From contig CAMTOS010000001.1 in NCBI GenBank assembly GCA_947074195.1, positions 58,507 through 122,506 of the forward strand: a DNA stretch of 64,000 nt. The letters run 5' to 3'. How positions within the stretch are numbered: the stretch's first letter is position 1; each line of letters begins with the position of its first letter. The notes below the pieces were generated by a model that saw only the letters and a program-made list of their open reading frames with translations, did no database searches and was not told the DNA's origin. Below, one piece after another: positions 1 to 64,000 of the stretch. This DNA comes from an uncultured Bacteroides sp. Its GTDB lineage: Bacteria; Bacteroidota; Bacteroidia; Bacteroidales; Bacteroidaceae. A program made the position numbers and the translations under genes.

Positions 1-851
1 AAGTCATAGATCTTTTCAGCCTGAGCAAGATATTTCTTATTGCCGGTATAACGGTAACAAGTGATATATCCGTAAAGACCCCATGCCTGGCCGCGTGCCC
101 ATGAAGATTCGTGAGCATATCCCTGTGCAGTATGTTTGTTTCTGACATTGCCTGTAGATAAACAGTAATCAATAACATGATAACAGCTGTTATCATCACG
201 ATACTGATTTTCGAGTGTCGTATCGGCATGTTTCACAGCAATATCGTATAAAGACTTATCGCCGGACATGATTGATGCTTCGAATAACAATTCAAGATTC
301 ATCATATTGTCGATAATCACCGGACATTCCCATCCACGGGTTCCCTGCCATCCGCGATCGGCATCCCATGACTGGATAACTCCTGCTCCCGGACGAAAAC
401 GTGTTGCAAGCGAACGTGCTGCTTCAACAATTACATCTTTATATTCTGTTTTGTTATTAAGACGGTATCCGTTCAGATAACTGCACCCAATCATGAAACC
501 CACATCGTGATGCCATTTAAGATGTTTCACAGAATCAAGATCTTCTGTATATTTTTCAGCCAAAGGCACCCATTTTTTATCACCGGTCAATTCATAAGTT
601 AACCACATGCTGCCGGGAAAGAAACCAGAGCACCAGTCATCAATAGGAACATAATGAATATTACCATTACTATCTATAGTACGGGGATTAAGAATTTTAC
701 CCGATCTTTCTATTAAATCTGTCTGTATCGTATGCTGTGCAACTGCATTATCGATATTATTCTGAATGAAACAATTATCAGACTGCTTCTGAGAATTACA
801 TGAAGCAAGTAAAACTATAGAAGTGCTAATTGCACCTAAAATCATTTTCAT
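1..851 (-). CDS. GH88-type unsaturated glucuronyl hydrolase lipoprotein, C-terminus cut by window edge
   Basis: Not in the ORF track. Reverse translation from ATG at 851 gives MKMILGAISTSIVLLASCNSQKQSDN...DDWCSGFFPGSMWLTYELTGD...HHDVGFMIGCSYLNGY...GWQGTRGWECPVIIDNMMNLELLFEAS...AHESSWARGQAWGLYGYITCYRYTG, a GH88-like pattern with a lipobox (LLASC). Confidence 0.88.
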   Translation of the reverse strand, partial: MKMILGAISTSIVLLASCNSQKQSDNCFIQNNIDNAVAQHTIQTDLIERSGKILNPRTIDSNGNIHYVPIDDWCSGFFPGSMWLTYELTGDKKWVPLAEKYTEDLDSVKHLKWHHDVGFMIGCSYLNGYRLNNKTEYKDVIVEAARSLATRFRPGAGVIQSWDADRGWQGTRGWECPVIIDNMMNLELLFEASIMSGDKSLYDIAVKHADTTLENQYRDDNSCYHVIDYCLSTGNVRNKHTAQGYAHESSWARGQAWGLYGYITCYRYTGNKKYLAQAEKIYD

Positions 852-893
852 AATATTCACGGTTTATTTAAATGTTAATTCTGATTCACAGTG

Positions 894-960
894 CAAACAT
901 AGAGGTTTATAACCATACAGGGTTGTAGAAATAATTCAGGAAATAGCACAATTAGTACAT
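894..960 (-). promoter_or_regulatory. Putative promoter and HTCS-type operator upstream of the GH88 gene
   Basis: Minus-strand TATGTTTG (894-901) matches the Bacteroidota -7 box TAnnTTTG. GTACAT at 955-960 and a degenerate half-site ATTCAG at 934-939 are 21 bp apart; the near half-site is 33 bp from the -7 box. Confidence 0.4.
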
Positions 961-1122
961 TTGTAGATCTGAAGTACAGCCAAAGGCCATTTGTACTTTA
1001 TTGGAAGTGTTATGTATGGTTTTGTATATTGTTATTAAGTATTTATATACTTTACTGATAATCTTTATAAGTATAATGTTTTATATTTGTGACCATAAAA
1101 AACCTTTTTTAATCTTATTATT

Positions 1123-4100
1123 GTGAGAAAGTTATTCACTCTTTTTTGTTTGCTCATAAACACCATATTTTGTTTTTCACAGCAATCCGATATCACATTC
1201 AGACATCTTACCACTAACGAAGGATTATCACAATTCTCAGTGAATAATCTGTATATTGATGAATGGGGTACCCTCTGGATTGGGACCCGTGAAGGTCTGA
1301 ACCGATACAATGGCAATGATATCAAAACCTATAAGCTTGAGAAAAATAATCCACATAGTCTTTTTTGCAATACGGTTATTCGTATTACAGGTAATAAAGA
1401 TGGTATAGTATATCTTTTGTGTACAGAAGGTATAGCTGAATTTGATATTGCCTCACAGAAATTCACGACTCTGCTCGAAGGTAATATTAACAGCATTTTC
1501 TTCAAAGAAAAACTTTATATCGGACAGAAAGACGAGATTTACATCTTCAATGAGAACACACGCAATTTCGACTTTTATTATCGTGTTCCCGGAAATGATA
1601 TAACCATTTCGTGCCTGCATCTCGATGATAATGATGTTCTTTGGATCGGTACTCAAAACAATGGAGTGGCCTGTCTTTCGCCCGAAAGAGAACTTAGCTT
1701 CATAATTGAAAAAGGAAATATCATAAGCATTTTCGAGGATACAGACAAAGATTTATGGATTGGAAGCTGGGAACATGGTCTGTATCATATTGATCAGAAT
1801 AAATTCATCGAAAATTATAGCCATCAACCAGGAAATTCTAATTCTATTTCATCAAACTTTGTACGATCATGTAACGAAGATAATCATGGAAATATATGGA
1901 TTGGTACGTTTAACGGATTGAACAGATTCAATAAACAATCGAAGAAATTCGATCTTTATACTCCGGACAATAAAGTAGGAAGTCTGACACATAATTCTAT
2001 ATGGTGCATCGAGAAGGATCAGCAAGGTACTATCTGGCTCGGGACATATTTTGGCGGAGTTAATTATTTCAATCCGGAATATGAAATCTATAAGCGCTAT
2101 GAATATACAGAAGAGCGTGAAAAAGGTTTAAGTAACCCGATTGTAGGACGAATGCTGAAAGATAAACATGAAAATCTGTGGATTTGCACTGAAGGAGGAG
2201 GAATAAATGTTTATAACAGGAAGAATAATTCATATAAATGGATACTAAGTGATGGCAAGCCCAATAGTCTTTCACATAATAATATAAAATCAATTTATTA
2301 TGATGAGAAGAATGATATTATGTGGATCGGAACACATTTGGGTGGTCTGAATAAATATGAAATCAGAACTGGCAATATCACCTGCTACCGTATGAAAGAA
2401 GGAGACCCGACAAGTTTACCCTCAGATATTATTCGCGATATAACGCCTTATGAAGATAATTTAATCATCGCCACTCAGAATGGTGTTGTACATTTTGATA
2501 TTAAAAGCGGAAAATGTCGCCAATTATTTAAAGATTCCAAAGAAGGCCGTCTAATTAAAATGGTTGCAGATATTCTTGTCGATAAAAACAATACTCTTTG
2601 GATTGCTGCAACTGGTGAAGGGGTATTCTCTTATCGCTTTGATACGGATGAATTAATAAATTATCGACACGAAATGAATAATCCGCAAAGCCTGAATAAT
2701 AATAATGTGAATAACATCATGCAGGATAGTGATGGAAACCTCTGGTTTGCAACAGCCGGTAGCGGACTCGATCTGTTTAATGCTGAAAACAAAAGTTTCA
2801 GCAATTATGATGTAATAAATAATGGTTTATCGAATGACTGTGTTTATGAAATACACGAATCAAACAATGATAAGAATAAATTATTCCTGATAACAATTCA
2901 GGGTTTATCTATCTTTGATAAAGAACAGGAACGCTTCTTTAATTATAATGCAGAAAATGGCTTCCCGCTTTCAGGGATAAACGAAAATGCATTGTATGTA
3001 TCTCCTACCGGAGAAATTTATCTTGGTAGTATACAGGGAATGATTTCATTTAATGAACAGGATTTGCATTTTACACCCAAACCATATCGAATAATACCAG
3101 CCCGTTTGTGGGTGAATAATCATGAGATATTTCCCGGCGACCAAACCGGTATATTACAGCAGGATTTATGTTATACTCCCGAGATAAAACTCAAAGCTGA
3201 ACAAAATGTATTCACCATTGATTTCTCTACTTCGAATCATATACCTGCCAACAGAAGTGAGATTTTATATAAACTTGAAGGCTTTTCAAATCAATGGAAC
3301 TTACTTGAAAGAGATCAGACGAATATTACTTATACCAATCTTAACCCCGGACATTATACATTAATCATCAAAGCCAAACAGGCTGAAGTTGATGAAGCAA
3401 GAATAGATATCATTGTTTTACCACCCTGGTATCGCACCTGGTGGGCGTATATGTTCTATATTACTGCTACACTAAGTCTCATCATCTATCTGATACGTGC
3501 TTATAAGGCAAGAATCCGTTTACAAGAATCATTACGCTATGAAAAGAAGCATAATGAAGATATTGAGGAATTGAATCAGACGAAACTACGTTTCTTTACC
3601 AATATTTCGCATGAGTTTCGTACCCCGCTTACACTTATCGTTGGCCAGGTTGAGACTTTATTGCAATTACAGAGTTTTACCCCGGCAGTTTATAATAAGC
3701 TTTTGGGAGTATATAAAAGTAGTCTGCAACTCAGAGAGCTGATTACTGAACTTCTTGATTTCAGGAAACAAGAACAGGGACATATGAAGATTCATGTTTG
3801 CAAGCATAATATAATACATTTCCTGAATGAGAATTATCTGATCTTCAGAGAATATACCAACAGTAAGAATATCAGTTTCATATTTGAGAAAGAAAATGAG
3901 GAAATTGAACTTTGGTATGATCAGAAGCAAATGCAGAAAGTAATAAATAATTTACTGTCAAATGCATTAAAGCATTCAAATGAAGGCGGACAGGTTATCA
4001 TGTCTGTAAAATGCGAAAATGATCTTGTATGTATTCGCATATCAGATAATGGCATGGGCATCGACGCCAAAGAGATTGATAAGATATTTGATCGCTTTTA

Positions 4101-5172
4101 TCAGGCTGAGCAATTCACTTCTATGGCTACCGGAGCAGGAACCGGTATAGGACTGGCTTTAACTAAAGGTATAATTGAACTTCATCATGGTGATATTTAT
4201 GTAGAAAGTGAAATCGGCAACGGTTCAACCTTTACGATAGCATTGAAATCAGGGAATTCACATTTTGAGGAATCACAGATTTTCGATCATAAAAGAGAAT
4301 ATGTACAGGAAACTGATCTGACACAGCATAATATTACATTAATAAATGAATCATTGCTAAGCAATAATTTACCGGAATTGCAGCCAACCGATGCTAAGAT
4401 TCTTATCGTAGAAGATGATGAAGGAATCTGTGATATGCTTGCCGATGTTTTCAGTACTTTCTATCAGGTGTTTAAAGCACATGATGGTATAGAAGCTTAT
4501 GAGATTATTGAACGTGAGATGCCCGATCTTGTTTTAAGCGATGTAATGATGCCCCGCATGTCTGGAACGGATCTTTGTAAAAAGATAAAAGGAGAATTCA
4601 ATACTTGTCATATACCTGTGGTATTACTGACAGCAAGAACGGCAGTTGAACATACTATTGAAGGGCTAAAACTTGGTGCTGATGATTATATTACCAAGCC
4701 TTTTAATATGAATATTCTGGTATCTCGTTGCAATAATCTCGTGAATTCACGAATAATACTGCAAGAGAAGTTTAGCAAACAACCGCAGGCTTTTGCTCAA
4801 ATGCTTGCGACCAATCCAATGGATAAGGAAATGCTTGACCGCGCAATGGTAATTATTGAAAAGCATCTGGATAATACGGATTTTAATGTGAATATTTTCG
4901 CACGCGAAATGGGAATGGCAAGAACAAATCTGTTTACAAAATTAAAAGCAGTTACCGGTCAGACGCCAAATGACTTTATTCTTAATATCAGATTGAAAAA
5001 AGGTGCAGTAATGTTGCGCAATAACCCTGAACTTAATATTGCTGAAATATCTGACAGAATAGGATTCTCATCTTCAAGATATTTTAGTAAATGTTTTAAG
5101 GATGTTTATAATGTGAGTCCGATGAGCTATCGTAAAAATGAGGTAGCTGCTGAAGAGAAAGAGACAGAATAA
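1123..5172 (+). CDS. Hybrid two-component system sensor/regulator (HTCS): two-component propeller repeats, Y_Y_Y, HisKA/HATPase, receiver, AraC HTH
   Basis: Repeated LWIGT..GLNRY blades; FFTNISHEFRTPLTLI H-box; GTGIGLALTKGIIELHHG ATPase; KILIVEDDEGICDMLADVF...LVLSDVMMPRMSG receiver; C-terminal AraC HTH (IAEISDRIGFSSSRYFSKCFKDVYNVSPMSYRK). GTG start. Confidence 0.96.
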   Translation: MRKLFTLFCLLINTIFCFSQQSDITFRHLTTNEGLSQFSVNNLYIDEWGTLWIGTREGLNRYNGNDIKTYKLEKNNPHSLFCNTVIRITGNKDGIVYLLCTEGIAEFDIASQKFTTLLEGNINSIFFKEKLYIGQKDEIYIFNENTRNFDFYYRVPGNDITISCLHLDDNDVLWIGTQNNGVACLSPERELSFIIEKGNIISIFEDTDKDLWIGSWEHGLYHIDQNKFIENYSHQPGNSNSISSNFVRSCNEDNHGNIWIGTFNGLNRFNKQSKKFDLYTPDNKVGSLTHNSIWCIEKDQQGTIWLGTYFGGVNYFNPEYEIYKRYEYTEEREKGLSNPIVGRMLKDKHENLWICTEGGGINVYNRKNNSYKWILSDGKPNSLSHNNIKSIYYDEKNDIMWIGTHLGGLNKYEIRTGNITCYRMKEGDPTSLPSDIIRDITPYEDNLIIATQNGVVHFDIKSGKCRQLFKDSKEGRLIKMVADILVDKNNTLWIAATGEGVFSYRFDTDELINYRHEMNNPQSLNNNNVNNIMQDSDGNLWFATAGSGLDLFNAENKSFSNYDVINNGLSNDCVYEIHESNNDKNKLFLITIQGLSIFDKEQERFFNYNAENGFPLSGINENALYVSPTGEIYLGSIQGMISFNEQDLHFTPKPYRIIPARLWVNNHEIFPGDQTGILQQDLCYTPEIKLKAEQNVFTIDFSTSNHIPANRSEILYKLEGFSNQWNLLERDQTNITYTNLNPGHYTLIIKAKQAEVDEARIDIIVLPPWYRTWWAYMFYITATLSLIIYLIRAYKARIRLQESLRYEKKHNEDIEELNQTKLRFFTNISHEFRTPLTLIVGQVETLLQLQSFTPAVYNKLLGVYKSSLQLRELITELLDFRKQEQGHMKIHVCKHNIIHFLNENYLIFREYTNSKNISFIFEKENEEIELWYDQKQMQKVINNLLSNALKHSNEGGQVIMSVKCENDLVCIRISDNGMGIDAKEIDKIFDRFYQAEQFTSMATGAGTGIGLALTKGIIELHHGDIYVESEIGNGSTFTIALKSGNSHFEESQIFDHKREYVQETDLTQHNITLINESLLSNNLPELQPTDAKILIVEDDEGICDMLADVFSTFYQVFKAHDGIEAYEIIEREMPDLVLSDVMMPRMSGTDLCKKIKGEFNTCHIPVVLLTARTAVEHTIEGLKLGADDYITKPFNMNILVSRCNNLVNSRIILQEKFSKQPQAFAQMLATNPMDKEMLDRAMVIIEKHLDNTDFNVNIFAREMGMARTNLFTKLKAVTGQTPNDFILNIRLKKGAVMLRNNPELNIAEISDRIGFSSSRYFSKCFKDVYNVSPMSYRKNEVAAEEKETE

Positions 5173-5192
5173 TTAGTTATAATATATTTCAT

Positions 5193-5228
5193 AAAAAATG
5201 CCTGATAATTATTTATCAGGCATTTTTT
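5193..5228. terminator. Bidirectional intrinsic terminator between convergent genes
   Basis: Perfect 16-bp inverted repeat AAAAAATGCCTGATAA-TTAT-TTATCAGGCATTTTTT between the HTCS stop and the convergent PL8 stop. Confidence 0.9.
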
Positions 5229-5244
5229 ATGGTAGCAGACTTAT

Positions 5245-8200
5245 TTAGTTAACGATAATCTTTTCTGTAATCATATCATTACCAGTCTGTAATTGTACTA
5301 TATAAACTCCCTGAGTAAGAGGAATAAGATGACGACCAGAAGAAACTGTCGTATGGATATTCAATCCGGATGAATTAAACACTCTTGCAACAGAAGCTGA
5401 AGAAGATATAATATGCAATTCTTTATTTTCAACCCATATATGCGAATTGTTGATTTCTGTTTCATCAGTTAACCCTACACTTCCGTCTTCTTTACTCAAA
5501 TTAAAATAAACCGGCATACCATCTTTCAGCATTAATGAAACTAAGGTGCCATTTTCATCATTCGAAACAACAATGTTTTCATTACTTTCAGAAGATAATA
5601 TCCACTTATCTTTCAATCGGATAAAAGTATATGTCGGAGTAGAAGTCCAGCCAACAGAAACATTTTGCGGACGCAGATCAGGATTACAAACTGCAAAAGC
5701 AAGCTCTGTTTCATTCTTAGCCTCATGCATCAAAAGCATTTCTGAGCCTACAGATGCAAGAGGTCCGAAACTCAATTCTTCCATTGCTGCAAAGAAGGCA
5801 TATGCCGTCATATTCATTGAATGATAAGTTATACTGTGTACCTGCTCATTTTGTGCATTAATCGTATAAAGCGAACCACCATCAGTGGCAACTTCATTTG
5901 CTGTCTGATTCATGATTGCCTCATCAGCATCTGGTACTACAATAAAATGATAATGTTTATTCTCAGGCGTGATGCCATGATCAATATAAGCTTTAGAAGC
6001 AATGGCCGAACCCGGTGAATTTATGTTTGAAGCATCATCAACCGGAGAGGATTGTTCACCAAAAAACATAACCAAATTGTCGTTGCCTGACGGAATATAA
6101 TAGCCTGTATTTTCAGGAGTTATTATCCAGTTATTACCTGTATAAACATTATTGTTCTGACTCTGTGATAAAACCTCACCATTTATAAATGTCTGATTCA
6201 GCGGTTTAAACGACTGATAAAGATTTGTAGCAGTTATATTTGTATTAGCTGGTGAAGATGAACTGCTTATATTCGATCCCAGAGATATTAACTTACCATC
6301 GATGGCAAATACTGATTTCTTAAATTTCAATTCTGTCGGTGAAAAACAGGTAACAGACCAGGTATCAATCTGATCGAAATCCGTTGCAAATATTCCACAG
6401 TCACCCATAGATAATGCTCCGCTGAAATTCTTGGTCCTGGTAAACTGATCAAAGCGCTGAGTGGTATTCTTGTTAGGCATCATTTCCTGCCACGAAGTAT
6501 AGTGTACAGTTGTTCCTCCGGGAACTACATTCCAGTCCCATCCGCTTTCTGAATTACTTGAAGGATAGCCGGTAGGTTTAGTCGAATGATTATATAATAC
6601 TTCTAAAGTACCATGACTCTGATAGCGACCGAAGCGATTGCGTGAAGAATAAATTTCTGCACCCCAGAATTTGGTTGTTGGCGCACGCATAGTTGCTACC
6701 CAGTTGCCATGTCGGTAAACACCTGCAGGACTCCAGTTGAAAGCATAAAAACCATCAAAATCATTATTCGATGAGTCTGCATCAAACATGTATGCAGCGA
6801 AATCATCGAGCTCTGTATCAGAATCTGTACCATATAAATCCGCTCCTACAGCCGAAAGTTTCGTCAGATATGGTTTGCTAAGAACCAAACGTATACCTGC
6901 AGCAAACGGGTTACGGCCACCCTGACTATTTGCCAGGAAATTAGCTGAAGATCCACGCGTCGCCAATTTGCACATCATCATGACGGCATCTTTAAAACGC
7001 TCATAGCCATCAATTTCCGGAGAGAAAATTGTTTCGCGCAATGTATACCATGCATCAATCCAGCCCCTGTATGCATACATATAATTTGGATAGTGTGTAT
7101 TATGATGGAAACCTGATCCGTCTGGTTTTAAAAGATCCGAACTGCCCGGTGTATACTCAGTTGCACGATCCAGATAGCGTTTAAATCCGTTCAATTCTCT
7201 TACAGCAACGGTAGCATCATCTATATTTGCTATAATCTGTAAATAATAAGCAATATAATTATGTATTACATCCGAATTTTGTGAAGTCAGATAATCGGAG
7301 CGGTACATATGTCCGTAAGCAAATACCCATTGCATCAGACTAAGCATTGCATTTTGGTGGCGTTGACTCTCACAAGCTTTGAAAGCATTTACAAATGACT
7401 GGCCCAGATTTCTTACGAGCGTATAATCGCTTGCAGCAAAAGCTGTTGTTCTGAACAGATAATCCTGATCGAAAACATAATCCAGATAATCTGTTAGTAA
7501 TTGTTTATCTTCGGCTGATGTTTGTGCAGCATATCCAAGTGTTTCAATACGTGTTAAAACTTCGATAATAGAAGATGTTTCTATCAAACCACAATCGCGT
7601 AATGCTTTATAATCAGCTTTGATCGTACCATCTTCATTTCGCGAAATATTTAGATCATTTACAAATTTACGGGCAGCATCAATATTGCCGGCTCTTAATG
7701 TAATCGTATTACGGCTTTTAATTAATGCAAGACTCTGAAGTTCATCTTCTGATGGTTGCAGATATGGCAATGTAGCATCAGCAATCAAAGCATACTCTTT
7801 TAGTAAAGCTTCTCCTGTGAATAAGCCGGCATCCGGCGAACACCAGTCTGTGGCGAATTTATTACCTCCAACTGTACCTTCCAGATCAACGCGATCTAAA
7901 TAGATCTTCATTGCTGATGAATTAGGATTATGAAGTATAAATTCAATAGAAGCAACACGGTTAGTAGGTGCTTTCTGAGCAAAATCGGTACCATATCTGC
8001 GCTCAAATTCTCTCCAGCCAATAAAATTCATAGATTGAGTGGCAGTACGAACTTTTGTTCCAGAAGCATTATAGAAATTAATTTCTAAAGTACCATCGCG
8101 CAAAGCATCAGTATTGTAAATATTAAAATAACAGGTTGTTAGAGATGCGGTAAGATAGGAGTTTACCAGATCAATACGCAAAACATTTCTTTCTTGGGGC

Positions 8201-10137
8201 AATGTAACCCAACACAAAGACTGCGTACCTGTCTGACTGCGATCATCCGAAATAGAAATCACGCCATCTTCTGCATTCCATTGTGCATTCACTTCTGTGC
8301 CTTCAAAATCAAACTGATGAGCATTAGCAGCATCATCATTTTTTCTTTCAAAATTAGCCGTAACAATAATGTCCTTATCAGGCATAGTAAAGTTGAAATC
8401 AGATGAAACAGATAAAATGTTTCCATCGGTATCTGTCCAGTTTTTAAACTTAAAACCAATTAATGGGAATGCTTTCAGGCTGATAATCTGATCCGAATAG
8501 TATTGACCTGATACATCAGTTACTGTTCCACCATCACCTGCAATAACATTAAGCGTATATTGCGTATCTGTTTTTTCAAAAGATACGGTTAAAACTTGCG
8601 GACAATCAGGCATTAGATAATTAATTGAAGCCGTATTTCCTATAATTTCATTATCCTGATTTCGCCACTCTTTTACACGATAACCAGCCAAAGGAATAAC
8701 AGAAAGATTTAAGTTTTGTCCTTCCATATAATGTCCGGTTTGGTTATGAGAAAGCTCTCCACCTTCACCAATTATAATATTCAATGACAATTTTACAGCC
8801 TCAAATGCATTGAGATCAGTATAAGCATGATAATAACGTACCTGATTTCCGGTTATGTCTTTATTATTATCATTTCCGTATCGTGACGAAATAAAATAAT
8901 CAGCCTTACCTGAATTCACTAAAGGTGATGAATGATGCACATTCCAGTCTGACTGCAAGATTTGAGTTTCCTGAGAAGAATTTGCAGCTATTCCGGAAAA
9001 TGTTGTCGGAGTAATAAATCCGGCTTCAGTGATATTATCAAGAATTATGAGTTCATCATATATCCCAACTGAAGGAGCTGCTTTATCTATGGCGCTGTTT
9101 TTAAGTTCAAAAGTGGTATAATTAGTATTGTTTACAGCAATGCCGGCAGTCTTATTACCTGCAATAACCGAATTGTATACACCTGCTGTATTACTATTGA
9201 AACAGAAACGACTGCTATTATTTAAAACAGCAGAGTTATACATTTTACCAGCCAGTAAGACATGATTTGTACCACATGTATTATTAAAAATCAGACAGTT
9301 TACTATCTCAGCATTAGCAGCCGCACTTAAGGCAGCCTGTTTTGATGAATTGTTATATAACTGACAATTTCTGATGGATGTGAAACCATTGTTGCCAGCT
9401 GCTAAAAGAATATTTGCATTTGTCGAACCACTTTCCAGATCTGTGATATTATTTCTGAAAATACAATTATCCACAATAACGAAGCTATTTTCTACATCTG
9501 CTCTTATGCCAAGAATATTCTGATTCTGCTCATTCTTATTACCTTCAAAAAGACAATTCACAATGCTTGAATTCAGTTGTGATGCACCACTTAAGGCGGT
9601 CATATTAAACAATACCAGATTATTCGTACCGGGAGGTGTTGCAGCCAGTGTAGTTGTATTATCGATAAAGCGGCAATTTTTTAAATGAATACCACCGCGC
9701 AATATCATAATAGAATTATTATTGATACAATTTTTGAAAGTAAAGCCATCAATAATTACATTATCAGAATCATCGAGAGAAGTAGATGCATTGATAACTG
9801 AACTATTAAGAACAGTAATTATAGTTTCATTCTTAAAATCAAAAGGAAGAACCGAAATCATCTCTCTTTCATCTGCTGAGGATTCAGTTCCGTTAAATCC
9901 TCCTAAAATACTAACTCCGGGTTTTGGTTTTCCCCAGACTTCAGAATAAATACCGGCACCAACATAAATATCATCTCCATGTTGTGCCAGAGCGAGAGCA
10001 GCCGAAATACTATTTAGCGCATTTTCCCATGAAGATCCGTCTCCGGTAGAATTCTGACTAACAAATATCACTCTTGCCTGAATACAGACCGAAAAGCATA
10101 TAAGGGTTATAAAAGATATTAGTTTTCTCACGTTCAT
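5245..10137 (-). CDS. Secreted multidomain PL8-type polysaccharide lyase: N-terminal beta-helix, two InlB-type repeats, carbohydrate-binding-like region, PL8 catalytic region, C-terminal T9SS-like sorting domain
   Basis: N-terminal VFVSQNSTGDGSSWENALNSISAALALAQHGDDIYVGAGIY; two copies of GDGGTVTDVSGQYYSDQIISLKAFPLIGFKFKNWTD-type repeats; PL8-like GFHHNTHYPNYMYAY, WGAEIYSSRNRFGRYQSHG, WDWNVVPGGTTVHY; tail GVYIVQLQTGNDMITEKIIVN. Confidence 0.88.
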   Translation of the reverse strand: MNVRKLISFITLICFSVCIQARVIFVSQNSTGDGSSWENALNSISAALALAQHGDDIYVGAGIYSEVWGKPKPGVSILGGFNGTESSADEREMISVLPFDFKNETIITVLNSSVINASTSLDDSDNVIIDGFTFKNCINNNSIMILRGGIHLKNCRFIDNTTTLAATPPGTNNLVLFNMTALSGASQLNSSIVNCLFEGNKNEQNQNILGIRADVENSFVIVDNCIFRNNITDLESGSTNANILLAAGNNGFTSIRNCQLYNNSSKQAALSAAANAEIVNCLIFNNTCGTNHVLLAGKMYNSAVLNNSSRFCFNSNTAGVYNSVIAGNKTAGIAVNNTNYTTFELKNSAIDKAAPSVGIYDELIILDNITEAGFITPTTFSGIAANSSQETQILQSDWNVHHSSPLVNSGKADYFISSRYGNDNNKDITGNQVRYYHAYTDLNAFEAVKLSLNIIIGEGGELSHNQTGHYMEGQNLNLSVIPLAGYRVKEWRNQDNEIIGNTASINYLMPDCPQVLTVSFEKTDTQYTLNVIAGDGGTVTDVSGQYYSDQIISLKAFPLIGFKFKNWTDTDGNILSVSSDFNFTMPDKDIIVTANFERKNDDAANAHQFDFEGTEVNAQWNAEDGVISISDDRSQTGTQSLCWVTLPQERNVLRIDLVNSYLTASLTTCYFNIYNTDALRDGTLEINFYNASGTKVRTATQSMNFIGWREFERRYGTDFAQKAPTNRVASIEFILHNPNSSAMKIYLDRVDLEGTVGGNKFATDWCSPDAGLFTGEALLKEYALIADATLPYLQPSEDELQSLALIKSRNTITLRAGNIDAARKFVNDLNISRNEDGTIKADYKALRDCGLIETSSIIEVLTRIETLGYAAQTSAEDKQLLTDYLDYVFDQDYLFRTTAFAASDYTLVRNLGQSFVNAFKACESQRHQNAMLSLMQWVFAYGHMYRSDYLTSQNSDVIHNYIAYYLQIIANIDDATVAVRELNGFKRYLDRATEYTPGSSDLLKPDGSGFHHNTHYPNYMYAYRGWIDAWYTLRETIFSPEIDGYERFKDAVMMMCKLATRGSSANFLANSQGGRNPFAAGIRLVLSKPYLTKLSAVGADLYGTDSDTELDDFAAYMFDADSSNNDFDGFYAFNWSPAGVYRHGNWVATMRAPTTKFWGAEIYSSRNRFGRYQSHGTLEVLYNHSTKPTGYPSSNSESGWDWNVVPGGTTVHYTSWQEMMPNKNTTQRFDQFTRTKNFSGALSMGDCGIFATDFDQIDTWSVTCFSPTELKFKKSVFAIDGKLISLGSNISSSSSPANTNITATNLYQSFKPLNQTFINGEVLSQSQNNNVYTGNNWIITPENTGYYIPSGNDNLVMFFGEQSSPVDDASNINSPGSAIASKAYIDHGITPENKHYHFIVVPDADEAIMNQTANEVATDGGSLYTINAQNEQVHSITYHSMNMTAYAFFAAMEELSFGPLASVGSEMLLMHEAKNETELAFAVCNPDLRPQNVSVGWTSTPTYTFIRLKDKWILSSESNENIVVSNDENGTLVSLMLKDGMPVYFNLSKEDGSVGLTDETEINNSHIWVENKELHIISSSASVARVFNSSGLNIHTTVSSGRHLIPLTQGVYIVQLQTGNDMITEKIIVN

Positions 10138-10265
10138 TATAGTTTTAAATAAAATTTAATTGAAAGGTATCGAGAAAACAAATCCTACAGAATATATCTT
10201 AAAACAGGATATAAACTATAGGATTTGTCTGAAACACAATTTAAATTTATCGTAATAAAGGAGGG

Positions 10266-13200
10266 TTATCTTGCCATAAGTTTAACAGAAACTTTAGAAG
10301 AAGCATCATTTACAACAACAATATACATACCTTCCGGCATCTCGAATGAGTGATCAGAAGATGAAGCTGACATTGCTACTTTTACACCATCAACAGTGTA
10401 TACTTCAACTGCAACATCAGTCATGTTATTTACAAAAATCTTGCCTTCTGAGTAATATACGAATGGATCAAGTTTATCTTTCGAAGAAACAATACCTTCA
10501 ATACCTGTACCGGCACCATATTCAATAGCACCCAATGTAAGGTTTTCTTCAGGACGTAAGTTTCCAAAGAAATCATGTTCATTTTCTTCTACCAATTTTA
10601 CGCCAACATTAAGTTGAGAAGAAGCAGGAGTCCAGTCACATTCCCAGATAGGATCAGAAATATAGCCAATAGCATAAGATGGGTTTTCGAATACTCCTGA
10701 TTCAGAAAGATCTGTTATTGTATTCTCATTTCCGTAAAGAGGAGTAAATGTTCCCGGAAGTAAGTCATCAGCACCACCATTATAAGCATTAGCACCCATA
10801 CATACTTTACCTTCTCTACCATCTGTTTCAAAATAGATGTTGTTACGACCGGTATTTGAACATTCATTATTCCAGATTACTGAATTTTCTAAAGAACCAC
10901 CACCGTTACGACCGCGGAAATATATACCTGCTCCCGATGCAAAGTTTTGTGTTCCGTCAGCAACATAAGAAATAGATTTATTATTTACTATTGTACAGAA
11001 CTGTACCTGTGAATTAGAGTTTTCATTTACATAGATACCACTACCACGAGTTGCAATATTATTGTAAATAAGGCAATTAATAATTTTACCACCAGTAACT
11101 TTCAAACCTCCTGCATGATTATTAACACCAGAAGTACCAAAGTTACGGTTATTACGTACAACGCAGTTAGAGATTACAGAACCTAAGCGAGGAGCAGTAG
11201 CACCAGCGCCATAAGTAGCACCTGTATTAGTAGCATCCATCAGATTGTCTTCAATCAAACAACGATCAATTGTACTATTATATTCGGCAACTGCACCACA
11301 AACATATGCTGAAGCAGAGCCAGAACCTGTAACAAGATTCTTACGGATTACAGAGTTTCTCAATACTGACGGAAGCGCATTTGCATCATTTTCACCAACA
11401 CGTACACCAGCGCCAGAATCAACTGCACCCTGACGGCCACCCTGAATTACAACACCATCAACATAGATACCACCATTCATTTTCAATACAGTGCCTACAA
11501 TTGACAAGTTTTGCATCTGACCATCAAATACTGTCTGATAAGTAAATTCCCATGGTTCCACAATACCATTACCATCTAAATCTTCTTTAGCACGTTCATC
11601 AGTTGAAGTTTCAGTTCCTTCGAAACCACCATACCATTTAACGCCTGCATCAACAAACTCAAGTGGTTGATAAATTTCGAACCAGTCACCGATCAACCAT
11701 ACTTCATCACCTTCGCCAAGTGGTGAAGGCCACATGTTATCACGTACAAATTCATCAAACGGAACACCTACTGTAGTCAGGTTAATGATTGTTTCACCTT
11801 GTTGAGCATTTCTCGACCATGTAATATCACTACCCTTTTCACTAATCAGATAGCGAGTCAGATAATATTTAAAATTAGCAGTAAGAGTTACATTTCTTTC
11901 AGGCATTGTAAAGTCGAATGAAGCTTCTTTTGAAACAATGTTTCCATTTTCATCAGACCAGTATGCAAATAAATAATCGGTATTAGGAGTTGCAGTCAAA
12001 GAAATAACTGCATCTGTAAAATATGTACCTGATTTATCTACAGATGCACTACCATTTTCACCTGCAATTACAGTTAATGTAAATTCCTGAGCTGCTTCAA
12101 AGTTTGCTGTAAGAGTTACAGAAGCATCAGTCATCACATATTGGAAATCCTTTAAAGTCGATACAATTGTACCATTTACAGTCCAGCTTTTCAACATATA
12201 GCCATCAGCAGGAGTAGAAGTAATATCGATACCTTCGCCAATAAAGTACTGACCATTCTTATCAGTAGAAGTTGTACCATTTACACCTTCCGCTACCGTC
12301 AGCGTTGGTTTTGCTGGTGCAGCATATGAACTTTCCAGAGCACCAAGATCAATAACTTCCTGCTGGATACGTGTATTTCCTGCTAAATCAAGAGATGAAG
12401 AAGTAGCATAATGTGTATTCAGGAAATAAGAATTATTACCCATACCAATAGTAGCATAAGGTTTGTTCATTAATTCCCAGTTAGTTGCCAAAAGCGCAGC
12501 AGTCTGAGTCATATCTCTTCCAACAAATGCAGAAGGTGAAACAAAACCAGCGGCAGTATTATCTGCAGAAGGATAATTATCTGCTGAAATGATAGCAGAT
12601 CCTAATGAACCATTGTAATTACAGTTTTTAATTTCGGCTGCTACATCACCTACAAAAGCAACCGGCTCACCAGAAGCATCTGTATTACCACGAACAATCG
12701 TATTATAAACTTTAGCATCAGCAACTACCGATACTCCGCCAAAGCCACCATCTTTACTTGCCTTATTATTAACAACAGTGTTATTTACCAATAAGCCCTG
12801 TGCTGCAATTGCCTGATTGCCCGGTTCATTATTATACAATAAACAGTTTACAATCTGATGATTTGGAGAATTAGTTCCAATTACATCAATAGCAGGTTTA
12901 TTGTTTACATAGATATTGTTTGATAAATAAGAAGTACCATTATTATAAACAAAATTGATACGATGTGACGATTCATTACCTACATATAAACATCCTTCTA
13001 CTACAGCAGTACTTGTTGCAGTAGTTGGAGATACCTGTGTGATATTCTGTGCAGCAAGCACATTTTCACTGAACAAACAGTTTTTAAGTGTACCAGGACC
13101 ATGAGAGCCAGAAACATATAAGTTTACTAATGGCTGTGTCATTGTTGAAGCACCTGTATTATTTGCCCAGATACAGTTTTGAACAGTTACATTATCACGA

Positions 13201-13667
13201 ATCTGAAAACCACCAATGGTTTCGGCAGTCATATTTTTAAAAGAGAAACCATCAATTACGATTCCATTTGCGACAGGCAAAGAAGCACATTGAAAACCAT
13301 TGCCACTACCTAATCCAAACTGAATGATCGTTTCATTAGAATAATCCCATGGATTTGTTCCTTTTACACGCTGACCTATAGACGTTTCATCACCATTAAA
13401 ACCACCATAAAGAGATACTCCACCTAATGAAGTATTGTTCCATGAAGTTCCCCATGCACCAACATATGTACCTTTCTGTACCCATACAGCACCATGGCCA
13501 CCTTCTTTGGCAACAGGAATTGCTTCTGCAACAGTAGCTTTGGCATTAGCCCAGCTCAGACCATCATTAGAATCACTTCCCCCATCGGCGGCTGGTTTAA
13601 CATAAACCTGAGCACTCGCAAAAAGCGTACAGGCACATGCCAACAATGAAAAAGTAAGTTTTTTCAT
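10266..13667 (-). CDS. Secreted parallel beta-helix protein with two beta-helix modules flanking InlB-type repeats and a T9SS-like tail; function unknown
   Basis: Two modules of the DGLSWANAKATVAEAI...VWVQKGTY...GGFNGDETS and GGFEGTETSTDERA type; repeats ENGSASVDKSGTYFTDAVISLTATPNTDYLFAYWSDENGN; C-terminal GMYIVVVNDASSKVSVKLMAR. Confidence 0.8.
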   Translation of the reverse strand: MKKLTFSLLACACTLFASAQVYVKPAADGGSDSNDGLSWANAKATVAEAIPVAKEGGHGAVWVQKGTYVGAWGTSWNNTSLGGVSLYGGFNGDETSIGQRVKGTNPWDYSNETIIQFGLGSGNGFQCASLPVANGIVIDGFSFKNMTAETIGGFQIRDNVTVQNCIWANNTGASTMTQPLVNLYVSGSHGPGTLKNCLFSENVLAAQNITQVSPTTATSTAVVEGCLYVGNESSHRINFVYNNGTSYLSNNIYVNNKPAIDVIGTNSPNHQIVNCLLYNNEPGNQAIAAQGLLVNNTVVNNKASKDGGFGGVSVVADAKVYNTIVRGNTDASGEPVAFVGDVAAEIKNCNYNGSLGSAIISADNYPSADNTAAGFVSPSAFVGRDMTQTAALLATNWELMNKPYATIGMGNNSYFLNTHYATSSSLDLAGNTRIQQEVIDLGALESSYAAPAKPTLTVAEGVNGTTSTDKNGQYFIGEGIDITSTPADGYMLKSWTVNGTIVSTLKDFQYVMTDASVTLTANFEAAQEFTLTVIAGENGSASVDKSGTYFTDAVISLTATPNTDYLFAYWSDENGNIVSKEASFDFTMPERNVTLTANFKYYLTRYLISEKGSDITWSRNAQQGETIINLTTVGVPFDEFVRDNMWPSPLGEGDEVWLIGDWFEIYQPLEFVDAGVKWYGGFEGTETSTDERAKEDLDGNGIVEPWEFTYQTVFDGQMQNLSIVGTVLKMNGGIYVDGVVIQGGRQGAVDSGAGVRVGENDANALPSVLRNSVIRKNLVTGSGSASAYVCGAVAEYNSTIDRCLIEDNLMDATNTGATYGAGATAPRLGSVISNCVVRNNRNFGTSGVNNHAGGLKVTGGKIINCLIYNNIATRGSGIYVNENSNSQVQFCTIVNNKSISYVADGTQNFASGAGIYFRGRNGGGSLENSVIWNNECSNTGRNNIYFETDGREGKVCMGANAYNGGADDLLPGTFTPLYGNENTITDLSESGVFENPSYAIGYISDPIWECDWTPASSQLNVGVKLVEENEHDFFGNLRPEENLTLGAIEYGAGTGIEGIVSSKDKLDPFVYYSEGKIFVNNMTDVAVEVYTVDGVKVAMSASSSDHSFEMPEGMYIVVVNDASSKVSVKLMAR

Positions 13668-13706
13668 AAGTATTAATTTTAAACAGTTAATATATTTATT
13701 AAAGAA

Positions 13707-15401
13707 TTAGTATCCCGGATTCTGAGTAATGATAACACCCACATTTTTAGCATCATCAATAGATGTACTCAATATTGGCATCAGGTATCCTTTATTATTT
13801 TGGGCATCAACCTCGGTGCGAATTCCTCTTTTATCCAATGCTGCCTTAACTTCAGAATTAAACTGGTTTTGAGCAACAACAGTCTCTGTACGTACTAACT
13901 GGAACCAACGTTTACCTTCTGCACAGAACTCCCAACCATATTCATCGAATACAATTTTCTTAAAATCATCATATGTTGCTGATGCAGGAATAGTAGAAGC
14001 ATAACCTGCACGATTACGAATCATCTGCACATAACGAATTGCATCTGCATTAGGACCGCTATTGGCTTCATTATAAGCTTCAGCATACATCAGATAAACT
14101 TCTGCAAAACGATAAATAGGTGTAATACCCGGAGTTTGTGCACTTTCTTTGCCACCATAATCACGATATTTTCCAATTGCCGGTGCTTTCTTAGAAGATT
14201 GAGTATAAGGAAGAAGTCGTGTTTTTTTCTGACCACCCTCAACATATTCATTTTCAAACTCTGTTACAGCAATGGCTTCACGACGTTCATCTTCAGGGAA
14301 CTTTTTGAAGAATTCTGCATCCATCAAATAATCAGACCAACCTTCACCGCCAACATTCTCTTCAGTAGCAAAATAAGACATACCATAGTTTGCAGCCTGA
14401 TTATTCTCTTTATAGTGATGAAGAGCAAAAATATGCTCATTGCTTTCAGTAGTTTTATTCAGTCGCCATAGTTGTGACCATTTTGTTGTCAGATAATAAT
14501 CGCTGTTACGAATAATATCGTCACACAATTCATAGCAGTCTTTATATTTAGAAGTATCTTTCAAAGGCCATCCAGCCATTGTTAAGTATACATGCGCCAA
14601 AAGTGTTTTTGCTGCCCAGACACTTGGAGTTGAATTATCTTCAGAACGACTTTCGCGAGGAAGTAATTCGACTGCTAATAATAAGTCACGTACAATCATT
14701 TTTTCGTAAACCTCTTTAGTCGGTGTACGTGGAACCATTTGATTAACCGCTTCAATACCATCTACACTTTTTGTATTCAAATGATTGGCAAAGCATGGAA
14801 CATCACCCCAGAAACGTGTCAGATAAAAATAACTCAAAGCACGCATGAAATATGCTTCACCTAAATAAGTCAGTACATCCTGGTCATTATTTATAGCGCC
14901 ACTTTCAATTAAACGTTTACATTCAATTGCATCAAAACGTTCCTGAACCAACAGCGTATCACCAGCAAAAGTGCTTTGGAATTCTTCCTGTGGAATTTGT
15001 TTTACAAGAATGTCTTTGGCCAAAGAACTTGAAGCCTGAACAGTTGTATAAAGAAGCTCCCACATTATCTTAATATCATTATTGGTATAATCCTGAATAT
15101 TCATCTGATCGAAATAAGTCAGACGTGTAACAGATTTCTTTCCATCAATAACATCATCTGCACCAATACTCATGGCCATATTACGGCAATTGAATGCATA
15201 GTTTCCGTTGGCATTAACACCCCCGTCACGAAATGTTTTAAGGATACCATTTGCCAATGATTCAAAACTTGCAGGAGAAGGTACATAATCTTCCTGCGTA
15301 TAAAATGAGATTGGACGCTGATCAAGGTCAACACAAGAGGTAATACCTGCCAAAGCAGATATACCTAAAATTCCTGTTAATAATAATTTATGTAGTTTCA
15401 T
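13707..15401 (-). CDS. SusD/RagB-family glycan-binding lipoprotein
   Basis: Lipobox GITSCVDLDQRP; SusD hallmarks YLGEAYFMRALSYFYLTRFWGDVP and TPIYRFAEVYLMYAEAYNEAN; paired with SusC upstream. Confidence 0.95.
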   Translation of the reverse strand: MKLHKLLLTGILGISALAGITSCVDLDQRPISFYTQEDYVPSPASFESLANGILKTFRDGGVNANGNYAFNCRNMAMSIGADDVIDGKKSVTRLTYFDQMNIQDYTNNDIKIMWELLYTTVQASSSLAKDILVKQIPQEEFQSTFAGDTLLVQERFDAIECKRLIESGAINNDQDVLTYLGEAYFMRALSYFYLTRFWGDVPCFANHLNTKSVDGIEAVNQMVPRTPTKEVYEKMIVRDLLLAVELLPRESRSEDNSTPSVWAAKTLLAHVYLTMAGWPLKDTSKYKDCYELCDDIIRNSDYYLTTKWSQLWRLNKTTESNEHIFALHHYKENNQAANYGMSYFATEENVGGEGWSDYLMDAEFFKKFPEDERREAIAVTEFENEYVEGGQKKTRLLPYTQSSKKAPAIGKYRDYGGKESAQTPGITPIYRFAEVYLMYAEAYNEANSGPNADAIRYVQMIRNRAGYASTIPASATYDDFKKIVFDEYGWEFCAEGKRWFQLVRTETVVAQNQFNSEVKAALDKRGIRTEVDAQNNKGYLMPILSTSIDDAKNVGVIITQNPGY

Positions 15402-15423
15402 AATCCAAGTTGTGTTAAAGGTT

Positions 15424-18400
15424 TTAGAAGGTTATTGTCATACCGAAAATAAAGTTTCTGCCATTTGGATAGTATCCCCAATCCGCACCGGGCGTCAAGG
15501 TGTTTTTCAAAGTTACTTCAGGATCAATCCCTTTATATTTTGTCAGGATAAAAGGGTTCTGTGCAGAAGCAAACAATCGCAGATTGTGAATTGTAGCCTG
15601 TTGCATCCATGGAAATTTGAAGTTATATCCAAGAGTAAGGGTCTTAACCTTAATGAAGTTTCCTTTCTCAACATGTCTTGATGATATTCCTTTGTCACTG
15701 CTTTTTCCCTGGAAACTTGGGATATTTGTATTTTGATTAGCAGGAGTCCAGCGATTCAACCATTCCGGATTTGCCGAAACACGGCTATCTACAACTGTCA
15801 ACCAGTCATTATTATTATAAATATCAAAGCCGTGGAAACCAGTTAAGAATACAGAGAAATCAAAGTTTAAGAAGTTGAATGTATTTGTCCATCCCCAGTT
15901 GAAAGTTGGCTGTCCGCAACCAATAACTGTACGGTCTTTATCTGGTGTAATTTGTCCGTCACCGTCAAGATCCACATATTTATAGTCGCCCGGATTAGTA
16001 CCTGCAGGAGCATTAGCAATATCATCAGTTCCCCAGATGCCATCGTTAATGTATCCCCACATGGTACCAATTTTTTCGCCAACGATATAGCGATATGCTG
16101 TATTTTCAAAATTTCCGCTAAGTTCCATGAACTGTTTAATTCCGTCGATACGTTTAATGATACCTTCATTATGAGACAGAATCACATCTGTATGCCATCT
16201 GAAATTTCTATTATCAATAACATCTGCACCAAGCGTTACTTCAATACCGCGGTTACGGATAGTTGCGGCATTAATTAATTCGTTAGTAAAACCTGTTGTT
16301 GCCGGAAGCGTAACTTCAAGGATTACATCCTTACTCAACTTATTGTATAAATCTACTGAAGCAGTGAAGCGGTTATTCATAAAACCGAAATCCAGACCGA
16401 TATTGTACTGGGTTGTACTCTCCCACTTCAGGTTAGGATTAGCACGTCTTGTACCCGACAGAGAAATGTTTCCTTTATTATCTACACTTTGAGAAATCAT
16501 CGAGTAAGCCGAATATGCAGGAACAGCCTGATTACCTGTAACACCATATCCAAGTCTTAATTTAGCCTGGCTTAACCAGTCTACACCATACAGAAAACCT
16601 TCTTTTTGCGCATCCCATGCCAATGCTACCGATGGGAAACCATACCATTGATTGCCTTTTGCCAAACGAGATGAACCATCATAACGGTAAGAAGCAGTAA
16701 TCATATAGCGGTTTAACAGAACGTAGTTAACACGTCCCATGAAAGACATCATTGTCGTTTTAATACGATTTGATGATGGTGTATCAACCGTCTGAGCCAG
16801 ACCCATATTATTAAAGTTGATATTATCATCAAAAAGATTGCGCACAGTTATACCACTTGTAAATGTTGTGTTGTAAGACTGTTCGAATACAGCTGTAGCA
16901 TTAATACGATGTTTTTCATTGAATTCATTGATATAAGACAATACATTTGTATTCAGGAATCCATAGGAGTTGCTATTGCTGACTGTTGCAGAGGTATATC
17001 CATTTTGAGAAGGATGTGCAGGATAAGATTCTGCTGTATTTGCACTCTGATTATTAGTATTACCAAGATTAAAAGAGATTGATGAACGGAACGTTAATCC
17101 TTTCATGATATTAAAATCAGTATAAGCCTGGAAATATGAATTATAAGTATATCCATCACTTTCTACTTCATTGATCTTACGCATTGGATTCGGCTCACGC
17201 GACAAATCATTGTATTTGCCTTCTTCATCTTTCATGTCAAGGAAACGAGGGAACATCAAAGCACGGTTCAATACATTCAGATTCTGACCAAAGTTAGGAC
17301 CTGAATTTTTACGATAGAAACCCCAAAGAGTTGCTCCCGCTTTCCACCATGAACGAATTTCTGTATCAACTTTTGCACGATAATTGGCACGTGTTCCTTC
17401 AGAGTTTCTAACAATACCTTCGTCAAGATTGAAACTTGCCGAAACCAGGTATTGAGTTTTATCACTACTACCCGATACAGAGATTTCATGCATTTGCTCT
17501 ATGGCATTGCGGAAAGTACCGTTAAGATAATCAAAACCGCCTTCTCCTCTTTCATATGCAGCAATTTCTGAATCTGTGAAATAGCGACCTACAGTATATG
17601 GAGGTATTCCATAAACTTCTTCCATATAGCTGTTTTGCAGACGTGCATTATCGGCCGCAGAAAGCTGAGTTGGTAATTTTCCAGGAGTTTTCAGATTAAC
17701 ATAGCCGCTATAAGTAACTCGTGTTGTCCCTTTTTGCGCACGTTTTGTAGTCACAAGAAGAACACCATTTGCACCACGCGAACCATATACTGCAGTTGCC
17801 GATGCATCTTTCAGCACTTCAATCGATTCGATGTCTGATGGATTCAAAGCTGATAGCTCACCACCAATAAAACCATCGATAACAACCAGCGGACCACCAT
17901 CACCTGAAATAGAGTTTACACCACGAACACGAATTGTGCTACCTGAACCCGGCTGGCCCGAAGATGAAACGATTGATACACCGGCCATACGACCTTGTAG
18001 CGCATCGGTTACATTAGATGTTGGCATTGTTTTTAAAGCATCTTCAGCTTTAACTGATGATACTGATCCTGTAAGGTCACTTTTACGCTGAACGCCGTAA
18101 CCTACTACCACAACTTCATCAAGCTGTTTTGAATCTTCTTCGAGAGTAATTGAAAAAGATGTACGACCATTTACAGGAACTTCCTGCGTACGATAACCAA
18201 TATAAGATATGCTGATCTTTCCATTTGATGGTATATTAGGAAGAGTAAAGTTACCATCAAAATCGGTAATTGTTCCTACACCGGTACTACCTTCAAGTAT
18301 TACAGATGCACCAATTACCGGTTCTTTATGTACATCAAGTACAGTACCTGATATCGTTAGATTTTGAGCAAATGTTATTGTGGAAATTAAGAATAAACAT

Positions 18401-18477
18401 AACATTCCGACCAAACGCCCTTTCATGGATGTTTTAGGTGTTTTCATATTCGTTAAATAGGTTGATTTTATTTTCAT
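15424..18477 (-). CDS. SusC/RagA-family TonB-linked outer membrane transporter
   Basis: CarboxypepD_reg-like N-terminus (ISGTVLDVHKEPVIGASVILEGSTGVGTITDFDGNFTL), plug LDEVVVVGYGVQRKSDLTGSVSSV, DASATAVYGSRGANGVLLVTTK. Confidence 0.96.
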   Translation of the reverse strand: MKIKSTYLTNMKTPKTSMKGRLVGMLCLFLISTITFAQNLTISGTVLDVHKEPVIGASVILEGSTGVGTITDFDGNFTLPNIPSNGKISISYIGYRTQEVPVNGRTSFSITLEEDSKQLDEVVVVGYGVQRKSDLTGSVSSVKAEDALKTMPTSNVTDALQGRMAGVSIVSSSGQPGSGSTIRVRGVNSISGDGGPLVVIDGFIGGELSALNPSDIESIEVLKDASATAVYGSRGANGVLLVTTKRAQKGTTRVTYSGYVNLKTPGKLPTQLSAADNARLQNSYMEEVYGIPPYTVGRYFTDSEIAAYERGEGGFDYLNGTFRNAIEQMHEISVSGSSDKTQYLVSASFNLDEGIVRNSEGTRANYRAKVDTEIRSWWKAGATLWGFYRKNSGPNFGQNLNVLNRALMFPRFLDMKDEEGKYNDLSREPNPMRKINEVESDGYTYNSYFQAYTDFNIMKGLTFRSSISFNLGNTNNQSANTAESYPAHPSQNGYTSATVSNSNSYGFLNTNVLSYINEFNEKHRINATAVFEQSYNTTFTSGITVRNLFDDNINFNNMGLAQTVDTPSSNRIKTTMMSFMGRVNYVLLNRYMITASYRYDGSSRLAKGNQWYGFPSVALAWDAQKEGFLYGVDWLSQAKLRLGYGVTGNQAVPAYSAYSMISQSVDNKGNISLSGTRRANPNLKWESTTQYNIGLDFGFMNNRFTASVDLYNKLSKDVILEVTLPATTGFTNELINAATIRNRGIEVTLGADVIDNRNFRWHTDVILSHNEGIIKRIDGIKQFMELSGNFENTAYRYIVGEKIGTMWGYINDGIWGTDDIANAPAGTNPGDYKYVDLDGDGQITPDKDRTVIGCGQPTFNWGWTNTFNFLNFDFSVFLTGFHGFDIYNNNDWLTVVDSRVSANPEWLNRWTPANQNTNIPSFQGKSSDKGISSRHVEKGNFIKVKTLTLGYNFKFPWMQQATIHNLRLFASAQNPFILTKYKGIDPEVTLKNTLTPGADWGYYPNGRNFIFGMTITF

Positions 18478-18508
18478 TTTATTTTAAAGTCAGTAGTTTA
18501 GTTCAGTG

Positions 18509-19621
18509 TTATTCGATATCGCGCATACAACGTACAGAAAAACCTGCCAATTTAGAATTACCACCGGTTGATTCTTCAAATTCTTTACTGTCGGTAACAA
18601 ATTCATTACTATTGAATGATAGAGTCACGAAGTAAGAGATATCTTTAATGACACCTTCTACCGCATCGCTGCTCCAGAAATAAGCTTTTTCGCCAATTGA
18701 ATTGTAAACACCTCTTTCTGTTCTGTAACCTGCAGGACGTGCGCTGAAACCAGATGTATTGTTGGTTGACATATTCCAGCCGATTGTTCCGGGCATATCA
18801 CATTCCAGCCATAAAGAGTTATCGGCCAATGATTTTGCAATTACGTTATCCTGAACACCTTCATGACCATATAAATGGTTTATCAAATGATTTTTCAATG
18901 TATTCCAGTCAGATACTGAAGGAACTCTCCAGCCTTCCGGAGCAAGAACCAAATCACCTGTTCCTGCAGGAATACGTCGATTTACTGCACGCCAGTTATA
19001 AAGATTGCCATAGTTAGACAGATTTTCATCTGAATTGCTGTAATAGCAATATGCACCATTATTATTAGCTCCCTGCCATGCACCATTTGCTGTGATTTTC
19101 TGAATCGAGGTACCATCATTATATTTAGTAGTACGAAGGTTCTCCACCATCCATTCTTGCTTACCGATGATAACAGTTTTATAAACATTACCTTCAACAT
19201 CCTGAAGTGAGCTTTCAAGAAGAGGAGTTTTGAAACTAAATACAGCACTATATATTACACCTTCGCTGTTTTTTGCAAAACCTCTTACTCCATAGATAGT
19301 ACCCGGGTTCAGGTTTTCCATTTTCAATGAGAAAGTTCCGTCACCTTTTCCTGCATCAACTATAACAATATGGTTATCCCATTCTTTGCTGTCATAAATA
19401 ATACCACGTTCAGTAATTTTAGAAGAGTTGTTAAGATCAACATGTACAACACATTCAGCAGAATTGGAAGTCACATTTAAGACCTCAGATACAGCTACAC
19501 GATGTACTTCGATTTTATCTTCACATCCTGTAATCAGAAGGAAAGAAATACAGAATAATAATAGAATTGATTTATTCAATAATTTAGTTTTCATATTAAT
19601 AGATTTCATTAAAATTTTCAT
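18509..19621 (-). CDS. Fibrobacter succinogenes major paralogous (FISUMP) domain lipoprotein
   Basis: Lipobox LLITGCEDK; DVEGNVYKTVIIGKQEWMVENLRTTKYNDGTSIQ...GAYCYYSNSDENLSNYGNLYNWRAV...GWRVPSVSDWNTLKNHL; ends GFSVRCMRD. Confidence 0.88.
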   Translation of the reverse strand: MKILMKSINMKTKLLNKSILLLFCISFLLITGCEDKIEVHRVAVSEVLNVTSNSAECVVHVDLNNSSKITERGIIYDSKEWDNHIVIVDAGKGDGTFSLKMENLNPGTIYGVRGFAKNSEGVIYSAVFSFKTPLLESSLQDVEGNVYKTVIIGKQEWMVENLRTTKYNDGTSIQKITANGAWQGANNNGAYCYYSNSDENLSNYGNLYNWRAVNRRIPAGTGDLVLAPEGWRVPSVSDWNTLKNHLINHLYGHEGVQDNVIAKSLADNSLWLECDMPGTIGWNMSTNNTSGFSARPAGYRTERGVYNSIGEKAYFWSSDAVEGVIKDISYFVTLSFNSNEFVTDSKEFEESTGGNSKLAGFSVRCMRDIE

Positions 19622-19654
19622 TTGTATTACCAGGTAGTAGTTTCATTTCACAGA

Positions 19655-19721
19655 CAAATGTATGATAGAATTGTAATCAGAAATAATACAAATCATACAT
19701 AAAACGTCTATTATTGTACAT
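19655..19721 (-). promoter_or_regulatory. Putative promoter and HTCS-type operator upstream of the FISUMP-SusC-SusD genes
   Basis: -7-like TACATTTG (minus, 19655-19662); direct repeat ATACAT (19695) and GTACAT (19716), exactly 21 bp apart. The core TACATAAAACGTCTATTATTGT closely matches the site at 22984-23010. Confidence 0.55.
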
Positions 19722-19747
19722 CACAGATTTTATGTTGTATTTGTATT

Positions 19748-22700
19748 TTAAATGACTATTTTCTTTTTACCACTCTTATTACCAAACTGTGTTTCAAGTA
19801 TATACACTCCTTTTTGTAAGGTTACTGTTAATCGCTCGTTATTTATCGTGTATGTTTTTATACATATACCCTGTGTATTATAGATATAAATATATCCGGG
19901 ATTGTTCGAGGTAATTATAAGTTCATTATTTTCTGTGTATATACTATAATCAGCCGGTTTATCGTGTATAGACGAAGGTGTTTCATCGAGTGATAACTGC
20001 ATATTTACAGGCGCACCATTTATCAGCGATACCACTATTGTAGTTGTACGATTTGATACATTCGGTAAAACACTAATCTGAGTATTGGCACTATTCATGG
20101 TCCACAAACCTTTCAGTACAATCTCTTTTGTTATGACTTCAGAATCAGAAGTTGATGTATATGAATTGTCTCCGATGTTAATATTAGGATCACAAATACT
20201 CAATGACAAAGCAGTTGATTCTTGTGGTTGAAGCATAATTAATAATTCCTCATCTGCAGCGATGATATATGCATCATCATCATTATTATAAGTTTCGAAA
20301 ATGGCATAACCTCTCACATTTGCAATTTTATCCAGAATGATATGTGCTGTATTATCTTTCTTCACAACTTCATAGGATTTATTCTGCAACTGGCTAATCT
20401 CATTTACATTTGGCTGAATAGCGATCATATATTCATATCCGGCATCTGCAGGATTAGTACCATGGTCAATATAGAGTGTGGCAAACTTGCCCTGCGTATC
20501 AGCTTTGGTTTCTGAATGTTTGGATTGCTGATCTTTTTTAAGCATGACTACTTTTTGACCTGCTTCAATGCGATAATAATTTCCAATGAGATCTGAAAAT
20601 ATTGCTGCAGAGTTTAAATCGATTGATTCTTCCAGCGGGAAAGCATTCAGCGGTTGGCCATTGTATAGGAAATATTCGGCATCATTGTTTAGTTTTTGCT
20701 GGAATAAGGTGGTTTCTACAGGATATATATTAGGTTCTTTCTGAGAACAGCTGATTCCGGTACCCAGATAAATGATACGATTGTCGATACAAAAAACAGA
20801 TTTACGTGCGACAAAAGAGGGAGTAAAATTGGCCAGATTTCCTTCTTTGATTTTTGTTGCAAAAACGCCGTATTTGCCCATCAGATCGGAAGCCCCGGAG
20901 AATGTCTCTTCGCTTTTCATCATGGTTGTACCGCTTTGCGGACTGTTCAGTTTATCGAAAGGCAAATGTATGGTTGTTGTTCCGGGTAATCTGTTCCAGT
21001 CCCAACCATCGTGTTCCCAGCGACTTTCTGCCTCTGAATTGACGATAATTTGTGTTGAACCATAACTTTGATAACGTCCATAGCGATTATTTGCAGTATA
21101 GATTTCCGATCCCCATACATATTTATTATATCCCTTTATATTTATTAGCCAGTTGTCTTTTCTAAAAGAGCCAAAACAAGACCAGTTAAAGGCAGTGAAG
21201 CCTTCCTGATTTGATGGTGTAAATCCTAATGCAGTGAATTCATTCTTCAATTTTACAGATGCAGCAGAATTATCCTCGCAAACTCTGAGGAATTCACTTG
21301 CGAGTTCTTCATCGACCGGGCTGAAAGCTCGTGCCAGATGAGCAAACGCCTGTTGTCCCTTAACGCTGATTTTGCTGGTTCCGAGCAAAGGATGACGACC
21401 ACAAACGCCGATACCCCAATCGATGTTATTGGTATATTTTCCAACAGCCAGTAATGCTTGTTTAAATGTTTCTTTTCCTTCTGTGTCAAGATTGAATTGC
21501 GTTCCGAAAGTATAGCTTAGAACTTCACCGATTGCTGCATAACCCGGAACCGAATAGGCTGGATAATGGCCACCATGATGAAAACCCGTAAAATCGGGTT
21601 TGATGCCACCTATGGTTCCCGGTGTAATACAAAGCGACTGACTAATCCAGCGGAAAAGTGAACGAACGGCACGTAACTGTTCTGCTTCGCTGTCATACAA
21701 CAGCGCTGCACAAAGACGTCCCACCATTAATGTATTCCATGAATCAGTTAACTGATCACGATAAATGTCATAAGGCTGACGTGTTTCGGGTAAAGCTGCC
21801 CAGTAACTTATAGCATCTGCTACCTCATTCAGAATACCGGCTTCTTTAAGTGCATCTTTCATCCACAGCGTAGCAATAAAAGTATTGCGGATTTCATATC
21901 CATAATGATCATTGCCTCCCATGCAACTTCCCAGAGAAAAGCCCTGATCCATGGCCCATTTCATAACTTCAGGAAACATTTTTCGGGCTTCTTCATTATT
22001 ACTTCCGATGGCTCCGCGCGAAAGCTGATTGAGAATAGTTGTCAGATTGGTCAGATTATAATCTTTAGACGATGCATAAAAAGGATCATTTTTAGTAACA
22101 AGAGCTTTGACGCCTTTAGCGCCCGGAACACCAATACCTTCAGAACGAAGTGTATTTATCAGATTGGTCACATCGAGAGCACTTCTTTTATATGCAGTTT
22201 TAATGTTCCCTGCAAGGGTTATTAAATCTGCGCGCTCTTCATCGGTAACAGTTTGCGGCAAAGGAGTATCATATTCCAGAGATTCCCATTCCCATAATCT
22301 TCCCCAATGTGTAGGAGGTCCATCGTTTACCACATAATTATTTTCAGGAATCTGAGCATCGGGCATTGTCTGAGCCGGCAGCGAACTCAAGATTTTAAAT
22401 CTGTCGATAAAAAGACGGGAATCTTCTTCACTATCCTCAACAGGAGATAGCATCTCCATCGTTAACTGAGAAGGAACTACGCGTTTTGCATTTTGCCAGT
22501 TGGCATCTTTCATATTTATATAGGCCATCCAGCAAGCTTTCCAACCCGTAAATTGCAGATTAAAATAAAACTGATAGCATACGTTCTGGTTTTCATCAAC
22601 TAAGCGAATATGCAGAGGAGTATCTCTTTTCTTTTCATTATATATCCAGAAGGTCACCCCTCCTCTGTTATTAAATCCGTTGTTTGCCAGAATAAGATTT

Positions 22701-22909
22701 CTGGAATCTGTCATTCGCAGTGTAGATTGTCCATTCCACTCCCATAACAATGAACGCTGACCTTCTTTTGATTTTTCTGTGGTCAGAGATATCATACCAT
22801 TATCGGGATACTCAAACACTTCAGGAAGCGAATCTTCAAATGTATAACTTTGTGAACTAAGCAGATAGCAGTTTAATAAGGCTATAAATAAAAGGTAATA
22901 TTTCTTCAT
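19748..22909 (-). CDS. PL8-type polysaccharide lyase with T9SS-like C-terminal tail
   Basis: PL8-like [70 protein letters not shown]; tail IYIYNTQGICIKTYTINNERLTVTLQKGVYILETQ. Confidence 0.9.
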   Translation of the reverse strand: MKKYYLLFIALLNCYLLSSQSYTFEDSLPEVFEYPDNGMISLTTEKSKEGQRSLLWEWNGQSTLRMTDSRNLILANNGFNNRGGVTFWIYNEKKRDTPLHIRLVDENQNVCYQFYFNLQFTGWKACWMAYINMKDANWQNAKRVVPSQLTMEMLSPVEDSEEDSRLFIDRFKILSSLPAQTMPDAQIPENNYVVNDGPPTHWGRLWEWESLEYDTPLPQTVTDEERADLITLAGNIKTAYKRSALDVTNLINTLRSEGIGVPGAKGVKALVTKNDPFYASSKDYNLTNLTTILNQLSRGAIGSNNEEARKMFPEVMKWAMDQGFSLGSCMGGNDHYGYEIRNTFIATLWMKDALKEAGILNEVADAISYWAALPETRQPYDIYRDQLTDSWNTLMVGRLCAALLYDSEAEQLRAVRSLFRWISQSLCITPGTIGGIKPDFTGFHHGGHYPAYSVPGYAAIGEVLSYTFGTQFNLDTEGKETFKQALLAVGKYTNNIDWGIGVCGRHPLLGTSKISVKGQQAFAHLARAFSPVDEELASEFLRVCEDNSAASVKLKNEFTALGFTPSNQEGFTAFNWSCFGSFRKDNWLINIKGYNKYVWGSEIYTANNRYGRYQSYGSTQIIVNSEAESRWEHDGWDWNRLPGTTTIHLPFDKLNSPQSGTTMMKSEETFSGASDLMGKYGVFATKIKEGNLANFTPSFVARKSVFCIDNRIIYLGTGISCSQKEPNIYPVETTLFQQKLNNDAEYFLYNGQPLNAFPLEESIDLNSAAIFSDLIGNYYRIEAGQKVVMLKKDQQSKHSETKADTQGKFATLYIDHGTNPADAGYEYMIAIQPNVNEISQLQNKSYEVVKKDNTAHIILDKIANVRGYAIFETYNNDDDAYIIAADEELLIMLQPQESTALSLSICDPNINIGDNSYTSTSDSEVITKEIVLKGLWTMNSANTQISVLPNVSNRTTTIVVSLINGAPVNMQLSLDETPSSIHDKPADYSIYTENNELIITSNNPGYIYIYNTQGICIKTYTINNERLTVTLQKGVYILETQFGNKSGKKKIVI

Positions 22910-22944
22910 ATGTAATAGATTATAGTAACAGTTTTAATATGAAG

Positions 22945-23010
22945 CAAAAATATATTGAAGCATTCTCGCGGAGAGACGAAATAGTACATGAAAAGTCTAA
23001 TATTGTCTGC
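22945..23010 (-). promoter_or_regulatory. Putative promoter and HTCS-type operator upstream of the PL8 gene
   Basis: -7-like TATTTTTG (22945-22952); near half-site GTACAT (22984) and degenerate far half GTCTGC (23005), 21 bp apart; GTACATGAAAAGTCTAATATTGT matches the 19695 site. Confidence 0.5.
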
Positions 23011-23157
23011 AAGCAGCAATAGTTTAAAGGATGATTGTGTTTTCATTTAAGTCAGTTAACTGTGTTTTAAATCGTAAAATGCATTATTCGCTAATAAGAT
23101 ATATTCAGTAATAATTAAAGGCCAAAGTAGATTATCCGCAATACAAATTTCATTTAG

Positions 23158-23239
23158 TGCATAGCCCTTTGCACTAAACTGCACAGCCTTCTGCACTACA
23201 ATGCATAGCCCTCTGCACTAAACCGCATAGCCTTCTGCA
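23158..23239. repeat. 22-bp-period array of four near-palindromic 16-bp units
   Basis: Units start at 23158, 23180, 23202 and 23224: TGCATAGCCCTTTGCA, TGCACAGCCTTCTGCA, TGCATAGCCCTCTGCA, CGCATAGCCTTCTGCA; 6-bp spacers CTAAAC, CTACAA, CTAAAC. Confidence 0.95.
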
Positions 23240-23559
23240 GCAATTCATGAAATGTTACTCTATTTTGTAAATCTTGCTGTTATTAAATCGTGTTTCTGAT
23301 AGTCGTGTATCTATAATGCATATTTATCGCAAAAATATTATAATTCAGAAGATTAGCAAGAGTTATTTTAAACGTTATCAGCTTAACAGATATATTTATA
23401 TTTAATTATTTAATATATCATTAAAACATCAAATATATCCTTCAAAGGAGGTTAAGAGACGATTATGACATCCATTACGTACTATTTTGCACATGACTGA
23501 GAAAATTGAAGACTATTTTTGAAGCATCATCTATTTTAAATATTCAACCTTCAAAAATT

Positions 23560-25137
23560 ATGAAAATTTCATTCCGTCACTTACCGCTTTTATCCTCGGT
23601 AATTCTTACTTCGGCTTGCGGTAGTTCACCACAAACCAATCTACGTAATACCGAATATGAACGCCCAAACATAGTCTATATATTTGCTGATGATTTAGGT
23701 ATAGGTGATTTAAGTTGTTATGGTGCAACAAAGATCAGTACCCCGAACATTGATCGACTGGCAGGTCAGGGTACACAGTTTACCAATGCTTATGCAACAT
23801 CGGCAACCAGTACTCCGTCGCGTTTTGGTCTTTTAACCGGAATGTATCCCTGGAGACAGAAAAATACCGGAATTGCACCGGGGAATTCTGAACTGATTAT
23901 TGATACAGCATGTGTAACCATGACCGATGTGATAAAAAGGGCCGGCTATGCAACCGGAGTTGTGGGCAAATGGCATTTGGGGCTCGGTCCGGAAGGTGGA
24001 ACAGATTTTAATAAGAAGATTTCTCCCAACACACAGGATATCGGGTTCGATTATGAATTCGTGATTCCGGCTACGGTAGACAGAGTACCATGCGTATTTG
24101 TTGAAAATGGATTGGTTGTGGGACTCGATCCGAATGATCCTATCCAGGTGAGTTATACTGAAAAGGTAGGCAGCTGGCCGACGGGAGAGGAAAATCCGGA
24201 GCTTGTTACGTTAAAACCCAGTCAGGGACATAATAATACCATCGTTAATGGTATTCCGCGAATCGGATGGATGACCGGCGGTACATCTGCATTGTGGGTT
24301 GATGAAGAGATTGCCGATGTGATTACTGATAAAGCGAAAAGGTTTATAGAAAGACATAAAGACAAACCTTTCTTTCTGTATATGGGCACGCAGGATGTAC
24401 ATGTTCCAAGAGTACCACATGCACGTTTTGCCGGAAAGAGTAATATGGGTACCCGTGGTGATGTAATTTTACAGCTCGACTGGACTATAGGTGAAATTAT
24501 GAATACACTTGACAGTCTGAATATAGCCGATAATACTATTTTTATTTTTACAAGCGATAATGGTGCAGTAATAGATGACGGATATCAGGATATGGCTTAT
24601 GAACTGCTGAATGGCCACACACCTATGGGAATTTACAGAGGAGGTAAATATAGTGTATATGAAGCAGGTACCCGGGTACCCTTTATTGTACGCTGGCCTG
24701 CACGTATTAAACCTAATAAACAACGTGCGCTCTTCTCGCAGATTGATGTTTATGCATCACTGGCAGCTATTCTGAATCAAACCATTCCTGCAGGTGCTGC
24801 ACCCGATAGTCAGGATCACTCAGAGGTAATGTTAGGTAAAACAAATGCCGGACGCCCGTTCGTTGTACAACAGAATCTTGATAATACACTTGCAATTATT
24901 CAGGAAGGCTGGAAGTATATTGAACCAAGTTATGCTGAACCTATAGAGTTCTGGACAAAAACTGAGTTGGGCAATAGTATTAATCCGCAACTTTATAATA
25001 TAGAAGCTGATCCTTCTGAAAAGATGAACATCGCATTGATTCATCCTGATATTACAAAAGATTTGGCAAAGACTCTGCAAGATATAAAAAACTGCAATGA
25101 CAATGAGACACCTGATTTCATGATTGCTAAACAATAA
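23560..25137 (+). CDS. Arylsulfatase-type sulfatase lipoprotein (S1 family, Ser-type active site)
   Basis: RPNIVYIFADDLGIGDLSCYGATKISTPNIDRLA; modification motif STPSRFGLLTG; GKWHLGLG; TSDNGA. The ORF track starts at TTG 23506, but ATG 23560 gives a clean lipoprotein signal (VILTSACGSS). Confidence 0.93.
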   Translation: MKISFRHLPLLSSVILTSACGSSPQTNLRNTEYERPNIVYIFADDLGIGDLSCYGATKISTPNIDRLAGQGTQFTNAYATSATSTPSRFGLLTGMYPWRQKNTGIAPGNSELIIDTACVTMTDVIKRAGYATGVVGKWHLGLGPEGGTDFNKKISPNTQDIGFDYEFVIPATVDRVPCVFVENGLVVGLDPNDPIQVSYTEKVGSWPTGEENPELVTLKPSQGHNNTIVNGIPRIGWMTGGTSALWVDEEIADVITDKAKRFIERHKDKPFFLYMGTQDVHVPRVPHARFAGKSNMGTRGDVILQLDWTIGEIMNTLDSLNIADNTIFIFTSDNGAVIDDGYQDMAYELLNGHTPMGIYRGGKYSVYEAGTRVPFIVRWPARIKPNKQRALFSQIDVYASLAAILNQTIPAGAAPDSQDHSEVMLGKTNAGRPFVVQQNLDNTLAIIQEGWKYIEPSYAEPIEFWTKTELGNSINPQLYNIEADPSEKMNIALIHPDITKDLAKTLQDIKNCNDNETPDFMIAKQ

Positions 25138-25155
25138 TATCTGGATTATAGTCAA

Positions 25156-25196
25156 CTAAAAAGCCTGTCTGATTATGTTTCAGACAGGCTTTTTAG
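25156..25196. terminator. Bidirectional intrinsic terminator between convergent sulfatase genes
   Basis: Perfect 17-bp inverted repeat CTAAAAAGCCTGTCTGA-TTATGTT-TCAGACAGGCTTTTTAG. Confidence 0.92.
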
Positions 25197-25198
25197 AT

Positions 25199-26551
25199 TT
25201 AATTGAAAGGAACATGTTCCAGACCAGGCCTTAATGGAGAGATTCCATTATCACTCAGCCACTTTTTAAGTATTTCCCGATGTTGATTCAACAGAGATTT
25301 ATAGCGATTTTCAATAGCCAGATTAATCATTTCACCACGATCGGTATTCATATCATATAATTGTTCCCGGTGTTTACCACGATCATATAAGATGTATTTA
25401 TAATCTTTTGTCCGTACCATCCAACCTCTTGTAACTCCATCGTAAAATAATGTTTCGGTAACGACAAAGTCCTGATGTTGTGTAGAGTCATCCGGATTCT
25501 TCATCAAATTCAGGAAACTGACTCCCTTGTTATTTTCAGGAGATTTAAGACCGGCAATATCAAGAACTGTGGCCATGAAATCAATACCATTATTGATGAG
25601 TTGAGGCATTACTTCCCCATTAGTTTTATCGGGATAACAGGCTATTAACGGAACATTCACCACTTCCTCATATAAAGCCGTCTTCTGATTCCACTGATGT
25701 GCTCCGTTTCCATCGCCATGATCGCTCGAAAAGATAATTACCGTATTGTCCCAGTAGTTATTTGCATCAATGGCATCCACTATTTTACCAATCTCTGCAT
25801 CGACTGTTTCCACTAACCGATAATAGATATAGCGATATCTGCGCCAGTCATCAGAAGTATAGTTTATAGTAGGATGTACATTAAAATTATGCAGCTTTGT
25901 GTAATCCAGTATATCAGCATCATAAGGCTGAACAGCAAAGTTTTGGGGTAAACCAGGACATTCGCTGAGATTTTGCGGTTCGTCAATCAAGGCAAATGGC
26001 AAATTCTGATTTCGTGCATATTCGCAGATATTATGAGGGTTATCAAAAGAAGCTACAAGGAAAAATGGCTTTTTATGCTTCTGATTAAGAAAGGTAACAC
26101 ACTTTTCTGCAAGACCTGTATCATTATGAGGGTAGATGCTATCGAAACCAAATTCAATATCGGGGATATCGGCTGTATGAACATGCCACTTACCTGCATA
26201 AGCACAATTATAACCGGCATTATTCATTAATATACCCAAACTTTGTGATTTTAAATCTTCGGAAACCGGAGTATTATTCTTACTTAAGCCAACGGAACCG
26301 GGAATCTGTCCGGTAAACATAGCGGCCCTCGAAGGACCGCTTAATGGCTGACTGCAATAGGCGTTTTCGAAACGAATGCCTCGTGCAGCCAGTCTGTCTA
26401 TGTTTGGAGTTTTTACATCGGAGTTCCCTGCACAACTTAGCGCAGTAGCCGATTGCTGATCAGTAATAATATAAATAATATTCAATGGTGTGGAAGACAT
26501 TGTTATGGATGGAATAAAACCCATCCATAACAAATGTTTAGCTCGCATCAT
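25199..26551 (-). CDS. Sulfatase (S1 family, Ser-type active site)
   Basis: NIIYIITDQQSATALSCAGNSDVKTPNIDRLA; motif SGPSRAAMFTG; GKWHVHT; FSSDHGDGNGAHQWNQK. Confidence 0.93.
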   Translation of the reverse strand: MMRAKHLLWMGFIPSITMSSTPLNIIYIITDQQSATALSCAGNSDVKTPNIDRLAARGIRFENAYCSQPLSGPSRAAMFTGQIPGSVGLSKNNTPVSEDLKSQSLGILMNNAGYNCAYAGKWHVHTADIPDIEFGFDSIYPHNDTGLAEKCVTFLNQKHKKPFFLVASFDNPHNICEYARNQNLPFALIDEPQNLSECPGLPQNFAVQPYDADILDYTKLHNFNVHPTINYTSDDWRRYRYIYYRLVETVDAEIGKIVDAIDANNYWDNTVIIFSSDHGDGNGAHQWNQKTALYEEVVNVPLIACYPDKTNGEVMPQLINNGIDFMATVLDIAGLKSPENNKGVSFLNLMKNPDDSTQHQDFVVTETLFYDGVTRGWMVRTKDYKYILYDRGKHREQLYDMNTDRGEMINLAIENRYKSLLNQHREILKKWLSDNGISPLRPGLEHVPFN

Positions 26552-26557
26552 TATAGT

Positions 26558-29500
26558 TTAATCTTTTATAAGTTCAACATCATAGCTCTTTCCGCCTTTG
26601 CACTGAAATTGTAGTATCGTTTCATTCTTACCCGCTGGTAAAACAGTGCATATTTCCGGATTATTTATACGCCATTTACCTTTTAAAGTCAGTGTTACCG
26701 GAATGGTTCCCCAGTCATTATCAATCCATGGTCTGGAGTAAATGCTTCGTTCCACACGCTTACCATTTTCATCAAAAATATCATCACTCGGACCACTGTA
26801 TAAAGCCAAATCGGGTTGAGCTACCGTGAGAAGTATTTTATTTTTCTCTTCTTTCACCATAGCCAGACAAGCTGTATCGGCTTTCAGCAGTAACCCATTG
26901 CCTGCTATAATATGTTGAGGGGTCTCAAAAAGAACATAAGATGTTGTTTTTTCGGTTTCATCCTTCACAATATGTGCATTCTTATCTTTCTGAATAACTT
27001 TATAAGATGGTTTCCTTGCAAACTTCTCCATTTGTTTTTTATCAGTATTTGGCCAAACCATATATTCGTAATCAGCACTTTGAGGAGCTTTGCCATGATC
27101 TGCAAGCAGAGAGACCCAATGGCCGGAAGTAGCTTTTCCGGTATTTTGCAAACGCGACTGCTGATTATTTTCGTTGATCAGCATAACTTTACCGGGAGTA
27201 TAATATCCGTTACCGAGATGGTCCACAACATATCCTGAATTCTGTTTGTAGTTATTCCAGTATAAGCTATCGGCAGTATTCATTACGGCCAACTGGAAAA
27301 GTGTGGTTTCAGTCGCGTATTCACTGTTTTCATTTTCGATATCAGAACCCAGACAAACGATGCGATCATTAAAAAAATGGAAAGATTTTCTGGCACGATG
27401 AGTTCCGTTATATTTATCATGCTCATGCAAAACCATACCAAAATTACCATTCTGACCAATCTGAGATAAGCTGCCTGCAAAAGCCTCATCAGAATAAAGC
27501 ATTTCTTCCATACCCGAGAAAGCATCAACATTCATCACATTAGCCTTAAGCTGATCATAAGGTAAATGAATGGTTGTAGTTCCCGGAATTCTGTTCCAGT
27601 CGAATCCGGCCTGTTGCCAGCCACTTGTCTGCGGTGTTACGAAATCGCCATCTTTACCCTGAAGCAACTGCATGCTGCCATGGGCCAGATATCTGCCATA
27701 AAGATTTGCTCCAAGATAGTGTTCTGCCGCCCATAAATAACGGGAATGACCACGCACTACAGCTGCCCAGTTATCTCTGCGTTGAACCGAAACACAAGCT
27801 GAAGGAAGAGAGAGATTGCCGGTAATTTCGGGCTCGGCTACAAAACCTGCGCCTGAAATCGTTTTTGCCATTTCAAGTTCTTCGCGCTTACTGAAGGAAG
27901 GTACATATTCAGGTTTCTCTTCATTCATATCGACATAATCTACCAGACGAAGAAATGCGGCTGCCATTTCAGCATCCCATTCTTTCTTTCCATCGGGAGA
28001 ACCTGCAACTGCCATGGTAGCGTATTGCATAGGTACCAGTTTTCCACGACCATCCGGATGTCTGCCAGACATCGATAAAGGGAAGTTATGTTTGTGACAA
28101 TAAAAACGCATGGTTAGCAATACATTCTTAACGGTTTCGTGAGCTTCTTCAGAAACCGCCAGATCTGTACGACTCAAAAGATAAATCATCTGAGAAGCAC
28201 CTCCTAAACCTCCAATGGCATAGGCAGGGTAATTATTCCGGTGATGATGTGCACCACCATCATCTTTAAAAGAGCCACCCAAACCCAATGCCGGACGACA
28301 ACCTGCATCGAGCCAGCGTGAGAAAGATTGCAGATACTGAAGTTTTTCCGGCGTATCTTCCATGATGAGCATACTCGCCATACGACCCGGACACTGAGTA
28401 TTGAAAGTATCCATATCGATACCATTTGCCAGAGGCTCGGGATAAACCTCGTTCGTAATGGCATACCAGCGTAATGTTTTTTCCGCCTGAGAGAGTTTGT
28501 TTTCTTCGCGCAAAACATTCTTCATCAGAAAATAAGCAGAATAAATGCCACGCATACTATATCCATAATGATGAATATTTCCCCAGCAACTGCCATAGAC
28601 CACTCCCTGATCTGTAATATGATCATACATAGCCATAAACATATCGCGCAACTCTTTTTTAGTTGCATCGGTCTGAGCATCATTATAAGCGACGGCTACC
28701 TGAAACATCAGATCGAAATAGTCGCGCATCTCTACACCAAGTTTAGTGAACATATCTTTATCCCATTTTTCCATCATACGCTCATATGCCTCAGAGTGAC
28801 GGACAAAATAGATTGGTTCTCCGGTAATGACACCATTGTTATAGGTAATGTTATACTTATTATATTTAGTTCTTAAGTTATCTAATCGTTTATCAGTCAG
28901 TACAGAAGGTTTATACAGCTGATTTCTGTAACGGTTTTCAATAGTCTGCATGTCAGCAACTTGTTTTTCTGACAGCGTTTCCACTAAAGGAATAGTTGGC
29001 TTCAGTTTAGAGTTTTCATAAATAACCAGCCAATGGTTTTTTGTACCTTCATTCACAAAAGGAATCTGATAATCTGGCGTCTGCTGACGTGCATCGACTT
29101 TTGAAGCCGTAATCAGATGATCGATATATAGTGAACCATCAGTTTCAGGAGCAATGATTCGCATTTCGTTCATACCTTCAAGGGGTGTACCCTGCATATC
29201 GCGTTCATAACAAACCCACACACCACGCCAACCTGTAAAATTAAGATTTACCGGAAAAGAAGTGCAAAGCTGATTATCTTTATAAAACTGAAAGCGGGCC
29301 TGATCATCAATTGCTTTCTCATTATACAGCCATACAATAAATGCTGATAAATATAAATCTTTACCAGTGTGGTCTTTATATTCAAAAAGAAGATCTTTGG
29401 AGAGTGACATTTCACCATTCTTCTCAAACTCCCATAATAAAGATTGTTTGCCATCTTTATAATGCTTATGTGATAAAGATAATTGTCCGTTTTTTGTTTG

Positions 29501-29635
29501 AAAGACAGATGGTACTTCTTTTTCTTCAAAAGAAAATAACCGTTCATTTATTACATGTTGTGCCTGTGCTGAAGCAGTGCATGCAATAAAGAGTAAAATT
29601 GTTTTTAAAATTTTCAAATAGCGATGATTCATCAT
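26558..29635 (-). CDS. PL8-type polysaccharide lyase (no obvious sorting tail)
   Basis: [112 protein letters not shown]. Confidence 0.9.
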
Positions 29636-29646
29636 ATTAGTTTATG

Positions 29647-30342
29647 TTAGTTTAGTAGTTCAACCCGAAAACCGGTAAACAATATTTTATTATTAAATAG
29701 TCTTAGTCCGTAATATCCGCTTCCGTCAATATCGTTTAATTCATAACTAAAAAGTGGTTCGTCATTGACTTCAAATATTGTTATATTATTGTTTACAATT
29801 ATTTTTACTCTATACCATATATCGGGTTTTAAAAGATGATCATTATCAGTATACTCCTGAATTAAAGGTTTAATAATACTGTCATTCTTTCCATAGTTTA
29901 ATCCATAATAACGCCGAAATCTTGTTGTAGTATTGTCATTGCCTCCATAACCGACATAAAAAAGATTCAAAGAATTGTAGTTTTTAAATTTGCCATTTCG
30001 CCATTCTGAACTAATAAATAAATCATCAGCATTGCATGGATCTGAAGCACCCCAGAAACAATTCATATCGCTAACACGATTTGTTATATTTTCTCCGAAA
30101 GGAAATAGAACAGAATAGGTTATCGTATAATTTCCTTCAAGCTTTTCATTATACCACAACGTCATTCCCATAGGAGAATCTATACGTAATGTATCGTTAT
30201 GCAAAGTAATCAATTCGAGATTGGCTTCATCTTCAATTATCCATTCTTTTAGCGACATTAAATTATTTTTGCTAACAGAATCAGTAATTATACTGATAGT
30301 GCCATAAAACAGAAATAAAAAAGGAAATATTAGTTTATGCAT
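29647..30342 (-). CDS. Secreted DUF6250-like protein, candidate glycan-active or glycan-binding
   Basis: Signal peptide, then LWYNEKLEGNYTITYSVLFPFGENITNRVSDMNCFWGASDP...DIWYRVKIIVNNNITIFEVNDEPLFSYELNDIDGSGYYGLRLFNNKILFTGFRVE. Laminin-G/ConA-like beta sandwich pattern; family name from memory. Confidence 0.6.
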   Translation of the reverse strand: MHKLIFPFLFLFYGTISIITDSVSKNNLMSLKEWIIEDEANLELITLHNDTLRIDSPMGMTLWYNEKLEGNYTITYSVLFPFGENITNRVSDMNCFWGASDPCNADDLFISSEWRNGKFKNYNSLNLFYVGYGGNDNTTTRFRRYYGLNYGKNDSIIKPLIQEYTDNDHLLKPDIWYRVKIIVNNNITIFEVNDEPLFSYELNDIDGSGYYGLRLFNNKILFTGFRVELLN

Positions 30343-30363
30343 ATTTCATTAAGTATTGATAGT

Positions 30364-30430
30364 CAAAGAAAATATGCTTTATCTGATATTATATTCGTAA
30401 TTCGTACATAAATATACCATAAATGTACAA
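30364..30430 (-). promoter_or_regulatory. Putative HTCS-type operator upstream of the DUF6250-PL8-sulfatase genes
   Basis: GTACAT (30404) and GTACAA (30425), exactly 21 bp apart; imperfect -7 box TTTCTTTG at 30364-30371, 33 bp away. Confidence 0.45.
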
Positions 30431-30624
30431 CACTATTTTGTGCTTATATATATTATCATTCTGGTGACAGGATATTGTCTTAATGTTATTTTCAATCAAA
30501 GGAAATTAAATCGTTTGCAGATAATTTGAATGTTTTTGCGCCGCATCATAAACTAAATATATTTAATTTATGTTTATATTACACACTATTGTCAGCTAAT
30601 TAAAAATATGTAAAACACATTCAA

Positions 30625-32469
30625 ATGAAAAAATATAATTCATTTTTATTTTATTATATTATTGTATTGCTAACTTCATTGGTCGCTTGTTCCGATGAAA
30701 CTAAGAATATTATTCCCCCGCAAAATGATGATAATAATGAATACTGGACTTTCCCGGAAGTTGTTCAGGTTAATATTAATCCAGATATTACCAGAATAAC
30801 CTATAGTGATGAAGGAGATTCGGGAGTAAAGCAGTATTGGGAAGATGATGATACCTTTATTCTTTATAATACAAGCGGAGATACTGTCAGTTATAAAGTT
30901 TCGGCTATTAATAGTGATAATAATGCACTGGCAACTTTTGAGCTTGTTGGTTCAGAAACATTATCAGGATATATTTTTTATGCAGTTTATAAAAATGGCA
31001 GGACTATAGATGTATCATTTTCTCACAGGATACCTGAGTATAACTTTGTAATGAGTGGCCAAACGCAGAGTTCATCAGCTCCAACAGGAAACCTGAAAGG
31101 TTATGATTTGATTGTAAGCGGGCCGATTTTAAGTTTTGATCAAACATTATCGTTTCAAAGTCAGGGCGCGATGCTTACTTTTGAATTAATGGTACCTGCA
31201 GCTTCGGGAACGATAAACAATATTATTTTCTCTTGCTCGGATTCAGATACCGATATATTTAAAACCAATTATATTAATTCTGCAAATAACTCCTCATCCT
31301 ACAATCTGGGCATAACCGGTTATTATAATTCAACAGATTCATATACATTAAAAGCATATATGTTGATACCGCCATTTTCTATTACAGGAGGAACCACACT
31401 GGATATAACGCTGATTACTACGAAAAACATCTTGCCTTATTCCTATAAATTCACTAATGATAAAGACTATGTTGCCGCTACGCGATATATATTTGATGTT
31501 AGTTCTTATAGCAGTGGTACAGAAACGGGCAATTATACATCAGCCATGGAAAATTTGAGAAATAGTAGCGATTGGATGGATAATAAACCAACACAGGGAG
31601 ATGGTAGCAGCGATAATCCGTATATTATATCGGATGGCTGGAAACTGGGATGGCTGAAAGCACTCGTTTACAATGATAATAACAATACAACATATAATAA
31701 TAAAGATGTAAATTATAAACTAACTACAAACATATCTATTGAAGATGGTGTGGAATGGACTCCTCTCGGCGATAACAATGCAATCTTCTCAGGTAATTTC
31801 GATGGTGATGGAAATAGCATCACAAACATGACCATCAGCGAATCGAGCAATGGAAATCAGGCTCTGTTTGGCTCTATAAAAAACTCTTACATCTATAATC
31901 TCTCGGTGAGTGGTTCGATAACTCCTAAAGGTGGGTCAACCTATGCAGGCATTGTAGGAGTAGCCGAAAGCTCTACAGTTTCTAACTGTAACAACTATGT
32001 TTCTATCAATCCTGTTAGTGGGTATCAGGGACAATGCGGAGGTATAATAGGTTCAGGAAATGGAACTATAATTATTACTAATTGCAATAATTATGGTAAG
32101 ATTGAAAGTGCTAATCCTGTAGGCGGAATAATCGCACTATTCCAAAACACTAATGGCGACCCATATATATCGGGATGTACAAATCATGCATCAATTGCCG
32201 GATCAGAGAATGTAGGAGGTATTATAGGAAATGCAGATAGTAAAATTACAATTAGCAATTGCACCAATAATGGTACAATCACTGCCAGTGGTTATGGTAA
32301 AGTAGCTGGTATCGTTGGAATTGGACTGAATAGCCCTATCAGCTCTTGCGTAAATAATGGAGAAATCATAGGTGAAAACTACGCAGCTCAGATTATAGGG
32401 CAGAACAATGCTTCATCGTGTACACTTACTGATAATTCAGAAAACGGTAGTGTTGTTATTTCGAATTAG
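30625..32469 (+). CDS. Lipoprotein with fimbrillin-like N-terminal region and C-terminal GLUG-type repeats
   Basis: Lipobox SLVACSDE; repeats such as GGIIGSGNGTIIITNCNNYGKIESANPVGGIIA and VGGIIGNADSKITISNCTNNGTI. Confidence 0.72.
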   Translation: MKKYNSFLFYYIIVLLTSLVACSDETKNIIPPQNDDNNEYWTFPEVVQVNINPDITRITYSDEGDSGVKQYWEDDDTFILYNTSGDTVSYKVSAINSDNNALATFELVGSETLSGYIFYAVYKNGRTIDVSFSHRIPEYNFVMSGQTQSSSAPTGNLKGYDLIVSGPILSFDQTLSFQSQGAMLTFELMVPAASGTINNIIFSCSDSDTDIFKTNYINSANNSSSYNLGITGYYNSTDSYTLKAYMLIPPFSITGGTTLDITLITTKNILPYSYKFTNDKDYVAATRYIFDVSSYSSGTETGNYTSAMENLRNSSDWMDNKPTQGDGSSDNPYIISDGWKLGWLKALVYNDNNNTTYNNKDVNYKLTTNISIEDGVEWTPLGDNNAIFSGNFDGDGNSITNMTISESSNGNQALFGSIKNSYIYNLSVSGSITPKGGSTYAGIVGVAESSTVSNCNNYVSINPVSGYQGQCGGIIGSGNGTIIITNCNNYGKIESANPVGGIIALFQNTNGDPYISGCTNHASIAGSENVGGIIGNADSKITISNCTNNGTITASGYGKVAGIVGIGLNSPISSCVNNGEIIGENYAAQIIGQNNASSCTLTDNSENGSVVISN

Positions 32470-32487
32470 GCCGAAAGCAAATAAAAA

Positions 32488-32507
32488 TCTGCCTAAACTT
32501 AGACAGA
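32488..32507. terminator. Probable intrinsic terminator between convergent genes
   Basis: TCTGCCTAA-AC-TTAGACAGA stem (one C/A pair, G.U on the minus-strand RNA), flanked by A-rich and T-rich tracts. A second inverted repeat AGAATGTT...AACATTCT follows at 32525-32548. Confidence 0.6.
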
Positions 32508-32585
32508 CTTTTACTAACCCAAAAAGAATGTTATCCTAAAAACATTCTCAAACCTAATTGCGAAAACCTATGCTTGTGTTATTAT

Positions 32586-35500
32586 TTATCTTAGTATCAT
32601 TATCTTTTCATTTCCGATAATATAAATGCCTGGTTCCAGTATTCGGATAGCTTCACTTCGATATATCTGGCTCAAAACTTTTATTCCATAAACTGTATAA
32701 ACATCAACTATAGGATCGAACAATATTTCTGCATCTTCCATACCACTTGGCTTTTCATAATCATCTGAATCTGTAAGATAAACATCTTCAATCTTTATCG
32801 GACAACCTCCATATGACCAGAATCCGGCTATATAAATATGAGAAGGATCGAGTTTGACGCCATTTTCTTTATATGCATTTTGCAATTGTACGACTAACTG
32901 AGTCTGATTTCCCATATCATACATAGCAGCGGAAGACCAGTAGTTATTTTCATCGAACAAACGGAAAGATGCACCGCAGTTATTGACTTCCTGAAGTTTT
33001 ACTACCACATAATTATAGGCTGACATATCAATACCATTGTTATATATCCACCCACCAAATCCATATTGTCCGGTAATGAGAGTCTGAGTTGATTCATCAA
33101 AAGAACCGGTTGTCCAGATAGAGGGATTTAAAAGAGCGTTTGTTAAAGGAAAAGTTGTTGCAGTAATCCATATTTCTTTGCGCTGTGCTTCTCCCATTAC
33201 ACCCTGATAATAAACAGACAGCATACTTACTCCATCTTTAAGAGCAATTAAACGACCATTAACTACAGAAAGAACATCAGGATTGCCAATGGTATAAGTT
33301 GCAGTCATCGTTACATCTTCCATATGTCCATCGGCATAAACTGCATTTATGGTCAGATTCATTGAGCTTCCTGTCAAAAGCATTATATCTTCACCTTCTT
33401 CAATAATTATATCAGTTAATGTCAGAGACTCTTCACTATAGCCGGTAAAAGAATCGTCATAGAAAATGGATTCATTAAACTGAGGTTCGGTAGAGAACCA
33501 GTCAATATCCACATAACCACCTAATGTCTGAGTAGCATAGTTGAAGATGGCAAACTTATTGCCGGTAAACATGGACAGATCGTATTTCATTTCGAATTCA
33601 TTACCAAATTTGATGAAATTGATATTATCCAGGCTATAATAGAAATTTGCTTTACCATTAAGATAACCGGCAACCGCACGAAGATAGATCGTTGGTTGGT
33701 TTATTTCTATACCTTCAATAAAAGCTTTATCCTCACTTGTTAATGATGCTGAACCGTAGATTAATTTCTTTACACCATCTTTCATCTTCACTCCTATATA
33801 AGCATACGGATCCTGAAAGACCGATATGCCGGCGATATCGCCATTTATCATATGCTCAACTTCCAGCTTTATCGTACCAAAAGAGTTGTTCATATCGTTC
33901 TGATAACCAAGAATACGTTGAGTCAGCGTATTCTTTGCCTGATGCATTTCCTCCACCACATTGGCAGTGTAAAGACGGAGAGAACCTGCATTTTCTATTA
34001 ATGACCATTTCGACGGGTCAGGATTATGATTCCATCCCCATTGCATTCCAAGTTCATAATGACGAAAATTGTCGTTTGTAGGCAATGAAGTTATTCCATA
34101 TTCTCTACCCACATTTGGTTTGCGATAAGTTGTCACTCCGGCACCATTCACTCCAATTTCAGGCCAGTCATTTACCCATGTTACCGGCTGCAGATTAGGA
34201 AAGCGACCGAACGGGCCTTTATCATAAAACAACACAGTCCACCACTCTCCTGTTTGAGTCTGCACTAATGCACCCTGATGAATATTATCATCATCAATCA
34301 GTTTCTTTTCTTCGTAAGGTCCGTAAACATTCTTAGAACGGAACACAGTCTGAAATGCAGGCCAACCACCATAAGTGGCATAGATATAATAGTATTCACC
34401 GATTTTGTACAGATGACTACCTTCCAGACCTTCACGGAATGAATATTGTACTACCTCTTTATCGCCATCGGGAACTTTCACAAAATCATCATCAACTTCG
34501 GCAATACGAATATGATTAATTCCATAAACGATATAATTCTTGCCGTTAGGATCGAACAATAATCCCGGATCATAATAAGCATCATTCAGCTTTTTCTTAT
34601 CCCATGTTCCGTTTATTTCTGTTGTTGTCAAAAGATAGCTTCCTTCATCGAGAGTAGTAAATAACAAATAAAACGTACCATTCTTATACTGTAATGCACT
34701 TGCCCACTGCCCTTTACTGTACCGGTCTTGTCCGTTATCAAGATTATAACCATCTGTTAGTTCGATACGCTGTAACGGATTGCAACAATACTCCCAATTT
34801 ACCAGATCATAAGATTTCAGAATGGTGGCACCCGGAAAGATATGCATTGTAGTAGAAACCATATAATAAACATCATCCACACGAATAACATCGGGGTCAG
34901 GGAAATCACCAAATACTATTGGATTAGTGTATGTTCCGTCGCCATTGTCGCTATGAGAACGATATGTAAAATCCGGACGCGGATAATTATCGAGTGCATA
35001 GTCTTTGTACCAATGATAAATGGGCCATGGACATGCTTCAGGATCGTTCAGGAAAGTATAATCTTCTCCCGGAGCTGGAGGAATACCATCGAATCTGGCC
35101 AAATATTCAGGACTGGTAAACAACAACCAGCTTACATTGCCTGCATCATCGGTTATCTTCTTGAAGTTAGCACCGAAACCATCTCCGCCAGCCACGCCGG
35201 TATGAGCTTTACCCCAGGAAGCATCATATTTCGCATCCGCCCAATCCATTTCTGTAATCATAACAGGTGCCATGTCGGCAACAGGCTGCACATCTTCATC
35301 CCACCCTTTCTGAAAGTTCTCATAACCTTCGCCACTACCAAACCATCCCGGATAGATATGCACGGCATAACCTATGTTATCATCATCAATTGGATTAACG
35401 GCATAACCACTGTAAATTGATTGATAAGCTAAACCCGGAATCCAAAGAATATTATTGCAACCCTCATTACGCATGGCATCAACAATTGACTGAAAGTAGA

Positions 35501-36224
35501 TTTTCAGATTATCAAAATGTCCTTGCGAGCGGTTTCCATAAGTTCCATCAGGTCCCAATATACGTATAGGTTCATTAGCCAACTCGAACATAATGTTCGG
35601 ATGATTCTTCAGTTTTGAATGCTGTGCCACATAAGTCCATATCTGAATTAGATACTGATTATATGCATCTCCTACAGCAATGTTCTCCGGGCAAACTCCG
35701 GGAGGACGCATTACTACATACATGCCTTTTGAAATTGCATACTCTGCCATTGGAATAAACACATTATCCAACGCCGCTTTGAAGCGATCGAAATCGAATG
35801 CCGAAATATCATGTTCACCAGCAACATTCGAACCCGGGCGATTCGACCAGTATGGATCCATATGCAATCGCAGAAAGTTCATTTCCCATCCTGCCGCCAT
35901 TATTTCATTAATCAGCCGCTGATTATAATTCAGACAACCATTCACATCATAGTTGGTCCAGTATTGTCCGCGTTCATTAAACCATGGGCTATAAGTCTGA
36001 GCAAACCCATGCAGTTTAACTACATTACCGTGAGAATCAACCAGCTGATTTCCTTTAACTTTTAGCTCAGGCATTGCCATTCCTTCCCAGGCAAAAAGTT
36101 GAAAAGAGAAGAATATCATCAAGACAAAACAGGCCGTCATCTTTATCAGAGAAGTATCATTTTCAAGAGTTTTATTTACTGAAAGAGCTTTCATAATATC
36201 AAATAATTTAAAGTTTCGTTTCAT
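32586..36224 (-). CDS. GH5-GH43 fusion enzyme with C-terminal accessory region and sorting-like tail
   Basis: GH5-like GNQLVDSHGNVVKLHGFAQTYSPW...NFLRLHMDPYW...MFELANEP...MITEMDWADAKY; then GH43-like YTNPIVFGDFPDPDVIRVDDVYYMVSTTMHIFPGATILKSYDLVNWEY...GQWASALQYKNGTFYLLF; tail VDVYTVYGIKVLSQIYRSEAIRILEPGIYII. Confidence 0.9.
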   Translation of the reverse strand: MKRNFKLFDIMKALSVNKTLENDTSLIKMTACFVLMIFFSFQLFAWEGMAMPELKVKGNQLVDSHGNVVKLHGFAQTYSPWFNERGQYWTNYDVNGCLNYNQRLINEIMAAGWEMNFLRLHMDPYWSNRPGSNVAGEHDISAFDFDRFKAALDNVFIPMAEYAISKGMYVVMRPPGVCPENIAVGDAYNQYLIQIWTYVAQHSKLKNHPNIMFELANEPIRILGPDGTYGNRSQGHFDNLKIYFQSIVDAMRNEGCNNILWIPGLAYQSIYSGYAVNPIDDDNIGYAVHIYPGWFGSGEGYENFQKGWDEDVQPVADMAPVMITEMDWADAKYDASWGKAHTGVAGGDGFGANFKKITDDAGNVSWLLFTSPEYLARFDGIPPAPGEDYTFLNDPEACPWPIYHWYKDYALDNYPRPDFTYRSHSDNGDGTYTNPIVFGDFPDPDVIRVDDVYYMVSTTMHIFPGATILKSYDLVNWEYCCNPLQRIELTDGYNLDNGQDRYSKGQWASALQYKNGTFYLLFTTLDEGSYLLTTTEINGTWDKKKLNDAYYDPGLLFDPNGKNYIVYGINHIRIAEVDDDFVKVPDGDKEVVQYSFREGLEGSHLYKIGEYYYIYATYGGWPAFQTVFRSKNVYGPYEEKKLIDDDNIHQGALVQTQTGEWWTVLFYDKGPFGRFPNLQPVTWVNDWPEIGVNGAGVTTYRKPNVGREYGITSLPTNDNFRHYELGMQWGWNHNPDPSKWSLIENAGSLRLYTANVVEEMHQAKNTLTQRILGYQNDMNNSFGTIKLEVEHMINGDIAGISVFQDPYAYIGVKMKDGVKKLIYGSASLTSEDKAFIEGIEINQPTIYLRAVAGYLNGKANFYYSLDNINFIKFGNEFEMKYDLSMFTGNKFAIFNYATQTLGGYVDIDWFSTEPQFNESIFYDDSFTGYSEESLTLTDIIIEEGEDIMLLTGSSMNLTINAVYADGHMEDVTMTATYTIGNPDVLSVVNGRLIALKDGVSMLSVYYQGVMGEAQRKEIWITATTFPLTNALLNPSIWTTGSFDESTQTLITGQYGFGGWIYNNGIDMSAYNYVVVKLQEVNNCGASFRLFDENNYWSSAAMYDMGNQTQLVVQLQNAYKENGVKLDPSHIYIAGFWSYGGCPIKIEDVYLTDSDDYEKPSGMEDAEILFDPIVDVYTVYGIKVLSQIYRSEAIRILEPGIYIIGNEKIMILR

Positions 36225-36235
36225 TGGTTTTGTCG

Positions 36236-36301
36236 CAAATATATGGAATAGAGCACTCAGTGCAGGTTTTTCATGTTACATGTATTCCACTCTGCATTAC
36301 T
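36236..36301 (-). promoter_or_regulatory. Putative promoter and HTCS-type operator upstream of the GH5-GH43 gene
   Basis: -7 box TATATTTG (36236-36243); GTTACA (36275) and ATTACT (36296), 21 bp apart, 32 bp from the -7 box. Confidence 0.55.
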
Positions 36302-36306
36302 TATTG

Positions 36307-37674
36307 TCATTTCTTACTCTCTGCAAACTTCCAATAATCAAAATACATCAGATCAGTAGCGGGTTCTCCCTTTACTATAAAGTATAAATCATGTTTTCCG
36401 GTTGTTTCGGGAATCTCAGCATCTACCAATTGCCAACGATTACTACCACCTGTACGCGGTATTTTTATCGTCGTCAGGAGCGGGCCATTCATACCATCAA
36501 GTCTGACTTCCATATACACCGGAGCATTATGCGTTGTTCCTACACGCGCAGTAAATTTATTGGCTCCTTTTATCTTAAAATCCACTTCACGAACTTTTAT
36601 GAAAGCACCATCCTTTTTAGCCGTAACAAACACACCAACCTCTTTATTCTGAGAAGACTTAAAACCTTCAGACCAGGCAATCGTTTCAGCTTCATTTTTT
36701 ATATAAGGATTGATACTCGCTATTGCCTCCTTAATTCCATCGGTCATTTTAAGTTCAGGAACCGAGCCGTCTTTATTGAATTTCAGTTCTTCTACACATA
36801 CAGAGCGATTAAATCCACCACCTCCGGGCAACGCACCATTATGATAAAAGAAATAAGTCTTCCCTTTATAATCAATTACTCCCGGATGATTGGTAAACAC
36901 TCCACCTTCACGAGACATTACTACACCGCCATACTTCCATGGTCCTTCTGGTGAATCGCTTGTAGAATACCCGATAAATTCCGGTAACGGACCACCTGCC
37001 CAAAAGAGATAATACAGATTATTGCGTTTATACAGCCATGGCCCTTCTTCATATTGCGTCGGGCGATTTTCATCATTCAATCTCTTCGTAAAAGATGCTT
37101 CTGTCATCGGCACGGCAACAACATTACCTTTTACAGAGATCATATCTTCATTCAATTTCACATAGTAAAGTTTTGGATTGCCCCAGTAAAGATAAGCCTG
37201 TCCGTCATCATCAATAAAAACAGTAGGGTCGATATCTCCCCAATCAGTCTGCACCAACGGAGCGCCGATGGGATCATAAAAAGGGCCATAAGGAGAATCG
37301 GCAACCGCAACTCCAACAGCTGGCCGACCATTCTCACGAGACGTCACAGGAACATACATATAAAATTTGCCATCCCTTTCGATGCATTGCGGAGCCCAGG
37401 CATCACCACTTGTCCAGTCGAAATCATTGTATGACAATACTACCCCATGATCCGTCCAGTTGACCATATCGTCGGTTGAATACAACTTCCAGTTATCCAT
37501 AGTAAACCAGGTCGAATTATCCTCATCATGGGATGTATAAAGATAGAGCCTGTCATTGTAAACCATGGGCGCCGGATCGGCTGTGTACATAGTCTGAACA
37601 ATCGGATTCTGGGCCTTAGCAAATCCTGTAAATCCAATAAATACTGATAATAAGATATTTCGCATTTTCATCAT
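36307..37674 (-). CDS. GH43 (arabinofuranosidase/arabinoxylan hydrolase type) with C-terminal CBM6-like domain
   Basis: [30 protein letters not shown]...[25 protein letters not shown]...[22 protein letters not shown]-terminal [36 protein letters not shown]. Confidence 0.9.
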
Positions 37675-37682
37675 CTTTAAAT

Positions 37683-38561
37683 TTAGTCTTTACCAAAAGA
37701 ACGTGAAACAAAAGTCAAACAGTTGTAGAGTGCCGAATGCCAGTATTCCCAATCATGTCCACCATCGCGCACTCTAAACTGGCAAGGTATACCCGCGTTG
37801 CGCATGGCCTGAAAAAATTCAATATTACGATCTAAGAGGAAATCATCGTCGCCACAATCGACAAACCATTCTACTGTACGCAAACTATCTTTACGAGCAT
37901 CTTCAGCCAGAGCAACATAATCAACACAACTTTTATCTATAACAGATCGAGTGAGTATTGCAATTTTAGAATTCGGATCATCATAACGAACTGCTCCTTC
38001 TTCCGGGATAGACATCAGTGCACTCATAGCATAGGCAGCACAATATTTATCAGAATGACGCTGTGCATAGTTTGTGGCACCTCCACCACCCATAGACAGA
38101 CCAGCAATGGCTCTATGCTGTTTATCACCGATAACCCGATATTTCGATTCAGCATAAGGAAGTAATTCATCATAAAAGAATGTTTCATATTTCCAGCCGG
38201 GCATATCGAAGTATCCATTCCACTCCGTATGAATATTACCTCCGGCATTTGGCGAAATGATAATCATCGGACAAGCCTCTTTGCTGGCTATCAACCGATC
38301 TGCCACATCTTTCATCCGGCCATGTTCTGGCCAGTCTTTATGCGTACCCCACATACCATGAAGAAGATATAATACCGGATACTGTTTATCCGGATGAAGA
38401 TTATAACCGGGAGGAAGATAAACTGTAAATTCACGAGGTGCATCCAGCACATCACTATGAATTGTATCTGTAATCACCCGGCTTTGCCAGTCGTTTTGCG
38501 GCATTTGTGCATTCATTATTAAAGAGAATATGCACAAGCAAATAAATATCAGTTTTCTCAT
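37683..38561 (-). CDS. CE1-like carbohydrate esterase (feruloyl/acetyl-xylan esterase, esterase D-like)
   Basis: [30 protein letters not shown]; nucleophile elbow [20 protein letters not shown]. Confidence 0.9.
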
Positions 38562-38581
38562 AACATTACAGGCCTGTTAAA

Positions 38582-41017
38582 TTAGAATTTTACTTCTACT
38601 TTTTTCCCATTATAGTTCACTATTTTCTCTGAACCATCATTCAGCTTCACAGTAAATTTTCGATTCTGAATCATGCCATCATAAGCACCCGAACGTTTAC
38701 CTATCGTCAGTTTCTTTGCTTTATCATTCCATGTAAAAGGTATTTCGGTATATGCGCCATTCTCATAATTATAGTTATCGAACTCATCTTCATAAAGCGT
38801 AAACGTTCCGTCAGCACCTTCATAAACATTAACCGCCAGATTATCCCACGGCTTTTCAGTAGCATACTGCACCTGTGGTCCAATGGGGATAATGCTTCCT
38901 GCTTTCACATAAAGAGGGATTTCATCGATTGATGTTACTTGTGTGATATACTGTCCACCATTATATTTTTGATTCGTCTGATAGTTATACCATGTGGTAT
39001 TTGCAGGAAGATAAATCCCGGTTGTTTTTCCGATAGTAAAATCAACAACCGGTTCTTCAACAGATTCGTTTCCATCATTTCGATTCCAGCCTTCATTTTC
39101 ATCTGCTTTTACAATCGCTTCGGGTGTATATTGTGCCTGCAAAACCGGAGCAACAAGAATAGATTTTCCAAACATATATTGATCATTCATATCCCACACA
39201 TTCTTATCTTCAGGGAAATCCATCATCAGTGCACGCATAAAGCTGGATTGATTCTTTGTCACATCCCACGAAGTAGAATAGATATATGGCAATAAAGAGT
39301 AACGAAGATTTATCGTTTTCTCGATAGCATCATAAATTGGTTCGCCTTTCTCGCCAAAGTAGTAAATCTCACGTTTCAAATCAGTACCATGCGAACGCAT
39401 CATTGGCGTAAATGCACCCTGCTGCAACCAACGTACATATAATTCCTGAAACAGCGGATTCTTTGAAGCTGTACCATCCATCCAGCTTTTATTATAATGT
39501 CCTGAAAAAAATCCGCCAATATCGGTATTAAAATTTGGATTACCTGTCAATGTGAAGTTCAAAGCCGCCGGTATCTGATTGCGGAATGACTCCCATGAAG
39601 AGTTTACGTCACCGGACCATACATTGGCGCCATATCTTTGCTGTCCGGCAAACCCTGAACGGGTAAGAATAAACACACGTTTATCTGAAGTCGTAGCACG
39701 CTGATTATTATATACGCCACCTACAGCCATAAGCGGATAGGCATTGCGCACTTTACGGAAAGAACCCAGATGGGTTTGTGTGTCCATATCTTCAGGTTTA
39801 AATTCCAGATGATCCGGTTCTGTAGAATCCATCCACCAGCCGTCCATACCCATGTCATAGATTCGTGTCAGATTTTTCCAGTAGATATCTCTGGCTTCCG
39901 GATTATAGGCATCATAAACTCTTACTCCCGATGGATATTCCGGATTTGGGGGCCAGGTATCCAGACCCGATAGCGGCCATGTCTTGAAATCGAACAACAT
40001 ATTCTTATCATTCATCTCACGGTAGGCTTTAGTCATCGGACCAAAACTCGACCAGATAGTAATAATGATATGGGCATTGTTTTGGTGTACTTCATCAATC
40101 ATTTGCTGGGCATTCTGGAATCCGCCATCGAGGAATTCCATGGCATTCCACTGATAATTATTGCCCCAGTATTGCCAGTCCTGAATAATACCATCGAGCG
40201 GCACACCCAGTTCGCGATGTTTACTAACTACCTCCAAAAGCTCTTCCTGAGTTTTATAACGTTCGCGACTTTGCCAGAAACCATATGTCCACAACGGAAA
40301 CATCGGAACTTCACCGGTTAAAGCACGCATTTGCGCAATTACACCATCGGCATTGCCACCATACATAAAATAGTAATCCACGGCATCGCCCACTTCAGAC
40401 TCGAAAGAGATCACTCCGCCGTTATCGGCAAAAACCGTAGGTGAATAGTTATCCCAAAACAATCCATACCCTTTTACCGACTGAATAAAAGGAATGGCAT
40501 CTTCCACATTTCCCTGCACCAGATTTTTGTTTTGATTTCGTTGCGACATCTTTCCATTCTGCAAACTGCCCAAACCATAGACCGGTTCATCGCCATCAAG
40601 CTGGAAAGATTGTTTCACCCGATAAGTCTGCACACCGGCATCATTAAAAGGAATAAATACCGGAGCGGCATTCTCATTTAAAAGCTGTTCGTTATTATTA
40701 TAATAAGCAATTTCTCCATTATTCAAATTCAATGAAATCTGTAGCGATTTACTTTTAAGTCCGATAGAGCCGTTTTCTGTTGTTTCTTTTAAAGCAATGA
40801 TTTGTGGTTGCGCTATAACAGTGAGACTTTCTTTATTAAACTCCAGTCCTGAAGGATGTTTTATTACCCGGACAGTTGCATCGTTGTAAAACTGAATTTT
40901 TATATCGACCCCGTTAATAGTCGTTTCGATACCATTTGAAATTCGCTGATAATTCTGTGCCTGCACTCCAAATGGTGCCAGCAAAACAAGGAGAATTAAA
41001 ATTTTTAATGTCTTCAT
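38582..41017 (-). CDS. GH31 alpha-glycosidase, probable alpha-xylosidase
   Basis: DGIIQDWQYWGNNYQWNAMEF, DMGMDGWWMDSTEPDHLEF, RSGFAGQQRYGANVWSGDVNSSWESFRNQIPAALNFTLTGNPNFNTDIGGF. The ORF track extends to 41284, but MKTLKILILLVLLAPFGVQAQ at 41017 is a normal signal peptide; the extension is translated repeat DNA. Confidence 0.93.
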   Translation of the reverse strand: MKTLKILILLVLLAPFGVQAQNYQRISNGIETTINGVDIKIQFYNDATVRVIKHPSGLEFNKESLTVIAQPQIIALKETTENGSIGLKSKSLQISLNLNNGEIAYYNNNEQLLNENAAPVFIPFNDAGVQTYRVKQSFQLDGDEPVYGLGSLQNGKMSQRNQNKNLVQGNVEDAIPFIQSVKGYGLFWDNYSPTVFADNGGVISFESEVGDAVDYYFMYGGNADGVIAQMRALTGEVPMFPLWTYGFWQSRERYKTQEELLEVVSKHRELGVPLDGIIQDWQYWGNNYQWNAMEFLDGGFQNAQQMIDEVHQNNAHIIITIWSSFGPMTKAYREMNDKNMLFDFKTWPLSGLDTWPPNPEYPSGVRVYDAYNPEARDIYWKNLTRIYDMGMDGWWMDSTEPDHLEFKPEDMDTQTHLGSFRKVRNAYPLMAVGGVYNNQRATTSDKRVFILTRSGFAGQQRYGANVWSGDVNSSWESFRNQIPAALNFTLTGNPNFNTDIGGFFSGHYNKSWMDGTASKNPLFQELYVRWLQQGAFTPMMRSHGTDLKREIYYFGEKGEPIYDAIEKTINLRYSLLPYIYSTSWDVTKNQSSFMRALMMDFPEDKNVWDMNDQYMFGKSILVAPVLQAQYTPEAIVKADENEGWNRNDGNESVEEPVVDFTIGKTTGIYLPANTTWYNYQTNQKYNGGQYITQVTSIDEIPLYVKAGSIIPIGPQVQYATEKPWDNLAVNVYEGADGTFTLYEDEFDNYNYENGAYTEIPFTWNDKAKKLTIGKRSGAYDGMIQNRKFTVKLNDGSEKIVNYNGKKVEVKF

Positions 41018-41074
41018 TTTATGTAATTCTTTATAATATAGATTCGGTTTACTGATGATAGCTTTCCGGTTTGG

Positions 41075-41178
41075 TGCAGAACCCTCTGCACTGTGTTGCA
41101 AAGCTATCTGCAGTTTAGTGCAGAGCCCTCTGCAGTTTCCCGCTAAACCTTTTGCAGTTTTCTGCAAAGCCTTATGCA
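41075..41178. repeat. 22-bp-period array of five near-palindromic 16-bp units
   Basis: Units start at 41075, 41097, 41119, 41141 and 41163: TGCAGAACCCTCTGCA, TGCAAAGCTATCTGCA, TGCAGAGCCCTCTGCA, CGCTAAACCTTTTGCA, TGCAAAGCCTTATGCA. A possible degenerate sixth unit starts near 41053. Confidence 0.95.
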
Positions 41179-41210
41179 GTAATTGTGATAACCGTGAAGT
41201 AAAATCGATA

Positions 41211-41276
41211 CAAATATATATGCCAGTTAACAGAAGCATCAAAAGATATGTAACACGTATTAAACCATATGTTACA
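41211..41276 (-). promoter_or_regulatory. Putative promoter and HTCS-type operator of the GH31 operon
   Basis: Minus strand: -7 TATATTTG (41211-41218), -33 TTTG (41240-41243), direct repeat GTAACA (41250) and GTTACA (41271), 21 bp apart, 32 bp upstream of the -7 box. Confidence 0.62.
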
Positions 41277-41300
41277 AATGCCATGAAACACCATAAAAAA

Positions 41301-41326
41301 CGGCACTCTCTTCACAGAGAATGCCG
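41301..41326 (-). terminator. Intrinsic terminator downstream of the GH10 gene
   Basis: Minus strand CGGCATTCTCT-GTGA-AGAGAGTGCCG followed by TTTTTT; one G.U pair favours the minus-strand transcript. Confidence 0.85.
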
Positions 41327-41385
41327 CCGATGCACAAATCAATATCAATTCTCTAAATTGAGTTTACTGATATTATATCTTTAAA

Positions 41386-43578
41386 TTAATCTTCGCGCGG
41401 GAAGATTGTTTTATTAGCTAATCCATTTGCAAAACCTGCATAAGCATGCTTGCGATTGTAGTCAAGTGTCCACAAACCAATAGGTTCGCCACCACGCCAG
41501 GAAGAAGATTCAGGACTGTCTGTTGGTGCCCAGTGAGTGATACCATAACGCTGACCCGAAGGAATATATTCGAAATATGCTTTTACAATGAATTCGTAAA
41601 GATCGGACTGAGCTTTCAGATGCTCTTCTTCAGCCTCAACCGTTTTAATGCTGGCCAGATTATCTTCTTTCAGGATACCCATATCGAGTTCCGAGATCTT
41701 AATCAATTTACCGGTTGATGCCAGTAACTGGAACATTTTGATAATATTCTCTTCCTGTTCGGCTGCTGCAACCGGATCGAGTTTCAGGTTAACATGCATT
41801 TGCGTTCCGATACCATCGATACGAGTAACGCCGTCAGATTCCCAGTATTTGATCATATCAATCAGACCCCGGCATTTCTGTCCGCCACCTTCAAGACCAT
41901 AATCGTTGATAAACAACAACTCATTTCCATTGCCATGCTTACGGGTAAATTCAATGGCTTTGCGGGCATAATCCTTGCCCATATAATCCTGCCAGTAGAA
42001 TTCATCAGAAGAAAGTTCTTTACCTTCACCTGTTTTAAGCTGAGTTTGATCAGGCCAGTCGGACATTGGCTCATTCACCACATCCCATGCAGTGACATGA
42101 TCTTTTGTCACTTCCATCATACCTGCAATCCATGTTTCCAGCGCACCGGTGATGATTTCAGCCTTTTCTTCATCCGTTTTTTCAATTACCTGATCGGCCG
42201 TTCCGCCATAACCTTCGCCCAATTCCGAGAGTCCGCGTGAGGAATTTCCACCCCAGCCTCCCCAGCCATCAGTGCCTTCTTCGAAATCACTGTTAGTGAT
42301 GATGCTTCTGCTGCTTCCAGCCGGACAAAGAGTTATATTATCAATGTATACGCGACCTTCGTAATTTCCGAAGTTTATGATAAAGCGGTCACGATTTGCA
42401 GCACTGGTGTAGGTACTCAATTCATACTCCTGCCACTCTTTAGTAACATTAAAACTACCAAAACTATTCGATGAATAATCTGAAGAAGATTGAATTTCGG
42501 CCGTTAAAGATCCTGCTGCTGTAGCTTTCACAACAAACTTCAGAATATATTCTGTATCATTATCCAGATAGGTGGCAAAATTGTAAGCCTCTTGTGCTTC
42601 CCAGAAATTACCTGCAACTGTATTCTCGAACCAGTAAGCATAACCTGGTGCTGACCCACTACTATAGCCCTCGCCATCATCAGAAAGACCACAGGATGCA
42701 TTGCCACCCCAACCGCCCCAACCGGCAGCGCCATTCTCGAAATCACCATTGGTAATGATGCTTTGATTGCTTCCAGCCGGACAAAGTGTTACGTTATCGA
42801 TATATACTGTTCCTTCATAATCACCAAAACTGATAATCATACGATTACGGTCGCTTGCAGTTGCAGTAGTAGTCAGTTCGTATTGTTCCCAATCTTTAGA
42901 TACGTTGAAGGTACCAAAACTATCAGAAGAATAATCGGCAGATGATTGAATTTCTGCACGAATTGTTCCGTTAGCCGTAGCTCTGATCATAAACTTTAGT
43001 GTATACTGAGTGCCATTTATTAAATCGGGGCTGATATCATAACACACCTGCGATTCCCAAAAGTTACCTGCAGCTGTATTGGTAAATGTATAGGCATGAC
43101 CGCCATTGCCACCACCGCCTGTACCCGGAATAATTGTAGGTTCAAGAAGTGTATTCAGATAGGTTGCATTCTGATTGGCATGCCAGCAAAGTGTATGACC
43201 AAAGATAGAGGTACCTGCATCATTTGCAGCCTCAACAAAGTTCTCTACCGTAGAAAAATCCATTGTACCATTGTTCTGCACAATAGCCATATGCTTCATT
43301 TCCCAGCCTGCTGTCATCTCATCATAATTGGCATTGGTCAGACGATAAACAATATTCTTCGAAATATAATCGCTTACCGATACTCCTGTACCCAGCTTAA
43401 AATCGGGATTTGCAGTGCGGTCAATATATGTTTTCAGTGCATCATACTTGTTTACATACTCCATGGCAATCACACTCAGCGGTTTTTCCACATCGTACGT
43501 CAGAATATGATCATCGGTACAGGCAACCATTGCCGCAAAAGCAAAGACACCGCACAGTACTTTTTTATATTGCTTCAT
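41386..43578 (-). CDS. xyn10A: GH10 endo-xylanase with two CBM4/9-like modules inserted in the catalytic domain
   Basis: GH10: FGHTLCWHAN ... VTAWDVVNEPMSDW ... LLFINDYGLEG ... IDGIGTQMHVNL ... KISELDMGI, interrupted by two similar modules ITNGDFENGAAGWGGWGGNASCG...AGNFWEAQEAYNF. Symbol by analogy with the Xus/Xyn10A core. Confidence 0.93.
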   Translation of the reverse strand: MKQYKKVLCGVFAFAAMVACTDDHILTYDVEKPLSVIAMEYVNKYDALKTYIDRTANPDFKLGTGVSVSDYISKNIVYRLTNANYDEMTAGWEMKHMAIVQNNGTMDFSTVENFVEAANDAGTSIFGHTLCWHANQNATYLNTLLEPTIIPGTGGGGNGGHAYTFTNTAAGNFWESQVCYDISPDLINGTQYTLKFMIRATANGTIRAEIQSSADYSSDSFGTFNVSKDWEQYELTTTATASDRNRMIISFGDYEGTVYIDNVTLCPAGSNQSIITNGDFENGAAGWGGWGGNASCGLSDDGEGYSSGSAPGYAYWFENTVAGNFWEAQEAYNFATYLDNDTEYILKFVVKATAAGSLTAEIQSSSDYSSNSFGSFNVTKEWQEYELSTYTSAANRDRFIINFGNYEGRVYIDNITLCPAGSSRSIITNSDFEEGTDGWGGWGGNSSRGLSELGEGYGGTADQVIEKTDEEKAEIITGALETWIAGMMEVTKDHVTAWDVVNEPMSDWPDQTQLKTGEGKELSSDEFYWQDYMGKDYARKAIEFTRKHGNGNELLFINDYGLEGGGQKCRGLIDMIKYWESDGVTRIDGIGTQMHVNLKLDPVAAAEQEENIIKMFQLLASTGKLIKISELDMGILKEDNLASIKTVEAEEEHLKAQSDLYEFIVKAYFEYIPSGQRYGITHWAPTDSPESSSWRGGEPIGLWTLDYNRKHAYAGFANGLANKTIFPRED
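42241..43150 (-). repeat. Tandem intragenic duplication (two CBM-like modules, offset about 456 bp)
   Basis: GATGCTTCTGCTGCTTCCAGCCGGACAAAG at 42301 and GATGCTTTGATTGCTTCCAGCCGGACAAAG at 42757, with aligned sequence continuing across each module. Confidence 0.85.
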
Positions 43579-43596
43579 ATTATTGTTATTTTAAGG

Positions 43597-44604
43597 TTAT
43601 TTTGTGATCACTTCGAAGGTCTCGAGTGAAATGCCGCGGTCGCGAACCACCAGAGTATCTTTTGTTGAATAAGTCACGTCATCGAGTCTGATCTGATAGT
43701 CCAGATAGATGGCGTTACGGTCTTTATCGCCCCAGCTTTTAATCTCGCCTTTTTCTACAAACTGACCACTTCCTGTGGCATTTCCTTCTTCTGAAGTTAC
43801 CGTACAATTGTTGTTATCATCGAAAGTCAGCAGCAAATTGCAGGTAACACCGCTTACAGTTACAGGAAAAATGGCTGTAGCAAGACTTTGAGTCGTCACG
43901 CTGCATACTTCATCATATTCCACATATTCTTTTTTGCGAATGACTGTCTGATTTGCCGAAGCATCGCCGGTATTGCTTGTAATTACATCGACACCTCTTC
44001 TCAGATAATTGGCATGCCATGGATTGATATATTTAATGGCATAAAGGGTATAATCTTTTGGTATGATGCTCCAGTCATCAGCAATACAACGGCGAGGATT
44101 AGTTGTTATCGGTTTCCCTCTTAAAACAGAGTCTGCATTCTGAACTTCGCTAATCACGATTGGAATAACATAAGTCGTAGTCAACGCTTTAGGATCAGCA
44201 AAGAAAGCATCTGTCAACTGCACTTCTACTCCACCTAAAATGCTTCCCTTCGGAATGGTCATCTGATTTGAAGATAGTGAATAGTAGGAGGTTGGCATTG
44301 CTACCACATCTTCGAAGTTTGACTTAAACACCAGGTTATCGCATAATGAATTATCTACTTCGAAATCGATGACAATATTTTTTTTGTTATCATATACACC
44401 GCCCATAGTAGCTACAATTTTGCATTTCTTTGCGTTATCCATAGTTGTGTCGAAGATATCTTCTCCCATCACCAGCGTACGAATTGGAGATTGATAGGCA
44501 AAATAAACGGTAGTATAGTCGAAGTCATCGAACGACCAGTCCTGATTATGACATGACGTTAATAATCCTCCGATAACAGTTAGTATTAATAATAGCTTTT
44601 TCAT
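43597..44604 (-). CDS. DUF1735/DUF5627-type surface lipoprotein (XusE-position)
   Basis: Lipobox GGLLTSCHNQDW; FDDFDYTTVYFAYQSPIRTLVMGEDIFDTTMDNAKKCKIVATMGGVYDNKKNIVIDFEVD; located between SusD and GH10. Confidence 0.82.
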   Translation of the reverse strand: MKKLLLILTVIGGLLTSCHNQDWSFDDFDYTTVYFAYQSPIRTLVMGEDIFDTTMDNAKKCKIVATMGGVYDNKKNIVIDFEVDNSLCDNLVFKSNFEDVVAMPTSYYSLSSNQMTIPKGSILGGVEVQLTDAFFADPKALTTTYVIPIVISEVQNADSVLRGKPITTNPRRCIADDWSIIPKDYTLYAIKYINPWHANYLRRGVDVITSNTGDASANQTVIRKKEYVEYDEVCSVTTQSLATAIFPVTVSGVTCNLLLTFDDNNNCTVTSEEGNATGSGQFVEKGEIKSWGDKDRNAIYLDYQIRLDDVTYSTKDTLVVRDRGISLETFEVITK

Positions 44605-44635
44605 TTTACATTGATTTTAATTTGTACATCATATA

Positions 44636-46402
44636 TCATCTCCATCCTCTGTTCTGGATGAGTGCATCGAACTTCAGGACTTCACTATATGGGATCGGTC
44701 CGTAGTTCATATAATCTTTATAATCTCTGATTTCCACAGAAAGTGCCGGATCGAACTGACTTCCGGTAATCGACATGCCTCGAACCTCTTCATTCAGGTT
44801 TAATTGCCATCTGCGCAAATCCCAGAAACGGAAACCTTCGAAACAAAGTTCCAGACGGCGTTCATTGCGAATGAGTTCGCGCATGGCCTCTTTGTCGTTC
44901 TTAATGGATTCCAGGTAAGCGTGATTATTATCGGTCCCTACACCGGCACGCTGACGAATAGCTTTTACCACATCGTAAGCCGAATACCCGTGTGAACCTG
45001 CACCTGTAGGACCATAAGCTTCATTGGCAGCCTCAGCATAGTTCAGGAAAATTTCGGTATAGCGCATACGCGCCTTATAATGTTTCTGATTATTCACAGA
45101 CGATGGATTAAGGTTGACGTCCTGACGAAGAAGTTTACGCATATAATAACCAGTACGGGTAGATGTCTCGGTTTTATTCAATGCATCATTCGTTGTTCCA
45201 TCGGTTGCTGTTGTAATGGTAGAATTATTATGGCCGGCAACGCTTCCGTTATAAACGATATACAATGATAAACGTGGATCTCTGTTTGCATATGGATTGT
45301 AAGCATTATATTGGGCATTAGACGTTGTGATAGGATAACCATTGGCCATCGGGAATGCATCAACTAAGTTTTGCGATGGATTAAGACGTCCGTTTCCATA
45401 AAGTGTTGGCGGGAAGTGATCCGATTCAAGATTGCTGCTACTTTCTGAACCTGTACGCCAAAGAATTTCAGCAGGATTACCTCCGGCTTTTAACGATTCA
45501 ATTTCACTGCTGTTGGCATACCAGGTATGACCATTGTTATCCAGTCCGCTTACACCACCAATACGATCTAAAACTTTAGCAGCATATTCAGCAGCATTGG
45601 CCCATGTAGTAGAAGTAGCACTATTGAATGCAGGACTTGCAGCCAGCAATGAAGCCTGAGCCATAATGCCCTCAGCAATACGAGCGGTCATACGTAAACC
45701 CATATGGTCGCCAAACACGCGGGTATATTGTGCTGCACTAACACCAATATTTCTATATTTCGCAGGTACATCATTATCTCTCGAAATATCGGCATAATCT
45801 AAAGGAAGCAATTCAATAGCTTCATTCAGGTCGGTGTAAATCTGCACCATACACTCTTCAAAAGTAGCACGCGGTTGATTGAAGTCTGAAGAGGTTGTTT
45901 CTGGTTCAATAATTAACGGAATACCAAGAAGCCTTCCATCTTCTGTCCAGCCACCATGTGCTTGAAGCAAATAGTACATATACATACCACGAAGACCATA
46001 AGCCTCGCCCTTCATACGGTCATTGAACATAACTGAAACCAACTGGTCATCAGCCCAATTTACATCATCTGATTTAGAGAGGAAAAGATTCAGGTAATGA
46101 ATAGCCGAACGACAAGCAGTCCAGCGTTCGGTTGGGTTATTATCGGCTGCCCATGATCCACTTGCCATCTTGCGATATCCGTTTGAGTTATCATTCGAAA
46201 CCGCATCATCAGTGGCAACATCATTAAATGACCATGAATCGATAGGAATACGGGTATAACCATTAGCCAGAAGCCCTTGTGCATAACTGGCATTATTATA
46301 GATATAGTCTACATCCAGATTGTTCTCAATTTGCGGGGTAAACATATCATCGCAGCTTGATATCAGGAAGACTAATGAGAGAAGTCTGATTATATTTTTC
46401 AT
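44636..46402 (-). CDS. SusD/RagB-family lipoprotein (XusD-position)
   Basis: Lipobox FLISSCDD; MKGEAYGLRGMYMYYLLQAHGG, MRYTEIFLNYAEAANEAYG, LIRNERRLELCFEGFRFWDLRRW. Confidence 0.95.
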   Translation of the reverse strand: MKNIIRLLSLVFLISSCDDMFTPQIENNLDVDYIYNNASYAQGLLANGYTRIPIDSWSFNDVATDDAVSNDNSNGYRKMASGSWAADNNPTERWTACRSAIHYLNLFLSKSDDVNWADDQLVSVMFNDRMKGEAYGLRGMYMYYLLQAHGGWTEDGRLLGIPLIIEPETTSSDFNQPRATFEECMVQIYTDLNEAIELLPLDYADISRDNDVPAKYRNIGVSAAQYTRVFGDHMGLRMTARIAEGIMAQASLLAASPAFNSATSTTWANAAEYAAKVLDRIGGVSGLDNNGHTWYANSSEIESLKAGGNPAEILWRTGSESSSNLESDHFPPTLYGNGRLNPSQNLVDAFPMANGYPITTSNAQYNAYNPYANRDPRLSLYIVYNGSVAGHNNSTITTATDGTTNDALNKTETSTRTGYYMRKLLRQDVNLNPSSVNNQKHYKARMRYTEIFLNYAEAANEAYGPTGAGSHGYSAYDVVKAIRQRAGVGTDNNHAYLESIKNDKEAMRELIRNERRLELCFEGFRFWDLRRWQLNLNEEVRGMSITGSQFDPALSVEIRDYKDYMNYGPIPYSEVLKFDALIQNRGWR

Positions 46403-46429
46403 AACATTGTTGTATTTATCATCAGTTTA

Positions 46430-49279
46430 TTAGAAAGTAGCAGTAACGCCCAGTCCATAAGTACGGCATTGAGGAGAACTACCAATATTCATCTCCATAT
46501 ACTCGCGTTCTTTAGCGAATGTCCATACGTTAGAGACATTGACATAAGCCGTAAAGCCTTTTACGAAAGTATTTCTCAGCATATTCGATGGCATATCATA
46601 AGACAACTGAACTTTACCTATATCGAAGCGATTCGTCTTATACAACCAAAAGTCTGAACTCTGGAAGTTATTGTCACCACTAAGTGTAGTCAGACGCGGA
46701 TAAGTAGCAATATCTTTCGTCTCTTCGGTCCAGCGATTTCGAACAACTTCAGAGTATTTACGATCGCCATATACCCAATAATAGGTGTTATCTTTAAGAG
46801 CTTTAGCACCGAAGTTGCCACTGAATAACGCAAACAGCGTAAAATCTTTCCATTTAGCTGTTAAATGAACCCCCATAGTGAAAGGAGCACCATTCCAACC
46901 GCCGCTACCCAGATAGATCTGGTCTTTTGAGTCGATTACACCATCACCGTTTTGATCGACATATTTAATGTCACCGGGCTTAACTGCACCATAACTCTGC
47001 GTTGGTGAATTATCTATATCTTCCTGATCACGAAAGAAACCAGCACTCTGTAAACCAAACAATGCATCAAGCGGACGGCCCTGACGGTTCTGATATTCAT
47101 ATTCATAATTCTCATCGCGTTTAGATGCTTTGTGTTTGATATATGTACCTACCACACCTAACTGTAAGTTAACCGGTCCAAACTGTTTGGTAGACTGAAC
47201 ATTGAAATCGAAACCAATACGCCTGTCATTATTATAGTTTACATAAGGAACGAAAGAGGATTCCGGCCAGTAAGTCGTGAAATAATTCGGATAAATAGTC
47301 GATGGTAAGGTAAGCATACCGTTCATTTCGTTGGCAAAGAAGTTAAGATCGAAGTAGAGCAAACGATTCCAGAAAGAACCTGTAACGCCAACATTCACTT
47401 CTTTGCGTTTGATGAAGTCAAGATCAAGATTCTCACCGCGACGTGAATCGAACGATTGTTCTACAGCACCATCACACCACCCCCACCATGTGCCTGTAGA
47501 AGTGTAGATATTCTGATACATATAGAAATTGTCGATGTTAAGGTCAGTATGTAAAATACCTCCTGACGCAGAAATCTTCAAATCATCGACAACAGATGAT
47601 CCTTTCAGGAAATCTTCATTACTGATACGCCATGCCAGTGATGCAGTTGGCGAAAAAGCATTACGATGACCCGGTGCCAGCTTAGCCGAATGTATTTCTG
47701 CACCACTAAAATCTACATAGTATCGGTTATCATAATTGTAAGTTGCCTGGAAACCAAGATTGGCATTACATACATTATGGTATTGGGCCGAGATAGATTG
47801 CTGGAAACCTGAAGCCAACACCATAGCAGTCAGATTATGACGATTATTAAAGACTCTTTCATAATTAAATTGTCCTGAGAAGAAGATGGTTTGACGACTA
47901 TAACTACCGCTGATATTCTGCGTGCCACTTCTTTCATCTTTGCCATATTGAGTCAGTCCAGTAATCAAGTCTGTTCCTGAGTAGTTGTTCCAGGTTGCTT
48001 CATAGGTAGCATAACCGTTTTCAATAGAAGTATTATATGAAGTATCGTAATCAATAGCAATTTGTGCTTTAAAAGACAAACCTTTCACCCATTGTTCCAG
48101 ACCTAAATTGATACCTGCATCAAACTGGAACTGACGGCTGGTATATTTATTATTACCTGCTACATACATGGCGGCAAACGGATTGGTCTGATCTAACTGT
48201 GTACCACCCAGAATATATTTTCCATCAATCAGATTACTATTATTATTTACCAAAGTCATTGATGATTCATCACTGCCTTCAATAAAACTAACCGGAATCA
48301 AAGGCGACACTCTGTTGGGACGAAGAGTAGATGAACTATTCCAATAGTTGGCACGATCACCTTTACTATCATAGAATGTTGCATTGGCATTTACCCAACC
48401 AGTCACCCAGTTATTCAGACGATAATCAATATTACCACGTACATTCAAACGATTTGTGCGATTGTTCTTTCCCTGTCCGAAATTAATAAGATCATCAGTT
48501 GTTGCCCAACCAATATTAGTATAGAAGCTGGCATATTTACCACCACCCGAGAACTCTGCTATCACATTGGTTGTATTGTAAACCTTCTTCAGATAATCAG
48601 AAGAAAAGAAGTCAACATCAGCATATCGGTAAGGATTTGAACCTGAACCATAATTATAAATATCGGTTGCTGAGTAAAGCGGATCAAGACCATCGTTTAC
48701 ACGCGCTTCATTGTAAAGCGACATATATTCGGCTGAACCTAAATACTTAGGATATCCTTTAGGCTGATTAAACTCCGAATTGGCTCTAACATTAATAGTA
48801 AGTCCTTCGGAGATACCACGCTTTGTCGTGATCAGGATAGCTCCTTTCGCCGCACGGCTACCGTAAAGCACAGCTGCCTGTGCTCCTTTTAGGAATGTGA
48901 TTTGTTCGATTTCAGAACTCATCACATTATTGGCTGCACGGGGTACACCGTCTACAAGAATAAGGCAGTCATCCATGCCCCACAGATTGCCGGTAAAACC
49001 GCCAACCAGCGAATTCATATTACTTAAACTATAGGTCGTGAAATTCTTATCGAGCAATTCAGGAATATTGACTACAGATACACCACCCGTCAAATCACTC
49101 TTTTTGACTTTACGGAAAGCAACCTGCACTATATCATCATCGTCGGCCATATTTAATGAGTCATTCTCAACCGCATTATATTGTGCCCACAGACACATGG
49201 GAGAGAAAACCAGCATTGCACAGGTAACGAATTTTGTTAGTATATGTTTCATTACTTTTTCTTTTTTGTTTAAACGCAT
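46430..49279 (-). CDS. SusC/RagA-family TonB-linked transporter (XusC-position), short N-terminus without CarboxypepD_reg domain
   Basis: VKKSDLTGGVSVVNIPELL...LVDGVPRAANNVMSSEIEQITFLKGAQAAVLYGSRAAKGAILITTKRG; C-terminal VNVSNVWTFAKEREYMEM. Start may be the internal Met of MKHILTKFVTCAML. Confidence 0.95.
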   Translation of the reverse strand: MRLNKKEKVMKHILTKFVTCAMLVFSPMCLWAQYNAVENDSLNMADDDDIVQVAFRKVKKSDLTGGVSVVNIPELLDKNFTTYSLSNMNSLVGGFTGNLWGMDDCLILVDGVPRAANNVMSSEIEQITFLKGAQAAVLYGSRAAKGAILITTKRGISEGLTINVRANSEFNQPKGYPKYLGSAEYMSLYNEARVNDGLDPLYSATDIYNYGSGSNPYRYADVDFFSSDYLKKVYNTTNVIAEFSGGGKYASFYTNIGWATTDDLINFGQGKNNRTNRLNVRGNIDYRLNNWVTGWVNANATFYDSKGDRANYWNSSSTLRPNRVSPLIPVSFIEGSDESSMTLVNNNSNLIDGKYILGGTQLDQTNPFAAMYVAGNNKYTSRQFQFDAGINLGLEQWVKGLSFKAQIAIDYDTSYNTSIENGYATYEATWNNYSGTDLITGLTQYGKDERSGTQNISGSYSRQTIFFSGQFNYERVFNNRHNLTAMVLASGFQQSISAQYHNVCNANLGFQATYNYDNRYYVDFSGAEIHSAKLAPGHRNAFSPTASLAWRISNEDFLKGSSVVDDLKISASGGILHTDLNIDNFYMYQNIYTSTGTWWGWCDGAVEQSFDSRRGENLDLDFIKRKEVNVGVTGSFWNRLLYFDLNFFANEMNGMLTLPSTIYPNYFTTYWPESSFVPYVNYNNDRRIGFDFNVQSTKQFGPVNLQLGVVGTYIKHKASKRDENYEYEYQNRQGRPLDALFGLQSAGFFRDQEDIDNSPTQSYGAVKPGDIKYVDQNGDGVIDSKDQIYLGSGGWNGAPFTMGVHLTAKWKDFTLFALFSGNFGAKALKDNTYYWVYGDRKYSEVVRNRWTEETKDIATYPRLTTLSGDNNFQSSDFWLYKTNRFDIGKVQLSYDMPSNMLRNTFVKGFTAYVNVSNVWTFAKEREYMEMNIGSSPQCRTYGLGVTATF

Positions 49280-49294
49280 TGTTCTAACTCTAAA

Positions 49295-51166
49295 TTACCA
49301 TCCGGGATTCTGTGCAAACTCCAGATACAGGGTTGTATCACTCTCTTTCAAAGGAAACCAGTAGTGTTTGCTACTAAAATTACGGGTAAGTATAACGCTT
49401 TCAGTAAATCCGCTTACCTGGTTTTCCGTTGGATCATCGGTATTCAATTCACCTGCACGTGTAAATTCCTGAGAGGTTTTAATAGTATAAGGATATTCTG
49501 TCAAGAGTAACCAGCGACGTAAGTCATTGAAGCGATGGCCTTCGAAAGCAAGTTCTACGGCACGTTCTCTTCTTAATTCACCCATGAACGAATCCAATGA
49601 ACCAGTGAACTTAGAATTAACCGGATCGATGCCCGCACGTGCACGGATTACATTCACTGCAGCCTCAGCAGATAGCGAGAAGTTAGATGATTTACCGGTA
49701 GCACTTCCACTGTATTGTGCAGCAGCTTCGGCATACATCAGATAAATATCGGCAAGACGCATCCAGCTAAGATGAACATGATTTGCATTACCGTAACCAA
49801 AGCCATCATCATATTTATTAGCCGATACCGGAATGAATTTATAGAGCAAATATCCGGTGCGGCTACCATAGTTCAAGTCGCGGAAGTTACCGCCGGTATA
49901 AAGATTTGCATAACGATTGCCTTCAGAATCGGATGGCATAGAACCTAACACCACTTTAGCTCCATCATATATAATATCGTGATAGAAGCGAGGATCACGG
50001 CCTTTCCATGGGAAGTTTTTATCGAAACCTGATTGAGGATCATCAAGCGGTAAACCGTTTGCCATGCCATAGTAGGCGACGTAGTTGGCAGTTGGTAACG
50101 AGAAAACACCACCGTCGGCAAGTTCTCTGGTTTGGAACTGCTTGCTGAATCCCCAGTTTGTACCGTTAGGCTCATAAGACGGGCCACGGAAGATGGCTTC
50201 TGTTGAACCCGGCATCAGCCAGTTTTGTTTATTGGTATAGAATAAATCAGAGTATTTCTCAAAAGATACAAGTGAATATTGAGTGCGTCCACTTTCAATC
50301 AGCGATAGCAATTCACCAAAAGCCTCAGCAGCCTGTCTGCACAAATCTGTATTATAGTTACGATTTCCGGTAGATTCCTGATTCATTAGCGGACTACCTG
50401 CCCACAAAAGATTTTTGCCCAGATAGCCCAAAGCCATAATCTTATTGATGCGCAACTGATTCTTTCCAAGCGTGCGTTTACCTGCAGTCGTTTCATCCCA
50501 ATCGATTGGAAGAAGATCAGCAGCTCTTCTGAAATCTTCGGTAGCATGTGCAGCCGTTTCATGATAGTTCAAACGAGGTAATCGTAAAGTTTGATCCGAT
50601 GGAAGAACTTCATCGATATAAGGAAGTCCGCCAAGGTATTGCATTAGCTGGAAATGAAACCAGCCACGGAAGAAATAAAGCTGACCTTCAACCAGATCTC
50701 TTTCTTCGTCAGTAGCATCAGTCATAAGATGCAGATTAGCCAAACCCATATTGGCTTTACGTATACCATACCATGCCAATGGCCACAATGATTTTCCAAA
50801 ACGATCATCATTAGTTGTCGAAACATAATTTCTATCCATCCAACCAGCGGCCCACCCATCATGTTCTTTTTGCCATCCCCAGAAGTCACCAAGGTCAATT
50901 TTATAACACATATGATAATCGATACCGACATTCATGATTTCATCTTCGCCCCAGTTAAAAGAATTGGTCCAGTAACCTTTAGCGAAATCAGGGATACAAT
51001 AGTACATTTCTTCTGTAAAACCCTGAAAATTGGTAAAATTCTTAAAAGCTTCGGTACTCGAAATAGAAGAATCTGATGTTTTATCCAAATAGTCGGTACA
51101 AGCAGTGATTCCTGTCATTAGTGAAGCAAGAACACCATATTTTATAATTTGAATATATTTTTTCAT
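49295..51166 (-). CDS. SusD/RagB-family lipoprotein (XusB-position)
   Basis: Lipobox TGITACTDYLDKTSDS; EGQLYFFRGWFHFQLMQYLGGLPY; RLADIYLMYAEAAAQY; RAVELAFEGHRFNDLRRW. Confidence 0.95.
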   Translation of the reverse strand: MKKYIQIIKYGVLASLMTGITACTDYLDKTSDSSISSTEAFKNFTNFQGFTEEMYYCIPDFAKGYWTNSFNWGEDEIMNVGIDYHMCYKIDLGDFWGWQKEHDGWAAGWMDRNYVSTTNDDRFGKSLWPLAWYGIRKANMGLANLHLMTDATDEERDLVEGQLYFFRGWFHFQLMQYLGGLPYIDEVLPSDQTLRLPRLNYHETAAHATEDFRRAADLLPIDWDETTAGKRTLGKNQLRINKIMALGYLGKNLLWAGSPLMNQESTGNRNYNTDLCRQAAEAFGELLSLIESGRTQYSLVSFEKYSDLFYTNKQNWLMPGSTEAIFRGPSYEPNGTNWGFSKQFQTRELADGGVFSLPTANYVAYYGMANGLPLDDPQSGFDKNFPWKGRDPRFYHDIIYDGAKVVLGSMPSDSEGNRYANLYTGGNFRDLNYGSRTGYLLYKFIPVSANKYDDGFGYGNANHVHLSWMRLADIYLMYAEAAAQYSGSATGKSSNFSLSAEAAVNVIRARAGIDPVNSKFTGSLDSFMGELRRERAVELAFEGHRFNDLRRWLLLTEYPYTIKTSQEFTRAGELNTDDPTENQVSGFTESVILTRNFSSKHYWFPLKESDTTLYLEFAQNPGW

Positions 51167-51177
51167 TACTATGTTGT

Positions 51178-54100
51178 TTATAGAGAAAATTTAATACCAA
51201 CATTTACACGTTTCATTGTAGGATAAGCTCCCTGAGAAGCGAGCCCCGTTCCGGCAGTATTCGATTCACGGTCATCAGGCATGCGCGACCACATCCACAG
51301 GTTATTTCCATTTACATAGAGGCGTAAATCACCCAGACCGATTCTCTTTACCCAGTTGTTTGTGAAAGTATAGCCCAGTTCAACATTCTTTAGACGGACA
51401 TAAGAGCCATCATACATGTAGCGTGTACCATTGGAATAGCCACTTGGTGTAGAATTCCAGCGTGGTAGTGGAACATCGCCTGTGCCTGTTACAGAATTCC
51501 AGTAAGAACCTTCATCATAGGCCACATTAAGATTTCCGTTGAAAGTAGTGAATGATACATAACGATTAACATTGGTTACGCCATAGAACTGAACGAACCC
51601 ACTGAAACCTTTCCATTCGAAGCCGACAGTGCCGTTGAATGTATTTTGCGGAGTACCTGTATAACCATAAGGCACGTTGTCATTACTATCAATCACACCG
51701 TCACCATTGAAGTCAATGATATTAAAACTACCCGGCAGTTTCTGATTATCCATAGTATTATATTGGGTACTTCCATAAATATCATCCCAACTATTCAGAT
51801 ATCCATAATCGATATATGAATGCGCCTGACCAATAGCATAACCGGCATTCTTCTTATATGCAGCTAAAAGATCAGCATCATCAAAATTCAGAATCTTATT
51901 TTCAGCATGCGTCATATTGAAGTTTGACCATAAGCGGAATTTGTTGCGGAACATATAGTTAAAGCGTAATTCTACTTCATATCCTTTTGTACGCACTCTA
52001 CCCAGATTGGCTACCGGAGCGGTTGCACCATAGTAAGAAGGAATGGCACGATTGGAACCCGATACAAGAATGTCCGAACGTTTGTCATTGAATATCTCGA
52101 CTGTACCTGCCAATATTCCTGTAAATAATGAGAAGTCGATACCTAAATTCTTTTTCACCGCTTTTTCCCAGTGTACATTCGGATTACCGATAATCGATTC
52201 ATAATACCAGGTATAGGGACTTCTTTCACCCTGCATCGGATTCAGTCCCATCAATGCAGTAGAACCGTATGCCCACTGAGTTTCGTAAAGCCATCGACCT
52301 ACTACATTATCGTCACCAATCTCACCATAAGATGCTCTTACTTTCAGCATATCGATGACTTTGCGTACCGGTTTAAAGAATTTCTCTTCACTGATCATCC
52401 AGCCGATTGCACCTGAATTAAAGAAGTGGAAACGATTCTCTTTGCTGAATTTTTCCGAACCATTGTATGCACCATTATATTCAAAGAAGTATCTGTTGCC
52501 ATAATCATACGTCACACGGAAAGCCCAGTCTTCGCGATAACTTGGGAATACACTACCAATGGCGCGTTCATTGCGGTTGAATACACCCATCGCAGCGATG
52601 GTATTCTTACCAAATACCCCACCCCAGTTGATCTGAGCCTGATAAAATAAATTACGTGTCGTTTCAGCATTGTTTACCGCACCACCCTGAGTAGTCCATG
52701 CAATACCTTCCTGAAAGTCAAATTTGTTATATCCGTCGAAAGCCTGTTTATAAAAGACTTCACCGGTTTTTGGGTCGATCCATTTAAATTGTGTATCGTG
52801 ATAAAGGTCATTGATACCACGACCTCTTTCTACAAAGGTATTATCCCATGAAATGGTACCACGCACATTCAATCCTTTAAGCAAGAAACTTAAATCCTGT
52901 TCCAGCGTAAAGTCAGTATTGATACGGGTAGTGGTAATTTTCTCCACACCACTAAGTGCAAGATTCACGATAGAGTTAGGTGCACCCTGTGTGTCATTAG
53001 GATAATATCCCCAGCTGCCATCCGAATAAACCGGAAGAAATGCATCAGATGGTGTGCTATATGCAGCCTGCCATAACTGAGTGGCTCCGTAAGAATCATC
53101 ACTGATATCCCATGGCGTTTTACGTACACCATGCGACCCGGCTATATTAGTTCGTAATACAGTAGTTTTCGATAAGTTGAAATCCAGATTACTACGGGCA
53201 TTAATACGATTATAGCCATAACCTGCATCATAACCACGCTTGTTATCCCACTCGCGGAAAAGGTCACCTTCGTGAACGTAATCTACCGAGGCGAAATATT
53301 TCACGATCTTTGTACCACCCGATACATTGATATTGGCATTGTAAGACATTGCATGATTCTTGAACAAAGCATCCGTCCAGTCTACATTCGGATAGCGCTC
53401 ATAATCTTCAAGTGTGCTCTGATTGCGATATTTCTCAATCTCTGCCATCGGCATAATGCTGTTCCATGAGTCGGGCGAAATACCCAATTCGTTTTCGATT
53501 GCCACATTGCGTAGCTTCAAAGCATCATACGCATCATATTTACCCGGTAGTTTAGATGCCATCTTTGTAGTCATATTTACGCCAATATCAATACGGGCAC
53601 GGCCTTCATTACCACGTTTGGTTGTAATCAGGATTACCCCGTTGGCACCTTTTACCCCGTATACCGCAGTAGCCGAGGCATCTTTCAATACTGAGATAGA
53701 TTGCACTGAACTGATATCCACACTATTCATTGAACGTTCGATGCCGTCGACAAGAATAAGCGGATCACTGTTATTCCACGAGCTTACACCACGAATTACA
53801 ATCTGTGGTTCTTCATCGCCGGGCATACCCGTACTGGCTGTGGTAATTACACCGGGCAGATTACCCGTAAGTGCTGCACCGATATCGGTCACACCACCGG
53901 CACGTTCCAATACTTTACCCGAGGTTTGTGTGATAGCACCCACCACACTTGCCTTCTTTTGTTGTCCATAACCCACCACAACAACTTCGTCTAATTGCTG
54001 GGTATCATCATCTAAAGTGATTTTCAGTCTTTTGTTACCGCTGACTTTTACATCCTGAGGAGTCATTCCGATAAAAGAAACGGTAAGCACGGCATTGGCG

Positions 54101-54321
54101 TTTGGAACTGTTAATGTGAAATCGCCGTCTATATTTGTTATTGTACCTATTGAACTATTTCCTTTTAATGTAACAGTTGCTCCTGTTATAGGATTTTCGC
54201 TACTGTCCACAACCACACCTCTGACCACTATTCCGCCTTGCGCCATTATCAGCATACAATTGAACAGCATCAGCAGAAACAGCAAAGGAATCTTTTGATT
54301 TGGTTTTTCTACATTCTTCAT
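51178..54321 (-). CDS. SusC/RagA-family TonB-linked transporter (XusA-position)
   Basis: VRGVVVDSSENPITGATVTLKGNSSIGTITNIDGDFTL...LDEVVVVGYGQQKKASVVGAITQ...DASATAVYGVKGANGVILITTKRG. Confidence 0.97.
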   Translation of the reverse strand: MKNVEKPNQKIPLLFLLMLFNCMLIMAQGGIVVRGVVVDSSENPITGATVTLKGNSSIGTITNIDGDFTLTVPNANAVLTVSFIGMTPQDVKVSGNKRLKITLDDDTQQLDEVVVVGYGQQKKASVVGAITQTSGKVLERAGGVTDIGAALTGNLPGVITTASTGMPGDEEPQIVIRGVSSWNNSDPLILVDGIERSMNSVDISSVQSISVLKDASATAVYGVKGANGVILITTKRGNEGRARIDIGVNMTTKMASKLPGKYDAYDALKLRNVAIENELGISPDSWNSIMPMAEIEKYRNQSTLEDYERYPNVDWTDALFKNHAMSYNANINVSGGTKIVKYFASVDYVHEGDLFREWDNKRGYDAGYGYNRINARSNLDFNLSKTTVLRTNIAGSHGVRKTPWDISDDSYGATQLWQAAYSTPSDAFLPVYSDGSWGYYPNDTQGAPNSIVNLALSGVEKITTTRINTDFTLEQDLSFLLKGLNVRGTISWDNTFVERGRGINDLYHDTQFKWIDPKTGEVFYKQAFDGYNKFDFQEGIAWTTQGGAVNNAETTRNLFYQAQINWGGVFGKNTIAAMGVFNRNERAIGSVFPSYREDWAFRVTYDYGNRYFFEYNGAYNGSEKFSKENRFHFFNSGAIGWMISEEKFFKPVRKVIDMLKVRASYGEIGDDNVVGRWLYETQWAYGSTALMGLNPMQGERSPYTWYYESIIGNPNVHWEKAVKKNLGIDFSLFTGILAGTVEIFNDKRSDILVSGSNRAIPSYYGATAPVANLGRVRTKGYEVELRFNYMFRNKFRLWSNFNMTHAENKILNFDDADLLAAYKKNAGYAIGQAHSYIDYGYLNSWDDIYGSTQYNTMDNQKLPGSFNIIDFNGDGVIDSNDNVPYGYTGTPQNTFNGTVGFEWKGFSGFVQFYGVTNVNRYVSFTTFNGNLNVAYDEGSYWNSVTGTGDVPLPRWNSTPSGYSNGTRYMYDGSYVRLKNVELGYTFTNNWVKRIGLGDLRLYVNGNNLWMWSRMPDDRESNTAGTGLASQGAYPTMKRVNVGIKFSL

Positions 54322-54429
54322 TACTATTAGTTTAAGATTTAAATAATATATGATCTCAGGTTTTGATTCATCATAAATCGACTCTAACTATCGTCAAAAG
54401 GGATTTTCATAATTTGCAGATTGATTTTA

Positions 54430-56160
54430 TTATTGGTTTGAAGTTGCATATACGCCAATGGTAGTTCCGGTAAAACCACCGGTATTCATAGAAGAGAGAT
54501 GACTGGCATCTACATTCTTGCAGAGCAAATTCCACTTATCGGGTTTTAGCGAATAGTAGAAGTTATAATACAAGCCGGTTGACACGACTTTAAGTTCTAT
54601 GTTAGTTGTTTTATTACTGAGTTCTTTCTTTGCCAGAAGCTGATTCGACTGATCGCCCGTCTTGCTTATACCAACCACTCTTTTTCCGTCTGCCATTCCC
54701 ATCCAGAAAAAATAATAATGATTTTCATCTTTATAAAGCAACATGCCGGCACGCTCATTCTTTTGAGATGAATCGAATATCATGCGCGTGCTGCATTCAA
54801 AACTGTGGTGTTGCAAGCGTCTTCCTATATAGGCTGGTGTCTTCTTTGAGCTGACACAAACCGGAGTGCATTTTAGTGTCAGATAGCCCGGATAATCACT
54901 CAATGAATAATAATCAGAAGCCGATGAACGCAATGTCTGCCATTGATCATTGAGTTGATAATTCATAAAATTATCTGTTACTTCAAAATTGCCGAATGTC
55001 ACCTGTTCATCTCGCTTTGTACCTTCTTTTTTACAGATCAGTTGTACCTGATCTTCGCCCTTAGTAATATAAGGGAAACCATCTTCGCTCCATTTTACGG
55101 GCATCATAAAAGCTTCGCGACCAAGGTTCTCAAAGAAATTATCAATGGGACGACGGGCAAGAAAGAAAGCCCACCAATCACCTTCGGGAGTTTGCACTAA
55201 ATCGGCATGACCGGCACATGTCACCGGATTGGGGCGTTCCGGATTTAAGTAGCGCTGTGTCAGCATAGGATTACCCTCCCATGCCTTATAATTTCCCATG
55301 GGTGCATCGCAGCTAAAAACAACCTCAGAGTGCCAGCCTTCAGTGCCACCCTCGGCAGCTATCAACAAATATTTGTTATTAACCTTAAAGATATGCGGAC
55401 CACCCAGCCATATCGGATTATTTTCAGGATTTACACCTTTATCGGCAATGACCTTAGACTGTCCGGTGGTCTGTCCGGTATTTATATCGAATTCCTGAAT
55501 GACAATAGACTGATGTCCTTTATAATCGGGACCACTTAAAGGTTCCCGGCTGTTTACAATATATGCTTTACCATCATCATCGAAAAAGAAAGAGGGGTCG
55601 ATTCCTATTACCTCTGGCAGAAGTATGGGATCAGACCATGCGCCAAACGGATCTTTAGTTTCTACATAAAAATTGCCATAACCTATATTGGTCGTTGCCA
55701 CATAATAAGTTTCATTAAAAGGGTTGTAAGAGATAGACGGAGCAAATATTCCTTCGTTTATACCTTGTCCATCCATATTGAGCATTTGCGATTCTCTGTC
55801 GAGGATATATCCTGCCTGACTCCAGTTTACCAGATCTTTGCTGTGATAAAGTGGAATACCCGGGAAATAGGTAAAAGTTGATGTGATAAGAAAATAATCT
55901 TCACCATTGGTACAGATACTCGGATCGGAGTGCCAGCCGGGAAGTATAGGATTGAAAAAGAAACTGGAATCCTGAAGTGCATTTTCATTATAAAAAGAAT
56001 CGTTGCCTTTATAGCTGAAATAATCGAAGAGAGCAACAGATTTATCGCTGATCAGTAATGCCTTATTCTCTGATCTTGCTGACTTAGAAGAGAATATTAT
56101 GATTATTGCGCTTAGCAGGATGGTAATGAATCCCAATCCAAAGTAGTAAGTATTCTTCAT
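54430..56160 (-). CDS. GH43 beta-xylosidase/arabinofuranosidase-type enzyme with C-terminal ConA-like domain
   Basis: FFFNPILPGWHSDPSICTNGEDYFLITSTFTYFPGIPLYHSKDLVNWSQAGYILDR...IFAPSISYNPFNETYYVATTN...GIDPSFFFDDDGKAYIVN...WWAFFLARRPI. Confidence 0.93.
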   Translation of the reverse strand: MKNTYYFGLGFITILLSAIIIIFSSKSARSENKALLISDKSVALFDYFSYKGNDSFYNENALQDSSFFFNPILPGWHSDPSICTNGEDYFLITSTFTYFPGIPLYHSKDLVNWSQAGYILDRESQMLNMDGQGINEGIFAPSISYNPFNETYYVATTNIGYGNFYVETKDPFGAWSDPILLPEVIGIDPSFFFDDDGKAYIVNSREPLSGPDYKGHQSIVIQEFDINTGQTTGQSKVIADKGVNPENNPIWLGGPHIFKVNNKYLLIAAEGGTEGWHSEVVFSCDAPMGNYKAWEGNPMLTQRYLNPERPNPVTCAGHADLVQTPEGDWWAFFLARRPIDNFFENLGREAFMMPVKWSEDGFPYITKGEDQVQLICKKEGTKRDEQVTFGNFEVTDNFMNYQLNDQWQTLRSSASDYYSLSDYPGYLTLKCTPVCVSSKKTPAYIGRRLQHHSFECSTRMIFDSSQKNERAGMLLYKDENHYYFFWMGMADGKRVVGISKTGDQSNQLLAKKELSNKTTNIELKVVSTGLYYNFYYSLKPDKWNLLCKNVDASHLSSMNTGGFTGTTIGVYATSNQ

Positions 56161-56183
56161 TGACTTAAAGTTGTTTTCTGAAA

Positions 56184-56249
56184 CAAATATATTGCCTCTG
56201 AATAAATGAGGTAGTAATATTTGTTACACGAAATATACCATGTATTACA
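56184..56249 (-). promoter_or_regulatory. Putative promoter and HTCS-type operator upstream of GH43 and the Xus-like genes
   Basis: -7 TATATTTG (56184-56191); GTTACA (56223) and ATTACA (56244), 21 bp apart, 32 bp from the -7 box. Confidence 0.6.
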
Positions 56250-56383
56250 TACTTTAAATCTTATACACTCAGCATTAAACTCTATGTTACCTCACCAACC
56301 ACTACTCACTGATTTACTGATACTTAGATCTTATAAAATGTAACATTCAAACGTTACAAACCGACGTATTTTAATCCATAAAA

Positions 56384-56471
56384 CCAGCCATAGCTTCTCA
56401 GCCCGTCAGCAAGCTATAGCCAGTAAGCCAGAAAAGGCTTGCCAGTGAACCAGCAAGCCTTTCCCAATAAA
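56384..56471. repeat. 22-bp-period array of four divergent units, containing inverted repeats
   Basis: CCAGCCATAGCTTCTCAGCCCG / TCAGCAAGCTATAGCCAGTAAG / CCAGAAAAGGCTTGCCAGTGAA / CCAGCAAGCCTTTCCCAATAAA. Includes AAAGGCTTGC...GCAAGCCTTT and ATAGCTT...AAGCTAT inverted repeats just after the HTCS stop. Confidence 0.75.
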
Positions 56472-56501
56472 CAGAGCATTAAACGTCTGTGTTACCTTTC
56501 T

Positions 56502-59500
56502 CTATATATTAATTTCTGTAGGAGTCTTATTATTATTTTTTGCAGCATATTCAGTAGGTGTCATGCCATACAACTCTTTAAATGAACGCGAAAATAATGT
56601 GATACTGGAAAAGCCCGTCATATCGGTAATTTCTGTTACATTATAGTGGGTTGTCGATAAAAGCATAGCTGCATGTTTCAATCTGACATTTTTTATCAGA
56701 TCGCGTGTACTCTGATTTGTCAGTTCCTTGAGTTTACGATGCAGATGCACCCTGCTGATACCCACTTCTTTGGTGATCATTTCCACATTGAGTTCCTGAT
56801 TGCTGAGGTTGCGGTTTATCACATTCATTATACGATCCATCAGTTTATTGTCGGTAGACTGCATCTCAAAAATCGGTTTCTTCACTTCCTGTTCCTGATT
56901 ACCGGTAAAACAATTACGCAGTACATCGCGGCTCTTTATCAGATTTTCGGCAGATTTCTTTAATAAATCAATATTAAACGGTTTCGTCATATAACCATCT
57001 GCACCGATATCGAGCGCATCCATATTATCTTCCTCGCGGTTTTTGGCTGTAAGAAGCAGAATTGGAATATGATTGATATGAACATTCTGCTTCACTTTAC
57101 GACAGAGTGTGGTTCCATCCATCACCGGCATCATGATATCACTGATGATTAGTTTAGGCGGATTGTTCAAAATATACGCCAATGCCTCTTTACCATTTTC
57201 GAAATCGATAATATGATAATCGGATGATAATTCCCGAATGATATACTTACGAATCTCTTCATCATCTTCGACCACTACTACGCGGTGTTTTGTCTTCGAT
57301 TTTAGTCTTGTTTCCTCTTCTTCATGCGGTAGTTCCGGAACAAATTCTTTTTCATTTTCAACAGAGTTAGCAGCCGGAACATCTTTTTCAGTCAGGAGTT
57401 CTTCTGTATTAAGGTGTTTACAACCCAATGGAATTCTTACTATAAAACGACTACCTGTACCTGTTTCATTATTCTCCACACAGATTATACCGTGATGTAA
57501 TTCGACCAGTGATTTAGTAAGATGCAACCCGATACCTGTTCCCACATTCGAATTATTGTGACTATTATTGATTTGATAAAAGCGTTCGAATATACGGTTT
57601 AGCTCTTGTTTATCAATGCCTATCCCCGTATCGGTAATGCTAATTTCGATATATTCTTTCAGTAAACCGTGTGCTTTGTCATCGTTACCGGTAGATAAGC
57701 TTACCTCAATGCGCCCGTTATCCGGAGTGAACTTGACAGCATTCGATAAAAGATTCATAATAATCTTATCGAAATTCTTCTGATCGACCCATCCTTTTAC
57801 CGGTTCAAGTGGTTTTAAGAAAACAAAATCGATGTTCTTTTTAGTCACCTGATAATCGAAAGTATTGCAAACATCCTGCAATAAATCGGTAAGATCTGTC
57901 TGCCCGAACTTCATTACCATTTGTCCTTTATCAATCTTACGGATATCCATGAGTTGATTGACCAGATTCAAAATTCGCTCGGAGTTGCGATAAATTGTAC
58001 GATAATTGCGTTGACGTTCGGCATCATCATCTATACTCATCAGCTTCTTCAGCGGACTGATTACCAGCGACATCGGTGTACGAATCTCGTGCGATATATT
58101 GATAAAGAACTGAAGTTTGGCTTCATTTATCTCTTCGGCATGCAGATGTTCCATCAGTTTTCTTTTGGCACGCATACGATGAGTTATTTGCAAATACACG
58201 ATGTATGAAATGAATAGAATGAATAATGAATAGCCTAATCTTGCCCAAACCGTCTGATACCATGGATAGGCAATCCTGACTTTAATTTCCTTTATATCGG
58301 AAAGTAAATCGTAGTCTTTCGCCCTGATTTGCAATGAATAAATTCCCGAAGGCAGGTTATTGAACGAAATACGATTGACACCAGCACGCAGTTCAATCCA
58401 TTCACCATTGTTCATGGAGTACATAAAACTGATACGCTCGGGACTATTAAATTCTTTGGTAGAAAACTCCACCGTAAATGCATTATCTTTATCAGAAAGA
58501 TGAAACTCTTCGGCTTCGAAAACTGGCTGATCTATAATCTGGTATCTACCCGATTTCATACCTTTTCGTACCGGCATATTATGTAAATAGAAATCGGTAA
58601 TGGCAACATTCCATTTGCGCGAAGGATTAATAATTTCTTTAGGATTGAAATATGTAACGCCATTGACACCACCAAACCACATGGTACCGTCTTGTTCTTT
58701 AAAAGCTGTATTTTTGCTGAACTCATTGCCCTGCAACCCGTCTCCTACAAAATAATTGATAAAACGACCGGATTCCGGATTAAAACGGGAGATACCAGCA
58801 TCGGTACTTATCCATAAGTTGCTGTATTCATCTTCTAAAACCGAATAGACTGCATCAGAGGGTAATCCATCGGCTATAGTATATTTCTCTACCGAATGAG
58901 CTTTCATATCCATGGATGCGAGTCCGTCTGAAGTGCTTATCCAGAATCGTCCTCTTGAATCCTCGAATATAGAATTGATGATATGTTGTGGAAGAATCAA
59001 ATCATAATCTTCGGACATTGTTTCCAGATCAATTGCAGCTATTCCGTTATAGGTACCTGCATATAGTTTATTTCCCTCCTTTTCATAAAAGATAGAGCTT
59101 ATCCATTTATTATGCGGCATAATATCCGGGCAATGTACCGTTTGTGTTTTAAGATCATAACAAAACAAACCACCACCCATGGTAGCAATCCATAAGCGTT
59201 TATCACTGTCTTCGGTAATGCAGTAAGCACGATGAACAAGGTTATTATTCGCATCTAAAAGTGGTACTGGTGTGAATTCGCCATTCTTTTTATTAATTCG
59301 TCCCAGTCCATTGGTGAAGGAACCGCACCATAAATTCTTCTCCGAATCTTCGAAAAGGTTAATCACGATAGAGGGTACTGAGTTTTTGTGATGAGAGCCT
59401 TTGAAATGTGTGCTCTTTTTCCCATCATCAGTAATTCTGTAAATACCATCATTATCTGTTCCAACCCATAAGGCATTATCACTGTCTTTTATTAATGCGG

Positions 59501-60539
59501 TGACACAGAAAGAACCAATGAGATTTTTGCTGACCGATTTATGTCCGATGTATTTAAAGCTATTTGATTGTGCCGGAATCATCATCACTCCTTTCTGATA
59601 AATGGCAAGCCAGAAATTACTATCACTATCCTTAACGATGGAGTGAACTTTTGACTTTGTCAGATCGAAATAACTATTGTCTATCTGACTATTTGTTATT
59701 CTATCGAGCGTGCTGTTGTATACTTTTAAACCATCGCCATCTGTACCGATATAAAGTTCATCCTGATTCCCTGTATAAAGTGATTTTATGGAAAGTTTGT
59801 AATCGAAAGAAATCGATTTAAAGATTTGTGTTTTGGAATCAAGCCTGAACAAGCCATCGCCAATAGTACCGATGAAAATATTGCCGTTATAATCCTGACT
59901 GAGAGCAGTAATACATATTTTCTCATTCTCTACAGGATACTGAATAAACTGTCCATCGGTGGTTAAACAGAAAACCTTGTATTCATCTGTTACAATCCAC
60001 ATATTACCGGCTTTATCTTCCATAATATAATCGGTAACTGTAGTTGGAACAGGCAATTCGACGGGTAGTGCTGTCAGTTTATCATTCTCGATAATTAAAC
60101 GGCTTATTTCATTGCCCGAGACCCAAATTTCTCCATTGCGGCGCTGAATAATCATATTAATATTACAGCTGAAAGATGTACCATCTTTTCTGACAGCAGG
60201 AGCTGAGAATCTGTCGGTCGAAGGATTATATAACTGTATACCGCGATAACAACCTATAATAAAATGGCCTTTATCATCTTCGAAAAGACATCGCACCAGA
60301 TTATGCAATAATGAGTTTTCATTTTCAGATTCGTGCTTATAAATCGTGAATTTAGTACCATCATAACGGTTGAGTCCGTCTTCAGTGGCCACCCAAATCA
60401 TGCCATTTCTATCCTGATATATTTTGTTTATCAGACTACTGGACAGTTCACGATCGGCAGTAAAGAGCTTACTATTTTTAGCAGAGAGTGAAATTATACT
60501 AAACAGAAGTACTAAAAAAAGTACAGATTTGCGCCTCAT
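56502..60539 (-). CDS. Hybrid two-component system sensor/regulator (HTCS), likely regulator of the xylan PUL
   Basis: Propeller blades (MIWVATEDGLNRYDG), Y_Y_Y, FFINISHEIRTPMSLVISPL, NVGTGIGLHLTKSLVELHHG, VVVEDDEEIRKYI...LIISDIMMPVMDG, AraC HTH (VTEITDMTGFSSITLFSRSFKELYGMTPTEY). Confidence 0.96.
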   Translation of the reverse strand: MRRKSVLFLVLLFSIISLSAKNSKLFTADRELSSSLINKIYQDRNGMIWVATEDGLNRYDGTKFTIYKHESENENSLLHNLVRCLFEDDKGHFIIGCYRGIQLYNPSTDRFSAPAVRKDGTSFSCNINMIIQRRNGEIWVSGNEISRLIIENDKLTALPVELPVPTTVTDYIMEDKAGNMWIVTDEYKVFCLTTDGQFIQYPVENEKICITALSQDYNGNIFIGTIGDGLFRLDSKTQIFKSISFDYKLSIKSLYTGNQDELYIGTDGDGLKVYNSTLDRITNSQIDNSYFDLTKSKVHSIVKDSDSNFWLAIYQKGVMMIPAQSNSFKYIGHKSVSKNLIGSFCVTALIKDSDNALWVGTDNDGIYRITDDGKKSTHFKGSHHKNSVPSIVINLFEDSEKNLWCGSFTNGLGRINKKNGEFTPVPLLDANNNLVHRAYCITEDSDKRLWIATMGGGLFCYDLKTQTVHCPDIMPHNKWISSIFYEKEGNKLYAGTYNGIAAIDLETMSEDYDLILPQHIINSIFEDSRGRFWISTSDGLASMDMKAHSVEKYTIADGLPSDAVYSVLEDEYSNLWISTDAGISRFNPESGRFINYFVGDGLQGNEFSKNTAFKEQDGTMWFGGVNGVTYFNPKEIINPSRKWNVAITDFYLHNMPVRKGMKSGRYQIIDQPVFEAEEFHLSDKDNAFTVEFSTKEFNSPERISFMYSMNNGEWIELRAGVNRISFNNLPSGIYSLQIRAKDYDLLSDIKEIKVRIAYPWYQTVWARLGYSLFILFISYIVYLQITHRMRAKRKLMEHLHAEEINEAKLQFFINISHEIRTPMSLVISPLKKLMSIDDDAERQRNYRTIYRNSERILNLVNQLMDIRKIDKGQMVMKFGQTDLTDLLQDVCNTFDYQVTKKNIDFVFLKPLEPVKGWVDQKNFDKIIMNLLSNAVKFTPDNGRIEVSLSTGNDDKAHGLLKEYIEISITDTGIGIDKQELNRIFERFYQINNSHNNSNVGTGIGLHLTKSLVELHHGIICVENNETGTGSRFIVRIPLGCKHLNTEELLTEKDVPAANSVENEKEFVPELPHEEEETRLKSKTKHRVVVVEDDEEIRKYIIRELSSDYHIIDFENGKEALAYILNNPPKLIISDIMMPVMDGTTLCRKVKQNVHINHIPILLLTAKNREEDNMDALDIGADGYMTKPFNIDLLKKSAENLIKSRDVLRNCFTGNQEQEVKKPIFEMQSTDNKLMDRIMNVINRNLSNQELNVEMITKEVGISRVHLHRKLKELTNQSTRDLIKNVRLKHAAMLLSTTHYNVTEITDMTGFSSITLFSRSFKELYGMTPTEYAAKNNNKTPTEINI

Positions 60540-60824
60540 AATATTGATTTTGGTTATCGCAAATATATATTAAAACATTGGCACAACAAAATAAAAGTCT
60601 ATGATTATTTGCTATGAAACATAGAGTGTAAAATTGGATACATATACATAAATAATGACGTGATAAATGGCACGATTGATCAGTTTATTTAATTATTTTT
60701 TCTATCAACAGGTTTAATAGGATATTTACGAAACATCAATAAACACACAACACCTTGATTATATGATATTTACAAAACAATATGTAACACAGAATCGATA
60801 ATAAGCTTTAGCCAGACAGCTTCA

Positions 60825-60890
60825 TGTTATATAAAAGAAAACATCTGTAATATTTAAACAAGTGCAAATTTAGAAGCCATTATATATTTG
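60825..60890 (+). promoter_or_regulatory. Putative promoter and HTCS-type operator upstream of the plus-strand GH43 pair
   Basis: TGTTAT (60825) and TGTAAT (60846), 21 bp apart; -7 TATATTTG at 60883-60890, 32 bp downstream. Confidence 0.5.
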
Positions 60891-60953
60891 CTTCCGGAAA
60901 TCAGATAATTCTATTTTTGACTAACTGATAATAACTATAAAATTAAAAATACC

Positions 60954-62705
60954 ATGAAAACCTTTTCGAACAAACCAATTACGAAATGCCTCAAATTTGC
61001 TGTCTATCTGCTTTGCAGCTTTATTGTGATGTCGTATTCAATGACGGCAGATGCCAAAAACAAAGCGAAAAATAAAAATATACCTCACTTCAGTAATTAT
61101 ATATATCAGGGAAATGATCCCGTTTATAATCAGAATCCATTAAATCCGGACGAATTCTATACACCAATATTACAAGGTTGTTATCCTGACCCTAGTATTT
61201 GCCGAAAAGGGAATGACTATTATCTGGTTCATTCATCGTTTGCCATGTTTCCCGGAGTGCCTATTTTTCATTCTAATGATTTAGTTAACTGGAAACAAAT
61301 AGGTCATGTGCTCGACCGGACTTCACAACTTAAAGTGGAGGATTGCGGAATTAGTGCCGGAATTTATGCGCCTGCCATCAGATATAATCCATACAATGAT
61401 ACTTTTTATATGATTACGACTCAATTCTCCGGTGGATTCGGAAATATGGTGGTTAAAACCAAAGATCCGCTTAAGGGATGGAGTGATCCGTATAAATTGA
61501 ATTTCGATGGCATCGATCCTTCGATGTTTTTTGATGAAGATGGCAAAGCGTATGTTGTTCATAATGATGGACCAACACCAGAGAATGAACTGTACGAAGG
61601 ACACAGACTAATCAAGATCTGGGAGTATGACGTTGAGAACGATCAGATAATTCCGGGAACAGATAAAGTGATAGTAAATGGTGGTGTAGATATTACGAAG
61701 AAACCGATATGGATTGAAGCTCCTCATATTTATAAAAAGAATGGCCGCTATTATCTGATGTGTGCCGAAGGTGGAACGGGTGGTAATCATAGTGAAGTGA
61801 TATTTGTGAGTGATCATCCCAAAGGACCTTATACACCTGCACCAAGCAACCCTATTCTTTCGCAGAGACATCTGCCTCATGACAGAGCAAATAAAATCGA
61901 CTGGGCCGGACATGCAGATTTAGTAGAAGGACCAGATGGAAAATATTATGGTGTATTTTTAGGGGTACGCCCGAATGAAAAGCACAGAGTGAATACCGGT
62001 CGCGAAACATTTATTTTGCCGGTAGACTGGAGTGGAGATTTCCCGGTATTCGAAAACGGACTTGTTCCGATGGAGACTAAAATTAAAATGCCTGCGGGTA
62101 TAGAGAATAAAACCGGTAAAGAAGGTTTTCTGCCAAACGGTAATTTTACATTTAACGATCAGTTGAATGAGGAGCAATTAGATTATCGCTGGATAGCATT
62201 AAGAGGACCAAGAGAGGAATTTATCAGCAAAGATAAAAATGGAGTTTACATTAATCCATTACCTGCTAATCTTAAACAAGTGGCACCGACTTCTACACTT
62301 TTCCATCGTCAGCAACATAACCATTTCAGTGCATCTGTTGAACTGAATTATGTCCCGAAAAGCGATAAAGACCTGGCAGGTATCACATGCTATCAAAGTG
62401 AGAAATTTAATTATGTCTTTGGAGTTACGAAAAAGGATAAGAAATACTATATTGTACTGGAAAGAACGGACAATGGAAAATCAACGTTGCTGGCAAGTAA
62501 AGAGATCACATTAAATTCCCCTGTAACACTGCAGGTTCTGGCCAATGGTGATGATTACTCTTTCAGTTACTCAACTGACAAATCGGCTTTTATAAATGTA
62601 GGTGGCACGGTGTCGGGTGATATTCTATCGACCAACGTAGCCGGAGGGTTTACCGGCTGTATGACGGGACTTTATGCAACCACGGATAATGATATAAAAC
62701 TTTAA
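60954..62705 (+). CDS. GH43 beta-xylosidase/arabinofuranosidase-type enzyme
   Basis: FYTPILQGCYPDPSICRKGNDYYLVHSSFAMFPGVPIFHSNDLVNWKQIGHVLDR...GIDPSMFFDEDGKAYVVHN...AGHADLVEGPDGKYYGVFLGVRP; similar to the 54430-56160 protein. Confidence 0.93.
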   Translation: MKTFSNKPITKCLKFAVYLLCSFIVMSYSMTADAKNKAKNKNIPHFSNYIYQGNDPVYNQNPLNPDEFYTPILQGCYPDPSICRKGNDYYLVHSSFAMFPGVPIFHSNDLVNWKQIGHVLDRTSQLKVEDCGISAGIYAPAIRYNPYNDTFYMITTQFSGGFGNMVVKTKDPLKGWSDPYKLNFDGIDPSMFFDEDGKAYVVHNDGPTPENELYEGHRLIKIWEYDVENDQIIPGTDKVIVNGGVDITKKPIWIEAPHIYKKNGRYYLMCAEGGTGGNHSEVIFVSDHPKGPYTPAPSNPILSQRHLPHDRANKIDWAGHADLVEGPDGKYYGVFLGVRPNEKHRVNTGRETFILPVDWSGDFPVFENGLVPMETKIKMPAGIENKTGKEGFLPNGNFTFNDQLNEEQLDYRWIALRGPREEFISKDKNGVYINPLPANLKQVAPTSTLFHRQQHNHFSASVELNYVPKSDKDLAGITCYQSEKFNYVFGVTKKDKKYYIVLERTDNGKSTLLASKEITLNSPVTLQVLANGDDYSFSYSTDKSAFINVGGTVSGDILSTNVAGGFTGCMTGLYATTDNDIKL

Positions 62706-62717
62706 ATCGATATTTAA

Positions 62718-64000
62718 ATGAGAAAGATAAAAACGCTTCTTGCTGCATCGGTCATAAGCATGACTTGCAGTTTGATATATGCCCATGAACCCGATAGTAT
62801 AGCACTTAAAACCACAATGGGAACATTCAGTAATCCTGTGATTTATGCCGATGTACCCGATATGGCGGTTACTCGTGCAGGCGAAGATTATTATATGATT
62901 AGTACCACCATGCATCTGATGCCGGGTGCTCCTATCATGAAGTCAAAAGATCTGGTAAACTGGGAGACTGTGAATTATGTCTTCGATAAACTAACCGATC
63001 ATTCCCGCTATGACTTAATAGATGGTACTGTATACGGGCGCGGCCAATGGGCATCTTCCATCAGATATCATAACGGAAAATTCTATGTGCTCTTTTCGCC
63101 AAATGATGAACCCTACCGTTCCTATATTTATACGGCAGACGATCCGGAAGGCGAATGGACTCTCGTATCAAGACTTCCCCATTTTCATGATGCATCCCTC
63201 TTTTTCGATGATGATGGCAGAGTTTACATCTTTTATGCCACAGGAGATCTGCAGGAAATAGAAGCTGACTTCTCTGATATCAAACATAATGGAATCAGTC
63301 AGAAGATATTCGAAAGAGATGAAGATGAATATGGTTTGCTTGAAGGCAGCCAGGTAATAAAACATGATGGGAAATACTATCTTCTGATGATATCGATGGT
63401 ATGGGGAGAACCCGGAAGAGTTCGCCGTGAAGTATGCTACAGAGCCGATCATATTACGGGTCCTTATGAGAAGAAAGTGATTCTCGAGAATGAATTCCAG
63501 GGATATGGTGGTGTCGGACAAGGTTGTATTGTAGATAGTCCGGATGGCAAATGGTATGGCCTTATATTTCAGGATCGTGGCGGAATTGGCCGTGTGCCTA
63601 TACTAATGCCCTGTACATGGGTAGATGGATGGCCAATGCTCGGTGATGAAAATGGATACGTGCCTGCTGTGATGACGAAAGAAGTAAATCCCGGAGATCA
63701 TACAAAATGCATTGTAAGCAGTGACTACTTTGATCAGGATGAATTATCTATTAACTGGCAGTGGAATCATAATCCGATCAACGATAAATGGTCACTAAAA
63801 GAAAGGCCGGGTTATCTCCGCTTAAAAACCAATCGTATTGTAGATAATCTCTTCCTTGCGCCGAATACATTGACACAACGCATGGAAGGTCCCGAATGCG
63901 AAGGCACTATCCTGATAGATGTATCGAACATGAATGATGGTGACATGGCAGGTTTCAGCGCATTCAACGGCTTGAGTGGCATACTGATGATTAGCAAAGA
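62718..64000 (+). CDS. GH43-family enzyme, C-terminus cut by window edge
   Basis: Not in the ORF track. ATG at 62718: MRKIKTLLAASVISMTCSLIYAHEPDSIALKTTMGTFSNPVIYADVPDMAVTRAGEDYYMISTTMHLMPGAPIMKSKDLVNWETVNYVFDKL...GRGQWASSIRYHNGKFYVLFSPND; resembles the GH43 half of the GH5-GH43 fusion. Confidence 0.9.
   Translation, partial: MRKIKTLLAASVISMTCSLIYAHEPDSIALKTTMGTFSNPVIYADVPDMAVTRAGEDYYMISTTMHLMPGAPIMKSKDLVNWETVNYVFDKLTDHSRYDLIDGTVYGRGQWASSIRYHNGKFYVLFSPNDEPYRSYIYTADDPEGEWTLVSRLPHFHDASLFFDDDGRVYIFYATGDLQEIEADFSDIKHNGISQKIFERDEDEYGLLEGSQVIKHDGKYYLLMISMVWGEPGRVRREVCYRADHITGPYEKKVILENEFQGYGGVGQGCIVDSPDGKWYGLIFQDRGGIGRVPILMPCTWVDGWPMLGDENGYVPAVMTKEVNPGDHTKCIVSSDYFDQDELSINWQWNHNPINDKWSLKERPGYLRLKTNRIVDNLFLAPNTLTQRMEGPECEGTILIDVSNMNDGDMAGFSAFNGLSGILMISK

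Follow-up and report, generated by a model that had tools for sequence, protein, structure and literature searches.

How a short tandem array in front of a single GH31 gene should be read is the question raised by this locus. The 64-kb window (the whole stretch of DNA analysed) carries a GH10 gene (41386-43578, minus strand; Pfam GH10) and, downstream of it, a GH31 gene (38582-41017, minus strand; Pfam GH31 domains) whose product, read from the ATG at 41017, begins with a signal peptide. Between them lies array 2, a neighbour of GH31 whose functional link to that gene is putative. An earlier note had described it as a leader-level regulatory element of GH31. The array consists of five units, at 41075, 41097, 41119, 41141 and 41163, with an exact 22-bp period (span 41075-41178); these five spaced units, as claimed in the earlier note, are borne out by the sequence, by TRF (period 22, 41069-41180) and by a motif-free lag scan. 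Transcription in the GH31 direction first reaches TGCA-AAGCCTTA-TGCA (41163-41178), followed by CGCT-AAACCTTT-TGCA (41141-41156), TGCA-GAGCCCTC-TGCA (41119-41134), TGCA-AAGCTATC-TGCA (41097-41112) and TGCA-GAACCCTC-TGCA (41075-41090). Half-sites match at 8 of 8 positions in every unit except the degenerate one at 41141, which matches at 6 of 8 and stays on the lattice. A possible sixth unit, TGAT-GATAGCTT-TCCG (41053-41068), is on the lattice as had been proposed and keeps an array-type core, but since only 4 of its 8 half-site positions match it is a relic at best.

The kinship drawn previously between array 2 and array 1 (23158-23239) also stands: array 1, which separates divergently transcribed PL8 lyase and sulfatase genes, comprises four units of this family, oriented as in array 2. 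The lag scan (periods 18-26) of the 64-kb window returned exactly these two arrays, both of period 22, and the pattern TGCANAGCCNTYTGCA (up to three mismatches) has 28 matches in the window against 8.9 expected, a count reached by none of 100 shuffles.

The two arrays are members of a much larger set. The genome from which the window comes (G000) has about 50-60 related arrays, which occupy intergenic regions beside unrelated genes and occur in both orientations. In each unit a 6-bp spacer (N6) comes after TGCA-N8-TGCA, which gives a 22-bp lattice; the two dyads, 11 bp apart, are common to all array families compared. The window genome contains 180 lattice pairs (up to three mismatches) against 5 for a control pattern, and when the spacer was allowed to vary from 1 to 25 bp, all except one among the matches listed had exactly 6 bp. 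We collected 43 arrays comprising 164 units: 40 of the 43 have three to five units, with four units in 23 arrays and three in 14. Half-sites are conserved (1.73 bits) whereas cores (0.62 bits) and spacers (0.50 bits) are not, and in two other genomes the values are 1.95 bits for half-sites against 0.65-0.88 for cores. Variant half-sites change as matched pairs, TGCC occurring with GGCA (9 double changes versus 3.7 expected). Unit centres are asymmetric, and both unit orientations are found on one lattice.

A candidate reader of these sites came from comparing the genes that flank arrays: across several genomes one recurrent neighbour belongs to the functionally uncharacterised family PF19555 (DUF6078), and matches PF19555 only. 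queF, considered as the array-linked gene, was ruled out, the Pfam match being to DUF6078. An array of period 21-23 lies 3' of the stop codon in 56 of 70 distinct DUF6078 genes, at a median of 35 bp, versus 15 of 160 other 3' flanks, most of which are thrC loci. Mean lag-22 identity in DUF6078 3' flanks is 0.47; other lags give about 0.25, and the 5' flanks, where no 22-bp period peak was found, 0.27. One gene (L306) is an exception, with its array on the other side, and at another (L272, G101:C64) a run of N follows the DUF6078 match and makes the array unreadable. The motif goes with the clade of the protein: TGCA-clade DUF6078 genes were found with a TGCA array at their 3' end in 7 of 7 cases, and other clades carry other motifs (TGGCA/TGCCA, GAAAC/GTTTC and more). 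The DUF6078 of Parabacteroides sp. An277 belongs to the TGCA type and that of Parabacteroides distasonis (WP_011966740.1) to the GTTTC type.

The proteins are about 135-159 amino acids long, with four near-invariant cysteines (C17, C22, C28 and C59 in L252 numbering) and a conserved C-terminal segment, YYR..KGER.L.PEEQ..I. The cysteines probably bind zinc, and the C-terminal segment looks like a helix-turn-helix; since the structure predicted from six sequences is poor (pLDDT 44.5), both assignments are read from conserved residues only. No relatives of DUF6078 were found by sequence in the PDB, PADLOC and PHROGs searches gave nothing significant, and a literature search found no paper naming the family.

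Protein and array have evolved together. Array similarity is 0.31 for proteins less than 35% identical, 0.45 at 40-50% identity and 0.68-0.74 above 50%, and a Mantel test of protein against array gives a rho of 0.19, where the maximum in 1000 permutations is 0.17. On a maximum-likelihood tree of 30 DUF6078 proteins, five motif classes, assigned by eye, require 5 changes versus 16.5 when shuffled, and the TGCA class forms one clade with a support of 100/100.

In the window genome a single DUF6078 gene was detected (G000:C121, L252), followed by four TGCC/GGCA units. The dispersed arrays have the lattice of the DUF6078-linked ones, of 22 bp with paired dyads at 11-bp spacing. They also share the core of the gene's own array, AAAGGCTT: 33 of the 158 dispersed cores differ from it at no more than one position, against 0 of 158 in three other genomes. 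An AGCC-containing pattern had served to locate some of the arrays, which biases this comparison in part. The core AAGCCTTA of the 41163 unit of array 2 is itself one mismatch (in reverse complement) from AAAGGCTT. This recurrence links the arrays of the window to the genome's own DUF6078 gene. Half-sites agree less well: the gene's own array is of TGCC/GGCA type, yet most dispersed units are TGCA, and the dispersed profile is closer to TGCA-clade arrays, with the own array ranking 8th of 48. A TGCA-clade DUF6078 gene was not found in the window genome (90.9% complete), nor in G096, G078 (complete) or G140, all of which have TGCA arrays. Either the window genome's DUF6078 protein accepts both TGCA and TGCC/GGCA, or the genome has a TGCA-clade paralogue that the assembly, 90.9% complete, does not include.

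Are the arrays maintained where they stand? An orthologous array of the GTGCCA/TGGCAC type, common to related genomes, lies between thrC and a convergent gene. Its half-sites differ between species at 1/49, 3/49 and 2/49 positions, while the rest of the array differs at 12/39, 17/39 and 20/39 and the flanks at 13/40, 19/39 and 16/39; this in-place test concerns one locus, of a motif class other than that of the window. The constancy of the half-sites while the remainder drifts indicates that they are kept by selection. Such selection, at a convergent site with no promoter, favours a bound protein that acts locally and counts against the arrays being dead repeats or ordinary operators. Several genomes, the window genome (L136) among them, hold 22-bp arrays in the 3' intergenic region of thrC (elsewhere L188, L190, L192, L194 and L196), and the motif class differs between them (GTGCCA, TGCA, perhaps GTTTC and GGAAC); it is as though location, and not sequence, were conserved.

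From these comparisons of sequence, we consider it probable that array 2 belongs, as a single dispersed copy, to a genome-wide family of DUF6078-type DNA-binding-site arrays, which may have a role at the level of the chromosome rather than in GH31 control. The best reading of the arrays is that they are putative DUF6078-type sites under selection in place. Each site would be a pair of inverted half-sites (TGCA or TGCC/GGCA), usually with three to five units per array. Since the dyads are 11 bp apart on a 22-bp lattice, every site points to the same side of the helix. DUF6078 dimers might bind the paired half-sites cooperatively, adjacent dimers then sitting on one helical face. The protein would bind both the array beside its own gene and the dispersed copies; plain autoregulation would lead one to expect the former at the promoter, not 3' of the gene. 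As to what the bound arrays do, the step of which we are least sure, they may organise the nucleoid or insulate transcription units from one another, and would not control GH31; alternatively, binding may serve the maintenance of the repeats themselves.

Such an arrangement has precedents. In ParB/parS, KorB/OB and arrays of nucleoid-protein sites, the gene for a DNA-binding protein lies beside a cluster of sites, and more sites are found across the replicon. The DUF6078 gene, putatively encoding a DNA-binding protein, similarly stands beside an array with further arrays dispersed, but unlike in those systems the array motif differs between DUF6078 paralogues in one genome. More tentatively, and at somewhat less than an even chance, DUF6078 and its arrays might constitute a separate class of protein and repeat: fast-evolving, non-enzymatic binders, each with its own 22-bp lattice and tens of selected intergenic arrays, together serving Bacteroidales as a system that organises the nucleoid or marks boundaries, several such systems, mutually orthogonal, coexisting in a cell.

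The alternative that survives best is that the arrays are selfish repeats resembling REP/RAYT elements, mobile or expanding in copy number, with DUF6078 or a partner aiding their spread and the copies tolerated in safe intergenic zones. We find it somewhat unlikely, even though their distribution is of the kind this would produce. Lattice matches (up to one mismatch) occur in 28 of 151 genomes of the genus, mostly one or two each; there are 98 in the window genome, 68 in G096 and 0 in most congeners. Cores vary from lineage to lineage while the lattice is constant, and arrays are also found in Phocaeicola, Prevotella and Parabacteroides genomes. G096 (CALUOU) elements, in either orientation and in all gene contexts, share array flanks, of which no clear ones were found in G000. 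These flanks are conserved and asymmetric in elements L034-L100, with CCGTTT on one side and ACACCTGTATCACACTGTGTC on the other, and fall into two subfamilies; spacers there are position-specific (AGATCT, AAGCTT, AAGTCT). Given the shared flanks and fixed spacers, the dispersed unit in G096 exceeds the array. Placement, too, would suit a tolerated repeat, arrays lying between gene ends and promoters: at tandem loci the median distance is 74 bp from the end of the preceding gene versus 142 bp to the next start (p 0.005), and TAnnTTTG boxes number 19 downstream of arrays, in the interval between array and gene, and 5 upstream. Arrays are further enriched at contig ends in G000, 5 of about 51 lying within 100 bp where about 0.65 are expected (the ends of C10 and C164 and the starts of C47, C71 and C79), and may therefore break assemblies or vary between strains. 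Finally, a DUF6078 gene with a GTTTCA/TGAAAC array is present on plasmid pTS1 of the spirochaete Treponema saccharophilum (1922-2359, L312), suggesting transfer between phyla.

What speaks against selfish spread is the absence of a RAYT transposase and the pattern of conservation. The RAYT family (PF01797) is absent from the window genome and five other array-bearing genomes (G096, G112, G078, G023 and G140), and a RAYT/Y1 transposase was rejected as the partner of the arrays. The DUF6078 alignment contains neither conserved transposase catalytic residues nor an HUH motif. DDE transposases are few per genome except in G023, with none in G078, and no array is near any; viral contigs searched for the array pattern gave just a few single matches. 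Half-sites kept at orthologous loci while cores drift are not expected of dead copies. The nearest relatives, about 75-78% identical in coding DNA, are too distant for intergenic empty sites to be read.

REP sequences and BIMEs with their RAYT transposases (Nunvar et al. 2010, PMC2817692), and REPINs (PMC3116915), are nonetheless the nearest system in logic. The likeness covers short palindromic intergenic repeats in many copies and regularly spaced clusters, a cognate gene with its own copy of the repeat, co-evolution of protein and repeat, and several families per genome; in G000 the gene-linked repeat is likewise dispersed between genes, with the own-array core shared among the arrays. The differences appear to set the two apart: DUF6078 stands where REP/RAYT systems have an IS200/IS605-type tyrosine (HUH) transposase; the unit is a TGCA-N8-TGCA-N6 two-dyad lattice of 22 bp with no head of the GTAG/GGAG type; the array is on the 3' side of the gene only (save at L306), whereas RAYT genes are flanked on both sides by inverted repeats; and half-sites are selected while cores drift. 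Compared by description only, the nearest described Bacteroidales repeat is BrickBuilt of Porphyromonas gingivalis, a minisatellite/MITE with 1 to about 23 units of 23 nt, IS5-like terminal inverted repeats, and a leader and tail (PMC4596501). Both are intergenic tandem repeats of about 22-23 bp at many loci of Bacteroidales with no functional theme, but the arrays described here usually have three to five units on a TGCA lattice, and no terminal inverted repeats were identified.

We think it unlikely that DUF6078 is a transcription factor with a classical regulon in which array 2 controls GH31 expression. Array 2 does lie within about 200 bp of GH31, several arrays are 50-130 bp upstream of TAnnTTTG boxes, and, besides tandem settings, divergent gene pairs (9) outnumber convergent ones (3) around arrays. 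Nevertheless, the genes next to arrays are unrelated (miaA, thrC, pheS, ABC-F, mraW etc.), and no shared function was found among them. Arrays between convergent genes, including the conserved one at thrC, and the occurrence of G096 arrays in every gene context also fit poorly with operators.

An element acting in the leader RNA, in which alternative hairpins of the transcribed array would regulate the GH31 mRNA or make it more stable, is improbable. The order given in the earlier note is present as described: a terminator-like hairpin predicted from the sequence after GH10 (GGCATTCTCT..AGAGAGTGCC and a T run, 41301-41326, minus strand), a Bacteroidetes-type -7 box, array 2 and the GH31 ATG. 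The box, TATATTTG (41211-41218, minus strand), a putative promoter by consensus match only, is 40 bp ahead of array 2 on the minus strand. As it is the only TAnnTTTG box between GH10 and GH31, this copy, an exception to the pattern at tandem loci, may be transcribed in the GH31 leader. The leader is also predicted to fold strongly (z -5.1; 0 of 200 shuffles equally good). At this locus the earlier proposal is partly supported, but most of the family lies outside leaders and has no strand preference, units being oriented at random relative to transcription (24 versus 27). The alternative hairpins that had been proposed from partly complementary units found no support: pairing between units is no better than chance, units do not covary, and arrays fold no better than arrays built from swapped units, and the hairpin model was dropped in spite of the strong predicted folds. 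G-U mismatches barely exceed A-C ones (49 versus 42), no compensatory change favouring one RNA structure on the transcribed strand was found, and an Rfam search with the array gave no match. The random orientation, weak G-U excess, lack of covariation and equal folding of swapped-unit arrays make RNA unlikely as the family's reason to exist; the element probably has some purpose other than a leader role.

A functionless minisatellite born of replication slippage would account for tandem units whose neighbours are mostly oriented alike (same in 20 cases, different in 5), but is scarcely credible in view of a strict 22-bp lattice at about 60 places, conserved half-sites with unconserved cores, co-evolution of protein and motif, and purifying selection at thrC.

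Read as putative DUF6078-type sites, the arrays would give an initial clue to what DUF6078, a widespread protein family, does and would account for a large class of intergenic repeats of gut Bacteroidales that, one by one, resemble local regulatory elements; such arrays are easily misread as operon-specific leaders. Pairs of DUF6078 protein and motif would also form a ready collection of putative DNA-binding proteins, orthogonal to each other, whose specificities can be read. At the locus itself, the longest GH31 ORF (38582-41284, 900 aa) reads in frame through array 2; this is most likely a spurious upstream extension, and automatic annotation could mistranslate array 2 as an N-terminal extension of GH31. 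Elsewhere, a motif-free scan of 200 kb of Parabacteroides distasonis (NZ_OY725757.1; L315, L316, L317) found several arrays on 21-23-bp lattices with unrelated motifs, e.g. AATGCCCATTGTAAG and AGTACTTCGTACAG, most of them away from the DUF6078 gene, so that this one genome seems to harbour several array families.
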